From: Ligustrum vulgare
Lineage: Eukaryota; Streptophyta; Magnoliopsida; Lamiales; Oleaceae
Direction: 5' to 3'
Length of the DNA: 64,000 nt
NCBI GenBank assembly: GCA_963555705.1
Contig: OY743174.1
Span: 23,841,108-23,905,107, forward strand
A model generated the notes under the pieces. It was not told the DNA's origin, searched no databases, and saw only the letters and a list, made by a program, of their open reading frames with translations. Shown in pieces: positions 1 through 64,000 of this stretch. Both the position numbers and the translations under genes were made by a program. Numbering within the stretch: the stretch's first letter is position 1; every line of letters begins with the position of its first letter.

Positions 1-2
1 TG

Positions 3-224
3 CAAGCAAAGCTTATAGGAGCTGACATGGACGTCATTGAGGGTGGCATGGATTATGATGACATGGCAAATTCACCGGACAGCCTAGACCAGGGATCAAC
101 TGAGTCTCCAATGGAGAAGAAAAAGCGGGAGAGATCTAATTCTTGGGAGAATAAAGCTAAATTCCTTGTAAGACTCAAGTCTTTGACCAAATCTGACTCT
201 GGAAGAAGGGGAATTCGAAGTTAG
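3..224 (+). CDS. 3' end of an unidentified protein-coding gene (5' part outside window)
   Basis: The frame is open from the left edge (codons KLIGAD precede the first Met at 27) and stops at 222-224, so this is the C-terminus of a longer protein. The visible tail is acidic first (MDYDD, SPDSLDQ) and then strongly basic (MEKKKRERS, GRRGIRS), a typical disordered or nuclear-localised C-terminus. I see no domain and do not recognise the family. AT-rich sequence compatible with a 3' UTR follows. Confidence 0.55.
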   Translation, partial: QAKLIGADMDVIEGGMDYDDMANSPDSLDQGSTESPMEKKKRERSNSWENKAKFLVRLKSLTKSDSGRRGIRS

Positions 225-1323
225 AACCCTTCTTGAGCTTTAATTTAATTTATGCGAATGAACTATGACAAACATATAGAAATTAATATTAAGGCCTCCT
301 CAATAGAAGTTTCACAATCAGAATTAATAATTTTTAGTATTTTATATATTCCAATTACAAAAGTCCCATAGCCAAGATTCCGGTAGAGTTGCTAGGGCCT
401 CGTGCGATTAGTGAAGCGAAACTCAAATATCCACGTTATCAAAATAAAAATAAAAAATATGTACTAAAGTTGATAATTGCAAGCTATACAGAATGAAATG
501 AAGTCATAGATGCCTAAAAAAATCATGCGTGTACTGATATTGATCCTCTGTCCATATAAAAAAAATAATTGTGAGTAGGGGATTGATCCCCCACGGTCTA
601 ACATCATTCCCCATTGTCATCACTCTTGCTATGATATGAAATTTGACAGTACGAACATTTATCTCAAGCAGTTTTTTCTGCTGCCTTCTGTAACCATTGA
701 AAAACATTCCACTCAGACATAACAAAACAAATACAAAACACAGAGATAGATTAATTAATTAGTCACCTAAGATGAGTGTGCAATGAAAAATCGATTCATT
801 CACTGTTTGGATCTCAGTTGTGATTATAAAGTATTCTGTCAAAATGTTAGCTTCCAAGTATCAATACTTACAAGTTAGAACGCATTTTTAAATTTTGAAG
901 AAGAACAAGCGCAAAAACACGCATGAATTTAGTTTCTTTATGGACAATAACCTGTACTAAGAAACTGAAACTGTCCTAAAATCATGGATTCAAGGAAATT
1001 CAATGAATTAAGGAATATATTTATGCAACATTTGAACTGCACGTATACAACCACATGGCCTTCCTCAATTTAAGAAATAATTCAAGAATGAAAAATCTTA
1101 TTAAATTGTACCTCTATTTTCGCTGAAATGGAAGAAAACCCAGATGACCCACACAAGAGCTTCCTTCCATCCACCGCCGCCAATTCCACACCGTCGATAG
1201 ACTCGATACAAGTATTCGGATAACTTTTGGTAAAATTCTTCCCGTAATTCTCCGTTTCTTCTTCCAGTTTAAATTCAATAATTATATTATTTTATTTATT
1301 AACCATAAAAAACAGCATCTGCC
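225..1323. other. intergenic AT-rich sequence; one small ORF
   Basis: No convincing gene. The only open stretch of interest is 1128-1223 on the plus strand, a 31-codon ORF beginning MEENPDDPHKSF with plant-like codon use and a run of CCA/ACC codons. It could be a first exon or a fragment of one, but no splice partner is visible. Confidence 0.4.
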
Positions 1324-1405
1324 GTCGCTTTGGCCGAGTGGTTAAGGCGTGTGCCTGCTAAGTACATGGGGTTTCCCCGCGAGAGTTCGAATCTCTCAGG
1401 CGACG
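1324..1405 (+). tRNA. trnS-GCU: tRNA-Ser (anticodon GCU)
   Basis: An 82-nt class II tRNA. The acceptor stem GTCGCTT pairs with AGGCGAC (1398-1404, one G-T pair) followed by discriminator G at 1405. The anticodon GCT lies at 1357-1359 in the loop CTGCTAA, the long variable arm is TGGGG/CCCC, and the T arm is GAGAG-TTCGAAT-CTCTC. The internal A box (TGGCCGAGTGG) and B box (GTTCGAATC) are intact. No intron and no encoded CCA, as expected for a nuclear plant gene. It decodes AGC/AGU serine codons. Confidence 0.97.
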
Positions 1406-1411
1406 GTCTAG

Positions 1412-1415
1412 TTTT
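1412..1415 (+). terminator. RNA polymerase III terminator of tRNA-Ser
   Basis: A run of four T residues six bases after the tRNA 3' end, the minimal Pol III stop signal. Confidence 0.75.
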
Positions 1416-2332
1416 GTCCCTTGTAAAAATTTTCTACTAATTAGCTCTTGCACAGAGGATGAATTAGAATTATTTGTATAATTGGTTTCGAAGTATGTTA
1501 TAATGTTGTGGGGATAAAGCAAGTCTAGGAGTTTTCGTGCTTTCATCCATGTTATTTAATGCCGTCGTTATAATTTATAAATTACATAATTCTTCAAATC
1601 ATGTTTTAATCACACATTTTACATTAAAAAAAAATCAATAAACTATGGCTTTGTTTATTTATAGCTCTATATAGACACCTGTGTAATTTAAATAGAAAAT
1701 TATAGCTTTTAGAGGCGAAGTCATATCATATACACACTCTTAGGGCTTGGGGATATTTTTGTAGAATTTTTTGTTTTACTTCTACTTTTTGGATAAGAAC
1801 TTCTTGAAAAAACTATTTTAGATCAACTTCATCTAATTAGACAAAATACTTTTAAAAATATTATTAAACATATTTAAAAGCATCTTCTTAATCTCGATAG
1901 TAATTTCTAACTTGTTAAAAGTCCTACGGACCAAATCATAGATATTATGTCTAGCAGTGACTGGAAAAATAGTACAAACATGACGATTCAGTGGGATAAA
2001 ATTGCCTTCAGCAGGGACAAAGGCTGGAAAAAAAGTAGCCGAGGCTTTTTGCAAGAACTTAAGATTCTTTAACCCTAAACGCTAAACCATTCCTTTTTAT
2101 CGCTAAAAATATGGGGGAAAGTCAGTTATTGATTTAGGGTTCATCAAAGGCAATTTAGAGAAATGAGGCAATTTAGGGAAAGTCAGTTATTCTCCTCGTC
2201 GCCCTTCTAATGTAAGAATTAGTTTGTGTAGAAAGAGAAATATAATATTGGAAATTGTGTTGATAATAATATATGAAAAACTCGTTTAAGGAGCTGCATT
2301 TATAGGTCTCAAAACTCATTACCCTCTCTTAT
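1416..2332. other. noncoding AT-rich sequence
   Basis: No ORF, repeat array or RNA gene that I can support. It contains a weak local duplication of the phrase 'agggaaagtcagttatt' around 2115 and 2175. Confidence 0.4.
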
Positions 2333-2340
2333 TTAGAGAA

Positions 2341-2655
2341 TAGTGATAGCAACGGGACGGGTTCGGGTCGGGTCCCCCCGACCCGTGCCCCGAGAGAATT
2401 TTTCAATTTCAAACCCGCCCCGCGACCCCCGAATTTCGGGTCGGCGTGGGTTCGAGTTCAGAGCGGGTCAACCTACCCGCCTTGTTTAATTTTTTTTATT
2501 TTTTCGGTATTTTTTATTTTTTTTATTAATTTATTTAATCGGGACGGGTTCGGATCAGGACAGCCAAACCCGCACCCGCCCCGCGACCCACCCGGGTCGG
2601 GGGAAATCGTCCCATATTAGGGGCGGGTTCGGGTCGGGTATTTTTGCCATTTCTA
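2341..2655. mobile_element. GC-rich hAT-type MITE, copy 1
   Basis: A 315-bp noncoding element flanked by a perfect 8-bp target duplication TTAGAGAA (2333-2340 and 2656-2663), the TSD length of hAT transposons. Imperfect terminal inverted repeats: left TAGTGATAGCAA, right (reverse complement) TAGAAATGGCAA. Subterminal regions are GC-rich repeats of CGGGTTCGGGTCGGG and its complement around an AT-rich core (2486-2540). It encodes nothing and would depend on a hAT transposase supplied elsewhere. Confidence 0.88.
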
Positions 2656-2663
2656 TTAGAGAA

Positions 2664-3071
2664 GGAGTCCTTATTGAAGAATCTTACCTTTCAAAGAAAG
2701 AATCCTTATGGGAGTGGGACTTTCTTTTCTGGGAAGTGGTTTATATGATTACAACAGTTTCATTGGCTCTAGGGCTAGGCCCTCTTATGAAGCTCATGGA
2801 TCGAGAACAATTTATGATGGGCCTCTGGTACCATAAGGCTGAGATGGACCGATCTTAAGATCAGCAATTGACATGGGGATAGTGAGGTCGGCACAAACCC
2901 GACCTTATACGTGGTCCCTATCCTCCCTTTCATTTTACTTCGTGAAATCTTTGAAAGACCAGAGAACTCCTCAAGCAACTAGCACGATTTATTACTTCAG
3001 CAAAAAGTAGGACTTCGGGTAAGCTCGACCTTTCCCGACCTCCTTATTTACATAATTTATTTTCAAAAAAT
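2664..3071. other. noncoding flank between MITE and gypsy element
   Basis: No gene that I can support. Short open stretches with fair coding look occur (2788-2857, beginning MKLMDREQ) but are stopped and unassigned. They may be decayed exons of the same locus as the split ORF at 3072-3200. Confidence 0.3.
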
Positions 3072-3200
3072 ATGCTAAGGCAAGTGACCACAGGAAACCT
3101 TAGGGAAGTAGAAGGTTTGGACGAGCCTCTAGAGGTTGAGCCAATAGGTTTTTACCAGCCACCACCACCTTCCAGGGATGATGAATCGGACACTGAGGAG
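3072..3200 (+). pseudogene. 5' half of an ORF interrupted by the gypsy insertion
   Basis: A 43-codon open frame beginning MLRQVTTGNL, with PPPP and the acidic end SRDDESDTEE. It runs to the last base before the LTR, and its stop codon is the first TGA of the LTR itself. The matching downstream frame (7504-7716) starts at the first base after the right LTR in the same phase. Product unknown; the pair looks like one coding exon split by the element. Confidence 0.4.
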
Positions 3201-4113
3201 TGATGAGATCCGAAGTAGGAGACCAAAGGGGAAGTCGACCTATCGACAATGCGACAGTGATCTACGCGGGAAACGACACAAGTTTCATGTTGGAAGCGAG
3301 CCGAGAAGACAAAGGGATCGAACCGAATCAAAAGGGTCAAGGTTTGGTGACCAAGAGCACATTCACGGCCGTAAAACCAGTGTTCACGGCCGTAACAGCC
3401 CCTCAGGTCAAAAACAAGAATTTCAAGATTTTTATACTTACGGCCGTAAGAAAATAACTCACGACCGTAACTCCTTCTCTGGTGGAATTGAAGAACTTCA
3501 GCAATTTGATTCTTACGGCTGTGAGAGTTCTTGTTATGGCCGTAACTCATTAACAGAGAGTCACTTACGACCGTAAGTGACATTGTTACGGCCGTAATAT
3601 CTAATTTCCGGATTTCGCATTTTTTAATTTAATTCCCTTTTTTTTTTTTAATTATTTACTTCTATGTTTTGGGCCCAATTAGCGGCAATCCTAGTTTTTA
3701 GGTTAGTTTACATTATATTGCTTTGTTTTTCATTAGGAAACAACAACTTTGATATTATTGAATGAATGTGAGAATTTTCTCTCTCTCGAAAAGGAGGATT
3801 CCTTTTTCTTGTTCTTGAAGAACAATTCATAGAACTTATCAAATATTTTCTTGAATATTTGTGGCGTTCCAATCAGAAACTTATCAAGGAGATTGGGCAA
3901 ATCCTTGTGGCGTTTCGAAAGTCTTGGTTCTTTATTCCGCATCGTCAATTTATTACGTCGTGATTGTTGGGTCCAGGTCCTATCGTCAATTTTTATCTTT
4001 TCCAGTATTTTAATTATTGTGTTCTTGTGTTTCTTGGCTGAATCTGGATCTTTCCTATCTTTGTTTCGTTTAATTTCGCGTGTTCGTTGTGACCCCCTCC
4101 CGGGATCACATCA
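3201..4113 (+). repeat. 5' LTR of gypsy derivative
   Basis: 913 bp, TG...CA, aligned by eye along its whole length to the right copy with scattered substitutions and small indels, so the insertion is not recent. Carries the paired palindrome array at 3363-3597. Confidence 0.88.
3363..3597 (+). repeat. array of eight 12-bp palindromes in four 21-bp-spaced pairs (5' LTR)
   Basis: Variants of TTACGGCCGTAA start at 3363, 3384, 3438, 3459, 3513, 3534, 3565 and 3586. Within each pair the start-to-start distance is exactly 21 bp. Pairs start 75, 75 and 52 bp apart. The same spacing recurs in the other LTR and, nearly, in the right-hand gypsy element. Function unknown; two helical turns between sites would put both on one DNA face. 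Confidence 0.9.
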
Positions 4114-4115
4114 TC

Positions 4116-4127
4116 TGGTATCAGAGC
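4116..4127 (+). promoter_or_regulatory. primer binding site (tRNA-iMet)
   Basis: TGGTATCAGAGC, complementary to the 3' end of initiator methionine tRNA, two bases after the LTR end. Primes minus-strand DNA synthesis. Confidence 0.9.
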
Positions 4128-4501
4128 TTGGATCTAGATTCAGTTCTTGATCTTCGTACCAGTAAATTTTTTTCTTTATTTGATTCATATAAAATTCCAC
4201 AAAAAAATTCAAACCTGTTTATCTTAGTCAATTCTTACCCAAATCTAATTCCATTTTTTTCGCCATATTCGTAGTCAAATTGTCTAGTTGTTAAAAATAA
4301 ATCGAAAATTTCATTATTTTCCCGAATATTTCGAATCTGTCTCAATTTCCAAATTTTCCCGTTCTTACTCGTGTCTTATCGTGTCCTACCCTTACTTGAG
4401 TTCTTGGGCTGTTTCGAAGTGCTTGGAAGGGGGATTTTGAGTGACACACGTGCGATATATTTTTGCGAGGTGTATACCACTTATTTCTGTGAAGACTAAT
4501 A

Positions 4502-6225
4502 ATGTCTAGCAGACGGGATTCATCATCTTCATCAGTTGGGGACAACCAGAGAATTTACAGAAGGGAGCCAGCAGCTTCATCAACGAGCCACAATAAACGA
4601 CCGGAAGGTATGAATAGGGTGAATAACAATGTTGTAGGTGTGATGGAGACTTTACATGAGAAATTTGAGAAGTTGATGACTAGGATGGATAGGCAGGAAG
4701 AAACTATTAATAAGTTGCGTAGGGAACAAACTCATGCGGGTCCTAGAGCTAGGAGGGAAGACCGGAGAGATCATAGGGGGAGACATAATCAAAGGGTTGG
4801 ATATGGTTTTGATGATGAAGAGTTTTCGAGTGAAGGAAGTAGTGTCCAATCATCTGTGGCTAGTGTAAGGAGGAGAAGGGGTAGAGGAGATAGGGATGAA
4901 AGGGCGAATAATAGAAGAGATCGTTGTGATCGGGATGAAATAGATGATAATCTAGGTAAAATAAAAATGTCTATTCCACCTTTTCATGGGAGGAGTGATC
5001 CGGAGGCTTACCTAGATTGGGAGAAGAAGGTAGAGTTGATGTTTGATTGCCACAACTATTCGGAAGGAAAGAAGGTGAAGTTAGAGGTTGTTGAGTTCAC
5101 CGATTATGCCGTTAATTGGTGGGATCAGCTGGTGAAGGATCGAAGGAGGAATGGTGAGGGGCAATGGATACATGGCGTGAGATGAAAATCATAATGAGGA
5201 AGAGGTTTATCCCAAGCCACTATCATAGGGATATTTATCAAAGGTTGCAGGGGCTCACGCAAGGTTCTAGGAGTGTAGAGGAATATCATAGAGACATGGA
5301 GGTAGCCATGATTAGGGCCAACGTGGTGGAGGATCGGGAAGCTACAATGGCTAGATTTTTGAGTGGGCTGAACAGAGATATTGCAAACATTGTCGAGTTA
5401 CAACATTATGTGGAACTGGAAGACATGGTGCACATGGAAATGAAGGTGGAAAGGCAATTAAGGCGAAATGGGACATCTAAACAATCACCGGGAACTTATC
5501 CTACATCACAATCGAGGAAGGATCACAATGATGAGCACGTCCCGAAGGGAAAGGAGGAACTTACAACTAAAGGTAAAAATATTTCTGATTCTCAACCTAC
5601 TAGGGATAGAAATATTAAGTGTTTTAAGTGTTTGGGGTCGGGCCATATAGCATCACAGTATCCAAATAAGAAAGTAATGCTCTTGCGTGATAATGGTGAA
5701 ATTAGTTCTGATGATGAATTTAAGGGAATGCCTAAGTTAGTGGATGTTGGGGCTAGTAGTAGCGATGAAGAGGGGTTAACTTATGCGATGAAAGGGTCCC
5801 TTGTGAATAGACGTGTCCTAAATTCTCGAACTAAGATGGTTGAACTTGATGAACAGCGAGATAATCTTTTCCACACTAGGTGTTTGGTGGGGAAAAAGGT
5901 TTGTGGGATGGTAATTGACGGGGGAAGTTGTACTAATGTGGTTAGTACATTATTGGTGGAAAAGTTGGGATTGCCTAAGGTGAAACACCCCAACCCCTAT
6001 AAATTACAGTGGTTAATCGAGTCGGGAGAACTTAAGGTGAACAAGCAGGTTAATATTAAATTCACCATTGGGGGTTATAGAGATGAGGTGGTGTGTGATG
6101 TGGTCCCTATGCATGTTGAGCATATTTTATTAGGAATGTCATGGCAACATGATAGGAGAGTGGTGTATGATGGGTTCTTTCGTGAAGGGTGTAAAAAGGA
6201 TCATTCTTGCGCCGCTGACACCTAA
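4502..6225 (+). pseudogene. gag-protease of gypsy derivative, frameshifted
   Basis: Gag starts at 4502 with a polar, Arg-rich N-terminus, then the retrotransposon gag core (SIPPFHGRSDPEAYLDWE, about residues 155-175). A frameshift near 5160-5185 moves the frame into the second ORF (5164-6225), which continues the gag core (about residues 1-95), a zinc knuckle at 153-166, and the protease motif IDGGSCTN with Asp at about 252. The knuckle is C-x2-C-x4-H-x4-Y: its last Cys codon is TAT at 5659-5661. A further frameshift near 6175 ends the frame; the linker (SEKGELEREKKKK) continues in another frame to about 6451. No RT follows. Confidence 0.85.
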
Positions 6226-6583
6226 AGAGGTCCAAGAGGACCAATTGAAAATAAAGAGCGAGTTTGAGGGGAAAAATAAGAGCGTTGAGGCCACGACGTC
6301 AGAAAAAGGTGAGCTTGAGAGAGAAAAGAAAAAGAAAAGAGAGTCCACAACAAAAATGAGTCTCTTTGCATTTGCTAGCACATCCCTCCCTAGTTTGGCT
6401 AATTCTGTTTTGCAGGTACCACAATCAAATTACAAAACTAAGGCCAAATGAAAAATTAATTGTCGGACAGAACAACCCCAAAGGATGATGGATAGCAAAA
6501 ACATGAACAGGTCCCTCGAACCAACGAAAGCAGGAAATACATAAAGGAGAGGCCATATACAGATTCGAGGTCGAATCATTTCC

Positions 6584-6596
6584 AAGAAAGGGGGGA
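6584..6596 (+). promoter_or_regulatory. polypurine tract of gypsy derivative
   Basis: AAGAAAGGGGGGA directly before the right LTR; primes plus-strand synthesis. Confidence 0.85.
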
Positions 6597-7503
6597 TGAT
6601 GAGATCCGAAGTAGGAGACCAAAGGGGAAGTCGACCTATCGGCAATGCGACAGTGATCTACGCTGGAAACGGCACAAGTTTCATGTTGGAATCGAGCCGA
6701 GAAGACAAAGGGATCGAGTCGAATCAAAAGGGTCAAGGTTTGGTGACCAAGAGCACATTCACGGCCGTAAAACCAGTGTTCACGGTCGTAACAGCCCCTT
6801 GGGTCAAAAACAAGAATTTCAAGATTTTTATACTTATGGCCGTAAGAAAATAACTCACGGCTGTAACTCCTTCTCTGGTGGAATTGAAGAACTTCAGCAA
6901 TTTGATTCTTAAGGCCGTGAGAGTTCTTGTTACGGCCGTAACTCATTAACAGAGAGTCACTTACGGCCGTAAGTGACATTGTTACGGCCGTAACATCTAA
7001 TTTCCAGATTACGCATTTTTTAATTTAATTCCGTTTTTTTTAATTATTTACTTCTATGTTTTGGGCCCAATTAGTGGCAACCCTAGTTTTTACGTTAGTT
7101 TACATTATATTGCTTTATTTTTCATTAGGAAACAACAATTTTGATATTATTGAATGAATGTGAGAATTTTCTCTCTCTCGAAAAGGAAGATTCTTTTTTC
7201 TTGTTCTTGAAGAACAATTCATAGAACTTATCAAATATTTTCTTGAATATTTGTGGCGTTCCAATCAGAAACTTATCAAGGAGTTTGGCATCCCTTGTGG
7301 CGTTTCGAAAACCTCGGTTCTTCAATCCGCATCGTCAATTTATTGCGTCGTGATTGTTGGGTCCAAATCCTATCGTCAATTTTTATCTTTTCCAGTATTT
7401 TAATTATTGTATTCTTGTGTTTCTTGGATGAATTTGGATCTTTCCTATCTTTATTTCGTTTAATTCCGCGTGTTCGTTGTGACCCCCTCCCGGGATCACA
7501 TCA
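6597..7503 (+). repeat. 3' LTR of gypsy derivative
   Basis: 907 bp, same ends as the left LTR. Differences from it include several C/T changes within the palindromes and small indels near 7028 and 7285. Confidence 0.88.
6759..6993 (+). repeat. paired palindrome array (3' LTR)
   Basis: Motif starts 6759, 6780, 6834, 6855, 6909, 6930, 6961 and 6982: the same 21-bp pair spacing and 75/75/52 pair steps as in the left LTR, although individual motifs have mutated independently (for example TTAAGGCCGTGA at 6909). Confidence 0.9.
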
Positions 7504-7716
7504 TCGGGTGTTGAGGATAATCTAGATTTAGGTAGAAGATCGGGTGAGACTGACCTTGAGCTCCTCACCTTTAATAGTAAGATGAAGGAGCATATGATCG
7601 AGGCGGATATGAGGAAATTTAAGTTATTTGATGGGTACACAGCCCAAGTCCCAAAAAAGGATGATGTGTGTTACCCCTGTCGGGAACGGGAGATTGTGGT
7701 ATTTCACGTTAATTGA
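7504..7716 (+). pseudogene. 3' half of the ORF interrupted by the gypsy insertion
   Basis: 70 codons open from the first base after the right LTR to TGA at 7714. Contains EDNLDLGRRSGETDLELL, an amphipathic stretch around MIEADMRKFKLFDGY, and a C-x2-C pair in CYPCRERE. I do not recognise the family. It is in phase with the 43-codon ORF before the element. An LTR insertion should leave a 5-bp duplication, so the exact phase match may be chance. Confidence 0.35.
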
Positions 7717-8343
7717 AGGTGGTTGTTCAAATCAAGTAATATCTTCTATTGGGTAATTGCCTCAAATTTGTCAAAAGATGGAGGACTTAAATTTTAATTG
7801 GAGAAAATATGCTTTAATTTAACTGTTATTATCAATATTGAATATAGAGATTCAAAATGGAATTAAAACCCTAATTGAAGTAGAAATATAACACCCTACA
7901 GTTGCGTGTCCTAGTTGAATTGAACATGAGGTAATTAGCTAACAATTGGAATTGCTTTCTACAGTTAGTTGTGTGCTAGTGGAATGGAAATTGAGAACAG
8001 AGGCCCAATTGTCAGAAGAACAGTTAACTAAAGAGAGAATTCCATGTCATGAATTAGTGAGAAATATTTGGAATATATTTCTATAAATACGCATATTGTT
8101 CTCTATTGTCGAGACACATTAACTAGAAAGTTTGTAAAGAAAAATTGAAGTCTAGCATCTTATTTTCTTTTTGTGTTATATAAAGAAGTAAAAATTGGTA
8201 GATTTGGTAATGTTGGATATTGATTAATAAATCGAGAATTGAAAATCGATCAAAGTGACTTCGTATCGACTTCGACCAAATACTCAAAAACTCGACTCAA
8301 TCCGTTTAGGCAAAATTGTTTGCCACTTCGCCGCTTCGGGGCG
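7717..8343. other. noncoding, possibly LTR-derived
   Basis: No ORF. A TATA-like TCTATAAATAC at about 8080-8090 is followed by a short T/A-rich leader, an arrangement common in LTR promoters; no matching second LTR is seen. Confidence 0.3.
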
Positions 8344-8887
8344 TAGGAATGGCGATGGGTCGGGTTTGAGGCGGGTCGGGGCCGACCCGCCCCGCCCCGA
8401 ACCCGATATGGGCGACTCCGCCCCGCCCCGCTACTTTTCGCGGGGCGGGTTGGGGCGGGTCGTGGGTTTGAGCGGGTCGCGGTCCTGCCCCGTCAAATGA
8501 CCCGATTTTTTTTTTTTTTTAAAAAAAATTGATAATAAAATTTTAGGTGAAAAACTTAGGAGTCGAACTAGTTAGAGTTTTTAAATTTGGATTTTAAACA
8601 TAATATGTATATTTGAAGGGGAAAAAAAATCAATAAACAACATAATGATATAGTGATTGTATATTCTCATACTCTTAAATTCCACCAAGGTTCAATTTTT
8701 TCTAGACCTTATTAAATTTACATTTAGTTTCTCATTCCCACATCAACCAAAAAAAAAAAAAAAAAATGAATTTCTCGGTTCACGGGTCGGGGCGGGTCCG
8801 CCTTGAACCCGCCCTGCGGACCCGATGGGGCGAGTCGTTTCGGATCCTCCGGGGTTTCGGGTCGTTCGGGTTTTTTTGCCATCCCTA
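8344..8887. mobile_element. GC-rich hAT-type MITE, copy 2
   Basis: 544 bp, same architecture as copy 1. Left end TAGGAATGGCGATGGG, right end (reverse complement) TAGGGATGGCAAAAA, flanked by an 8-bp duplication with one mismatch: TCGGGGCG (8336-8343) and TCGGGACG (8888-8895). GC-rich subterminal repeats surround an AT-rich core of about 270 bp. Noncoding. It is inserted into sequence of unknown origin. Confidence 0.85.
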
Positions 8888-8895
8888 TCGGGACG

Positions 8896-10050
8896 TACAA
8901 ACGGGGATCGACCTGCCCGGTCAGGTCGCGAGTATATTTGGCCGAAAGAGAATTTTGATTTCTCTGCATGTATTGAAGGGTATATTTGACACTTCGAAAC
9001 CAATATCGGATGAATGAGAAATTACGAAAAAGGACGAAAATCAGGTCAAAATATTTGACCGTGCCACCGCATGGTTGGTAAACCGCGCGATCACACGTTA
9101 AATCCAATTCCGATTTTTTGAGTAGAACTGTGCGACCGCACGGTTGTCCGGTGAATAGACACATTTTCATAAAGGTGCATGGTTTTGGAAAGGGTGCATG
9201 GTTTGACCTCAACCATTTCGTCCACACCCTTTCATTGTTTATAAATAGGACCCTTTGGGTGTCCTATTCCTCACAATTTTGATATGCAAAACATCTCTCA
9301 TCCTTTCTTCTCTCCAAAATCAAAATCATTTCATTTATTTTGATTTTCCTTCATTTCATCTTTGGAGTACATAAGCCTAAATTTGGTTCGTTGTACTTGT
9401 GTTTTGGAGTGCTACAAACACAAGTGTAGCCGTTGTATCTTGGGAGTCGATTGTCGGAATCCGTAGGCACCACCGGTGCAGGGCAAATTCGACTTAAGGA
9501 CAAAGAGTCCAACTCTTGCCTCGACTTTGTCCCTACTTTTCTTCTTCTTCTTCTTCTTGTTTGTATTTTCCTTACCATTACTCTGTCCAATTTTTTGCAC
9601 GAATTTACAAACCATCATTATACTTATTTTGGCGTCACTATTCACAAAATTCCTCCAACAGGTAAGACTTGATATTTTTCCTACTATATTTCAGGGTTTG
9701 GTGAGTGAAATTCTATGCAATTATAAAAATGTATTTCTTATTTGAATCTTAAGGACATGACCCTACCCTATTCTCAAACCCTCTGCCGAGCTCTACCCTG
9801 CCGGCATTTAAAAGATTTGACGATCCGTAAATATTATGTTGTTTTATTTTCTTGTTTGCTCAATTATTTCTTAAACATCAAAAGTTCCTGGGAGTTAAGT
9901 AGAGAAGGAATCTACGTTTAATTCCTAACATCCATCCATTACATATATAATACCAACTGAGTTCTTCCGACTGGGCCCTACTTCTTTCTCGCCTAAAATA
10001 AATGTGCATCATTTTTTTTCCTTAACCGTTTCAAACTTTCATTGGATTTA
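8896..10050 (+). other. probable decayed LTR promoter region
   Basis: A TATA box TTTATAAATA lies at 9238-9247, followed by a pyrimidine-rich leader and a GC-balanced stretch (9430-9530). Short near-palindromic repeats with GCGACCGCACGG occur at 9055-9145. This layout resembles the U3-R-U5 of a Copia-type LTR. No partner LTR, primer site or ORF is visible, and the boundaries cannot be set. Confidence 0.35.
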
Positions 10051-10064
10051 TAACAGTATATGTT

Positions 10065-10318
10065 GCCCCCAGGGAAAATCTCCCAGTGGCAAAGGGGAGG
10101 AGTGGTAAGTGCTCAGCGCGGCAGTGTGCAGAGTTGGATTCCCCGCAAGGTGGAATTGACTTTGTTGCAAGCGGGAGTTATTGAGGGATGCTCATACTTA
10201 CACAATCTTCTCAATCCTGGTCCCTGGGAGGCATAACCTTGATTTACAATCTCGAACCAATGACCTTTGACGTGGTCGGTTCGGGCCCTCAGGATGTAGG
10301 ATACACCTTTTTTTTTAT
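10065..10318 (+). mobile_element. tRNA-derived SINE
   Basis: 254 bp flanked by a perfect 14-bp target duplication TAACAGTATATGTT (10051-10064 and 10319-10332). An A-box-like TGGCAAAGGGG / AGTGGTAAGTG precedes the B-box-like GAGTTGGATTCC, as in Pol III-transcribed plant SINEs, and the element ends in a T-rich tail (CCTTTTTTTTTATT). It encodes nothing; mobilisation would rely on a LINE reverse transcriptase. Confidence 0.85.
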
Positions 10319-10559
10319 TAACAGTATATGTTTAGCAAAATTTTCAAACCTTGGGAAGTATTATTTTAAATGCTTTTTTTTTTTGTTTTCCATCGCAATC
10401 AGTCCACGCGTTTTATGCCACTGCATTTTCCAATTCAGTCTGTTTGCATTCCATTACCACTATATATTGAGCTGCTTCTTCCACGATCTCTTTTCTACAA
10501 ATTGAAATCAAATTGTAAAATCTTGATACTCCCTACTTAATATACTAAACTGGATAAAA

Positions 10560-13370
10560 ATGGCTTCCCAGGCAACACTTTTAAAGGACGTTCAGAAAAG
10601 AAGGACCAATTGGATTTTTAAAGTTCGTCTCGCACGGAAATGGGTCATCCCGACTCACAACTATCTGAAGTTCCTTGAGTTGGTTGTTGTGGACAAAGAG
10701 GTAAGCATGAAAACCTTCAATCTTTTTTTTATTTTTTTTATTTTTTATTATTTTTCCTCTTAAAACATGACTAAAGTCAATCCGATAATTTTTTTTTACG
10801 TGTATATAATTATATTTTTTACGTTTTTCCAATCAGAGTCACTGAATTTGATATGTTACATATTAACTGCATGCCTTCATTTTTTATCAATCCAGCTATT
10901 GCCTCCACTGGATTGATATAATATATATTAACTAATTAATGCTTTTACCTGACCTATGAAACATATTTTATTTCGAATTAGTTGTTGTTAATGTATATCA
11001 TGATTTGTTGTGTGTGTGTGTGTGTGTGTGTGTGTAATTTGGTATTTTTATATACAGATACATTGCTGCCATTGGGTAATTTCTTGTTTCTACCCTAATT
11101 CATGCAATCCATGATTCAATCACCATTGCTATCTTCTAAATTTTATCGATATTTGTAGGGTGATAGGATCCAAGCATCCATTAATCAGTCTTTGATAATT
11201 TGAACCATCCTTACGAGAGGGCTGTTTGTACTATATAAGTAACGTGAGCATCATCGATAGTGGAAGATATCGAATCACAACACGTGCATATCGATTGTTA
11301 TTCATGTCCACGGCTGAGATTATTGTAGTTGGTGATAAAAGGTTTCCAAGGAACATTTACAATGTTAAGACTTTTTCAGAAATTCTGTCCATTGGAAACG
11401 TTGATGACATTGAATTAATAGGTACCGATATTTTTTAAATTTCTGTTTTTCCTTGACCTACTACTAACATTTTTTATTTTATTTTTAGATGTTGTCGGAA
11501 AGGTTGTTGGCAAAGGGTTGCTGAAACACCAACAACATAGTCGTGCCGGAAAAGTATCGAAACACCAAACATTGAACTAGAGGATATTCAATACATCCCC
11601 GACTCTAATACTAGCTACATGATTAATAAATTATTTTTATGTGCCCTTGGATTAGTATCTCATTGTATTTTTTTTTTTTCAATAGACAGAATAGAATGAA
11701 GTGTACATTGTGGGATTCATATGTTGATGAGATATGTCACTTTATAGAGGTTTCACGAAATGACCCACTGGTCATGTTATTGCGGACGTGCAAACCAAAG
11801 ACATTTCAAGGTTTCAAAAGTTTATATTTAAGTACATTCTTCTCAATAATTTCTTTATGCTGATTTTGTAAATAATTAGAATTTAAACATATATTAAAAG
11901 TGTCATAATTAAACATTGCAGGGCAAATCACTTTGTCAAATGCTTTCTACGCTACTAGAATAATAGTCAATTATGGGGTGCCAGAAATAGATGAATTCTA
12001 GAGCAAGTAAACACGACTATTAACTTTCCACAACGTTTTTTTTTCATATTCATATTTTTATTTTAATATGGATTGCATGTTATGATGTTTTATGTTTTGT
12101 ACTTTATTTTTTTTATTATTCAGGTTGGTATTTGAAAATTTTGATTCACCACATGGAATTATCCAATTATCATGTACAACCACGTGTAGTGCTATAGACG
12201 AACTAGAAAGTGGAACCATTGAATTGACGACAGTTGCGGACATATTAGATTGCACCTAGGTTTTATCCATTTATAATGTTCTTAATATTTATTCAGTGTT
12301 CATTCGTTTCGTCTCAATTGATTCATTTATTTATTTTATATTTTTTTTTGGTCTTAAGGACGGTTTCTACTGGATTGTTGCTCAAATATTTGAAATGATA
12401 ACCAAAGGGGATTGGTCATTCATTAGTTGTAGGAGATGTAGGAAAAAACTTAGTAACCAGCCATCTGGATACTTTTGTGAACCATGTAATAGGCTTGAAA
12501 CTAATGCTACTCCAAGATACAAAGTAAAAGTCAATGTACTCGATGGCACCCACTATGCCCCTTTTCTATTGTGGGATCAAGCTTGTGATATACTCATTGG
12601 AAAGACAACTTTGCAGTTAAGAGAACATATCATATCATATCGGTGAGCCTTAATGTTTAACCTTAATATTACATGATCTAAATCTTCCTGAACCTTCAAT
12701 AAATGCATTATTTAACAGTCTATGGCAACGAAAGAGAAGAAATCTGGTACAAGATCGAGTGACTATGCTATTGTGAAGGCTAGCTGTCTAGAAGAGATTG
12801 AGTCTTTGGTCGATCGAACGGCTCTATTTAAGGTTCATATAAAGAAGGAGAATATTTCAAGAATTGAAAAAGTTTACTCTGTAAGTCGTGTTTCCGATGA
12901 TGAGAAATTGATTTAGAAGTACAAGAAAACCGACCTTAGCGTCATAAGTGTAAGTTCCCAATAATTCATTTTGTTATTTATTTATACTTAGTGATAGACG
13001 TGTGCTAATTTAGAATTTTTCCTTTTTTAGAGATTCGATGTTCTATCAATGTTAAAAGAGGCTGGTGAGGAAATCATAGAGGTATGTGTATGAAGTTATC
13101 TTTATTACATGTTTTTCAAATGTTCATAATTTTTTCTGTCCAGTTAATTATTGCAATTTTTATATATTATATTGATATTGATAAAATGTGCAGATAAATG
13201 ATTCAAAATGAAGAGGTCACACCCTCGGATGCTCTATCCAAAAGACCACGCTTTACGTCAAGTGATGATACTCCTACCAGTGGCATTCCAAAAAGATGGT
13301 GGATCTACCTCAAAGGTTCTTTTCGACGAGGTTGAAAAGGCCATGAAAAAGGAACAAGGATAATGATGGA
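10560..13370 (+). pseudogene. RPA1 (replication protein A 70 kDa)-like gene, decayed, multi-exon
   Basis: Exon 1 (10560-10700, MASQATLLKDVQ..., ending at a GT donor) matches the N-terminal OB fold of plant RPA1-like/DUF223 proteins. Further exons read in order: OB-fold continuation (GDRIQASIN..., YYISNVSIIDSGRYR, to about 11421), a segment with KCTLWDSYVDEI (about 11700-11810), and the C-terminal zinc-ribbon OB fold (about 12360-12643) with CRRC...CEPC. A C-terminal DALSKRPRF tail lies near 13225. Normal function would be single-stranded DNA binding. It is broken: a frameshift near 11195, stops in the exon near 11577, at 11999 and at 12915. RPA-like genes of this kind are carried by plant Helitrons, and a Helitron Rep/helicase lies downstream on the same strand, so an origin from that element is likely but unproven. 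Confidence 0.8.
11009..11035. repeat. (TG)n microsatellite
   Basis: About 13 TG units inside an intron of the RPA1-like pseudogene. Confidence 0.95.
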
Positions 13371-13543
13371 CGCCTAATTATGATAGTTTTTTCCAGTCTG
13401 TGATGCATTTACAATTCACTACTTCAAGCATATTATGACTTTATGTTTGCTTTGGTTGGGTTTTGATACATTCCCTATGTTTGTTTTCGTTGGGTTTTGA
13501 GACATTCTCTATGATTTATGATTTTTATGCTTGTTTTGGTTGG

Positions 13544-14146
13544 TGATGCAGTTCATTTTTTTCCATCGAGGCATCGATTAGTCAAGCCCCCTTGATGATC
13601 TCCTTAGGCCTTCAATACCTGCAAAATGAGGCGGGAATACTCCCCGTTTTACCTCCGGCGTGAGAATCAGTACACGGGAGGAAGATATATAAATATAAAT
13701 ATTCTTAAGAGAAATATTCATGAGAGAAGTATATATCTCTCCGTAAGGAGTCCTCAAAGTGAGGTATTTATAGGTCATGAACAATAACCGCTTGTTAAGG
13801 AATGAGAGCCACTAATTAGGGGATAATGACAACCATTAAAGGATAATTACCAAATAAAGGATAATGATATCCTATTAAAAGATAATAATCGCCACCATTT
13901 AAGGGATAATGACCACTAATTAAGGCGTAATAATAGCCCATTAATAATAGAATTCTATGTGGGTCGAATTTCCCTCTTGCCACGTGTCAATAATTGATTA
14001 GATGAGATAATCGATCGTCCATCGTATATCGTAGTCGTTGATAGTTTAGTCGACCGTGACATAATTTGACCATTACCCCACTGCTACGGAGTGATCGAAT
14101 CAAATAACCATTGGTCGTATAGAATGTGTTATTCCTATATGTATCA
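13544..14146 (-). repeat. 3' LTR of LARD
   Basis: 603 bp; on the minus strand begins TGATACATATAGG and ends GCATCA. A minus-strand TATA box CCTATAAATAC sits at 13764-13774. Confidence 0.82.
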
Positions 14147-14609
14147 ATAGCCCCCTCAAAGGATCATTATTATCGTATCAGAGAATTATGATCTTTTGAT
14201 TATTTTTCACCCGTGAATGCCCCAAACTTTTCATAAATGTCGGCAGTCAATGGTGTGTGAAGAGCTGCTTGAAAATGACCACCCTGAAATTAATCTTGAG
14301 GAGTTCGAGAGCTTTTTTCCATGCTGAAGTTTTTTGGAAGACAAAGACGAGCACAATAGTGAGGCCCGAATAAATCTCCTCAAACATAACAAAGATCATT
14401 TACTTGCATTTCCAAACTTTTCTTTAACTTTCTGTTTCCCAAACTTTCTGTTTTCCAAACATTTCGTCAACTTTCTGTTTTCCTAATTTTAGCCTACGTG
14501 CTCTTGACCGAAATGAATGATCGTTATTTTCCTCTCATTTGCTTTACTCTTCGATCAAACCTTTTTAAGTATTTCTATGTGATTCATTAGTCGAAGTCTT
14601 TTTTCGCTT

Positions 14610-15365
14610 CGTTCGTGACAAAGTTTCCATTGATCGTTTCTTAATGATCGAAGCTTCCCTTGTGATGAAGTCTTGAAATTGAACATTTCATATGCTTCCA
14701 TGCTTCGTGCGGGACGAAGTCTTTGTTGATTCATGCTTCGCGCGTGACGAAGTCTTTAGGCTTTGCTTGTGGGAAAGTCTTTGTTAATCCATACTTCGCG
14801 CGTGACGAATTATTTATGCTTTGCTCGTGGCAAAGTCTTTGTTGATTTATTCTTCATGCGCGATGAAGTCTTTGTTGATCCATGCTTCTCGCGTGACTAA
14901 GTCTTTATGCTTTGCTCGTGGCAAAGTCTTTGTTGATCCATGCTTCGCGTGTGACGAAATCTTTATGCTTTGCTCGTGGCAAAGTCTTTGTTGATCCATG
15001 CTTCGCACGTGACGAAGTCTTTATGCTTTGCTCGTGGCAAAGTCTTTTATGATCGTTTTTTAGCGATCAATGCTTCGCGCGTGACGAAGTCTTTATGCTT
15101 TGCTCGTGACAAAGTCTTTGTTGATCCATGCTTCGCTCATGAGGAAGTCTTTATTCCTTCGCTCGTGACGAAGTCTTTTATGATCGTTTTTTAGCGATCA
15201 ATGCTTCGCGCGTGACGAAGTCTTTATGCTTTGCTCGTGACAAAGTCTTTGTTGATCCATGCTTCGCTCATGAGGAAGTCTTTATTGCTTCGCTCGTGAC
15301 GAAGTCTTTTTTGATCCATGCTTCGCGTGTGACGAAGTCTTTATTGCTTCGCTCGTGACGAAGTC
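14610..15365 (-). repeat. tandem array of alternating small hairpins
   Basis: A repeat of about 58 bp holding two hairpins, one of CTTCG-N7-CGAAG type and one of CTTTG-N7-CAAAG type, joined by TCTTTATG and TCTTTGTTGATCCATG. Well-kept unit starts are near 14735, 14793, 14884, 14942 and 15000. A higher-order 131-bp duplication covers 15049-15179 and 15180-15310. A third stem type, CTTCA-N7-TGAAG, occurs at 14852. Confidence 0.85.
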
Positions 15366-18350
15366 CCAATGATTTGCTTGTGATAGTTTTGGCTGATAGT
15401 TTCGGTCTTTGAAATTGGTGATGCCATCTGACCATTGTAGTTGCTTAGCTTTCAACCATTTATGGATGTTACTCCATTCCATATTCGAGTACTCGAACAA
15501 ACTGTTTCCCAAATAAAGTATCCCGGTGCCAAAGGCTCGTGCCATTCTCTCCAAAAATTTGTTGGATCGATTTTTTGGATTTTCTTAAATTTTCCAGCAT
15601 TCCCATGGATATGGTGGCTATTGTGTTGCGAACTCAATCGAAGATCTTACTGAACAAGGGGGATGTGTGGTCATAATTCTTAACTCTATAATCTTGATAG
15701 TTGGACCCTGAGAAGATACTGGAAGCGTGTTCCATCAATTAAAGTTCGAGCCTCAACATCTTTAGCAATGATTTCACATTTAATTAATCTTGTAAAGTGT
15801 AGAGTTTCTTGCTGCATTTCCATCATCTGATTCTCGATCTCCTAAGATTGATGATTGGTTGACTTGATTGGTCGAATTTCCACTTAAATTGTAGCTGAAA
15901 CGATTATTGACTCGGAAGAACTATAATGCAAGTCATAGTGGTGACAACTTCTAAAACTCGCTGCAATAATTCTTAACCAATCTTCCGTTGGCTCATGTTT
16001 GAAGCTGTGCGTAGAGCAATTTGACATTTTTACCGACTTTTAGATTTTTCCTTACTTGGGCTATTGCCTTTTCTGCTAGTACTAAACGCTAACCATGTTT
16101 GCTTTCCAGTCAAGTATTTCCATTTAAGGGGATCAACCGCATTGTAATATTTTCCGATGAGTTTTAGAGGGCTGACTCGAAGAATACGGATGGCCTCGCA
16201 TGATGCCAATTTGGCCAAAATTTCCCTCATGTGCATTTTCATCACGATTACCAATAGTAACAGTTAACGTGCTAACTCTCAGCTAATGATAAATATCACC
16301 AACACGGTTTCATGATAATGAAATCCCGAAATTATGATTGCGATTCATTTGCATGACACTGATTTATTCTGCCTTTTCCTCCATTGTTTCAGATTGAACA
16401 CTATATTTCCACGAAATTCATGTCCGTTTCCAATAGATAATTGATTCAAGGCCTACAAATCATATTTGATAAAAATAGACATGATAAAATATGTATGCCG
16501 CTCAAGCAAAAAGCACCCAAAGCAGTAATCTTCGAAATATACATGCATGCATAAGCATTACTATCTTGTACTAAGCAAGTTTAGTTTTTTTTTTTTTTTC
16601 CAGACTTGTGAATTTCATCAAGATACCTTGCCACTTCATTTGGTGTTGAAAATCTATTTTTGTTAGTTTTATTAAGCTACCCTAGGTTTAACTTTTAATT
16701 TGGAAAAAACAGAACGGGTAACATCCAGGACTGAAGGTTTGCGTCCTATACGGCAGTTAACTTTGGAGTTGAGAAAAAAATTATTGCCCATGGATAAAAA
16801 TAATAATCCGATTATGACATGTATGGAGTAGAATTTAGAAATAATTCCCTAGTCGCACAAATTTTAGATCGCTAGAAATAGTAGGCATCACTATGGGAAT
16901 AGATCATATTACTTCAGATTCAGTAAGCATTTCACATCGAATTCAACGTGTTTAGATCGTAGTTGAGGTCGTGTAAAAATAATGGGATCGCATATCACAA
17001 TTCAATACCGTTAATGCATATTAGCAAATCACATGCTTTCAAAACTTTAACAAAGATATCATATTTCCAAAGGTAGTAGAGATAGAAATATCATCTCAGG
17101 TTTATAATGTTTTGGTCATGCATTTTTGCAGATTTATTTTAACCCATAATCTCCATTTATCACATAGATCATCACATTTGGCAAAGACAAGTAATCACAT
17201 TTGGAGTTGGTTAGCTCATAATTTAGCAGTAATCATAGATCATATGGGATTGCAAAGATTTCATGTTCCAGTCTCTCACAAGATTTTATCAACTTATGCG
17301 AGGATTAATGAAGAGGTTAGAATACACCTGGACTCGGTTTCGTAGTTTGAGAGTGACAAGGCCAGTAGATGGATTTTGATGGTGATCGTCCTTGTCAGGA
17401 CTTCGACGATGACAACTGGAGACTGGAGAAGGACATGGCTGCCTAAAGTGCTGGAGCCATCTCTAATATCGTACTGGGGAATTTTGATTGCCTCGGTTAT
17501 TTGCTCCCGAAGGTTATTGAGTGCAGTGGCATTCTCAAGGCTTTTTTAGCCTTCATTTGCAAAGAATAGATTTAATGCTTGCATCCTTGTCGATAGTCTC
17601 GGGGGAGGGGGGGCGTAAAATATTGTGCAATCAAAACAGCCGTGGGAATTATGGCTTGAGCAATTGATCGAGCGTCTGGTGTGCAGCTTCATAATGCAAA
17701 ACTTCTTTACAGAGAACATTTCAACAGGTAGGTAGTTTGCAAACTAGGGTCTGAAATTCCTTATTTGCAGCATACTCATACTGTTGGATTCAGTATTTGG
17801 ACCTTTCGACACCGGAAAATCGACGTTCATCTTTGTCATAGGGGAATTCCTTATCTACGATGCATCTGAATTCGATTTTAACAAAATCGCTAATTATCAT
17901 TGATCGTGATCATGATCGAAGAACTAGACCCTTCTGGAGACCACACGTTTGAGGCTTCCATTATGACAGCCCCGGATCTCTAGCTTTCAGCAGATTTCAA
18001 GTTTTCTTTTATCTCCTTGAAGAACTCCTCCACGTGTTCCAAGCCATAAACTTTGAAAATCAATTTATGTATGTTTCCTGGGCTTTGACCAAGAATACCC
18101 ACTTAGCATATCCTAAGCAACAAATTTCTCCACTAAATGTCCATGTCCTTTCCACGAGCATTGCTTGTTGGGAATTTGGTGGAGATGATCCGAAGAAGAA
18201 ACCACAATTGGCGTTGCAAAAGGTTCCTTAATTCGTTTCTTTAACCCGCCCTAAAGCTTGTTTCATTTTGTCTCCGGATCTTCAAATTTTTGGAATTTTG
18301 TATTTATTTAGGAAATGATCTTTGAACAACATGATTTTTTCCGATCAATT

Positions 18351-18367
18351 CCCACAGACGGCGCCAA
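18351..18367 (-). promoter_or_regulatory. primer binding site of LARD
   Basis: Minus strand TTGGCGCCGTCTGTGGG, immediately after the 5' LTR end GCATCA; this phrase follows the 5' LTR of many plant Tat-lineage gypsy elements. Confidence 0.75.
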
Positions 18368-18693
18368 TGATGCGGTTCAATTTTTTACATCAATGCATCG
18401 ATTAGTCAAGCCCCCTTGATGATCTCCTTAGGCCTTCAATACCTGCAAAATGAGGCGGGAATACTCCCCGTTTTACCTCCGGCGTGAGAATCAGTACACG
18501 AGAGGAAGATATATAAATATAAATATTCTTAAGAGAAATATTCATGAGAGAAGTATATATCTCTCCGTAAGGAGTCCTCAAAGTGAGATATTTATAGGTC
18601 ATGAACAATAACCGCTTGTTAAGGAATGAGTGCCACTAATTAGGGGATAATGACAACCATTAAAGGATAATTACCAAATAAAGGATAATGATA
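18368..18693 (-). repeat. 5' LTR of LARD, truncated
   Basis: 326 bp matching the 3' half of the other LTR. Homology stops abruptly at 18693, so about 277 bp of the LTR start have been lost. Confidence 0.82.
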
Positions 18694-19409
18694 CGCATAG
18701 CACTAGAACTAGATCTAACTATATCGAAGTAAACTGGAATTATTTACAAAACAAGAGAATAGAAAACAAATAAAAAATAGAATATAGACCAATGGAACCT
18801 ACTTCAATATTTTTTACAGATCCAACCAAAAAAAACATTTAAAATGGATCAACATGAAAGAATCCTATATTTTTCCCCCAGATCTAGCGTCCCAGCCTTC
18901 ATGTCGACAACAACTCGATGAGTTCTTCTTGGACAAGTGAATATAGCATAAAGCGTGATCCATTATCCCTACAACAAACAAACACACTTCATTAGGATAT
19001 TCATATTCATTTTTGTAATAATAAAAACATGTTATATCAAAAAAAAAAAATCATAAAAACATATCTGTGCAAAATGTGATCAGAAAAAAGGTATTTTAAA
19101 ATTCGCTCTTTCTAAGAAATCTGAAAATGGATCCCTCGAAAAATGTAGATAAGTTTCTGTCTCCATGGAATGTGTGTTCGAATTAGTTGGACAGGAAATG
19201 CGACGAGTTGTTGACGGAAGAATTGGTTATATTGTGTCTGTTTCCCCTCCCTCCCCTTAGTTTAACCGGAAACATCTTCCGGCGATCATTTTTCAACAAG
19301 TTTATGAAAACAGAGGAGAAGATTATGGTATTTGAGCAGCTGCATGGTTTTTGTAGCGATTTAGAATTTTTCAGTTGATTATAAAATAAATATTTAATTT
19401 CTCAAAAGA
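18694..19409. other. noncoding AT-rich sequence
   Basis: No gene seen. The open stretch 19187-19378 lacks any recognisable feature. Confidence 0.35.
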
Positions 19410-20692
19410 GTGTCGCTATAATTTTACTTATTTTTAAATTAAAGGGTGTTCGTCTAGCAATGTTGATTATTTCGAGTCAATAAAATATAATTTGAGTCCA
19501 ATTCGATTCCTAAGTCAATTTCATATTTTTAAATATTGTCCAAATCCAAAATTCGAGTTAATCCCAAAATTATTATTTTAAATCCGAAGTATTTTAAGTC
19601 TAAAATTTCAAAGTTCCAATTTTATTATTATCCAAATTTATTTTTCATCCAAGTTTATCTTTTAAATAATAATTAAGGTATTCTATTCTTTTCGCACTCG
19701 TATTCTTGTATCCCGAGTCTTTACAACCCTATTCTAAATCATATGTTTTCATATTTAACATTCCACAATTCTATTCCTGCAACAATACGTCTCCGTACCA
19801 ATCTATATATATATAGACACCCATATATTCCTCAAATCCAATTCACAACACAAAATCACAACACTTTTCAAAGTTCAATTTCCGTATGTATGTTTTCTGC
19901 CTTGAACCTTCCGTTGTCGTCCGAACCCAACTCGAACAAACTGCACCACTACTCCCCACTTTCATCAACGACAGCAAACAAAACCACCAAACTGAAAAAC
20001 CGCACCACCAATGTCGAATTCTAAGCACCAACCACAGACAACCTCCGATCAGTATCCCACCATCACCAATATTCTATGTCCGACAACCCATTACCGAACT
20101 TACAAACGGAAACACCATAGCCACGGCATCCCACAATCTGTTGAGATTTCTTGCCTTCGGACATGATGTTTACTTGCCTCTGGGCATGAGAATTACTTGC
20201 TTGTTTAAGCATGATATTTTGAGAATTTAGAACTTAAATTGCATGATTATATATGATATTTATGATATAATTTATTTAATCTTGTGCTGAGCCTACTAAA
20301 TATTTCTATAAAATGCTCACCATTTCTTTAAACTTACAAATTTTCAGATTACAGAGTTGGCGACGGAGTGTACGATGGTGTCTATTGAAGATTTATTAAT
20401 TATGTTTTGAGAAAATAAATTGAACACATTTAATTTTGAGATTTCAAATTTTCTATTATTATACCGAGTTACTTTTAAACGATTGAATTATTTACCGTTG
20501 AGTTTTTAAATGAAATTGAATTTTTAGTTGCTTTCGCTCAATTTTTATTTCAAATTTGAAGTGTGATTGTTGGAATCAATTTTTATAAAATAATGTGATT
20601 AAATTTAGTCATTTTTCAACTCATATATTATATTGAAAATTATTTTGAAAGGATGATGTGGCGTTCTGGGTGTTTAGAACTCAGGGCGTTAC
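19410..20692 (+). repeat. solo-LTR-like sequence (gypsy type)
   Basis: Ends GGGCGTTACA at 20692. It has the layout of long plant gypsy LTRs: A/T-rich start, a C-rich leader-like block rich in ACC/CCA (19890-20090), a 'cacc...ttcag' splice-like block at 20320-20350, then an A/T-rich tail. The left end is uncertain (TGTCGCTATAATTTT near 19410 is a guess) and no target duplication was found. Confidence 0.35.
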
Positions 20693-21654
20693 AGGGGTTT
20701 TTTTTATTTATGAAAATGAGGGTATGGTTGCATATATACCCTTTCTGGACGGTTCCATTAGGGTTATCCATTTTTTCCCCAGAAATTCGGTACACTAAGA
20801 AATGTTATTGGGCTGTTTTTTGTATATAAAATAGTATAGTTTTATGGGAAAAATACGTATGTCAGGCTATTACAATTACACAATTCATAATTGCGACATA
20901 ACTATAATTCATTCACTAATCAGGTCCTAAATAGTATGTGTGTGTGTGTGTGTGTGTGTGTTAATTAACAGTAATCATGAAAAATATGGGCATGTAATCA
21001 CGCTTTCAGTTCAAATAACTTTCCCTAAAATCAAGCAATCAGTTACTCCACTTTACCATAAGAGATGGGTCTTTCAAATTAACCATTGTTTGATGAGCTT
21101 CATAATGGATTAAACGCAAGAAAAGGATAGAGACCACTAATTAATTCCCTGCTATCGAAGTCTCATAATCTTAAGATCGAAGATAAACAAGGTTACAAAA
21201 ATTGCTCAAGATAATAGAACTTCAAAAAGTTCGAGGTCACATTTGCTGGTTAATTTATTGCACTGGAACGAGAAAATCTACATTAACCATCAAGTTACTG
21301 AACCTTTGTGTTTAGTCATGTATACGTGATCTCATTAATTGAGAATCTACCAAGTTGCGCGCTGAACATGAAGGCAGTGTCTTAGATTTTAATTATGTTG
21401 GCAATCAACTGAAGAAATCGGTGTGAGACGAATATGTGTGGAGATGGTTCACACTGTAAATTTAAGATTATTAACTAAAATCTATATGTATCCTGAGTAT
21501 TTGTATTTTCTAGTTAATTCGACTGAAATGAGTCTGCTCGCATATTTATTTCGTATAGTGTTCGAGTATACAGGACCTCATACATTATGATGTATCTGTT
21601 TTTCGTTGGATCTCAAATTAAGATTGTACATCCAGTTATGACATGTGTCTTGGA
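20693..21654. other. noncoding; contains (TG)n at 20937-20961
   Basis: A (TG)12 microsatellite and, at about 21028-21046, the phrase AATCAAGCAATCAGTTA, which recurs at 48732-48748 also after a TG microsatellite. Otherwise nothing recognised. Confidence 0.5.
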
Positions 21655-24010
21655 TAACTTCACATGTGACCTGGATAACAATACTGAACTAACTTGTTGA
21701 TTCAGATCTTTCACTATTTAAAATGGAATCTGCACTATAGAGGATGTGTAATGCATTATGTTGCTTGAGTTTGAAATTGACGTGGACTATAGTGCAATGG
21801 TAAGTGGATGTATTATCAATTTGAAATGATTGGAAAAAATCTAGTAAGTGCATATAAAAATTATTGTCTGAATGAGCTGAATGAAGAGAAATGGGGGCCT
21901 GGTTCATTGAACATGTGACCTAAATTATTTAAAATGTGCTGGATCATATAACATGTTAACCTTTGTATGGTTACATGTGACCTGAACAATTACTGTTTGA
22001 TCGATGTCAGAAAGGATGTCAATGGTGTTATTAAGTGATCTGGGTAACGTAAAATGATAACTGTGTTAAATAACAACCCAGAAAACCTATGGCATTTTTA
22101 TATAAAAAATGTTGTAATATTAATATTGATTTACTGGAAAAACATGTGGATTATCAATATCAAATAATGACAGGAAACCATTAGATTATCAATATCCAAG
22201 GATTGGAAAAACTGAGCTCTATTGGTACAAAAATAAGACTTGAATTAGATCATATGTGTGGATATGTGACCTGGAATATTAACATGAATAAATTAACGTG
22301 TGACTTGGGTAGTGCGACATGTGATTTGGGTCCAGCAACATGACTAGAAATTGTGACCCGCATTTTAATGAAGGTCACATACATGAAAATGTGACCTTCA
22401 TTATAACTTGTGACCTGATTAAGAACAACACGTCATATGGTTCTACCTTGCATTATATAAAATGTGGCCTTAATAAAGAACACTCAACAAATTGTTTTCT
22501 CCGTATGCTGAAAGGAATAACCACTTAAAAGAAACTCCAGTAAATGAGTAACATTGTCAGATTGTACACAAATGAAAAGAAATGTACTTCACAAAACCAG
22601 TTCAATTCCAATACAAATCTCGGTTTGCCTATTAAACAAATACTAGCAATATACAATGTTTTTGATTAGTGATTGAATAGATAATCACTTGATTCCGATT
22701 TCAATGCTTCCTACCCTTTGTTTAGTATGTGATGTCCTCTTTTGAACTTTTCGATGCTTGTATAGTACTTCCAGACCTGATGAAAGGTAGTTTGAGTGAC
22801 TGTTAGTTTACAACATCACACATATAACACTGTCACACCGGAAATCCAGATCATGTGACATAAGGGCACATTGAATGATAAGTGACTGTATTCAAAACAC
22901 TACACACATGAGGTCACACTACAAATTAGATGTATTCAAGGACACATGTTAAGGGTAGTCACACTCCATACATATGGTCATAAAAAATATGTATTGTGAC
23001 AAATGATCTGTGCAATAGTCATCAAACAAAGAAGGTCACATATGATCATTACACTAGTCATCAAAAAAACCAAGTCACATAATGTTCTGAATCTTAAATC
23101 ACTTTAGACGACCTAAAAATCAAGATGACGAATAGGGGGATCACATTCCGTTTTAAGGTCATAAGTGTTTAGGTTCAGTGCAATACACCGACGAACTTCA
23201 CTCATTTATTTCACTCGTTATACCTAAAGAAGAACAGGTTGAACTACTTGAAATGTGTCCCCAGAATCAGAATCAGTCACAAGACATAGCAAACTCAACT
23301 CAGCCCAGAATTGGAAAATTGAGGTATGTGTGTGACCAGAGAAACTCAAAGTGTGACTAGAGAAATTGAATGTGTGACTTGAGGAATCAAAAGTATGCAT
23401 GACCTCCATCGCCTAAGCAAAAATATACATTATTAAAAAGAAAAAAAATAAAAATCCATTAATGCAAGGTGAGGCAAGCATTTCAAGAACGTTTGAAGAA
23501 GTCATTGTCTAAAAATAAAAATCCAAGTGCTGATTGCTAATTCCATTCACATTCTCCCAACACTTAACAGTAAAACAATTGATTAGACTATGAAAATAAA
23601 GACATTGTAGAATGTTTGAAGAAGAGTCACAATCCACATGTAAGATCCCAGATTATCAATGTCATTGCATTGCCAAGAACATACTCAAGTCACATTTACA
23701 TGATTTCTTCTCAATACCCATCTACAAAATGCAATTTCATGTAGACTAGTTCACAATTCCTTCAAGTCGAATCATTTCACACTGTCAGAAACTAAAATCA
23801 TATAAACAGTTGAATTCACAATAAATCTCAGATATTTAATCGTACTCAAAGTTTTCCTATTTCATATCAATACCAGTAAAACACATTCTAAATAAATCAC
23901 AAACCTTCACTAAGATCACAGCTTAATGATTTCAACTCCTAGCCATCAACAATATTCAATGTCACAGCTAAATGATTAGGTCACAAGTGTTCCAATCACC
24001 GAATATGTTC
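21655..24010. repeat. GTGACCT-rich dispersed repeat region, copy 1
   Basis: The octamer TGTGACCT and close variants recur irregularly: 21664, 21914, 21975, 22265, 22390 and 22409 in direct orientation, then mostly as AGGTCACA or GTCACA after about 22800 (for example 22912 and 23033). The motif is thus arranged roughly head to head across the region, like subterminal protein-binding repeats of a transposon. No transposase ORF is present. Confidence 0.55.
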
Positions 24011-25189
24011 ACATACCGTCTTCGAATTACCAGATTGTGGAATTTTTGAATTTCTTGATTCATATACACGATTTCTTTGAGGATGGATTCTCTCTTCATT
24101 TTTTAACATGTAGATTCCTTCTATTTGCCTTTATTTGGAATTGATTTTTGGTAGACATCCCCTTTTTCGCCATTTTTCAACTGCATTTTTCTTAGGTTTG
24201 GACTTCGGTCGGCAAAGTGGGCGGTGAAAGATTATCCTGACAATTGATTGAGAAGATGCCTAGTATAATTTGCATTCTAGAATACTAAGGCCAGATATTT
24301 AGGGATTGTTAGATCATGTTATTGTTTTCAAAATATTTTATTCCTCTGTAAATGGGCTAATTAGCTGTTTTATATATATTCTGTAATATTTCAATTTACT
24401 AATTACTTATTAAAATCCAATTACAACCTGATATTTGAATTTATACATGTATGATCTTATATTTAAAATTGATACTTAAAAAACAGGGCCATCTGTAATT
24501 TCCACTAGTTTTATTGGCCATTTATTTGATGTTGTTTAAACAACCCATTTCTTATATTTTGGGCCACACAAGTTTAACACTCCTACCACAAAAAAAGGAA
24601 TTTTTATACTTGAGCAAATAATTGCGTATTTTGAGACAGTGTGTTTAATTGAGTTCTCCATTATTAATTTTGGATAAAATTATGTCATACATTCATGCTC
24701 ATATAAAAACAAAAGTTTTCTCGTGTTAATCGTACAAATCGTTTGAGCAAATGAAGATATTTATTCAATTGCATAATAATTGTTGCGATAATAAATAATA
24801 AACAGGTTTAAAAAAATATTTGAAAATGACAAGAAATCCATTACTTATAAGCAATGTGATTTATCTTATTAATGGAATACAAAAATGAGGATCTTCATGT
24901 TCTGTAAATGATTAAACCATAAAATCAATATGTCATTACCTTTTTATGTGTAAAAAAAGGATATGGACTATATAAATAAGCTTTTTACATATGATAATTA
25001 AATATTTTGAATGCAAAATTGCACCCGTGTAATAATTTTAATCAAAATTTATTTTGTTATAACTTATATACGCCGTATATGTGTATAATTAATTTGTGAG
25101 TGCATGCATTGTTATTATGATATCTAACATTTATTTCATATCAATATTTAAAATTTAACTAAAGGGTAAGTTTAAAAATCGTCTTTTGT
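24011..25189. other. noncoding AT-rich sequence
   Basis: No gene, array or RNA that I can support. Confidence 0.4.
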
Positions 25190-28100
25190 TGAAAAAAAAA
25201 AAAAGAATACGTGGACATTGGAGACCCTACCAACAGGTGTGAATTTTGCAATACTACATTTTGGTTCGAAGAGAGAACGGACAAACAGTACAAAACATGT
25301 CGATTGCCTAGCTTTTCCATGTGTTGCATGCTTGGCAAGGTTCAGCTCCCTCCGATTCCAAAACCTCCAGGACTATTCAAAGACCTATTGTATGGAAATA
25401 TTGAAAAAAACAAGCTTTTTAGTGAGAACATTCGATTATACAACATGATGTTCTCATTTATTTCCATGGGAGGGAAATTAGATTCAAGTCTAAATAATGG
25501 AAAGTCGCCCCCATCTTCAGATTATATGGTCAAACTATCATTTCATTGGAAGTTTATCACCAACTGAAGGAAAATCGCTGAAGTTTGCTCAGAACTATCA
25601 GGATGCAATGGCATATGCAGGTGGACAGGATATCCTAACTTATTTATTACATTCACCTGCAATCCTAGGTGGCCAGAGCTTGTACACTTTCTTGAAAAGA
25701 GAGGGTTAAGGGCAGAGGATCGACCTGATGTTTTTTGCAAGGTCTTTAAAATAAAATTAGACCTTCTAATGAAAGATCTTCGATAAAACGAGATATTTGG
25801 ATCGGTGAGTGCAAGTAATTTATTGACACATATACATTTAAAATCCATGATTTGTACATTCATGTGTTCATTAAGCTTACCTTCATTTATATCTTCTATA
25901 TAATTGAATTCCAGCAATGTACACAATCGAGTTTCTAAAGCGTGGCCTACCTTATGCACATATATTACTTTTTCTGGCACGTGATGCAAATTACCCTACT
26001 ACGGAACACATTGACACTATCATTTCTGCCAAAATTCCTGATGATTCGGTCGACCCACATTACTATACTTCTGTTAAAGATTTAATGATTCACGGTCCAT
26101 GTGGTAAAATAAGACCAGACTCCCTGTGCATGTATGATGGTAGTTTCACCAAATATTACCCTAAACAATTTAATAAGTCCACAATGGTTTATGATGATGG
26201 GTATCCTGTTTACAAACGTCGTGATAATAGACGGATTGTGATCCTTAAGGGAATAGAGCTTGATAAAAGATATGTTGTTTCTCACAATCATGGTCTTCTA
26301 ATGAAGTATGGTGCTCACATCAACGTTGAATGGTGCAATCAGTCTCGATCGATTAAATATCTTTTCAAGTATGTCAACAAATGCCATGATTGGGTGACAT
26401 CAAGCTTCTACCAAAGTACTGGTGAATATTCAGCCAATGATACAGTATATGAAATAAATATTTATTTAGATTATAGATATATATTACCCTGTGAGGCTGC
26501 TTCGAGACTGTTTGGTTATGATATCCATTTTAGGGACCCTCCCGTTGAGTGATTGTCTTTCCATCTCCACGATGAGAAGAGTATAATATTTTCAGATAAT
26601 GAACCACTTTATGAAGGTCTTAACCATCCTACAGCAAACATAGTATGTTTACTACATGGATGGATGCAAGCAAGAATTACGTGGAAGACAGAGACTTGAC
26701 ATATGCAAAATTCCCTACAAGATATGTTTGGAAGGCCGACAAAAGAGAGTGGGAACCAAAGAAGCGTGGTTTTTCAGTTGGCCACATTTTTTATGTTACG
26801 CCTGGTCAAGGAGAAATATATTATTTGTGAACTTTGTTGAATGTAGTGCGTAGTCCAACTTCCTATGAAGAGATTAGGTTTTTCGACGGTGTGCAAAATA
26901 ACACTTTCAGAGATGGTATTGCTTGATGATGACAAGGAATATGTAGATGGTATTGCTGTAGCTAGCCATTGGGGCTCTGGACATTCTTTGAGGAGTCTTT
27001 TTGCAACATTGCTGATGTTAGAATCGTTGTCTCGGCCTGAGTTCATTTGTCAATCATGTTGGTAATATTTTTCTGTTGACATCATTTACATGGGCAGAGG
27101 TATATTAGGACACGATGGTAACATACCTTTATAATTGTCATCTTATGTTTTTTTTATCTTTTTTCTGTTCAATGTGTTAGTGATCAATGCATGTCCTTCT
27201 TCTATGTGTAATAGGGTTGCAGTTAAGTGAGGAAAAAATTCAAAATTTTACTCTTTGGGAGATTGAAAAGATATTGCAGAGCAGAGGGGAAAATCTTCGA
27301 GATTTTTGTACGATGCCATATCTGAATGACTATGATGCATCAATCTTTGATAATAGACTTATTTATGATGAGCTGAGGTATGAAAAAAAGTTCTTTAGTC
27401 GAAGAACACAAGAGACTCTTGCAATTGTATACGGAAGAGCAAAAGGATTTTTACAATACAATTATGGATGATGTCAACTCTGCTCACAGAGTGTCTATTT
27501 CCTATATGGTTGTGGGGGAACTGGAAAAACGTTTGTCTGGAAGACCCTGTCGGCTGCCTTGAGATCAAATGGTGAAATAATGTTAAATGTTGCATTAAGT
27601 GGTATAGCATCCCTTTTATTGCCTAGCGGTCGAACAGCTCATTCGATGTTTGTCATTTCCTTAAATCTGAACGAAGACTCAACATATAATATAAAACAAG
27701 GGAGTTCACTTGCAGAGTTGATAGTTAGAACAAAGCTTATAATTTGGAATGAGGCACCGATGGTGTACAGATACTGTTTTGAAGCTCTTGACAAGACTTT
27801 GCGGGAAATAATGAGGTTCAATAATTCAGATAGCTTTCACCAACCATTTGGAGGCAAAACTATTGTTTTCGGTGGGGACTTTCGATAGATTTTACTAGTT
27901 ATTCGGAAAGGGAGTAGACAAGATGTTGTTATAGCAATAATCAATTCTTCATATTTATGGACACATTGTACGGCTTTGAGACTAACAAAAAATATGAGAC
28001 TCCAAAATCTTGGAACTAATGATCATGGTCTCGAATTGAAACTTTTTCTAATTGGATTTTGAGTATAGGAGACGGGACATCTGGGGGTGAAAATGATTTT

Positions 28101-28789
28101 CACGCAACAGTAAAAGTTCTAGATGACCTTTTAGTGGATGTATCAGAAAATTTGGTCCAATCAATTGTTGGAAGTACATATCCAACATTTGTTAATAGCT
28201 TTGATGACGTGTCATTCTTGCAGGGAAGAGCTATACTTGCTCCAAGTACATGGTTTCAAACAATTGCTTAGAAGGAAGGACTTATCTTAGTTCAGATTCT
28301 ATGTGCAGGGCAGAGAAAGGCACAAGTTTGTTTGAAGACATTCATTCTACAGAATTCTTGAATAGTATAAAGTGTTCAGGAGTGCTAAACCATGAGCTAA
28401 CACTTAAGTTCTGTGTTCTAGTGATGTTGTTGAGAAATATTGACCACTTTGCGGGTTTGTGTAATGGAACGATACTAATTATTATAAAGCTTGTACATCA
28501 TGTTCTGGAAGCTCAAACTTTATCTGGAAGCAATGCTAGGGAAAAAGTATTCATCCCAAGAATGTCACTGACTCCATCAGATGTGAGATTGCCTTTCAAA
28601 TTCCAAAGAAGACAATTTCCATTAGTAATTTCATATGCTATGACTATCAACAAGAGTCAAGGTCAATCGCTCTCACATGTAGGACTGTTCCTCAAGAAAC
28701 CCATTTTTAGTCATGGGCAACTATATGTAGCATTTTCTAGAGTTACAAATCGTTTTGGTCTGAAGATACTAACATGCGATAAAGGGTAA
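25190..28789 (+). pseudogene. Helitron Rep-helicase, decayed
   Basis: Reads in order as a plant Helitron protein. First the N-terminal zinc-finger region (DIGDPTNRCEFCNTTFWFEE, from 25205) and the Helitron-like N domain (to about 25790 over two frames). Next the Rep nuclease (25917-26552) with IEFLKRGLPYAHILLF and the Tyr region YLFKYVNKCHD. Then the Pif1-type helicase with Walker A GCGGTGKT at 27508-27531 and the C-terminal helicase motifs (YAMTINKSQGQSL, YVAFSRV, near 28630-28745). The family does rolling-circle transposition. A GT-AG intron separates the N domain from Rep (about 25804-25914), and another ends near 27211. Breaks: multiple frameshifts (25500, 26550, 27390, 27490, 28040) and stops (27886). 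The first His of the HUH motif is Tyr (TAT at 25953-25955), so even the Rep domain would be inactive. Confidence 0.9.
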
Positions 28790-28969
28790 GCCAACCAATG
28801 AAACGACAAATGTTGTGTATAGAGAAGTGTTTCAGAATTTGTAATATTATTAATGATATACTTATTTTTACTAATTACATAGATGTTTGCACCATTACTT
28901 ATTCATTTATTTAGTTTTTATTTTCTTGAATTACAATTGTATGTATGTTTAATTGTCAACTTAATATGT

Positions 28970-28996
28970 CCATGCAATGCACGGGTGTGCAACTAG
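28970..28996 (+). mobile_element. Helitron 3' terminus (hairpin plus CTAG)
   Basis: A 15-nt imperfect hairpin CCATGCAATGCACGG (28970-28984) lies 8 bases before the terminal CTAG at 28993-28996, which is followed by host T. This is the canonical 3' end of a Helitron, about 200 bp after the helicase frame and in the same orientation. The 5' TC end was not found. Confidence 0.85.
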
Positions 28997-29462
28997 TAAT
29001 CCACTAACACCACTTGATTAGTTTTCCTCCCTCCATATATTAGTGAGTTCATTTTGTACCAAATTTATGTTCACTAAAAACCTAGCCAAATCCCATCTTA
29101 CTCATGTCTCTTCCACTCATTTTATCCTATTTCAGTAGTTAACTTAACCATCAGAGTGTAAACGACTGCCTTACCTTTGTCTTGGATGTTAACCTTTACA
29201 CCTTAACGTTGTGTTCATGCGTATAGTTGATGTACCTAGATGGACGAGGAGGTGGTTGAAATTTTGTTGACCATTTTATTGGACGAATTATTATGTCAAT
29301 GATCATAATTAATATACCCAACTAAGCAAGCCATTACAATATATGTGTATCCAGACATTTCATTTCATACAATAATAATTAACAACTCAAATTAAGATAA
29401 ATCAAATTTATAAGAGACAATGTAACAACCAAATCATAAGCAAGTCAAATTTCATAACAAAA
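28997..29462. other. noncoding
   Basis: AT-rich sequence between the Helitron end and the hairpin array; no gene seen. Confidence 0.4.
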
Positions 29463-29772
29463 CATATGTCGCTATTGGTCCGCCCAATAGCGACGACAAC
29501 CTATGTCGTTGCTATTGGTTCGAAAAATAGCGACGACATGTTTAGTCGTCTCTATTGAACCTCACAAAGTAGCAACGAAAACAAAAATCGTCTCTATTGG
29601 TCCTCCCAATAGCAACGAAAATGTATGTCATAGCTATTTTACATACAATAGCAACGAAAAATTATGTTGTTGTTATTGTCCGAATCAATAGTGACGATTT
29701 ATGTTGTCGCCGCCATTGGTCGGACCATTAGCGACGATGTTGTCGCTCAATAGAGACAACTATGTCGTCTCC
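29463..29772. repeat. CACTA-like subterminal hairpin array (left)
   Basis: About seven consecutive imperfect inverted repeats of the type TCGCTATTGG-N4-CCCAATAGCGA, each about 35-50 bp, separated by short A/T spacers. Arms vary (GTCGTTGCTATTGG, TCGTCTCTATTG, TTGTTGTTATTG) but keep pairing. This is the architecture of subterminal regions of dicot CACTA (En/Spm) elements, where transposase subunits bind. Confidence 0.6.
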
Positions 29773-29999
29773 ATTTTTTTTTCTAAAGTAAACTTTTGTA
29801 AAATATGTGATTAAAATGTAAAGAATATTTTTGAGTTTATGTATATATTATTTTGTTGGTAAAATATGTGGTTGAAAATGAGTTTTTGAATATTTAATAT
29901 CAAACATGCTCTATATTTTTCGATTTTTCTATTACCCAATTATATTATTATTATTAAAGTAATATTTGAATATGAGTTCTTCTTTCTTTTATCACTTAG

Positions 30000-30034
30000 G
30001 AGCCGTGTGAGATGAAAGTCTCATGCACGATTTT
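30000..30034 (+). other. group II intron domain V-like fragment
   Basis: GAGCCGTG-TGAGA-TGAAAG-TCTCA-TG-CACG forms the domain V hairpin with GAAA-type loop known from organellar group II introns; one pairing base is changed (CACGA). Surrounding sequence (to about 30125) may be organellar too. Most likely a nuclear insertion of plastid or mitochondrial DNA. Confidence 0.6.
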
Positions 30035-30151
30035 TAGACGAAAAAAAGATTCTGATTCTTAAGAACTCAACGTGCCTTTTCCCCTCGAATCATACAAAGA
30101 AAGAAGGGAATCCTGTTGAGTTCATTAGAACAAATATTTATTCACTTAATT

Positions 30152-30173
30152 AATATATATATATATATATATT
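30152..30173. repeat. (AT)n microsatellite
   Basis: About 11 AT units. Confidence 0.95.
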
Positions 30174-30410
30174 AGCATAAATAAAAGAAAATACAAGAAT
30201 TGAATTGTCTCATTGGTTAAATCTCCAACCACTCAACCTTTAGGTGAAGTGTTCAAGTCTTTGCATTGCACTATGAATTATATTTCAAACTACACACAAT
30301 ACGTAGGTCGGCGGATTTGGTTGGGGTTATGTTGGGTTTCGGGTATAAATGATTTTTGGTCGAGGTTATACTGGGTTGGGTTTCGGGTATAAATGATTTT
30401 TTTAATTAGA

Positions 30411-30584
30411 GACAACTATGTTGTCTCTATAGTGTCTGACATGTCATTGCTAATGACTTTCGACCAAGGGCATAGAGCGATGACTGTTTGAGATGACTTT
30501 GTTGTTGCTAGTACTCAATAGCAACAATTTTTGGCCTTTCAGCAACGATTTTTGTGGTTACTATTGAGCCATTTTCTCATAGCG
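30411..30584. repeat. CACTA-like subterminal region and right terminus
   Basis: More of the same AGCAACGA/CAATAGCAAC repeats, ending ATTTTCTCATAGCG at 30584. Read on the minus strand the end is CGCTATGAGAAAATGG, one base from the CACTATGAGAAAA-type terminus, so CACTA is mutated to CGCTA. A left terminus was not found and no transposase is present. Confidence 0.55.
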
Positions 30585-30886
30585 TAGACCAAACTATAAT
30601 GTTATAAACACTTTTCAAACCTAACCAAACAGTTACGAGTTAATTTAAAATTTATGACTTAAAAAAAAAAAAAAAAAAAAAAATTCACATCATAATCAAA
30701 CAATGTGTTCCGTGAAAGAAAATCAATAAACCAAAATATAGTCCCCACAACCAATCGATAGAAATACTCAATCTTCATAGAATGCAGTATTCTTATAAAG
30801 ATAAACTCGCTCTTCAGCAATCAAATTTGGTGCGAGAATGTAATGTTTCTGAAGAATAAGAAGCGTAATTTATGCACAGATGTCTT
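30585..30886. other. 3' flank of VQ gene
   Basis: Contains an A23 tract at 30661-30683. No other feature. Confidence 0.4.
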
Positions 30887-31306
30887 CTAGCAAAGATGTA
30901 TTTTCCCAAACATGTTGATACGAGAAGATCTAAACTGGGGTATAGAAAATTTACTCTCCTCTTGATTATTGAAAAATCCATCAAGAAACCTCAATCCATT
31001 TGGGAAGTCCCCATATATTTCTCCTTCACTCTCCTCCATAATACCTGATTCCATGTTCTTCTTTGGTTTGCTGCAGCAAGTGCGCAACTGAAAATTACTC
31101 TCCTTACCTTTAACTTCTACAGAATGTTTGCCTGTAAGTCTTTGTACAAGCTCCCGAAAATTTTCGACATCAGTTTCTATGATTTCTGGTGCAACAATGT
31201 GAATTATGCGAATCTTTGGCTTCAATTTGGTAATAGTGTGGGAGACTTTGTGAATAACTAACTTAGATGGAGGAGTTAAGAAGGTGTCGAAGGAAGGTGG
31301 CTTCAT
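30887..31306 (-). CDS. VQ motif-containing protein
   Basis: A single-exon ORF of 139 aa, intact from ATG (31306) to stop, which is the usual gene form for small plant VQ proteins. The VQ motif FRELVQRLTG (residues 50-59; consensus FxxxVQxLTG) is complete. Just before it is the block KIRIIHIVAPEIIETD (31-46), which precedes the motif in the VQ17/VQ25-type subgroup. A Lys/Ser-rich linker and a C-terminal block (GLRFLDGFFNNQ, about 105-116) follow. VQ proteins bind WRKY transcription factors in the nucleus (some also plastid sigma-factor proteins) and tune defence and stress transcription. The first ATG is used: a minus-strand TATA box and two W-box cores lie upstream, fitting WRKY feedback. This is the clearest functional protein gene in the window. 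Confidence 0.93.
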   Translation of the reverse strand: MKPPSFDTFLTPPSKLVIHKVSHTITKLKPKIRIIHIVAPEIIETDVENFRELVQRLTGKHSVEVKGKESNFQLRTCCSKPKKNMESGIMEESEGEIYGDFPNGLRFLDGFFNNQEESKFSIPQFRSSRINMFGKIHLC

Positions 31307-31381
31307 TTTTATTCTTGTGGGTAACAGATGGATATTGAGAGAATATATGTAATTCAGTGTTAAATTGCAGCCGATTATGGT

Positions 31382-31392
31382 GGATATATAAG
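31382..31392 (-). promoter_or_regulatory. TATA box of VQ gene
   Basis: Minus strand CTTATATATCC, about 80 bases before the start codon, leaving room for a short 5' UTR. Confidence 0.65.
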
Positions 31393-31511
31393 GTGGAAGA
31401 AAACATTTACAGATTGCCTTTTGGAAGCCATGATTAGATGGATCCTCGTCTTATTATTTTTTTCCAATTTGTTCAAGTTTGAAATTCAGGTTTTAATTGA
31501 ATTTTAAAATA

Positions 31512-31523
31512 AGTCAAAGTCAA
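31512..31523 (-). promoter_or_regulatory. tandem W-box cores upstream of VQ gene
   Basis: Minus strand TTGACTTTGACT: two TTGAC(T) WRKY-binding cores 6 bp apart, about 125 bp upstream of the TATA box. Confidence 0.5.
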
Positions 31524-33025
31524 TAATTAATTTTAAATACATATTTAATTGAATTCATAAATTTTCATTCATATATTTCATCAACTTTAATTAAAATATA
31601 ATAAAAAATTAATTTTAATCCCTATCAGAAAATTTTTTAAACCACTCATTTTACCTAAAATACATAAATAAACCATCAAAACGGCAATTGCACTTACATA
31701 ACACAATATAAGTTATTTTTGAATAGTGATTGATAAAATATTGTGTGATTAATAATAAGAAAAAAATTTTAATTTATGTGTTAAATATTTTATCGTTAAA
31801 ATATATAGTTAAAATTGATTACCGTAAAAAATGAGTTCAAAAGAATAATCACAATCAAACACAGGCTTATAATCTTATAAATAAATTACAAACTTGTATG
31901 ACTTCTATGTCAGATTAAGCACTTCATATGCAACTAGCTATCTATGGTATTATTTTTATAAATACAATTGGTGAACATGGATTTGAATATTTTGACTTTA
32001 CTCAAACCTCCTCTTACTTGGCATCTCTCTTTCTCTCTTTCACCAAAGAAATCGTTTTAAAAACAGGCTACTTGTAATAATGGCTGTCATTTGGCTAGGT
32101 TTTTCCAGTTTTGGCTAAACGAGTTGCTCATACTTTAATAATTGACTTTGTTATTAATAATCACGAGAAATTCTTGAATTAAACAAATTCAAGCGTGTGA
32201 TAGGAAAGGTTCTTGCACGTTTCACATGTTCTTTGTTCACATTATTATGATGTAACCTGATGTAGATTAAATCTACAACACAATGATATTTCAACAACAC
32301 GGATTGCACTCAAGAAAAGGAGGTTTTTTCTTATTTCATAAGCAACCAAGAAACCCTACATCACGTTATAACGTCTTAAATAAGAGCAAATGAACCTAAA
32401 GGGCCAATAGTTCCCTAATTGGCTGGGCCTACAAACGAAATAAACAAATAATGAAAAATACTAAAAGAAGAAACTTCGATTGCCATTTTGACCCAGTAAA
32501 TGTTCGCAAATGCCAAAAATCCACCATACATTATGGCGTACAGATGAGTTCAATAGGGATCGTCGAGACCTTTCCGAAAAGTACTTATGGGTCCAAAACG
32601 GACGCCGTATGCAAAAGTTATGGCCATTTCTTTGAAAAAGACCATCGAAGCGGTCCAAGTATGCAAAAGCCTGTTCTTCCGCATTAGAGACACGAACCTC
32701 ATCATAACCCCTCTTTGTACCAATTAAAAATTTAATTTTAATATAAGTTAAAGTTAACAATTAATCTCAACCACACATGTCATAGAATTCACAACTTTTC
32801 AATCACGCATCTCATCAACTTTTATAAAAATTCACTAAAAATCTGATCTTAATCCCCACAAAACAGGGGCATAGAAAATAAGTTGGAGATGAATCCTTAC
32901 CTCTATTCATTTAGAGGAAAATGGTAATAAATTTTCATGAACAAACTAAAAAAAAGGTTGATCGCATAAATATTTAACTTTTGGTATCGCATGACCTGAA
33001 ATTTGCATCCTTTAATTTAATGAAA
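31524..33025. other. noncoding
   Basis: AT-rich to about 32180; 32190-32760 is more balanced and has short open frames on both strands without a recognisable product. Possibly LTR-type sequence, not assignable. Confidence 0.3.
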
Positions 33026-33052
33026 CTAATTTCACACCCGTACGATGCACGG
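33026..33052 (-). mobile_element. Helitron-like 3' terminus, minus strand
   Basis: On the minus strand: hairpin CCGTGCATCGTACGG (33052-33038), then GTGTGAAATTAG ending at 33026 and followed by T. This matches the Helitron end at 28970-28996 (ACGGGTGTG, then AA.TAG|T) with CTAG changed to TTAG. Captured gene fragments lie upstream on the same strand. Confidence 0.55.
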
Positions 33053-33949
33053 ATATATTTTACTGGAAAAAATAATGTATTGACATATTTCATCGACTTT
33101 CAACAAAATCACACGTCGACTTAATCAAGTTGAAATCAAATACATGATATACTAGGATAACCAATATTACAAAACAAATGCTCATGTGGAATCGTGTAAT
33201 TTACAATAGAACTAAATGGTTTCAAAACAAAATTTATTGAAATTGATCGCCCCAAGATCTACGACTGGGGTCTTGTAACACAAAATATTTAGACCCGACT
33301 CTGTTGTGAGAAATAAAAGGTATCAGAGGCAACCTAAATCACTTTATAAAAAAAAAAAAAAAAAAATTGAAATTTGAAAGGCCTTATGACCTACGTAAAA
33401 GATACATGTTATATGAAAATTAAGGTGCACAACACCAACTAAAGAATTTGTTGCCAATTCAACCACGAGTAAATCATCAAGAAATCAAAATCTATATTCC
33501 ACAGGAGGAGAACCTCCAGTTCTTCCTTTCCCATAAAAGAAAAAGAGAAGTCAGGATCCAGGATAACATCAATAACAAAATACGGACCACAATAAAATGA
33601 ATAAGAGAGGTGACAACTATATAGCACAAGTTTGAGGAGGAGCAACTGCATAAGCAGAAAACATAAAGTAGTATAACAAATATCAAATTCAAGATGTTCA
33701 TTAGCATAAAATTAGTCAACTTCACATTACCCTCTCAAGAGATGATCGCCAAGATGCCGGATCTATAGTAGATATCATAGTATCAGCAGTTTAAAGTTCC
33801 AAAACATATAAAAAGTACGGGACCAAAATATTATCAGAAGTGAAAGCAAATGATGAAACAAAAGTCTCCTAAGGATCATAATAAGAACTCTTTTTGCAAC
33901 ACGACAGTTTCCAATACACACCTTTTAAAGAGCTCGCCAATCATGCATT
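33053..33949. other. noncoding; possible 3' UTR of the SF3A1 fragment
   Basis: Contains an A20 tract near 33346-33365. No ORF with a recognisable product; short frames at 33439-33725 are low complexity and hydrophobic by composition only. Confidence 0.3.
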
Positions 33950-34215
33950 TTATAACTTTCTACCACCGTATTCCTTGAGAGAAAGGGACAATCTCAAGGG
34001 GCAACATTGTAATATGAAAGTGACAAGTTGACCTTTAGATAACCAGCATTTCCACTCAACTTATGTTTATTTGCAGGAAGCTGGATCTCACCAGCAATTT
34101 TCTCTTTTAGGCTGGCAACCATTTCAGATAGGGATTGCACAATAATCTCCAGCATTTGTCCTTCGAGATTCCCTTCATCAACATTCACTACAGATATATT
34201 GACACAAGCAAGACC
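33950..34215 (-). pseudogene. SF3A1 fragment (splicing factor 3A subunit 1, C-terminal ubiquitin-like domain)
   Basis: Begins right after an AG acceptor (34217-34216) and reads VNVDEGNLEGQ, VQSLSEMVASLKEKIAGEIQ, LPANKHKLSGNAGYL, LSYYNV: the C-terminal ubiquitin-like domain of plant SF3A1, a U2 snRNP component. After YYNV a one-base shift changes frame, and the normal end ETL.LSL...GGRK is recognisable in the next frame (LRLSLSLKEYGGRK, stop at 33950). Only this last exon is present. The intact acceptor shows it came from genomic DNA, not a processed mRNA. It belongs with the SDR and VAP fragments on the same strand. Confidence 0.85.
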
Positions 34216-34394
34216 CTACAACCAGTTCAGTAATCAATAATCATGGTCCCTATTTTTATTATCATCTTCTTTCCTATGCCTTTTTGTCTCATGTTCCAAC
34301 ATCATCATCCTTATAACTACTGTTTACCCAATCCATTTCATGGCGTCTCTCCTATCTCATATTTTTTCCCTCTCCCTTTCCCTTTCCTTATCCC

Positions 34395-34399
34395 TATAT
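34395..34399. repeat. Copia target site duplication, left (TATAT)
   Basis: Identical to 39466-39470 on the other side of the element. Confidence 0.9.
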
Positions 34400-34596
34400 T
34401 GTAAAGAAGGAATATGAATTGAATGGGAAAGATAGTATCATTGATTCTGAATAGAGTGTACATATACAAGAGATGACTTACTGTACAAGTCTAGATCCTA
34501 GAATTAAGTAATTTGCTAAGGAACATAAAAGGTAACTAAATATGTACAGAATAATACTACCAAAAATAGAAGATGCTAAAGAATATTTTCTCCACA
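34400..34596 (-). repeat. 3' LTR of Copia
   Basis: 197 bp, identical by eye to the 5' LTR. Short for a Copia LTR, so promoter, polyadenylation and integration signals are tightly packed. Confidence 0.96.
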
Positions 34597-34610
34597 CTCC
34601 CCCTCAAGTT
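34597..34610 (-). promoter_or_regulatory. polypurine tract of Copia
   Basis: Minus strand AACTTGAGGGGGAG abutting the 3' LTR. Confidence 0.9.
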
Positions 34611-37600
34611 GGAGAGTGGATATCCAATACTCCCAACTTGCGAATAATGGAAGCAAAAGTTTCTTTACCCAATGCTTTGGTCAAGACATCTGCCAGTTGA
34701 TGTCCCGAGCTTACAAATCTTGTAGCAATAGAGCCGTCTTGTATTTTATCCCTTATATAGTGACAATCCATTTCAATGTGCCTGGTTCGCTCATGGAAGA
34801 CTGGGTTTGCTGCAATGTGAAGTGCTGCTTTATTGTCGCAGTATAGTAAAGCAGGTTCATGATGTACTATTCCCAAATCTCCAAGCAGATATCGCAACCA
34901 AGTCAATTCACAGCAGGCTCCTGTCATTGCTCGATATTCTGCCTCAGCTGATGAAAGTGATACCGTTTTCTGGCGTTTTGATCTCCAAGAAATCAATGAA
35001 GGTCCAAGAAATACACAGTAGCCTGTAGTGGACCTTCTAGTGAGCGGACAACCTGCCCAATCTGAATCACAATATGCTCTCAATTTGAAATCATTATCAG
35101 AACTAAAGAATAGACCTTGACCAGGGGCGTTTTTGAGATAACGCACAACTCTAAGTGCTGCCTCCATATGGGCCTTTCTTGGCTGATGCATAAACCGACT
35201 CAGCACATGAACTGCATAAGTAATATCTGGTCTCGAAACTGTCAAATATATTAGCCTTCCAACTAATCTCCTATAACGACCTTGATCCTTGAGCAAGTCA
35301 CTCTTATCAGATAACTTCAATCCTCGGTCCATAGGTGTATCAATTGGAGACGCGCCCAATAGACCTGCATCCTCAATAATTTCTAATGCATACTTGCGTT
35401 GAGAAATAAAGATCCCATTTCCAGAGGAAGAAACCTCAATGCCAAGGAAATACTTTAAATCACCAAGATCTTTAATGTGGAATTGACTATGCAGAAATCT
35501 CTTTGTTGCAGCAATGCTTTGAGGATCATTTCCAGTAATCAAGATATCATCAACATATATTAACAAAATAGTGAATAACTTGCCTTGTTTTCTGGTGAAT
35601 AGAGAATAATCAGCCCGTGATTGCACATAGCCAGCAGAATGAATAGCCTCTGAGAATTTCGCAAACCATTGACGAGAGGCTTGCTTTAGGCCATAAAGTG
35701 ATTTGTGGAGACGACATACCAAGTTTTCCTCCCCCTGTCGCCGAAGCCCTGGCGGCGGAGACATGTAGATCTCCTCATGTAAGTCGCCATGGAGAAAGGC
35801 GTTGTTTACATCCATTTGATGAATTGACCAGCCCCGGGCAGCAGCCATAGAGAGTAGGCAGCGCACTGTGATTATTTTTGCGGTGGGTGAAAAGGTATCT
35901 TGATAATCAATGCCTTCGAGCTGAGTGAAACCCTTAGCTACCAATCGGGCTTTGTAACGATCAATAGACCCATCCGACCGATGCTTAACTTTATAGACCC
36001 AACGACAACCAATTGGTACCTTGCCAACCGGAAGTGGAGTAAGAGACCAAGTACCATTAGCCTGAAGTGCCTTCAGTTCTGAATGCATTGCCGCTTGCCA
36101 CTCAGGATGAGCTGCGGCCTCCGAATAAGAACGTGGTTCCGTGACAGCACTGATTTGAGCAACAAAATGTCTGTATGCAGGCTTATATCTGTGATAAGAA
36201 ACAAATTTGGCTAATGGATAACGCGTACCTTTTTCCAAATCTGGAGTGAGAGGAGACAATTGGTCAGAGTAAACGTGTGAGCAGATATAGTCGGTCAACT
36301 TGGTAGGAGGAGCGGTGTGTCGACTGGAGCGACGGAGTGGTGGGACTGGTTGAATGGAGGGAAGTGGTACAGGGGGTGGAGAAGTGTGTTCCACTGAAGG
36401 TTCCTGTGGCACTGGTAAAGATGACGCCAGAGATTGTTGTGAATTTTCAACAATGGGAGGTGGGGATTGAATTGATGGATCGATGGGTAAGGAAGTAGGT
36501 TTGGGGCGTCGAATATATGTGCGAAGGGTGGGAGGTGGCGTTGACATCGGTGCTGGAGGAGATGGAGAGGTTGATAGTGTTGGTTGTGTATCTGGTGTGT
36601 CATCAGTAGGAGAGTCAAAAGAAAAGTCTAAAGATGAAGGAATGGGGATTGGGCCTGAATCTTGGGCTTGTGAAGGCTCCACAGAATTGGGTTGAAGAGA
36701 GGTGTAGGGGAAAATATTTTCATGAAATTTGACGTCTCGACTGATAAAAATTTTATTTGTCGATTGATCAAATAATTTATAGCCTTTCTGTCCAGCGGGA
36801 TAGCCGATGAAGATTGATGGAGTTGCACGATAGTCAAATTTGTGTGATGTATGAACATTGGTGGCATAGGTTAAGCATCCAAAAACGCGTAAATGAGAGT
36901 AAGATGGTGGTTTTGAGTAAAGTAATTCATATGGGGTTTTGAGAGATAGTATTGGTGAGGGCAACCGATTAATGATGTGGACAGCTGTGAGAGCGCATTC
37001 TCCCCAAAATTGAGTGGGAAGTCGAGCATGGAATTTTAATGCTCGAGCAACTTGAAGAATGTGGCGATGTTTACGTTCCACAACCCCATTTTGTTGGGGC
37101 GTGTAAACACAAGAATGCTGAAATATGGTACCATTGTCTTGAAAAAATGAACGAAGTGTGAGAAACTCCCCGCCATTGTCACTTCGAAAAGTTTTAATGC
37201 GAGACTCAAATTGTGTGAAAGCATAGTTAAAAAATCGTTTTATAAGTGTTTGTGTCTCATCCTTTTGCCGCATTAAAAATATCCAGGTAAAACGTGTATA
37301 ATCATCGACAATGGTGAGAAAGTAATGGGAACCAGAAAGAGATGGGCGTCTATAACGACCCCAAATATCACAATGAATAATGTCGAAAGGTTTTGTAGAA
37401 GAAATTACACTAGTACTGAATGGTAAACGACTTTGTTTAGATAAATGGCATATATGACAAGCATTATTGTACTGAATGGAGAAATTCAAGAAATTCTTAG
37501 CTATGAAACTTAAGCGGGAAGGTGAAACATGGCCTAAACGACTGTGCCATAGGTCAGTGGATGAGATGGTGAGATTGCAGGCTGGTTGGTCTGTGGGCGA

Positions 37601-39184
37601 GGAGTTGTCCATCAAACATTTGTCTGTTGCTAGTGCCACTAGATAGTACAGGCCGTCACGACGCTTACCCAAACCAATCGTCCTCCTCGTAGCCAGATCC
37701 TGCAAAATACACCAATGAGGATAAAAGGTCACTGAACAGTTCAAATTTTCTGTCAATCGACTAACAGACATCAAATTAACTTTGAATGAAGGTACAGACA
37801 ACACGTCATGCAAATAATAAATAGGATTCAGAGGTACGGATCCCTTTGCAGCAATATTCACTTTTTCTCCACTAGGTAGTGATACAGGGGGCAACGAACA
37901 ATTTTTAGCTTTATGCAACAATTTTGATGACGAAGTGATGTGGTCCGTCGCCCCGCTATCAATAATCCAATTGTGAGAAGTGACTTTAGATAAACCTGGT
38001 TTTGTTACTGCATTAGCCTTTGAACCAGAACTCTCTTCCTGTTTGTTAAGGAGTGACAAAAGTTGTTCGAGTTGGGCCTCTGACAACGAAACAGTGGGTC
38101 TTCCTTCATCAGTGTTCAGCACTTCAGATACTTGGTTAGCCGCAAAAAATTTTTTGTGCTGATTTGGATTTGGGCCAGAATTTAATTTGGCTTTGGAATA
38201 GCTCGGTGGATAACCATTCAATTGAAAACATTTTTGGACCCAATGGCCCATCTCTCCACAATAGGAACAATTGGGCCGTCCTCTCCCTGATCCAGATCTA
38301 CGCCGATCTTGCCTGTGATTGGGCCGATTCTCTGAGGATTGATATGAGCGATGTCCTCCGGCCAAAAAATTTGACTTCCCCTCGACTGAAGAGTCTGTCT
38401 TTACATAATGGCGCACCGCCATAGCCGCGCTCGCACCAAGTTCAGCCGAGGAATGCGTTGCGCTGAGAAGTCTCTGCTTTTCCTCTTGTGAAATTGAAGA
38501 ATAAGCTTGACGAACCGAAGGCAGAGGATTAATGAGGAGTATTTGGCCACGAATTGCACTGTAGCTCTCATTCAGACCCATCAAAAACTGCATTAATTTC
38601 TGTTGATCTGCCTGTGCTCCATATGCTGTGTCCGAGTATGAGGCCAATTCATCCCACAATCCCTTTAATCGAGTGTAGTAAGCAGAGACAGAGAGTTGCT
38701 CTTGTCTAAGATAAGCAATATCTCGCTGAATCTCGAAGATGCGGGGTGCATTACTTTGAGAGAAACGTTCACGAAGATCTTCCCAAACATCGTGAGCAGT
38801 GGTATAATAGATCACGCTATCAGCAATTTCTGGACTGAGGGTATTGATGATCCAAGAATGTACCATGTCGTTGCATCGAGACCAAGTGGCATATCCTCCA
38901 GGATCAGTTTCTTCCGAAGGGGCCTTAATAGAACCGTTGATGAAACCGAGCTTATTCTTTGAATTTAAGGCTAAAGTCATAGCCCTTTTCCAGCCAGTGT
39001 AATTATCTCCATTCAGTAATTTGGATACCAGAACTAATCCTGGATGATCCGAGTGATGGGTGAAGTATGGATTTGAGATGTCAGATTTTGAGGAATCTGA
39101 TGTGAGTTCCAACATGGATGAACCAGAAGTGGTAATGGTCTTACCGGAAGCAGTAAGTGTCGGAGGAACATCATCGTTGGCCAT
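34604..39184 (-). CDS. Copia gag-pol polyprotein (intact)
   Basis: 1526 aa in one frame. In order: gag (UBN2-type, about 50-240); zinc knuckle C306-C309-H314-C319; protease DSGA with catalytic D409; integrase with H547, H552, C576, C579 and the triad D606, D669, E703; a Pro/Ser-rich linker (about 840-960); reverse transcriptase with D1125 and YVDD (D1212, D1213); RNase H with D1373, E1414, D1450. Every catalytic residue I can place is present, and no stop or frameshift breaks it. It starts at the first ATG, 85 nt after the 5' LTR, and ends overlapping the purine tract. The polyprotein is cleaved by its own protease and assembles virus-like particles in the cytoplasm for reverse transcription and integration. 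Confidence 0.97.
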   Translation of the reverse strand: MANDDVPPTLTASGKTITTSGSSMLELTSDSSKSDISNPYFTHHSDHPGLVLVSKLLNGDNYTGWKRAMTLALNSKNKLGFINGSIKAPSEETDPGGYATWSRCNDMVHSWIINTLSPEIADSVIYYTTAHDVWEDLRERFSQSNAPRIFEIQRDIAYLRQEQLSVSAYYTRLKGLWDELASYSDTAYGAQADQQKLMQFLMGLNESYSAIRGQILLINPLPSVRQAYSSISQEEKQRLLSATHSSAELGASAAMAVRHYVKTDSSVEGKSNFLAGGHRSYQSSENRPNHRQDRRRSGSGRGRPNCSYCGEMGHWVQKCFQLNGYPPSYSKAKLNSGPNPNQHKKFFAANQVSEVLNTDEGRPTVSLSEAQLEQLLSLLNKQEESSGSKANAVTKPGLSKVTSHNWIIDSGATDHITSSSKLLHKAKNCSLPPVSLPSGEKVNIAAKGSVPLNPIYYLHDVLSVPSFKVNLMSVSRLTENLNCSVTFYPHWCILQDLATRRTIGLGKRRDGLYYLVALATDKCLMDNSSPTDQPACNLTISSTDLWHSRLGHVSPSRLSFIAKNFLNFSIQYNNACHICHLSKQSRLPFSTSVISSTKPFDIIHCDIWGRYRRPSLSGSHYFLTIVDDYTRFTWIFLMRQKDETQTLIKRFFNYAFTQFESRIKTFRSDNGGEFLTLRSFFQDNGTIFQHSCVYTPQQNGVVERKHRHILQVARALKFHARLPTQFWGECALTAVHIINRLPSPILSLKTPYELLYSKPPSYSHLRVFGCLTYATNVHTSHKFDYRATPSIFIGYPAGQKGYKLFDQSTNKIFISRDVKFHENIFPYTSLQPNSVEPSQAQDSGPIPIPSSLDFSFDSPTDDTPDTQPTLSTSPSPPAPMSTPPPTLRTYIRRPKPTSLPIDPSIQSPPPIVENSQQSLASSLPVPQEPSVEHTSPPPVPLPSIQPVPPLRRSSRHTAPPTKLTDYICSHVYSDQLSPLTPDLEKGTRYPLAKFVSYHRYKPAYRHFVAQISAVTEPRSYSEAAAHPEWQAAMHSELKALQANGTWSLTPLPVGKVPIGCRWVYKVKHRSDGSIDRYKARLVAKGFTQLEGIDYQDTFSPTAKIITVRCLLSMAAARGWSIHQMDVNNAFLHGDLHEEIYMSPPPGLRRQGEENLVCRLHKSLYGLKQASRQWFAKFSEAIHSAGYVQSRADYSLFTRKQGKLFTILLIYVDDILITGNDPQSIAATKRFLHSQFHIKDLGDLKYFLGIEVSSSGNGIFISQRKYALEIIEDAGLLGASPIDTPMDRGLKLSDKSDLLKDQGRYRRLVGRLIYLTVSRPDITYAVHVLSRFMHQPRKAHMEAALRVVRYLKNAPGQGLFFSSDNDFKLRAYCDSDWAGCPLTRRSTTGYCVFLGPSLISWRSKRQKTVSLSSAEAEYRAMTGACCELTWLRYLLGDLGIVHHEPALLYCDNKAALHIAANPVFHERTRHIEMDCHYIRDKIQDGSIATRFVSSGHQLADVLTKALGKETFASIIRKLGVLDIHSPT

Positions 39185-39256
39185 GGTGACTTAGAAGAAC
39201 TGAGGGTATACTGTACGAGAGATTAGAGTGCAGTGGTAAGTCAGGATTTCAACCTC

Positions 39257-39268
39257 GCTCTGATACCA
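39257..39268 (-). promoter_or_regulatory. primer binding site of Copia (tRNA-iMet)
   Basis: Minus strand TGGTATCAGAGC, directly next to the 5' LTR end. Confidence 0.93.
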
Positions 39269-39465
39269 TGTAAAGAAGGAATATGAATTGAATGGGAAAG
39301 ATAGTATCATTGATTCTGAATAGAGTGTACATATACAAGAGATGACTTACTGTACAAGTCTAGATCCTAGAATTAAGTAATTTGCTAAGGAACATAAAAG
39401 GTAACTAAATATGTACAGAATAATACTACCAAAAATAGAAGATGCTAAAGAATATTTTCTCCACA
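39269..39465 (-). repeat. 5' LTR of Copia
   Basis: 197 bp; same sequence as 34400-34596. The right TSD TATAT follows at 39466-39470. Confidence 0.96.
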
Positions 39466-39920
39466 TATATTACCCATCTCTCTCTCTCTCCCCCCCCCCA
39501 CTTGGTCTCTTGTTCCCTACGCCTTACTTCTCCATTTCCCTCTCTTTACCTTCCCTATCGCTCTCTCTGTCTTTGGCATTGTCTATGTCATTTTTCCTTT
39601 CCTTTTTTGTGTCTCTTCTTGTGCTTTTCTTTCTCTATACTTATCGTCATCGCATTTCTCTGTCAAATCCTGTTAAGTTAATTAATATAGGTTGCAAATA
39701 CCCATGAAAAAGGATCCTAGCATACTATTTTCTGCCTGCTATGATTGTTCCACCCTTGTTCCTGGGTATTGCTGCATATTTATTGAAAAGAAACTAATAT
39801 TGCATCCCAAGTAAAACACTGTGGTAAAATATAGTTTTAATTACTCGCATCCAATCTTTGCATACAAAAACAAGAGCACATGTTTAATCTTTAGTTAATA
39901 GAAGTGAAATATGGGCATAC
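39466..39920. other. noncoding, pyrimidine-rich at left
   Basis: (CT)n followed by a C9 run at 39479-39500, then T-rich sequence. Reads as intron continuing from the SF3A1 side of the Copia insertion. Confidence 0.4.
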
Positions 39921-39982
39921 CTAATAATGGTGTATGGAATTCTAGAGTCAGCTAAATATTGTTCTGTCTTTCTCTTCCATAC
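39921..39982 (-). pseudogene. single exon of an NAD(P)-binding Rossmann (atypical SDR, At5g02240-like) gene
   Basis: A 62-bp exon with acceptor (ATTATAG|G) and donor (ATTAG|GTATGC) intact, encoding VWKRKTEQYLADSRIPYTII. This is the conserved block around the active-site region of plant At5g02240/At2g37660-type proteins, where the next residues would be the RAGGL segment. Neither the preceding (VGSMGG...) nor the following exon is found nearby, so only this exon and flanking intron were carried here. Confidence 0.8.
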
Positions 39983-40494
39983 CTATAATCCAAATATTAG
40001 TTAGTATTTAATGAATTTTTTTATGAAAACCCATAGTATATATAACATCAATTGGCCCTCATAACGAAATTTTTGCTTATTATTTTACACGGGAGTTTCC
40101 ACTTCCATTTAAGATGTAGCCACATGATGTTAATAAAAAGTGACTCTATGCAAATAAGCACGGTTTTTTACTGGTATTTTCCTTTCAAGCTTCAACAATC
40201 ATTAGAGAACCGAATTTTTTTCCTCTGATCAATAAAACTTCTTGATTTGCATGAGATGCAGTTCAAAAATTATCTATCACTTTCTATGTGTATAAACTAT
40301 CGCGGGAAGGATGAAGAAATACGAAACAAAAAATGGAAAAAGTAAAAAGTAAGTTGAACGATTGAAATGATGGAATCCAAACACAATTCCATGTCACACG
40401 AGAAAGACAGTACAACAAAGGTGAGGGGGAAAACATAAAGGGCAAGCTTCGTAAATCATTTTTTATATAAAACTAAATCCAACCATTTCCATGG
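39983..40494. other. noncoding between captured fragments
   Basis: Intron-like AT-rich sequence, no ORF. Confidence 0.4.
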
Positions 40495-41394
40495 TTAAAT
40501 ACTTGTTTGTTGTGCCACTGAGAGCAACAACGCTAGAAACTTTTCCTTACGCTGCATATCAGTGGCCGCTTCTTTGCGTGCTTGCAATGTAACTATTAAT
40601 TTGGAAATAAAAAACAAAAATGTGAGTCATCCAATCCTATACTAAGCACATGAAAGTTGAAAAATCATTGATTCAATACCAGTTTGTGAATTAAATAGTA
40701 CCAGTGATATTGCATACATAATTGGGCAAGACAACACCAGCATTGGGTCGAACACAGTACCTCTTGGGGCGGGTTTTTTGAGTTTTTTCAATTAATAACC
40801 CATTAATCAAAACAACGATATAATTACAATCACATTTATTCAATAGATTAACTATGCTATGCAATAAACTAAGAAAATTACCTTGAATGCAATGTATTGA
40901 TCACTATTATTAGTCAACTGCATTGAACATGAAATCTGCTTTCTTAATTCATCTTCATCATCACATGCCACCAAAACTAGCACAAAAATTAATCAATCCA
41001 AAGATAACAACCATACCATATTAGAGTAAAATTATTAAAATAGAACCAAAGAGAGAACGAAATTTACATCTCCTTAATGGGAAAATGTCATAAAAACTCG
41101 TACTTCTCAATTAATAAAAACCTCAAAACAACACTTTGTGACTCATCATAAACATAAAGCATGAATATATTACATACTATATTCCCAACTCTTTACAGTT
41201 GTTAATTAACGGCATCCTCCCCATTAGTTATTTTTTCTAATCTCCAAGTGGGCTTTACTTTTTATCAAATATATTAAAAATAAATAAATATTGCCACTAG
41301 AACACTTGATACCGGTAACTAATTGGTCATCGATTTCTTGTTGCTTACAACACCCGCGGCCAACAATTGTCCACCGGTGGACATTATTTGGTAG
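40495..41394 (-). pseudogene. VAP27-type (vesicle-associated protein, MSP domain) gene fragment
   Basis: Exons on the minus strand. The start MSTGGQLL at 41394 follows an apparent 5' UTR reaching about 41540. Exon 40976-40882 encodes ELRKQISCSMQLTNNSDQYI and ends at a GT donor. Exon of about 40772-40702 encodes KRYCVRPNAGVVLPNYVCNI. The last, 40592-40495, encodes VTLQARKEAATDMQRKEKFL and stops. Together they trace the first two-thirds of the MSP domain of VAP27 proteins, ER-membrane adaptors that bind FFAT-motif partners at ER-plasma membrane contacts. The middle exon has a doubtful acceptor, the region after MSTGGQLL is out of frame, and the coiled coil and membrane anchor are missing, so it is a truncated copy. 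Confidence 0.82.
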
Positions 41395-41544
41395 ACAGTA
41401 TTCGCAATAGCGGTCTTCTGCTGTTTGGAGAAGAATCCACTGATTTGGAAAGTTGTGAATATGGGTAGAGAGGAACTTTGGATTTTAGGGAATGTGAAAT
41501 TTCAGTAGGAGTGGAGAACGGGGTGTATTAATAAAACTGTTTTA

Positions 41545-43680
41545 AAAATTAAAAACTAAAAACTAACGAGTTAATTGTTTGAACGCATACTCAACTTTGA
41601 GTAACATCAAGTTTCACTCATTGTACTTTGTATTGCACCCGAATACACATCGAACTTTAAAAAATTGCACTCTGTTACACACCAAATGGTTCCCGTTTCT
41701 AATACTTGCAGACGTGGATGAAGGAGATGCATCTGGCAGTTAAAATCCATGTCATACGATCCAATCACCCAAATAATCCATATCCCATTTTAATCATTTT
41801 TTGCTCCATCCAAATCAAAATGTGAAAGCTGGAATGGAATCATCTCTCCCAAATCAGTGACCTCAACTCCCCTAAATCAAAGCTCCTGCACGATCAAAGC
41901 CAACGTTCTGACGAAGAAGCTCGGTCACTAAATCCTTGAGGATTATAAATTAGGAAATTCACATTTTTCTCCAAGAACCCTAACCCCCAATTTGATTGTT
42001 GCACACAATTAAAGGCATGGAACGCTAGATTCTTGAACCAGAAAACATGGAGAGACTACATGGATGTAATCCCAAACCTTTAATCGCCATTCTCTTCATT
42101 TTTGGTCGCATTGGATTTCGGTAGGGCCTTGCTGCTGACTTGATGAATTCCAACCCGAACCCCAAATTTAGTAATTTTCTTCATTGCGAACCGTTTGAAT
42201 ATTTTGTCGATTGATGAATTTGTGATTCAGTTTGAATTCATGTCCTTACACTGCCTTTGGATGGGTTGAATTAAGCTTCATTATTCAGCAATAAGTTTGT
42301 ATTTTGATGCACATTGTGACTTTGTTGCATCTTTTCATATTTCTAAATGTATAGATACTTTGTGATTTGAAAAAGGTTCGCATAATTTGAAATTTTCGGT
42401 GTCTGCATATGTTTTATACTTGTTTTTTCATTGATCCATTTACTGTCTTTGTTTGGTAGGGAAGAACAAAGGTATATGTCACAGCAATCAAGTTGAGAAC
42501 TTGTCTAGGATGACATAACACCTGGGAAGAAGAAAGCCTTAGAAGATGAAGCTCACTCCAGCAATAAAGTTGAGAATCTGTGTCTGGGAAGTTCAAGAGT
42601 GTTGTTCAGATTTTCGAAGAAGAGATCGTCGAGATATCAATGAATATTACAATCCATCGGGATAAGTGAGATAGTATTGAGGGAAGCAACAGGGCTAGAG
42701 ATATAGCATTAGAAGTGTTTTTCTGTAATTCAACATCATTACTATCTTAAATGAAATGCTTTTGAAATTAGAAGTACCCACTTTTGCAACTGTTTCTATT
42801 TACTCTAATCCCAAGTACATCTCTTGCATTAACATTAATAAAGAGTTCAGTTTCATACTACAAGTAGAAGACTTCTGCAATGCAAGTATAAATTAATACC
42901 ATAAATTGAAGAGATGTTGTGCAAACATATTTAAAGAAATAAAGTCATTAACCAAGTGCAAATGTTGAAATAATGGCATAATGCTTCGACCCTGGTTGGA
43001 TGAAGTAGCCAAGCTTCATGCTATCAAACATCTGAAGGAAAACCAGCATAAAAATAATAGAGACACTGTGATATTCAGTAACACAGTTCAAAAACCATCA
43101 TCTTCATAATTTAACATGAACATAGTTAAATAAAAAACCATCATCAAAAAAATAATTATTACAACATGAGATATTTCTATAACTACATAGACAAAAATAC
43201 CCCATCATTGGCCAAAATGCAGTGTTTTTAAGGCTAGATTTAGAACATATCATTACAATAAATAAATAAATAAAACTGGATTCAAAACATGCCAATTTCA
43301 TGTCTTTGGAATACTTCTAGCAACTGTCATATCTCCTCTCGAACTGGAGGCTTCATTGGAAAGAGTTTGTGTGATGTTCTCCATTAGCTCTTCGAGATTG
43401 TTTTGCTCAATCACTACCTGTGATTCCAAAAACTGATCCCCTCATTACCATCAACAATGTGTAGTAAATACTATCCCAGGTGTGGGCATGAACTACAAAC
43501 CATCAACCATATGTGCAGCAACTTCAGTTTGTGCTGGAGTACGTGCTCTACTCCCTCTATTCGGGATTAGTTTTCCCTGCAAATGGAGTTTTGTTTAAGA
43601 TATTAATGTTCGAAATTAAACATAGTTAACTACATTAAAAGAATGTCATTGTTTGAATTTCACCCGTACAGCGATCGAGA
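41545..43680. other. noncoding; unassigned
   Basis: No gene I can support. A minus-strand open stretch ending near 43303 (with VVIEQNNLEELMENITQTLS, a short coiled-coil-like segment) has coding character but no recognised family. If the captured block is a Helitron, its 5' end should lie in or near this stretch; I did not find it. Confidence 0.3.
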
Positions 43681-45350
43681 AATTTTAAAATTTAAAAGTT
43701 AGTTTTAATAAACTTGTCGTTACGACTCTCCAATCTTAACGGTCATTATTTCCAAAATTAGCGCTATCGTCTAGCCTATTAATTATTTTAAGAAAGAAAT
43801 TGAAATTCATAATTTTAAATCCAATCTGCGATTTCAAAATTTGTCAAAAATCATTATCTCATTTTTAAACCCGAAATTTTATTTATTTCAAATTTGATAT
43901 ATTTTCAGTCCAAAATATTGATCATCTTTAATTTAAATTATTTTATTTTATACACATATTAAAATCAAAATCAAATTCTTAACCTCTCAATTTGTCCAAA
44001 GTTATTACCCATTCATTGACAAAAAAATATTTCAATTTATCCCTTCTTCCTCAATGTTCTTCAGGCAGCAAATGATAGGAGTTACACGGTTTCTTCATTC
44101 CCAAAAACGTTCATCAGTTATTCCCTGCAATCAATTTCATCATCAACTTCTTGCAATGAATTTGCAAGTTACAATTCTCTTCAAATTCCATACCCAGCCT
44201 ATAATTCATCTACTTCTCACCTCATTTCTCACTAGCAAGCTCTGTAATTTGGGTAAGAACTCTCGTAGTATCATACCTCTGCCTTCAGCTGCACACACTC
44301 ACTGTCAAGAATTACCAAACTAGTGACCACCATTCAGCCATTCAACGACCGAACTTCACCCCAAATCACAACCATTCGAATTCCCACAATCGTTTGCAAT
44401 TTAAACTCCACTGTCATCTCCAACCATCGCCAACCACCATGCCACTGGAACCTAAACCAATCCACCAAGCCTTACACAAGACCTCCACAGTCGACCCAAA
44501 CCAATTTCAACAAGCATCAGCTCACCAAACTACCACCACTACAAATCAAACCTCCGTCGCTGAATTCAAGAGCCACAAACAATTCGAAATGATTTCATAT
44601 GACCGAGCCCAACTCCACCGAAAACATCACCGCATCGCCACCTCCAAAATCGTGGCTACCCAACTCAAGAAGACCCAAAAAAATCAAACCCAAACCAAGA
44701 AACATGACACTCACCTTCGACCTCCGCCAGTTGACCGGAACAATGCCGGAATCGCAACTCCAAATCATGACCCAACAACTTCGAGCTTCCATTTTTGCCC
44801 AAAACATTGACCCTATCACACGCCCACACCCCCTTCATCCTCACCGTCCTGGAACGGCTGTGATGTCACCGTGCTCCGGCGACATGGGATCGGACGACAA
44901 CCCTTCGCCGTCCCCGATCGCACCCCTGCTCTCTCGCCTCTCTGTTAAATTTGATAGAGAGAGGAGAGATCTGATATGTTATTGTTGATTTTATAAAATT
45001 TGTCCCTTAAGTACCCAATTTCAAAAGTCTTTTAAATTTTGTCCCTAGAGTTTTAATAATGTTTTATTTTAGCCCTTTTCGTTTTTAGTTAGTTTAATTA
45101 AGTCCCAAGTTTTAAAATCAGATTATATTGACCCAAGAGTTTATGCTGAAATGTAATTTGGTCAGGAACTTTCTGAGTTTGTCAAAATAATCCTTAATTC
45201 CAGCTATTTGCACAAATTAGTTCCCGATTCTTCCAAATCCACAATTTAGTCCCTAAAGCCTTCCAAATTCACAATTTATCATGTTTGCTCAGTACTTTTG
45301 GCATATTTATATTAAATGTTCACTTCGAGCCAATCCTGTCATAAGGCAGC
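43681..45350. other. C-rich leader-like block, probable gypsy LTR-derived
   Basis: Resembles 19410-20692 in layout: A/T-rich start containing CGTCTAGC, then a long ACC/CCA-rich block (44300-44960), then A/T-rich text with repeated TTTAGTCCC-type phrases (45000-45280). Overlapping frames in the C-rich block are low complexity and are not taken as genes. Confidence 0.3.
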
Positions 45351-46874
45351 CACCAGATTAAAGGGGGGTGAATTTCATCTTTTTTATATGTAAACACTAA
45401 CAGCCTAAACAGATTATCAAATTAACAAAAGAAAATCATTTAACATTTGGCCAAGAAATTAGAAATGGCCCAATTGCCACATAACCAGCTAACCCAAATA
45501 CCCAATTTCCCAATCAAATGTCCAAACCAAATTAGAATGAATTAATCGTGACTTTGCTTCGTCTTCAACCATTCGTTTTTCATTCCATAGCCTGAAACGA
45601 AAATCGTAGCAGTAGATTATTTATGCCATATATTTTGTTCGGGTATCTTTTTGTTCCATTCTTGTTCTATTATTTTTCCTCTAAATTAAATAATCAATTA
45701 CCCCCTTTTTTTAGTCGACCAATTCTTTTCGCGAATTAGTGAATTGATTAGTGGACTGAGACAAGGAATTCTTTTTTTTCGAATCGACGAAAATTGGTGG
45801 ATTAGTGGACTGAATTAGTGAATTGATTTGTCCATTGTCCTCCAATTTTCAAAAGATAATAATTACTAGTTTAATTCTTTAATATTTAATCTTTATTATT
45901 TCTCAATTTATTAAATTTTTTAAGCCAATAATTAAATGTACAATGTATGTGACAGTTAAAATACAATGAAGGAATCTTGAGCCCAATGAAGAAAATGGAA
46001 GCAAAAGGAGGAGACAATGATTCAAAGTCAAGTAGGTGATATTGATAAGTATTTTGTAGCAAAAAAAATAGAGGTCTGGAAGAAACAACAATTACAATGG
46101 AGAATGTGGTGATTAATGAACAACAAAATGTTAGATGATACTAGTTTGATTAATACTTATGCTTCTAAAAATATGCAAGATAGGTAGTGTTTAAGTGAGA
46201 GTCATTGGTAAGTATGAATTGTTTTGCTAAGTCTTACTAATTTTGAATACATAATACAATGTATCGAGTTTTATATAATAATTAACTATTTATTATTATC
46301 AAACTAATTATTAATAGATTATTATGGAGATTGGTAATTCATTTATTCATGTTGCTATGTGACTTCGCCTTCATTCTTTGTAAGCAATGACTTGTCCTTA
46401 CTCATTATTTAGATAATTGAAAATGATTGTGGCATTGCCGGCTTATATGACTAAAGCCTTGTTGACGTACATAATTGCGACTACGTTGGTCTTGCATGTT
46501 TTTTACTTTATGTATATAGTGGTTAATATATTTAATTTTTTTTAAGAATTAATTCAATTATATTTGAAATAAATGAATAATTTTATTAAAAAAATTTATT
46601 AGATTGCGATAAAATTTTGCCCCCGCCCTCACCATATAGGAAAATTTTTCTCATTTCAGCTACAAGGGGCACTTAATTTGCAATTTGCCTAAGGCTTCAC
46701 GACTCACATGATCAGTACATTTATTGTTTAGTTTTTCTTGTAATTGAATTTGCTTAATTTGCTTGGTTTATTGTTAAACTTCATTTGGGCATATTTTATG
46801 TTCTTTTAATAAAATCATGTCATTCTTTTGTTTAAATTCTTATCTATAGTCAACTTGTGCCTCATTGGAATGTA

Positions 46875-46907
<33 letters not shown>

Positions 46908-47130
46908 TCTACTAGTGAAATAAATATTCTAATAGTATAACTCAATAGACTTCACATCAGCTTTTAGCCAAACAAAACCCGAATAGTCATTTTAATGCAA
47001 CTTGTTTATAATAATAGCATTATTACCACAACTAACTAATTAAGGTATTTATTTTATTATTTTCCTCTTGAGTAATGCCACTCTTACTACTCTATTTGAC
47101 AACTTTTGCTAACCACCTGTGTTTGCTCAA
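45351..47130. other. noncoding; weak hAT-like traces
   Basis: Around 46000-46120 a broken plus-strand reading (DKYFVAKKIEVW) and at 46618-46680 a 'tttgcccccgccctc...ttcag' block are reminiscent of decayed hAT (ZMYM-type) elements. Too little to delimit. A TG/AG microsatellite lies at 46873-46908. Confidence 0.25.
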
Positions 47131-48400
47131 AACAGTGTGTACTGTAAGCGCACAAGTCGCGTACAAGTAATAAAGTGGAATTTTTGAGTCCGAATTGTCG
47201 ATCATACGAGAAATATATACTCTATTATACTCTGGTTAACTTAATTTTAACAAATGAAACACACAATTAAAAGTTGGTTTTGAAAAATTCTAAATTAAAG
47301 AAACTAACTTTAAACCAAATTAAAATAAGGAAAATGGAAGATAAAATAGTTGGGATTCATGATTTCACTTAACTCTTCCTTAAGTAATTTCTCAACACAT
47401 GTAAATTAATAAATTACTCATTTACAATGTTAGACCCGATTTTTCAAGTTTAGCTAATTACCTCTCTCGAGTGAAATTAATCATAATCAATTGGTTTAAC
47501 CTATTACATCTCTATATCGATTAAAGCCCAATCAATTGTATTAACTCTTTGTGAAAATAGCTCAATGAATCATTTAGGATTTAAGGTATATCTCTATCCT
47601 TACCAAGAACCTAGAGCATTTGTTATTTGGTTTAAAATGCATAATATCTCTCGATTATCATACACTTCACAAAACATATATTTGGTGATCAATCAAACAC
47701 ATGGAATAATCTCAATAACAAACACACATGAAATAAGCTCAAAAATTAATAAACAAACATTAAAATTACTTATACTAAGTTAAGCTACATCAATCATTCC
47801 AAACATAAAATAACTAGCCCATTGTATAAATATTGCACAAAAGTTGAGGCTTACAAAAATACATCACAAAATATAGAAATCAAAGATTAAAAATACAAGA
47901 TAATGAAATAAATCATTTCCCTTGATTTTTGCCCCAAAATTTATTCAACAATGCTTTGAATCTTCACCTCACTTTTTGCTTCATAACTTCAATGGAGACT
48001 GGCAACTTGAAAACTAAACCAAATTATAAACTAAATTACAAACTAAAGCATAAACAAATAAAATAAAAGAAAAGAAAAGAAAGAAGAAGAAAATAGAGAA
48101 GAGGCTAGGGTTTTTGGAGAGAAAAATTGTTATTTGTGAAGAGGAAAGTGGGAGTATAAATACTCCCAAAAATCAGACTTAAAAAATCCCAGAAACTTGT
48201 CCAAACCAAGCCAAACACGCCCTTAATGCAAAATAATAAAATCATAAAATAAAATCTGAATTGGGCCGATAATGGCCCATGCGATCGCGTGAGCAGTTAA
48301 AAATTAATCTACCCAATTATGTTGGGAGCTCAGCGACCGCCCAGTACAATCATAATTAGGCATGGGCTTAAAGCATTAAGCCCATGCCGTATATATACCT
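47131..48400. other. noncoding, probable retrotransposon-derived
   Basis: A/T-rich with no ORF; the opening phrase 'cgcacaagtcgcgtacaagt' is of a type often seen beside plant gypsy elements. A palindromic block GCATGGGCTTAA-AGCA-TTAAGCCCATGC lies near 48360-48387. Confidence 0.3.
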
Positions 48401-48610
48401 AATCTGCTATTTCTGTTGCTACCAAATCTATTGAAACCACACAACACCACAACACCAACACCACCACAACCTCCGATGCACCACCACCACCATATTCGAC
48501 TCGCCACCTCTCTGTCGACCATCACCATGATCTCTGAAAAATCACCACCAACACCATAGTAATACCCGTCACTAAACAACCACACATGTAGCAATATTAA
48601 GAAAAACAGT

Positions 48611-48631
48611 GATATATATATATATATACAA

Positions 48632-48676
<45 letters not shown>

Positions 48677-48697
48677 CAAGTGTGTGTGTGTGTGTGT
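48611..48697. repeat. compound (AT)n/(TG)n microsatellite
   Basis: Two alternating blocks of AT and TG dinucleotides separated by ACAAG, themselves a tandem duplication. Confidence 0.95.
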
Positions 48698-48839
48698 AGA
48701 AGTAGATTTTAGTATTTAATAATCATCCTACAATCAAGCAATCAGTTAGGCATTTTTTCCAATTCAAATAGGACTCTCTAATTCAACAAAATTTAAATTT
48801 AAAAGATGATGAAAGAGAGTAATATGTGAATGATGTACA

Positions 48840-49165
48840 TACAGAATGTGACCTGAACCGCATGCATAACTTGATCACCACACTTGTGACTTGGACTTTT
48901 AAAGTGTTACCTAGGACATAACACACTTAATGTGACCTAAACAACACACTATGACAAAATACATTAATGTCACATGAACAATACACTTGTAGCCTGAACA
49001 ACATACCTAATCTACAAATGTGACCTAACCCACAAATGTGACCAAAATGGCAGCACCTCACAACCAACCTCAACAGCACACCACCACCAGCTGGGATGCA
49101 AAATACTATCACCAGCTAAGATGCAAAATGCTAATGCATCACACCGAACCACTGCCCACTTTTTG
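48840..49165. repeat. GTGACCT-rich repeat region, copy 2
   Basis: TGTGACCT and variants at 48848, 48891, 48940, 49020, 49038 and 49165, mostly in direct orientation, preceded by a TG microsatellite and AATCAAGCAATCAGTTA as in the region at 21 kb. Shorter than copy 1 (about 0.3 kb against 2.3 kb). Confidence 0.5.
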
Positions 49166-49498
49166 TGACCTGTGACTTGCCTCATCTCTGAGACTCACCA
49201 TGGTGACATCACAGCACCCATCTCTTCACCACCACCACCACCACAAAAAACTCACAAAAAACCATAAACACCACCAAATGAGAAAAACTAACATCAAACC
49301 AAGCACAGATTGTTGGGTAACAGACAAATCTCAACCTCTAATACCACCACACCACAACCTCCGGTCACTACTACACACCAAAAAGAAGAGGAGAAGAGGA
49401 AATTAATTGACATTAAAGAAACCAGAGGTTGGACGAGCATCAACATAAAAAAACTAGAGTCTATTGAACTCGAATAATGAAAATCAAGTCAGTGGGTG
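49166..49498. other. noncoding, CCA-rich
   Basis: A short frame with a poly-His run (49200-49406) is low complexity and not accepted as a gene. The last five bases GGGTG are the left TSD of the hybrid retroelement. Confidence 0.4.
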
Positions 49499-50182
49499 TG
49501 TAATACCGCCTTTCATTTTCATACCTTTAAAATTTCACGTCATATTTATGTTAACGTTATTTGAAATTTAAAATTTAATTAATTTTACGTCAATGGTTTG
49601 AAATTTGTTTTGCAGTGGAAGGACTTGGACACCGTATCGCTCAATGTGCCAATTAGAGAATTATAAATTTTTCACGTGCAATGTTATGTAATTAATTAAT
49701 TTTATTGCCTAGGCATGCTAATTTCTATTTATTGTGTTAAGTTGAAACTTTATTGGCGATTGGAAAGTAAATATGACTTATGGACTAAATTATATCCTTA
49801 GAGAGAATTGAGGGACCAATTCGCAAATCATCGAAAGTTTATATCTAACCCTACCCTAATATCCTCTCTCACGCTCTCTCTATTCGGTCTCTCTCTCTCA
49901 CCGATCCCTCACGCCGCTCTCGCCTCGCTCTCGGACTCGCTCTCCCTCATCTCTCAGTCCCGTCCGTCTCTCACCTCACGCAGCGGCCACCCCAGCCGCC
50001 AACAACCTCACACCACCGGTACCTCTCACCCGACGCCTCTCTGTCTCGACTGCCTCTCTCGCCTCACTCTCGGCCGAACCCAACTCCACCGACCACGGCC
50101 ACCGTCCTCACGGTAAACTCCCCTGAACACACAATCCGCACTCACAATTGGCACCCAACCCGAACACGCGCACACACATATG

Positions 50183-50184
<2 letters not shown>

Positions 50185-50241
<57 letters not shown>
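50185..50241. repeat. (AT)n microsatellite
   Basis: About 28 AT units inside the long LTR. Confidence 0.95.
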
Positions 50242-50246
<5 letters not shown>

Positions 50247-51291
50247 AATATATACTGTAATTGTTGATTCTATGTATGTACATGAATGCATATGCTAGTT
50301 ATGAGTAATTTTCAGATTTCTAAAATATGTAGATTTCGAATTTTAAAGGTTAATTTTGAGATTTGAATAATGTTTATATATATGTATGTATAGATGTATA
50401 TATGTATGTGTGTTTGTTCAATTTCAGATCGATGGATTTCAGATTTTCGATAATGAAAGATTTACATATATAAATTTCAGATTTTTATATATGTGTATAA
50501 ATTTCGATCCAAAGTTTTAGTTAAGTTTCAGATTTTGATGTTGTTTAGATTTTTTTTTAAAATCATAGATTGTCAAATTGAGAATTTGGTTTAGAACCTT
50601 GATGAATTATTGAAATTTTAATTGTAATTTTATAACGTTAGGTTAAGCTATGTAAATTTGAATTTTAGTTTGAATTAAAAGGTGGAATGACTTTCTAATG
50701 TGCATCGAAATTTATTATTTGTTTCGAATAGGATGTTAATGTAATGTTTTGGGAATTGGAAGCATGAAAGACTCTTTCTTGTTTTATGTGCTTTAATCTA
50801 AACGTAAGGTCACATTGTGAATTAAAAGTTATACTTATTAATGAATGTGAACAACTAGGATATTTGGTACATTGACGTCACGGGCATCCGAGACTTTTCC
50901 ACTTGCAAATTCAGAAACGGTAAATGCTAAGGACGTCATGTAAGTAAACTTCCCCCTATTTTCATAGAAGTTGAATGTAAATGTGAAAGTTATGTGTAAA
51001 TGACTGTCGTGCAACTTACTTGCTTTGATGAATTGCATTTACATTATGAAAGCATATGTTATTGAGAAGAATGTTTAAGCATGCACATTATCATGTCATT
51101 GCATCATCAAGCATGCATTGACATCGAAATTTGGAAGTCAAATGTTTTAAATGAAAGAAATGTGTCAAAGTGCAAGTTTGTTCAAAAGTTATGTATCCCA
51201 AGTTTTTAAAGAATGAATGGGTGTGCTTCTAGTTCATGAAAGATGCGAGTGGGAAATGGGGCGCGGGGGACCGGCGTACCCGAATGTAATG

Positions 51292-51411
51292 AACCGCTTT
51301 GCGGTGGGAAAGTGAATGTTACACCGCTTTGCGGTGGGAAAGTGAATGTTACACCGCTTCGCGGTGGGAAAGTGAATGTTAAACCGCTTTGCGGTGGAAA
51401 TGCGCATGTTA
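51292..51411. repeat. four tandem 30-bp repeats with a perfect hairpin
   Basis: Units start at 51292, 51322, 51352 and 51382. Each opens with ACCGC-TTT-GCGGT (5-bp stem, 3-nt loop) followed by GGGAAAGTGAATGTTA. Unit 3 has TTC in the loop; unit 4 is diverged in its second half. Confidence 0.93.
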
Positions 51412-52203
51412 ATCTGGTTCCAAATAAGTAATTGCCCACTGTATTCTGATTGACTAGAAGTTACATCAAGTGAGCTCACGATGGAAATGAAGTGAAAGTT
51501 TTGAAATGTTAAGTGAAAGTTCGAAATGTTGAAAGTTTTTGAAAGGTTAAAGTGAATGGGGATACATATTTCAAAGTTAAAGCATTCATGTCATAAGCAT
51601 GCATTCATGCATACAGTTTACTTACTGAGCTTTAGTTCACCCCAATCCCTCCCCAACATTTCAGGTGATGAAAGTTAGGTGATCCGAGGAGAACATTTGG
51701 CGGCTGACTCGGACAGTACCCACTGTCGACATTATTTAATAAAGTTAAATTTACTAAAGTTATCATTTGAATTTATTCATTAATTCATTATTTTGATAAC
51801 TGTTTGGTTGAGATTAGTTTAAATTAGTTATGAAATTTCTAATATTGGTTATATTATCACTTATTGTATTTAATTGAAGCTTATTGATGAAAAATGTTGT
51901 GTTGAGGAGTTTGGGGATTGAATTTGAAATAGTGTGGTGATGTGGGAGTTTGAAGTAGAATTGGATTGTATGTTGAGTATTGGATTTTTATTTGAGTTGA
52001 GTTTTATTTTGTAAAATGGTTTTGATGTCCCTCTACAGGTTGGTTAAGTCCAATTTATAGAGGAGATTCTGCCGAAATTTTGTAAGAAATTTATAATAGA
52101 TAAATGAATATTTTGATGTGTAAACGATTTAATTCCGCATTTAATGTGAATGGAAGTTAACACGCCTAGGTTTTAGACTCGTAAATTTGGGGTCTTACAT
52201 TAA

Positions 52204-52216
52204 TGGTATCAGAGCC
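52204..52216 (+). promoter_or_regulatory. primer binding site (tRNA-iMet) of hybrid element
   Basis: TGGTATCAGAGCC, four bases after the long LTR. Both gypsy and Cassandra elements use this primer, so it is also the junction between the two parts. Confidence 0.88.
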
Positions 52217-52351
52217 GGCCGTCAGCCGGAAAATCGGGAACTAAGTGCTACGCCATAGGGCGGGAGCCACCTCTAGAATCCCAACGCCTGGCAACAGATC
52301 CTCAGATGGATTAAGCACGACGAGGACGTCGCGAGTCTAACGGGGGGTGAT

Positions 52352-52629
52352 TGTAACACCCCAGGCCAGGAAAGTTTAAAAGAAACGATAGGTACTACTC
52401 ATACCAACAAGGTGCACCTTCTTTTCCGAAAGTCCATCGTTAGAAACTCCAAAGTTAAGCGTGCTTGGCTTGGAGCAATTCTGGGATGGGTGACCTCCTG
52501 GGAAGTTTTCTCGGGGAGCGTGCGAGTGAGGACAAAGCATGCTGAAAAGACTCGTGTTGGTACAATGGGGACAGTACGCCATCATTTAACGACCGGGACA
52601 ACCCGTTAAGTGGGACCCGGGTCGTTACA
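52352..52629 (+). repeat. Cassandra-type 3' LTR carrying a 5S rRNA-derived sequence
   Basis: 278 bp, TGTAACACCCC...GGGTCGTTACA, preceded by the purine tract CGGGGGGTGAT. About 120 bp inside it are clearly 5S rRNA-like, which is the defining trait of Cassandra terminal-repeat retrotransposons in miniature. Confidence 0.88.
52391..52510 (+). other. 5S rRNA-like segment within Cassandra LTR (not a 5S gene)
   Basis: Matches plant 5S rRNA in order: CATACCA, GTGCACC, CCATC, then AGTTAAGCGTGCTTGG (A-box region) and GGATGGGTGACCTCCTGGGA (C box). The length of about 120 nt equals 5S rRNA. The first half is diverged; the internal Pol III promoter boxes are best conserved. Confidence 0.88.
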
Positions 52630-52634
52630 GGGTG

Positions 52635-52904
52635 GGTGGCTACGACGAGCACTTCTCCATCTAATGTCGACAAGGGCGCCTTCGATGCTGTAAATGATGC
52701 CGACGAGTATGGCAGTTACTGGGAATTTCTTTGGCTGTTGGTGAATGAATTTAATTTGGGGTGGGGGTGGATACATTGTCGGTTGGGGGTGGGTGTAGAG
52801 GTGGGGTGGTTAATTTAATTTAATATTATTATTAATATTAAAAATTTTAATTATCAACTGATTTTTGTATAATTAAACATTAAACCTGATTTTTTATTTT
52901 CAAC

Positions 52905-52999
<95 letters not shown>

Positions 53000-53515
53000 A
53001 TGTTTGATTTTTGATTTTCAACATTATATATATTATATATATTTCTTTTTCTTTTGAACAATTTGCAAGTCAAACCCCCCATCTTCTGGTCTTCTTCAAT
53101 TTAGTCCTTGAATTTTGGCTTTTATTACAAATATGCCCCTGAATATTTGCATCTCTAGTCATCCATCTTTCTGAAATGATGTAATTGAGTTCCCAAACTT
53201 TTGATTTTTTTCAATTAAGTCATTGGACATCAAATTTCCTCATCTTTTAGCTCAATTGCGCTCCAATCTTGTCCATTTCTTTCCATCCGAGATTGTACCT
53301 AATTGTACAAGATAAACACAAATTATAAGTATAAATTTGCCCAATTTGTCAATTAAATTGTCGATTTAAAAGCAAAATAAGTGTGTAAAGCACACTTATC
53401 AACCCACAAAAGGACAAATTTTTTATTTGTGTAATGATCCTATTATCCTTATTCTATCAATGTTATAAGATACATCCTATAATTAATCTGGTTGATTTGT
53501 TTTAGTATACAAATT
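52635..53515. other. noncoding with long (AT)n
   Basis: A short frame at 52636-52818 reads SNVDKGAFDAVNDADEYG and may be a decayed exon, unassigned. An (AT)n microsatellite of about 87 bp occupies 52907-52993. The rest is A/T-rich. Confidence 0.45.
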
Positions 53516-53922
53516 TTATTTTGTATTATTTTTACTATATAAGTTCATTCTTTGATCTAGTAAAATACAATAATCTTTAACATATTGTCCGTATTTTTCT
53601 AAAAGTCTATAATATTCTTCAGAAGACATATCTCTATTTTTCATTTGATACTTAATATCTTTTATTTTTTCTATAAATTTTTCTAAAACGTTATCTAATC
53701 CTCTGATTGTATATCCCAACATTATAATAAAACTATATTATTATTAGTCATAATTTTATTGTATAAATCCATTATTTGTTGTGATATATTAGAATAGTCT
53801 ATAATATATTGATCACAATTTTCTGAAAGTATATAATATTCTTCAGATGATTCATCTATATCAATTAATTGAAACGTAATTTTTTTTATTTTCTCTATTA
53901 TTCTTTCTAACAGATTATTCAA
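53516..53922 (-). pseudogene. two tandem, mutually similar small ORFs (66 and 68 aa), possible endogenous pararetrovirus relic
   Basis: ORFs 53922-53722 and 53722-53516 share a pattern: a Leu/Ile-Glu-Lys helix, then (D/M)SSEEYY, then QY..DY and a final Q.M.LY. Each is preceded by an M.GYTI-like start, so this is a tandem duplication of one short, Lys/Glu-rich helical protein. The first copy appears broken near its start (a TGA-type codon in the leader). The family is not recognised. Layout upstream on the same strand (promoter, AATAAA signal, degenerate primer-like site) resembles a plant pararetrovirus, but no reverse transcriptase or coat motif is present. Confidence 0.4.
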
Positions 53923-54337
53923 TCATTTAATTGTATATCCAGGCATTTTATGTAATGTAATTAAACTGCTGCACATATGTAATTATCAAAATATTATAAT
54001 CCCTGCAATTCTTTAAGATCTTTAATAGAAGTCTTTCTAAGTTTAACAAAAATAATAGTTTTACCTTAATTTTGATCTGTACTTTTAACCTTCAGAATTA
54101 AGTGACCTTTGACCTCTGGATCTACAAACAACTCCCCTCAACCGCCTCCTGCCTCACAAGATCTTTGTTATCCCAGTTTCTTGCTCGCACTGTATTATTT
54201 ATAAAGACCAGGCTCTAGATTGACATTAAAGAAAACTCACTTTTTGTTAAAATAAGAAAGAATTTTTCTATCAGATCCTTCAAGAATCTATGAGAAGAAG
54301 TGTTTAGAAACTTATATTTTTATGAAATGATTGGAAT

Positions 54338-54343
54338 TTTATT
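54338..54343 (-). promoter_or_regulatory. AATAAA poly(A)-like signal
   Basis: Minus-strand AATAAA about 120 bp downstream of a TATA box on the same strand, a spacing used by pararetroviruses and LTRs. Confidence 0.35.
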
Positions 54344-54462
54344 GATATAAGAAATTGATACAAGATTTGGTATGAGAGACTTCAAAGGCAGAAAGTTTTG
54401 GCTAGCTCACAAGTTGAGTGTTCAGTTATTTTCATTCTGCCATTCAACTAGCCTGAAGGCTT

Positions 54463-54471
54463 CTATTTATA
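54463..54471 (-). promoter_or_regulatory. TATA box, minus strand
   Basis: Minus strand TATAAATAG followed by AAGCCTTCAGGC; likely promoter of the decayed element covering 53.5-55.5 kb. Confidence 0.4.
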
Positions 54472-54959
54472 ATACTACTTGAGATACAATTACATCACTG
54501 CTTACATCATAAACTCAATAATTTGAAACTTTAAGTTACATCATCATAGGGACATTTGTCCCTCTATCATTGTCCTACTTCACGTCTTCACATGGGGCTA
54601 TCTATCTTTGGCATGTTACATCCTCAAACTTGATTCCAGCTGTCCTTCATTTTTGTTGACATGTACTCTAACATGGATTGTTGTTTTACATTAAATCCTC
54701 AAAGTTGATTCCAGTTGTCCTTCATTTTTGTTGACATGTGCTCTAACGCAGATTGTTGTTTTGTTCTACAAATCCGAGAATTCAGATTTTATTATCATGT
54801 CGTATGAAGAAAAATGAATCGGAAATGAAAACATCTTTTTTTTTATTGAATGTGTTAAAAAGTAGATTCCACCATCTTTGTATGCATGCTGGGAAATCTC
54901 TAGCAATGCATAACCCTTGTATTGTTGTTAGACTTCCATTAATTTAATTAGTGCCAAAC

Positions 54960-55480
54960 TTGTCAATATATTCTTTAAAAATTGTTGATTTTTCTTTTCC
55001 TCCATTTGCGAGGAGGGTCCATCCTTCATATTGATAGAAACATTTGAACTTTTTATCATACAAATCTTTGGAAATATTCTATTTGGAAATTTCGTGCAAA
55101 ATAACCAATTGTAATGATATGTTCAGAGGGATAGTACATCCTTCCATCAATTTCTGGACTGATTGAATAAAATTTTAAGTATATCGATCATCCTTAAGTA
55201 AATTATGAAATTTCACCTTTTAATAAATCATCAAGATTTTCAATTTCTTTTAGATCTTTACCAGGGTAAATATGATCTAAAAATTCATAATCTGATACCA
55301 TTTCTGTCATTTTAGGATCACATCCCTTGGTAACAATTAATCATGGATAAACATGATCTCTGTACGAAATGAAGTAACAATCGCAATCCTGGAATTCATA
55401 TATAATTTCTGCAAAATTTTGCACTCTTTGAAAGTTCTGGATTATCCCAAATAGTTCGACCTCATGTGTGGAATCATCAC
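54960..55480 (-). pseudogene. decayed ORF upstream of the 54.47 kb promoter, unidentified
   Basis: Minus-strand frames with good coding character but several stops and shifts: one segment (about 55440-55210) with FAEIIYEFQDCDCYFISYRD and DPKMTEMVSDYEFLDH, another (about 55170-54955) with DLYDKKFKCFYQYEGWTLLA. Rich in aromatic and acidic residues. Family not recognised; position relative to the promoter is where a caulimovirid would carry its last ORF. Could equally be a retrotransposon gene. Confidence 0.3.
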
Positions 55481-55546
55481 TATTAAAAATAAGAAGTCAC
55501 TTTTAATAGTTTCTAGATGATTAAACATACAAGTCCAATTATCCTA

Positions 55547-56524
55547 TGTTTAAATTAATGCCATAGTCAAATATCATAAAGTAGTAAATAACACACGATA
55601 TGATGATGGAGAGACCCAAAGTGGGAAAAACTCCGGGACAAAGCCAGTTACCTCCAGTATAAGCGATTTCGGTTACAGTTAGATTTATCTACCTTCCCCT
55701 ACTAGACAACACAAATCTACCTATGCTAACCTAAGATACAAACTATCTCCAGCAGCTTCCAAGTCTTGATACTTCTTCCAAATGGATACCCCAAGAACTC
55801 CCCGTCCTTGTTAACTTCTCGCATTTGTAGTCCAACATTCTTCAACGTACAAAACCTCTGAAGTTTACAATTGAAGAAGTATTCCTTAATGTTATAAAAC
55901 GTGTGTTTTAGATTAGGAACAAGTGATGTTTTCCTAAATCGGGTTGTCCGATCACAAGAAACTAAAATGTTTAAACAATCGTGAATTTGGTTCTTGGATC
56001 ATCAAATCATATGATCAAATATTGGATATGTGTATATTTTATGGCTCTGAAAAATAGACAACAACTCTTATAATTTTCGTGCATAGGGCTTAGGGGTATA
56101 TATTATGAAGTGTTTGAGATAGTTTCAGATTGTAGGAACCTTAAAATTCGCAAAGTAGAATATGTCCACATTCAAGAACTTTCAGTATTTTCTTCATATC
56201 TCCCTCTCCCAATATCTGATGGAGCCTATTCAAATTGAATTGGAAATATAATTCAAATATCTACAACTCTTTTAGAAATAACATTTTCCCAATTCGAATG
56301 TTTGCTATATAGAAATTGAGTCATAACATCTGATTAAAAATCTGGATCATATCCTTACGGGATTTGGATTCATTTTTAACTTTTAATTACATCACAAGTC
56401 TTCTTGAACACTTATTTGTTTTTTCTTGAATCCAAGTACTCAACTACCATATTTTGACTCTAATTGAGATTTTATAAATGAGTCATTTTGTTCACGGGAT
56501 TGCCAATTATATAAAAACCTAACA
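55547..56524 (-). repeat. 3' LTR of Sirevirus-like relic
   Basis: Start TGTTAGGTTTTTATAT at 56524 directly follows the purine tract GCCAAAGGGGCAGAC. The end is placed at AAACA (55547) by inference, giving 978 bp, a normal Sirevirus LTR length. The block around 55600-55680 (GGGAAAAACTCCGGGAC) is R/U5-like. Confidence 0.5.
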
Positions 56525-58146
56525 GTCTGCCCCTTTGGCATTCAGTGAAAAAACACTATAATAAAGTCAAAATAGTGAATAAACAATGTATACTACCCAA
56601 GCTATTTAGTCTCTTGCATTCCTTGTTATATCTACTTCCTAACATCAAAAACTCAAATACCAAGTGTAAAAGCATGTAATACTGGAATATAACAATTGAA
56701 GCACGTAATCATAAATTAAGCGTACTAGTTTGAGACGTGATATATATAAATGTCAATAAAAAAAAAACCAAAATATTTACACCGCTAAACATCAAAACTC
56801 AAACAACTATGCAATATGGAATGCAAAACAAATTCTCCCCCTTACTGCAAACTCAGAATTTTATGCAGTGGGATATGTATCTATGTCTCTCCCAAACGAC
56901 ACCTATAACATAGAATTTACGTAAACATGTAAAATATAGAATTTCATGCAAGACTTTTTCCATATCCATTTTTCTCCCCCTTTTTGTCACAAATGACGAA
57001 GGGTACACTTTTAAAATCAATATTTTGGCATAAATATGGAATAACTTAAAAATGACGTAGTTAGCGTGCATAAGTATAATCAATGAATGCAAACTCTTCC
57101 CACATACTTAACCCAAGTTAAAATGGAGTAAATTATATAAGCGACTCGTGTGTAATGCGCCACTAATCCTGACTCCACCTTAAATTTGTGAGAAAGAACA
57201 TGCAAAACATCACTGTTAATAAGCTAATCCACCTATTTATGAAAGTCAGACTATTATAATGTAAAGTAGGACCTTAAAATTGAAGCTCATTTGCAAATTT
57301 ACTTCAAACTCCCCCTTACTTCATGCATACTTTTTTTAAATAAATTTCAAACTTTATCAAGCTTATTATTTTTCATCTTAAGTGCAGGTTCCCCCTCATT
57401 AGGCGACTAAGATGACCCATGTAGCAAACTTTTGGCTGGTTAACCCAAGTTAGTTGACCATATGCACTAGGTGATGAAGCACCCCTCAGACATAATAACT
57501 CGAGTTAAATAGGCCTCGATGAAGAACATTAAGATATGAGCATTTTAATTACAAGGGGATTTATAAGAGCTTAGGTCTACTAAAATTGGTCAATCCATGT
57601 TCAAAGTCATCATACCAACAAGTGACTGTCATCCCAAATCTCACACACGCGGTTAAGTCTCACTTATAAAATCAAAGTTTGTGCAGTGTAGAAGGTACAT
57701 GAAGACACATATACCAAGTACTTCACAGTAACCTAAGCAAGCAATGAAAATTATGCTATATCTCATTAAATAAACTTAAACGTGGTCACAACACACAAGT
57801 TTAAGTAAGTTTCACATCATGTTGTAAAAATACCCAATTGAAATAAACTGTTTTTTGTAATTTTCCAAATTTTCAATGTTTTTGTGCCTTTTCAAATATT
57901 TCAATAATTTTTTTTTTGATTTTCCAATTTAGAAAGCATGAGAATGCATCACACCAAAATAAATAAATAAATAAATCAAGCACTCATCAAAACAAAAACA
58001 AAAACACGCACGTGCCAAAACAATCATAAAAATGCACATGCAAGAATTAAAACAACTACCTAAAAAAAGAGGTAAACAAACATGATGCATGCAACAATAA
58101 ATAATCATCCATAATATAAACACATGCATGCACCAAAAATACCAAA
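56525..58146 (-). other. Sirevirus 3' noncoding region with multiple purine tracts
   Basis: Purine tracts on the minus strand at 56530-56541, 56834-56847, 56974-56990, 57309-57322 and 57389-57399. No coding frame. Confidence 0.5.
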
Positions 58147-59133
58147 TCAGTTAGGTATTAACACGCTCTTATCCTTAAGAGCATTGTGACCAATATTTGG
58201 ATTTCTTTGATCACTCTTCTTCACCCATTCTTGTCTAGTAGTAGAAAACATACCAAACATTTGTGTCACCAATTTGGTTAATATGTTAACTTGATCAGCA
58301 AGAAATTTAACTTCACCAACAGACTTCTGATTCTGATTCCAATTAAATCTCATTATGCTTTCTATTCAGGATATGATGACATTTGGGAGGTATGTGACCT
58401 AACTCACCACTGTGAAAACAAGTAAGGACAAACCTCGGACCATTGTTTTGTGAATGCTGATGTCTATTCCTAGGTCGACAAGTCCTACGCTAAGGGTTAG
58501 GTACATATTTGGGTTGGTCACATGCAAGGACAAATGTGGTCTTTGATGTGCTAGCAGTGTTCTTATTAAAACCTAGACCATCCCTATTACCAACAGGCTT
58601 CTCATTCCTAAAATATTTTCTAGCTTGTCAGAACTACTAGAAAAGGCAAGGAATTGAGCTTTGGAATGTTCAAGTTCGCTCAACTGGTTGCAAAGTTGGA
58701 TTTTTAAATTTTCTTACTCAACACTCATCTCACTAGCTAACTTGGAGGTCTTTTCAAGTTTGCTTTCTAAACACACAACCTTCTTTTCTAAGGTCTTTCT
58801 CTCATGAGTCACAACCTACAACTTGTTATTGGACTCTTCTAGTTTTACCAACAAGCCTCCCTTTCTAGTTCAATTTTATTCAATTTCTTAAAGGCGGCAT
58901 TACTCACTTTCTTCAATTTAAGGAATTCCTTATAAAATTGATCAAATGCCTCATGAATATCCTATTGACTCTCAGACTCTTCTCCTGAGTACTCATCACT
59001 ATCTGGGTTAAAACTATTTCTTACCGGCACTCTCAGTTTCACTCTTAATCCTAGAAGTGAAGGTCATGCAATTTTCACTTTCCTCATAGGAGGACTTATC
59101 ACTCTAGTTACTTGATTCAGACTCACTATCAGA
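58147..59133 (-). pseudogene. Sirevirus-like gag relic
   Basis: Fragments in several frames: an acidic Ser-rich block (SDEYSGEESESQ, near 58990), a coiled-coil region (FDQFYKEFLKLKKV, near 58930), a zinc-knuckle-like CFHSGELGHIPPKC near 58420-58380 and a C-terminal piece (58353-58147) with ADQVNILTKLVTQMFG. This order matches Copia gag of the Sirevirus/Retrofit kind. The knuckle has Ser for its second Cys, and stops and shifts are frequent. Confidence 0.6.
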
Positions 59134-60010
59134 TGATGCAAACCACGTAGCAATTGTAGCTACGCAACCCACAAATTATTGGAATCGACCCAAGAACGCC
59201 AAAGAATCACGATTTAGAGATTGATTCAAATTAATTGAACCAAGCAACCAACACAATCAATTGATATGTTGACCTCTTGATCACAATGAAAATAAATCTC
59301 ACCCAAGATTTGAACAAACAAGAATTAAACTCGCAAGTTCGGATTTTATTCAATGAAGAATAAGGATTGTGAAAGCAAATTGCCTCTCAATATAATATCA
59401 AAGTTGTCTCTGAATAATGAAAATTACATCCCTATAAATAGGGTCAAAACTAGGTTTAAGAGTTGTAATTAAACAAGGAAACAACTATCTAAAAATAAGG
59501 AAATAAAAAACCCTAAAATTCACGCGTATTCGATTTTACGGCCGTGACTAATTTTCTTACGGCCGTAAACTTGTTTCTGATTCACTCTTACGGCCGTGAC
59601 AATATGGCTTACGGCCGTAAATCCAAAAGTCCAATATTCCAGTTTTATGCAGTGACTCTCTTACGGCCGTGATATTAACCTTTACGGCCGTAAGTCCAAT
59701 TTCTTCGAAAATTCAGTTTTAAGCAGTATCAAGGTTACGGCCGTGAGAGTTATGAATTACGGCCGTAATTCCTGAAATTTGGCAATCTTCTTCGACAGCT
59801 TGAATGAGGTTGATCCACTCGTCGTTTTGGCTCGGCCCGAACATGGAACTTGCTTCTTTCGATGACACGAACATTGTTTTGGCCATTGTTTCTTGAACTA
59901 ACTTGTCCATTGCTTCCTTGGCCCTTCTTGTCTGCAATCGAGTCATCGGTCCTCCTCTGATCTTCAACGGATCTTTGTGTGGGCTTGTATCCGTGGTCTG
60001 GATCACATCA
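59134..60010 (-). repeat. 3' LTR of right-hand gypsy element
   Basis: 877 bp. A minus-strand TATA box CCTATTTATAGG lies near 59430-59445. The purine tract (GAGGGAGGGGA) is at 60011-60022. The pol frame runs about 290 bp into this LTR before stopping. Confidence 0.8.
59536..59768 (-). repeat. paired palindrome array in right-hand gypsy LTR
   Basis: TTACGGCCGTAA-type motifs start at 59536, 59557, 59588, 59609, 59661, 59682, 59735 and 59757. Pair spacing is 21, 21, 21 and 22 bp; pair steps are 52, 73 and 74, the same order as the other LTRs when read on the element's strand. The text between the motifs is largely different from the left element. Confidence 0.9.
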
Positions 60011-62763
60011 TCCCCTCCCTCTTCGAAAGGATTCGACCTCGACTCTGTACCTGCATCAAACGGAGATAGATCAGAAACATTAAATGATGCCGAAACATTA
60101 TACTCACCAGGAAGATCGAGTTTATAGGCATTATTGTTGATCCTTTCGATCACTTGGAATGGACCATCTCCTCGCGGTTGTAACTTTGACTTGCGCTGTT
60201 CTGGAAACCGCTCCTTTCTCAAATGTAACCAAACCCAATCACCGGGTTCAAAAATGATGCCCTTTCTTCCTTTGTTAGCCTGCGAAGCATAATGTTCATT
60301 TTTCTTTTCAATCGCCAACCTCACCTTGTCGTGGAGTGTTTTAACCATCTCAGCCTTTTTCTTGCCATCTAAACTACTACGTTCATTCACAGGTAAAGGA
60401 ATTAAATCCAATGGTGTTAGCGGATTAAAACCATAAACAATTTCAAATGGTGAATAAGAATTAGTAGAATGTATAGCCCTATTATATGCAAATTCAATAA
60501 ATGGTAAACACTCTTCCCAATTTTTCAGATTTTTATTGATTATCGTGCGCAACAATTGAATCATTGTCCTGTTTACTACCTCGGTTTGTCCATCGGTCTG
60601 TGGGTGACAAGTTGTAGAGAAAAGTAGTTTTGTACATAATTTGTTCCACAAGACCCTCCAAAAATGACTAAGGAATTTAACATCCCTATCCGAGACAATA
60701 CTTTTAGGCACCCCATGTAAGCGCACGACTTCCTTAAAGAAAATTTCAGCTATGTTTGTAGCATCGTCAGTTTTGTGGCATGGTATGAAATGAGCCATTT
60801 TACTAAAGCGATCTACTACCACAAAAATCGAATCTCGACCCTTCTTAGTCCTAGGCAATCCTAAAATAAAATTCATAACGATATCGACCCAAGGTTCACT
60901 AGGGACGGGTAAAGGCATATATAATCCATGGGGTTTAATCCTAGATTTAGCCTTTTTACAAGTAATGCATCTATTACAAACCCGAACCACCTCAATTTTC
61001 ATTTTAGGCCAATAGAAATGTTCACTTAGGATTTCAATGGTCTTTTTAACCCCAAAATGACCCATTAAGCCTCCACTATGGGCCTCTCTCACAAGTAACT
61101 CTCTCATTGTACACCTAGGAACACACAATTTATTTTCTCGAAATAAATAATCATCATGCTTAAAGAACCTATCCACAGCCCCCTTACCACATGATTCATA
61201 AATATTAGAAAAGTCCAGATCATTAGCATACATGTCCTTAATGTATTCAAATCCAAGCAATTTAGAGTTTAAAGAATTTAAAAGAACATACCTTCGAGAC
61301 AATGCATCTGCCACCACATTTTCCTTACCTTGTTTGTACCGGATGACATAGGGAAATGTTTCGATGAATTCTACCAACCTTGCATGTCCCTTACTTAGCT
61401 TAGCTTGACCCCTCAAATGCTTCAAGGATTCATGATCAGTGTGTATCACGAACTCCCGTGGCCACAAGTAATGTTGCCATGTTTCCAAAGCGCGCACAAG
61501 TGAGTATAACTCCTTGTCGTATGTGGGATAATTAAGTGCAGCCCCTTTTAGTTTTTCACTAAAATAGGCGATTGGCCTTTGATCCTGCATTAAAACAGCT
61601 CCAATGCCTAGCCCTGAGGCATCACATTCAATCTCAAAAGCCTTGTCAAAGTTAGGAAGTGATAAAACCGGTGCTTCACATAACATATTTTTGATAGTAT
61701 CAAATGCATGCTCCTGTTCTACACCCCATTTAAACCCTACACTCTTTTTGACAATTTCTGTGAGTGGTGCGGCAATCGTGCTAAAATTTTTAACAAAGCG
61801 CCTATAAAAACTAGCCAAGCCATGAAAACTCCTAACCCCAGTTATGCTTTTAGGTGTTGGCCACTCTTTAATAGCTTTGATTTTCTCTTCATCTACTTCT
61901 ATCCCTTTAGCACTAACCACATAACCAAGAAACACAACTTTTTCCATGCAAAAATCACACTTTTTAAAGTTAGCAAAAAGTTGCTCTTGTCTTAAAACCA
62001 CAAGCACACACCTAACATGCTCCACATGTTCATTCAAAGTTTTACTGTATATCAAGATATCATCGAAGTAAACTACAACGAATTTACCTATAAATGCACG
62101 TAAAACATGATTCATTAAACGCATAAATGTGCTAGGTGCATTAGTAAGTCCAAAAGGCATTACTAACCATTCATACAGGCCATACTTAGTTTTAAATGCA
62201 GTTTTCCACTCATCTCCTTCTTTCATTCGAATTTGATGATAACCACTCTTAAGGTCAATTTTACTAAATATGCTAGAGCCATGCAATTCATCCAACATAT
62301 CATCTAACCTAGGAATAGGATGACGATACTTTACCGTTATGTTGTTGATGGCTCTACAATCAACACACATTCTCCATGTCCCGTCCTTCTTCGGCACAAG
62401 TAACACGGGTACGGCACATGGACTCATGCTTTCCCTTATGTACCCCTTACTCATTAATTCCTCCACTTGCTTTTGAAGCTCCTTCGTCTCCTCGGGATTA
62501 CTCCTATAAGCTGGACGGTTTGGAATGACTGCTCCAGGTATAAAGTCAATTTGATGTTCAATACCTCGAATGGGTGGTAACCCACTAGGTATGTCATCTG
62601 GAAACACATCCTCGAATTCCTGCAATAAAGAAATAGCCAAACTAGGGAGGGATTTGTTAGTTTCATCAAATGCAAGGAATGATTCCTTGTACAGCAGAAG
62701 GACCATCGGTCGTTCTTCCATGAATGCCTTTTTTATTTCACTCCTTTTTGCGTAGAAACTCAT
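59719..62763 (-). CDS. gypsy pol polyprotein: RT, RNase H, integrase
   Basis: 1014 codons, open throughout. RT with D170 (KIDLKSGY) and YFDD (D234, D235); RNase H with D381, E418, D443, D486; integrase zinc domain ([10 protein letters not shown]...CNRCITC, about 562-602) and core with D692 and E728. The first catalytic Asp of the core, expected in the 'MDF' position, is Asn ([10 protein letters not shown]631), so integration is probably dead. The C-terminal [13 protein letters not shown] block and a short tail lie in the 3' LTR, ending inside the palindrome array. The frame is also open upstream of the chosen Met through a linker with three near-repeats of the type [10 protein letters not shown] (about 62780-62930), so the true product is a gag-pol fusion, not a protein starting at 62763. 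Confidence 0.88.
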
Positions 62764-63077
62764 TTTTCTTTCTTTTCTGGCACTCTTCGCTCCCTCTCCT
62801 TTTTCTGAGGTATGTACCCCAACACTCTTTTTTTCTCTCGCCTCTCCTTTTTCTGGAGTCGTGGCTCCAACTCTCTTTTCCTCTCCTTTTTCTGAGGTCG
62901 TGGCCTCAACTCTCTTTCTCTCATTTTCCTTTACTCTTTTTCTTCATCATTTTTCAGTTTTATTTGATCTTCATACACTTGTGATGGTGTCAATGGTGCA
63001 AGTGTAATGGTTTTTCCCCCTTTGATAAAGCTATACCTATTTTTATACCCATCATGCGTGACCTTCCTATCATATTG

Positions 63078-63991
63078 CTAAGGCCTACCTAACAAAATGT
63101 GCCCTGCATGCATAGGTACCACATCACACATAACTTCATCCACATAGCTACCAATAGAAAAATTCACCAACACCCTCCTATTCACCTTAATTTCTCCACT
63201 ATCATTTAACCATTGAAGCCTATAAGGTTTAGGATGTTTTAACAGAGGTAATCCTAATTTTTCAACAAGTATAGTACTAGCGACGTTAGTGCAACTACCA
63301 CCATCAATAATCATACTACATACCTTGTTATTAATGCGACATCGTGTATGGAATATGTTCTCCCGTTGTTGTTCCAAATCATCCGTGTTGACTTGAGCAC
63401 TAAGAGCTCTCCTTGCCACTAATAACTCGCCATGCTCCCCGGATAACACATCCTCATCATCACATACTTCCTCCAACGCCGGCATATCGCTATAATCCTC
63501 TTCCTCACTATCACTCTCCATGGCTCCATCCTTTCGCACAAGTATCACTCGCCTATTAGGACATTGAGATGCCACATGACCTCTCCCCAAACATTTGAAG
63601 CATTGAATGTCTCTACTCCTAGATGGTTGAGGTTCCCCTTTAGGTACGAATTTATTAGCTTGTTCCTCCTTCCCCTTTGGTGCCTCAAATTTCCCTTTTG
63701 GTGCTTCAAACTTCCCTTTAGAAACAGTCACATCTCCTTACTTTCCCACTTCGGCTTCCAAGAAGAATTAGAACCAGATGGATACCTTGCTGTCCCCTTT
63801 TTCTTTATTTGTTTCTCCACCTTTATAGCCATGTGCAACATATCCTCCATCTCTAAATAATGTTGTAGTTCAACCACATTAGCTATATCCCTATTCAACC
63901 CATTCAAAAATCGAGCCATCGTAGCCTCCCTATCCTCTTCTACATTGGCTCTAATCATCAACATCTCCATCTCCTTATGATAATCCTCCAC
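63078..63991 (-). pseudogene. gag-protease of right-hand gypsy element, frameshifted
   Basis: The first part (63991-63728) is gag core ([20 protein letters not shown]). A one-base shift at about 63730 moves to the second frame (63731-63078) with a tandem KGKFEAP repeat, an intact zinc knuckle CFKCLGRGHVASQC and the protease motif IDGGSCTN. The frame then ends at TAG (63080-63078) where related elements have Trp, a nonsense change. The gag N-terminus lies outside the window. Confidence 0.85.
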
Positions 63992-64000
63992 ACTCTTTGA

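Follow-up and report, generated by a model that had tools for sequence, protein, structure and literature searches.

The element at positions 49494–52634 of the window, the 64,000-nucleotide stretch of Ligustrum vulgare DNA analysed here, carried a Ty3/gypsy LTR (LTR_A) on its left and a Cassandra internal region and LTR on its right. It was very probably a hybrid cDNA that arose when reverse transcription switched from one molecule to another, and that was integrated once. A single integration with a 5-bp target duplication, exact parental ends, a primer-site junction, and the return of this junction with different LTR_A donors were directly supported.

Structure and integration of the window element

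As read from the sequence, the outer GGGTG pair enclosed the LTR_A LTR, the spacer TTAA, and the primer site, followed by the internal region of Cassandra and a single Cassandra LTR. The features were arranged as follows.

49300..49498, no strand: left flank including the left GGGTG, a low-copy repeat with 20 genome matches
49494..49498, + strand: left target duplication GGGTG (5 bp), read from the sequence and single in four empty sites
49499..52199, + strand: left LTR, LTR_A (Ty3/gypsy), complete, 2,701 nt, TGTAATACC...GGTCTTACA
52200..52203, + strand: spacer TTAA
52204..52215, + strand: primer binding site (initiator-Met) TGGTATCAGAGC, common to both families
52216..52351, + strand: Cassandra internal region, with the purine tract GGGGGGTG at 52342–52349
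52352..52629, + strand: right LTR, a complete Cassandra LTR, TGTAACACCCC...GGGTCGTTACA
52391..52523, + strand: 5S rRNA-like core, with the A box at 52453–52464 and the C box at 52483–52495
52630..52634, + strand: right target duplication GGGTG, read from the sequence and single in the empty sites
52635..52834, no strand: right flank, part of the low-copy repeat seen on the left; the two flanks meet directly in the four empty sites

The left flank matched to its last base in four places of the genome, where the right flank followed directly. These four paralogous sites without the element had contiguous flanks and a single GGGTG, which indicates that the hybrid arrived by a single integration. 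The probability of a chance 5-mer agreement between the window flanks was about 0.001–0.002, and this possibility was settled by the empty sites. Two unrelated LTRs within one perfect GGGTG duplication, as the sequence-only reading had described them, were thus borne out by the sequence read and the four empty paralogues.

Separate insertions of LTR_A and Cassandra, fused by a deletion that the 12-base primer site of both could have guided, predict unrelated outer flanks. This was contradicted by the flanks, which formed one site with one GGGTG in the four empty paralogues, and by the matching ends of a second composite at C17; such a fusion was extremely unlikely. An assembly error, or the chance nesting of a solo LTR_A beside Cassandra, deserved equally little credence. 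Although both families are repetitive, the exact duplication around the whole element, the empty paralogues, and the further junctions at the same base spoke against it, and a genuine nested LTR_A at C11:58079000–58084500 looked different, with the Cassandra LTR split around the LTR_A.

Of the two origins proposed from the sequence, an exchange of templates at the primer site common to both families fitted the observations best. The three findings named beforehand as contradicting it were looked for, and none appeared. The empty paralogues did not lack GGGTG but held one copy; the 2.7-kb LTR was not a solo LTR with its own target duplication, since its flanks read GGGTG and TTAAT; and a nested insertion into a Cassandra 5' LTR was rejected, with no remains of such an LTR in the window.

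The two parental families

The assignment of the 2.7-kb unit as an LTR was confirmed by four full-length relatives, which had two LTRs, a primer site (with one changed base in one of the four), and a polypurine tract, and were flanked by target duplications of 5 bp (TTCTC at C18, GTTTG at C10, GTAGC at C2, and TCTTT at C19, read by eye). When LTR_A copies were compared with the window element, the similarity extended through the final primer-site base and stopped there. LTR_A and Cassandra had an identical primer site and similar termini, TGTAATACC and TGTAACACC at one end and TCTTACA or TGTTACA and CGTTACA at the other, respectively. No gag-protease-RT-RNaseH-integrase open frames were found in the four full LTR_A copies examined; a 127-aa piece matched PF24626. 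The C9 and C17 chimeras contained coding chromovirus pieces, behind or beside LTR_A, with a chromodomain match (E 0.0012) below the Pfam cut-off. The earlier suggestion that the window's gypsy element is itself the coding helper was not upheld, because the four full LTR_A copies were non-coding; the putative coding helper was instead assigned to the relative seen at C9 and C17.

From the primer site, the Cassandra internal part was 148 nt long and had no coding region. The right LTR contained the A box and C box of the Cassandra promoter, both exact and 18 nt apart (boxes as defined in PMC7215508). It was accordingly accepted as a Cassandra LTR with a 5S-like core, as first read, although the Rfam 5S model scored 20.8 bits (E 0.52) at 52391–52523, under the gathering score of 38, and had no match at that threshold in the LTR core. 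With blastn (word 7, E 1e-3), neither a second Cassandra LTR nor its remains were detected in the window, and the Cassandra LTR showed no similarity to the left LTR. Of the two LTRs that define a Cassandra element, only the right one was present, and the whole element is not classed as Cassandra.

Primer-site junctions across the genome

A pattern search found 362 Cassandra primer-site junctions, 52 of them without the canonical base, and 37 of the 52 were inspected. The other 15 were C14:46372898, C15:20228238, C15:28957131, C15:53530787, C16:33248008, C16:44350569, C17:4541241, C17:53049606, C18:26053875, C18:30777313, C20:29871056, C20:44974816, C21:4071120, C21:23891187, and C23:1287805. 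A Cassandra LTR lay upstream in 12 of the 37 (10 from an abutting BLAST match and two, L045 and L061, by eye), and sequence other than a Cassandra LTR in 25, as listed below.

LTR_A end, 11 of 37: L038, L041, L044, L047, L049, window, C15:29086440, C15:27850572, C16:44318776, C17, and C19 (the calls at L049 and C16 rest on 80 nt or less)
LTR_A plus U6, 1 of 37: L046
LTR_B, 3 of 37: L043, L052, and L065
Other LTR-like ends, 3 of 37: L037, L053, and L066
Chromovirus integrase gene, 1 of 37: L058
LTR_A internal region, 2 of 37: C22 and C16:44321527 (the latter also with TTAA and excluded from the LTR-end count)
LTR_A interior with the join not pinned down, 1 of 37: L060
No clear type, 3 of 37: L048 (chromovirus gag farther upstream), L050, and L059

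The junction that the sequence-only reading had proposed to seek elsewhere therefore recurred, since 11 of the 37 inspected junctions joined an LTR_A end to Cassandra. No two insertions among the 37 were seen to have an identical hybrid junction together with an identical LTR. In the 1.5 kb next to its primer site, LTR_B had no frame longer than 70 aa. In the 152 places that were listed (the 52 and 100 of the other 310), CA directly preceded the primer site once (L052, AACA, an LTR_B with the spacer ACA), and no Copia-type end was seen.

Both outer ends were resolved in four of the 11 LTR_A chimeras, namely the window, C17, C15:29086440, and C5 (L049). The C17 composite had ACTTA on both sides (5/5 bases), while the ends were ACACA/ACACC at C15 and GAAAT/GAAAA at C5 (4/5 bases each); at least four of five bases match at random with a probability of about 0.016. 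The C17 and C15 chimeras had been candidates for integration without a duplication, which was rejected when a wider stretch gave 5/5 and 4/5 bases. Between the window, C17, and C15 chimeras, the Cassandra LTRs were 91–94% alike. The LTR_A copies were only 76–81% alike, which indicates that the donors differed among these three, a comparison that did not include the C19 LTR, 99% like that of the window over the last 1.6 kb.

The TTAA spacer was present in 2 of 11 LTR_A chimeras, whereas native LTR_A starts had it once in 636 (p 0.0008); with the window copy omitted, 1 of 10 chimeras had it (p 0.03). TTAA was rejected as a native LTR_A spacer, being found in three genome places, of which two were chimeras and only C12:41140222 was an ordinary LTR_A start, versus 635 native TTTT. 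In the window copy, LTR_A, with its native TTTT, probably supplied TT, and Cassandra, whose native spacer is AA, the other two bases. Reciprocal joins also occurred: of 10 junctions in which an AA spacer led into the LTR_A leader, 6 had a Cassandra LTR upstream. In three joins, AAATGGT was common to the join and the foreign template: the chromovirus integrase gene (C9), the LTR_A leader (C22), and U6 snRNA (C3; RF00026, 91.5 bits, one locus only).

The other proposed origin was a later conversion, in which a Cassandra element integrated with GGGTG and repair through short homologies (TGTAA at the LTR start, and the primer site) exchanged its 5' LTR for LTR_A. Such an event would keep the duplication and the empty sites unchanged, and the two LTR starts, like the primer site, have short identical stretches in common; it is conceivable for the window copy alone. 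However, it requires homologies of ~9 and 12 bases around an unlike 2.7-kb insert, again at other loci with different donors. It does not yield the U6, integrase-gene, and inverted composites, nor does it explain the composites at C17, C15, and C3, and was considered improbable. A hybrid made at the RNA stage, where a genomic tandem of both elements is transcribed by read-through or its transcript is spliced before normal copying, was less probable still. It is favoured by the tandem mosaics of both families present at C15 and C16, but both LTRs should then be identical after normal copying, whereas those of the window copy share nothing, and the differing donors among the chimeras also argue against it.

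Proposed template exchange and a candidate helper of Cassandra

The preferred explanation, strand transfer during reverse transcription, would begin with a Cassandra RNA and an LTR_A-type (chromovirus) RNA in the same particle, and the hybrid suggests that both were reverse transcribed there. The Cassandra minus-strand DNA would extend to its primer site, here probably two bases past it into its own AA spacer, and would then pair, not with its own plus-strand strong-stop DNA, but with the primer-site copy at the end of that of LTR_A. Extension of both strands would yield LTR_A, primer site, Cassandra internal region, and Cassandra LTR in this order. The ends of the product would be alike (TGTAA[CT]ACC ... 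TTACA), and an integrase accepting such ends could insert it. A functional hybrid had also been envisaged; since the two outer LTRs have no R region in common, the window copy was probably an end product.

The template-switching complexes of Triticeae (Sabot and Schulman 2007, PMC1950507) are alike in their single integration with matching target duplications, and were attributed to intermolecular template switching in reverse transcription, as proposed here. Those complexes join related elements with alike outer LTRs and a common inner LTR, whereas the window copy joins unrelated families with unlike outer LTRs, no inner LTR, and an exchange at the primer site rather than R. The C15 chimera, whose outer LTRs were similar and which had a third LTR inside, was closer to the Triticeae type. 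Recombinant Onsen insertions (Sanchez et al. 2017, PMC5668417) likewise arise from co-packaged transcripts that recombine at strand transfers, but within one family, whereas a non-coding TRIM, an unrelated gypsy family, and U6 were involved here. Cassandra TRIM retrotransposons (PMC7215508 and PMC10853983) have the same right LTR, promoter boxes, primer site, and non-coding internal region; the left LTR of the window copy is not Cassandra. No description of Cassandra hybrids of this type was found in searches of open-licence papers.

An autonomous/non-autonomous pair in soybean, described by Du et al. in 2010, reportedly exchanged LTRs between the helper and the dependent element. For the einkorn pair Cereba/Quinta, PMC11302176 gives the same primer site and the same LTR termini as partner criteria; half of the LTR is in common and Quinta encodes Gag. 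Cassandra and LTR_A, compared with that pair, have only the primer site and terminal bases in common. PMC10886601 states that nothing indicates which autonomous family mobilises Cassandra. The junctions described here suggest that a chromovirus is likely to be its usual helper. As a point against, the partners were not confined to LTR_A, since three chimeras had LTR_B and three had other LTR-like ends.

More speculatively, small RNA polymerase III transcripts might as a group enter chromovirus particles, where Cassandra RNA, U6 snRNA, and the initiator tRNA primer would meet. If so, Cassandra would owe its entry into the particle to its 5S promoter, and the genome mosaics would be a fossil record of packaging. 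Primer-site hybrids identify molecules that shared one reverse-transcription event, with no need for LTR likeness. The simple pattern of the junction allows it to be sought in other plant genomes, which makes the question of the Cassandra helper directly testable.

Structure and integration of the hybrid element

The genome searched comprised 1.385 Gb in 51 contigs and contained the window at C7:23841108-23905107 (C numbers denote contigs, L numbers fetched loci). The element was bounded by two GGGTG repeats.

49499-52629, hybrid element of 3,131 nt: left LTR (family LTR_A), TTAA, primer site, Cassandra internal region, right LTR

The left LTR was 2,701 nt and the right LTR 278 nt, and comparison of the two found no similarity, which bore out the sequence-only reading that unrelated LTRs lie within one GGGTG pair. 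The right LTR was assigned to Cassandra because the A and C boxes, as defined in the cited part of PMC7215508, were exact and 18 nt apart. The Rfam 5S model aligned to this LTR over the full length of the model, at 20.8 bits, under the gathering score. When a Cassandra query (52204-52640) was searched against the same genome, and the window is left aside, the full-length matches among the best 40 of 3,191 candidates had 92–97% identity. The spacer from Cassandra LTR to primer site was AA in L005 and L008 and also in L007, there behind an inverted LTR, and CAAA preceded the primer site in all but four of the first 100 canonical junctions. A Cassandra with an inverted 5′ LTR at L034:1972-2679 (C4:59993971-59994678), with ATATT on both sides (5/5), seems to be another abnormal product inserted as a single unit.

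The flanks of the hybrid were parts of one low-copy repeat, and the left flank was directly continuous with the right flank at C22:32768387, C14:17549224, C11:35075082, and C14:17317947. The empty-site comparison proposed earlier was made on these paralogues; all four sites contained a single GGGTG and no element. Therefore, the hybrid was inserted whole, in a single step that produced a normal 5-bp duplication. The closest rival consistent with the empty sites and their one GGGTG, in which Cassandra integrated first and its LTR was later exchanged for LTR_A by conversion in the window copy, is improbable.

The LTR_A family and recurrence of the junction

A query composed of the 3′-terminal 780 nt of the left LTR, the spacer, the primer site, and the Cassandra internal region gave three end-to-end matches among the best 40 of 6,994 candidates: the window, C17:47046601, and C15:29086315. 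The remaining scored matches were LTR copies, and those passing the LTR end extended no further than query base 795-796, where the primer site ends. Four full-length LTR_A copies with two LTRs (C18, C10, C2, and C19) had 5-bp target duplications, read by eye, of TTCTC, GTTTG, GTAGC, and TCTTT, respectively, with the spacer TTTT and GGGGTAAGGAAT preceding the 3′ LTR. Their internal regions (3.7–4.1 kb) contained no frame longer than 127 aa, and one short frame piece matched PF24626, the Ty3-type integrase C-terminal domain (E 7.6e-24); LTR_A is thus a Ty3/gypsy family, and the four copies are non-autonomous. The LTR_A of L027 (C19:8937300-8947200) was 99% identical to the window LTR over the last 1.6 kb, with an unlike 5′ part, a sign of exchange inside the LTR.

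Junctions were collected genome-wide by a pattern of Cassandra primer site and internal start, and divided by the base four upstream, which is C in the canonical spacer (310 matches) and any other base in non-canonical junctions (52 matches). Among the 37 of 52 non-canonical junctions inspected, 12 had Cassandra LTRs with small changes, 3 an LTR_B end (a second LTR family), and 3 other LTR-like ends. An LTR_A end lay upstream of the Cassandra primer site in 11, so that the search for further copies of the window junction succeeded. For one LTR_B case, identity to five other places was complete over 338/338 nt, a stretch that takes in the spacer and primer site; two of the five places were fetched, and both ran on into another internal region. 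Both outer ends were resolved in 4 of the 11 LTR_A chimeras, with a match in 4/5 bases in two of the four.

The LTR_As in the chimeras at the window, C17, and C15 were 76–81% alike (C19 was outside this comparison), and among C18, C2, and C10 each had a different closest copy; on these grounds, the three chimeras are independent events. Their Cassandra LTRs were 91–94% alike.

Composite structures and template joins

Three further chimeras were ordered as follows.

C17, ACTTA on both sides: inverted LTR_A, inverted 3′ part of a gypsy element, LTR_A, TTTT, primer site, Cassandra internal region, Cassandra LTR
C15, flanks ACACA / ACACC: Cassandra LTR, AA, primer site, LTR_A internal region, LTR_A, TTAA, primer site, Cassandra internal region, Cassandra LTR
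C5, flanks GAAAT / GAAAA: Cassandra LTRs outside, an internal region of no assigned family, 40 nt of LTR_A end

The inverted gypsy part of C17 had an open RNaseH-integrase frame with a weak chromodomain match below cut-off, and the two LTR_As of C17 were 99.7% identical. The outer LTRs of C15 were 97.5% identical. Additional Cassandra/LTR_A mosaics were present at C16, C19, and C15:27850572. A pattern search for the reciprocal join (Cassandra LTR, primer site, LTR_A leader) gave 17 matches, 10 with the spacer AA. A Cassandra LTR lay upstream in six of the ten (two matched in part) and an LTR-like end matching neither family in three; in the remaining one, the upstream part was a palindromic Cassandra end next to an inverted LTR_A. 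At L074 (C1:55693600-55694063), the end of a Cassandra LTR formed a palindrome, with an inverted LTR_A on one side and an LTR_A leader on the other, as though the strand had turned back on itself.

Three joins identified their templates. In C9, a 1,351-aa open frame of gypsy type was broken at ...GPE and followed by Cassandra; it contained gag, protease, and RT (Pfam, first 872 aa), and integrase by 98% identity to C17. The C9 join reads CCAGAAATGGTATCAG, and its C17 counterpart CCAGAAATGGTGCAG. In C22, the LTR_A leader, TTTGAAAATGGTTCGG in C18, turned into TTTGAAAATGGTATCAG. At C3:74878974, a single locus, LTR_A and TTTT were followed by U6 snRNA (RF00026, 91.5 bits, E 1.7e-23) and then by Cassandra at GAGAAATGGT; native plant U6 continues AAATGGTCC. 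The letters shared at all three joins, AAATGGT, are the Cassandra spacer and primer-site start, and a reverse transcriptase that changes template leaves this kind of join between sense RNAs. AAATGGT was also present at L048 and L060, two joins with no assigned template, and was absent from L050 and L059, two joins with no LTR end upstream.

Proposed mechanism and partners of Cassandra

Single integration, exact ends, the junction base, recurrence, and reciprocal joins were demonstrated by the sequences. From these we infer that Cassandra minus-strand DNA, on reaching its own primer site, would pair with the primer-site copy on LTR_A plus-strand strong-stop DNA, after which both strands would be completed. 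The TTAA spacer occurred in 2/11 LTR_A chimeras versus 1/636 native LTR_A starts (p 0.0008), or in 1/10 with the window, the starting point, left out (p 0.03). This enrichment suggests that the Cassandra AA had already been copied into the minus strand in two cases, the window and C15. The LTR ends were alike in both families (TGTAA[CT]ACC and TTACA), and one integrase could accept the ends of both. A hybrid whose LTRs are unlike cannot readily go through the cycle again, as the two have no common R region, and each such hybrid should be a first-generation insertion under the general reverse-transcription model (PMC1950507; also the cited part of PMC12786077).

Other elements were observed in the window.

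34400-39465, - strand: young Copia element with a 1,528-aa open frame and a primer site abutting the LTR; its 197-nt LTRs are identical, and TATAT flanks it at either end
59719-63737, - strand: gypsy element
3201-7509: gypsy element
29998-30125, + strand: group II intron match (Rfam, 44.5 bits), perhaps organelle-derived DNA

One of the two gypsy elements had an open pol frame with no chromodomain listed, and the other was reduced to gag-protease, with LTR-like repeats 94% identical on either side. The Copia element, a useful control family, has the same primer site as Cassandra.

PMC10886601 states that nothing points to an autonomous family for Cassandra, and PMC4717578 reports that a related coding element was lacking for 278/289 TRIM subfamilies. 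The identified fusion partners here were LTR_A members, coding gypsy relatives with the weak chromodomain match, U6, and LTR_B. The gypsy lineage is presumably, under a narrower label, Tekay/Del. Judged from these joins, Cassandra is likely reverse transcribed together with chromovirus templates, and the joins with LTR_B and other LTR-like ends show that its choice of partner is wider than one family.
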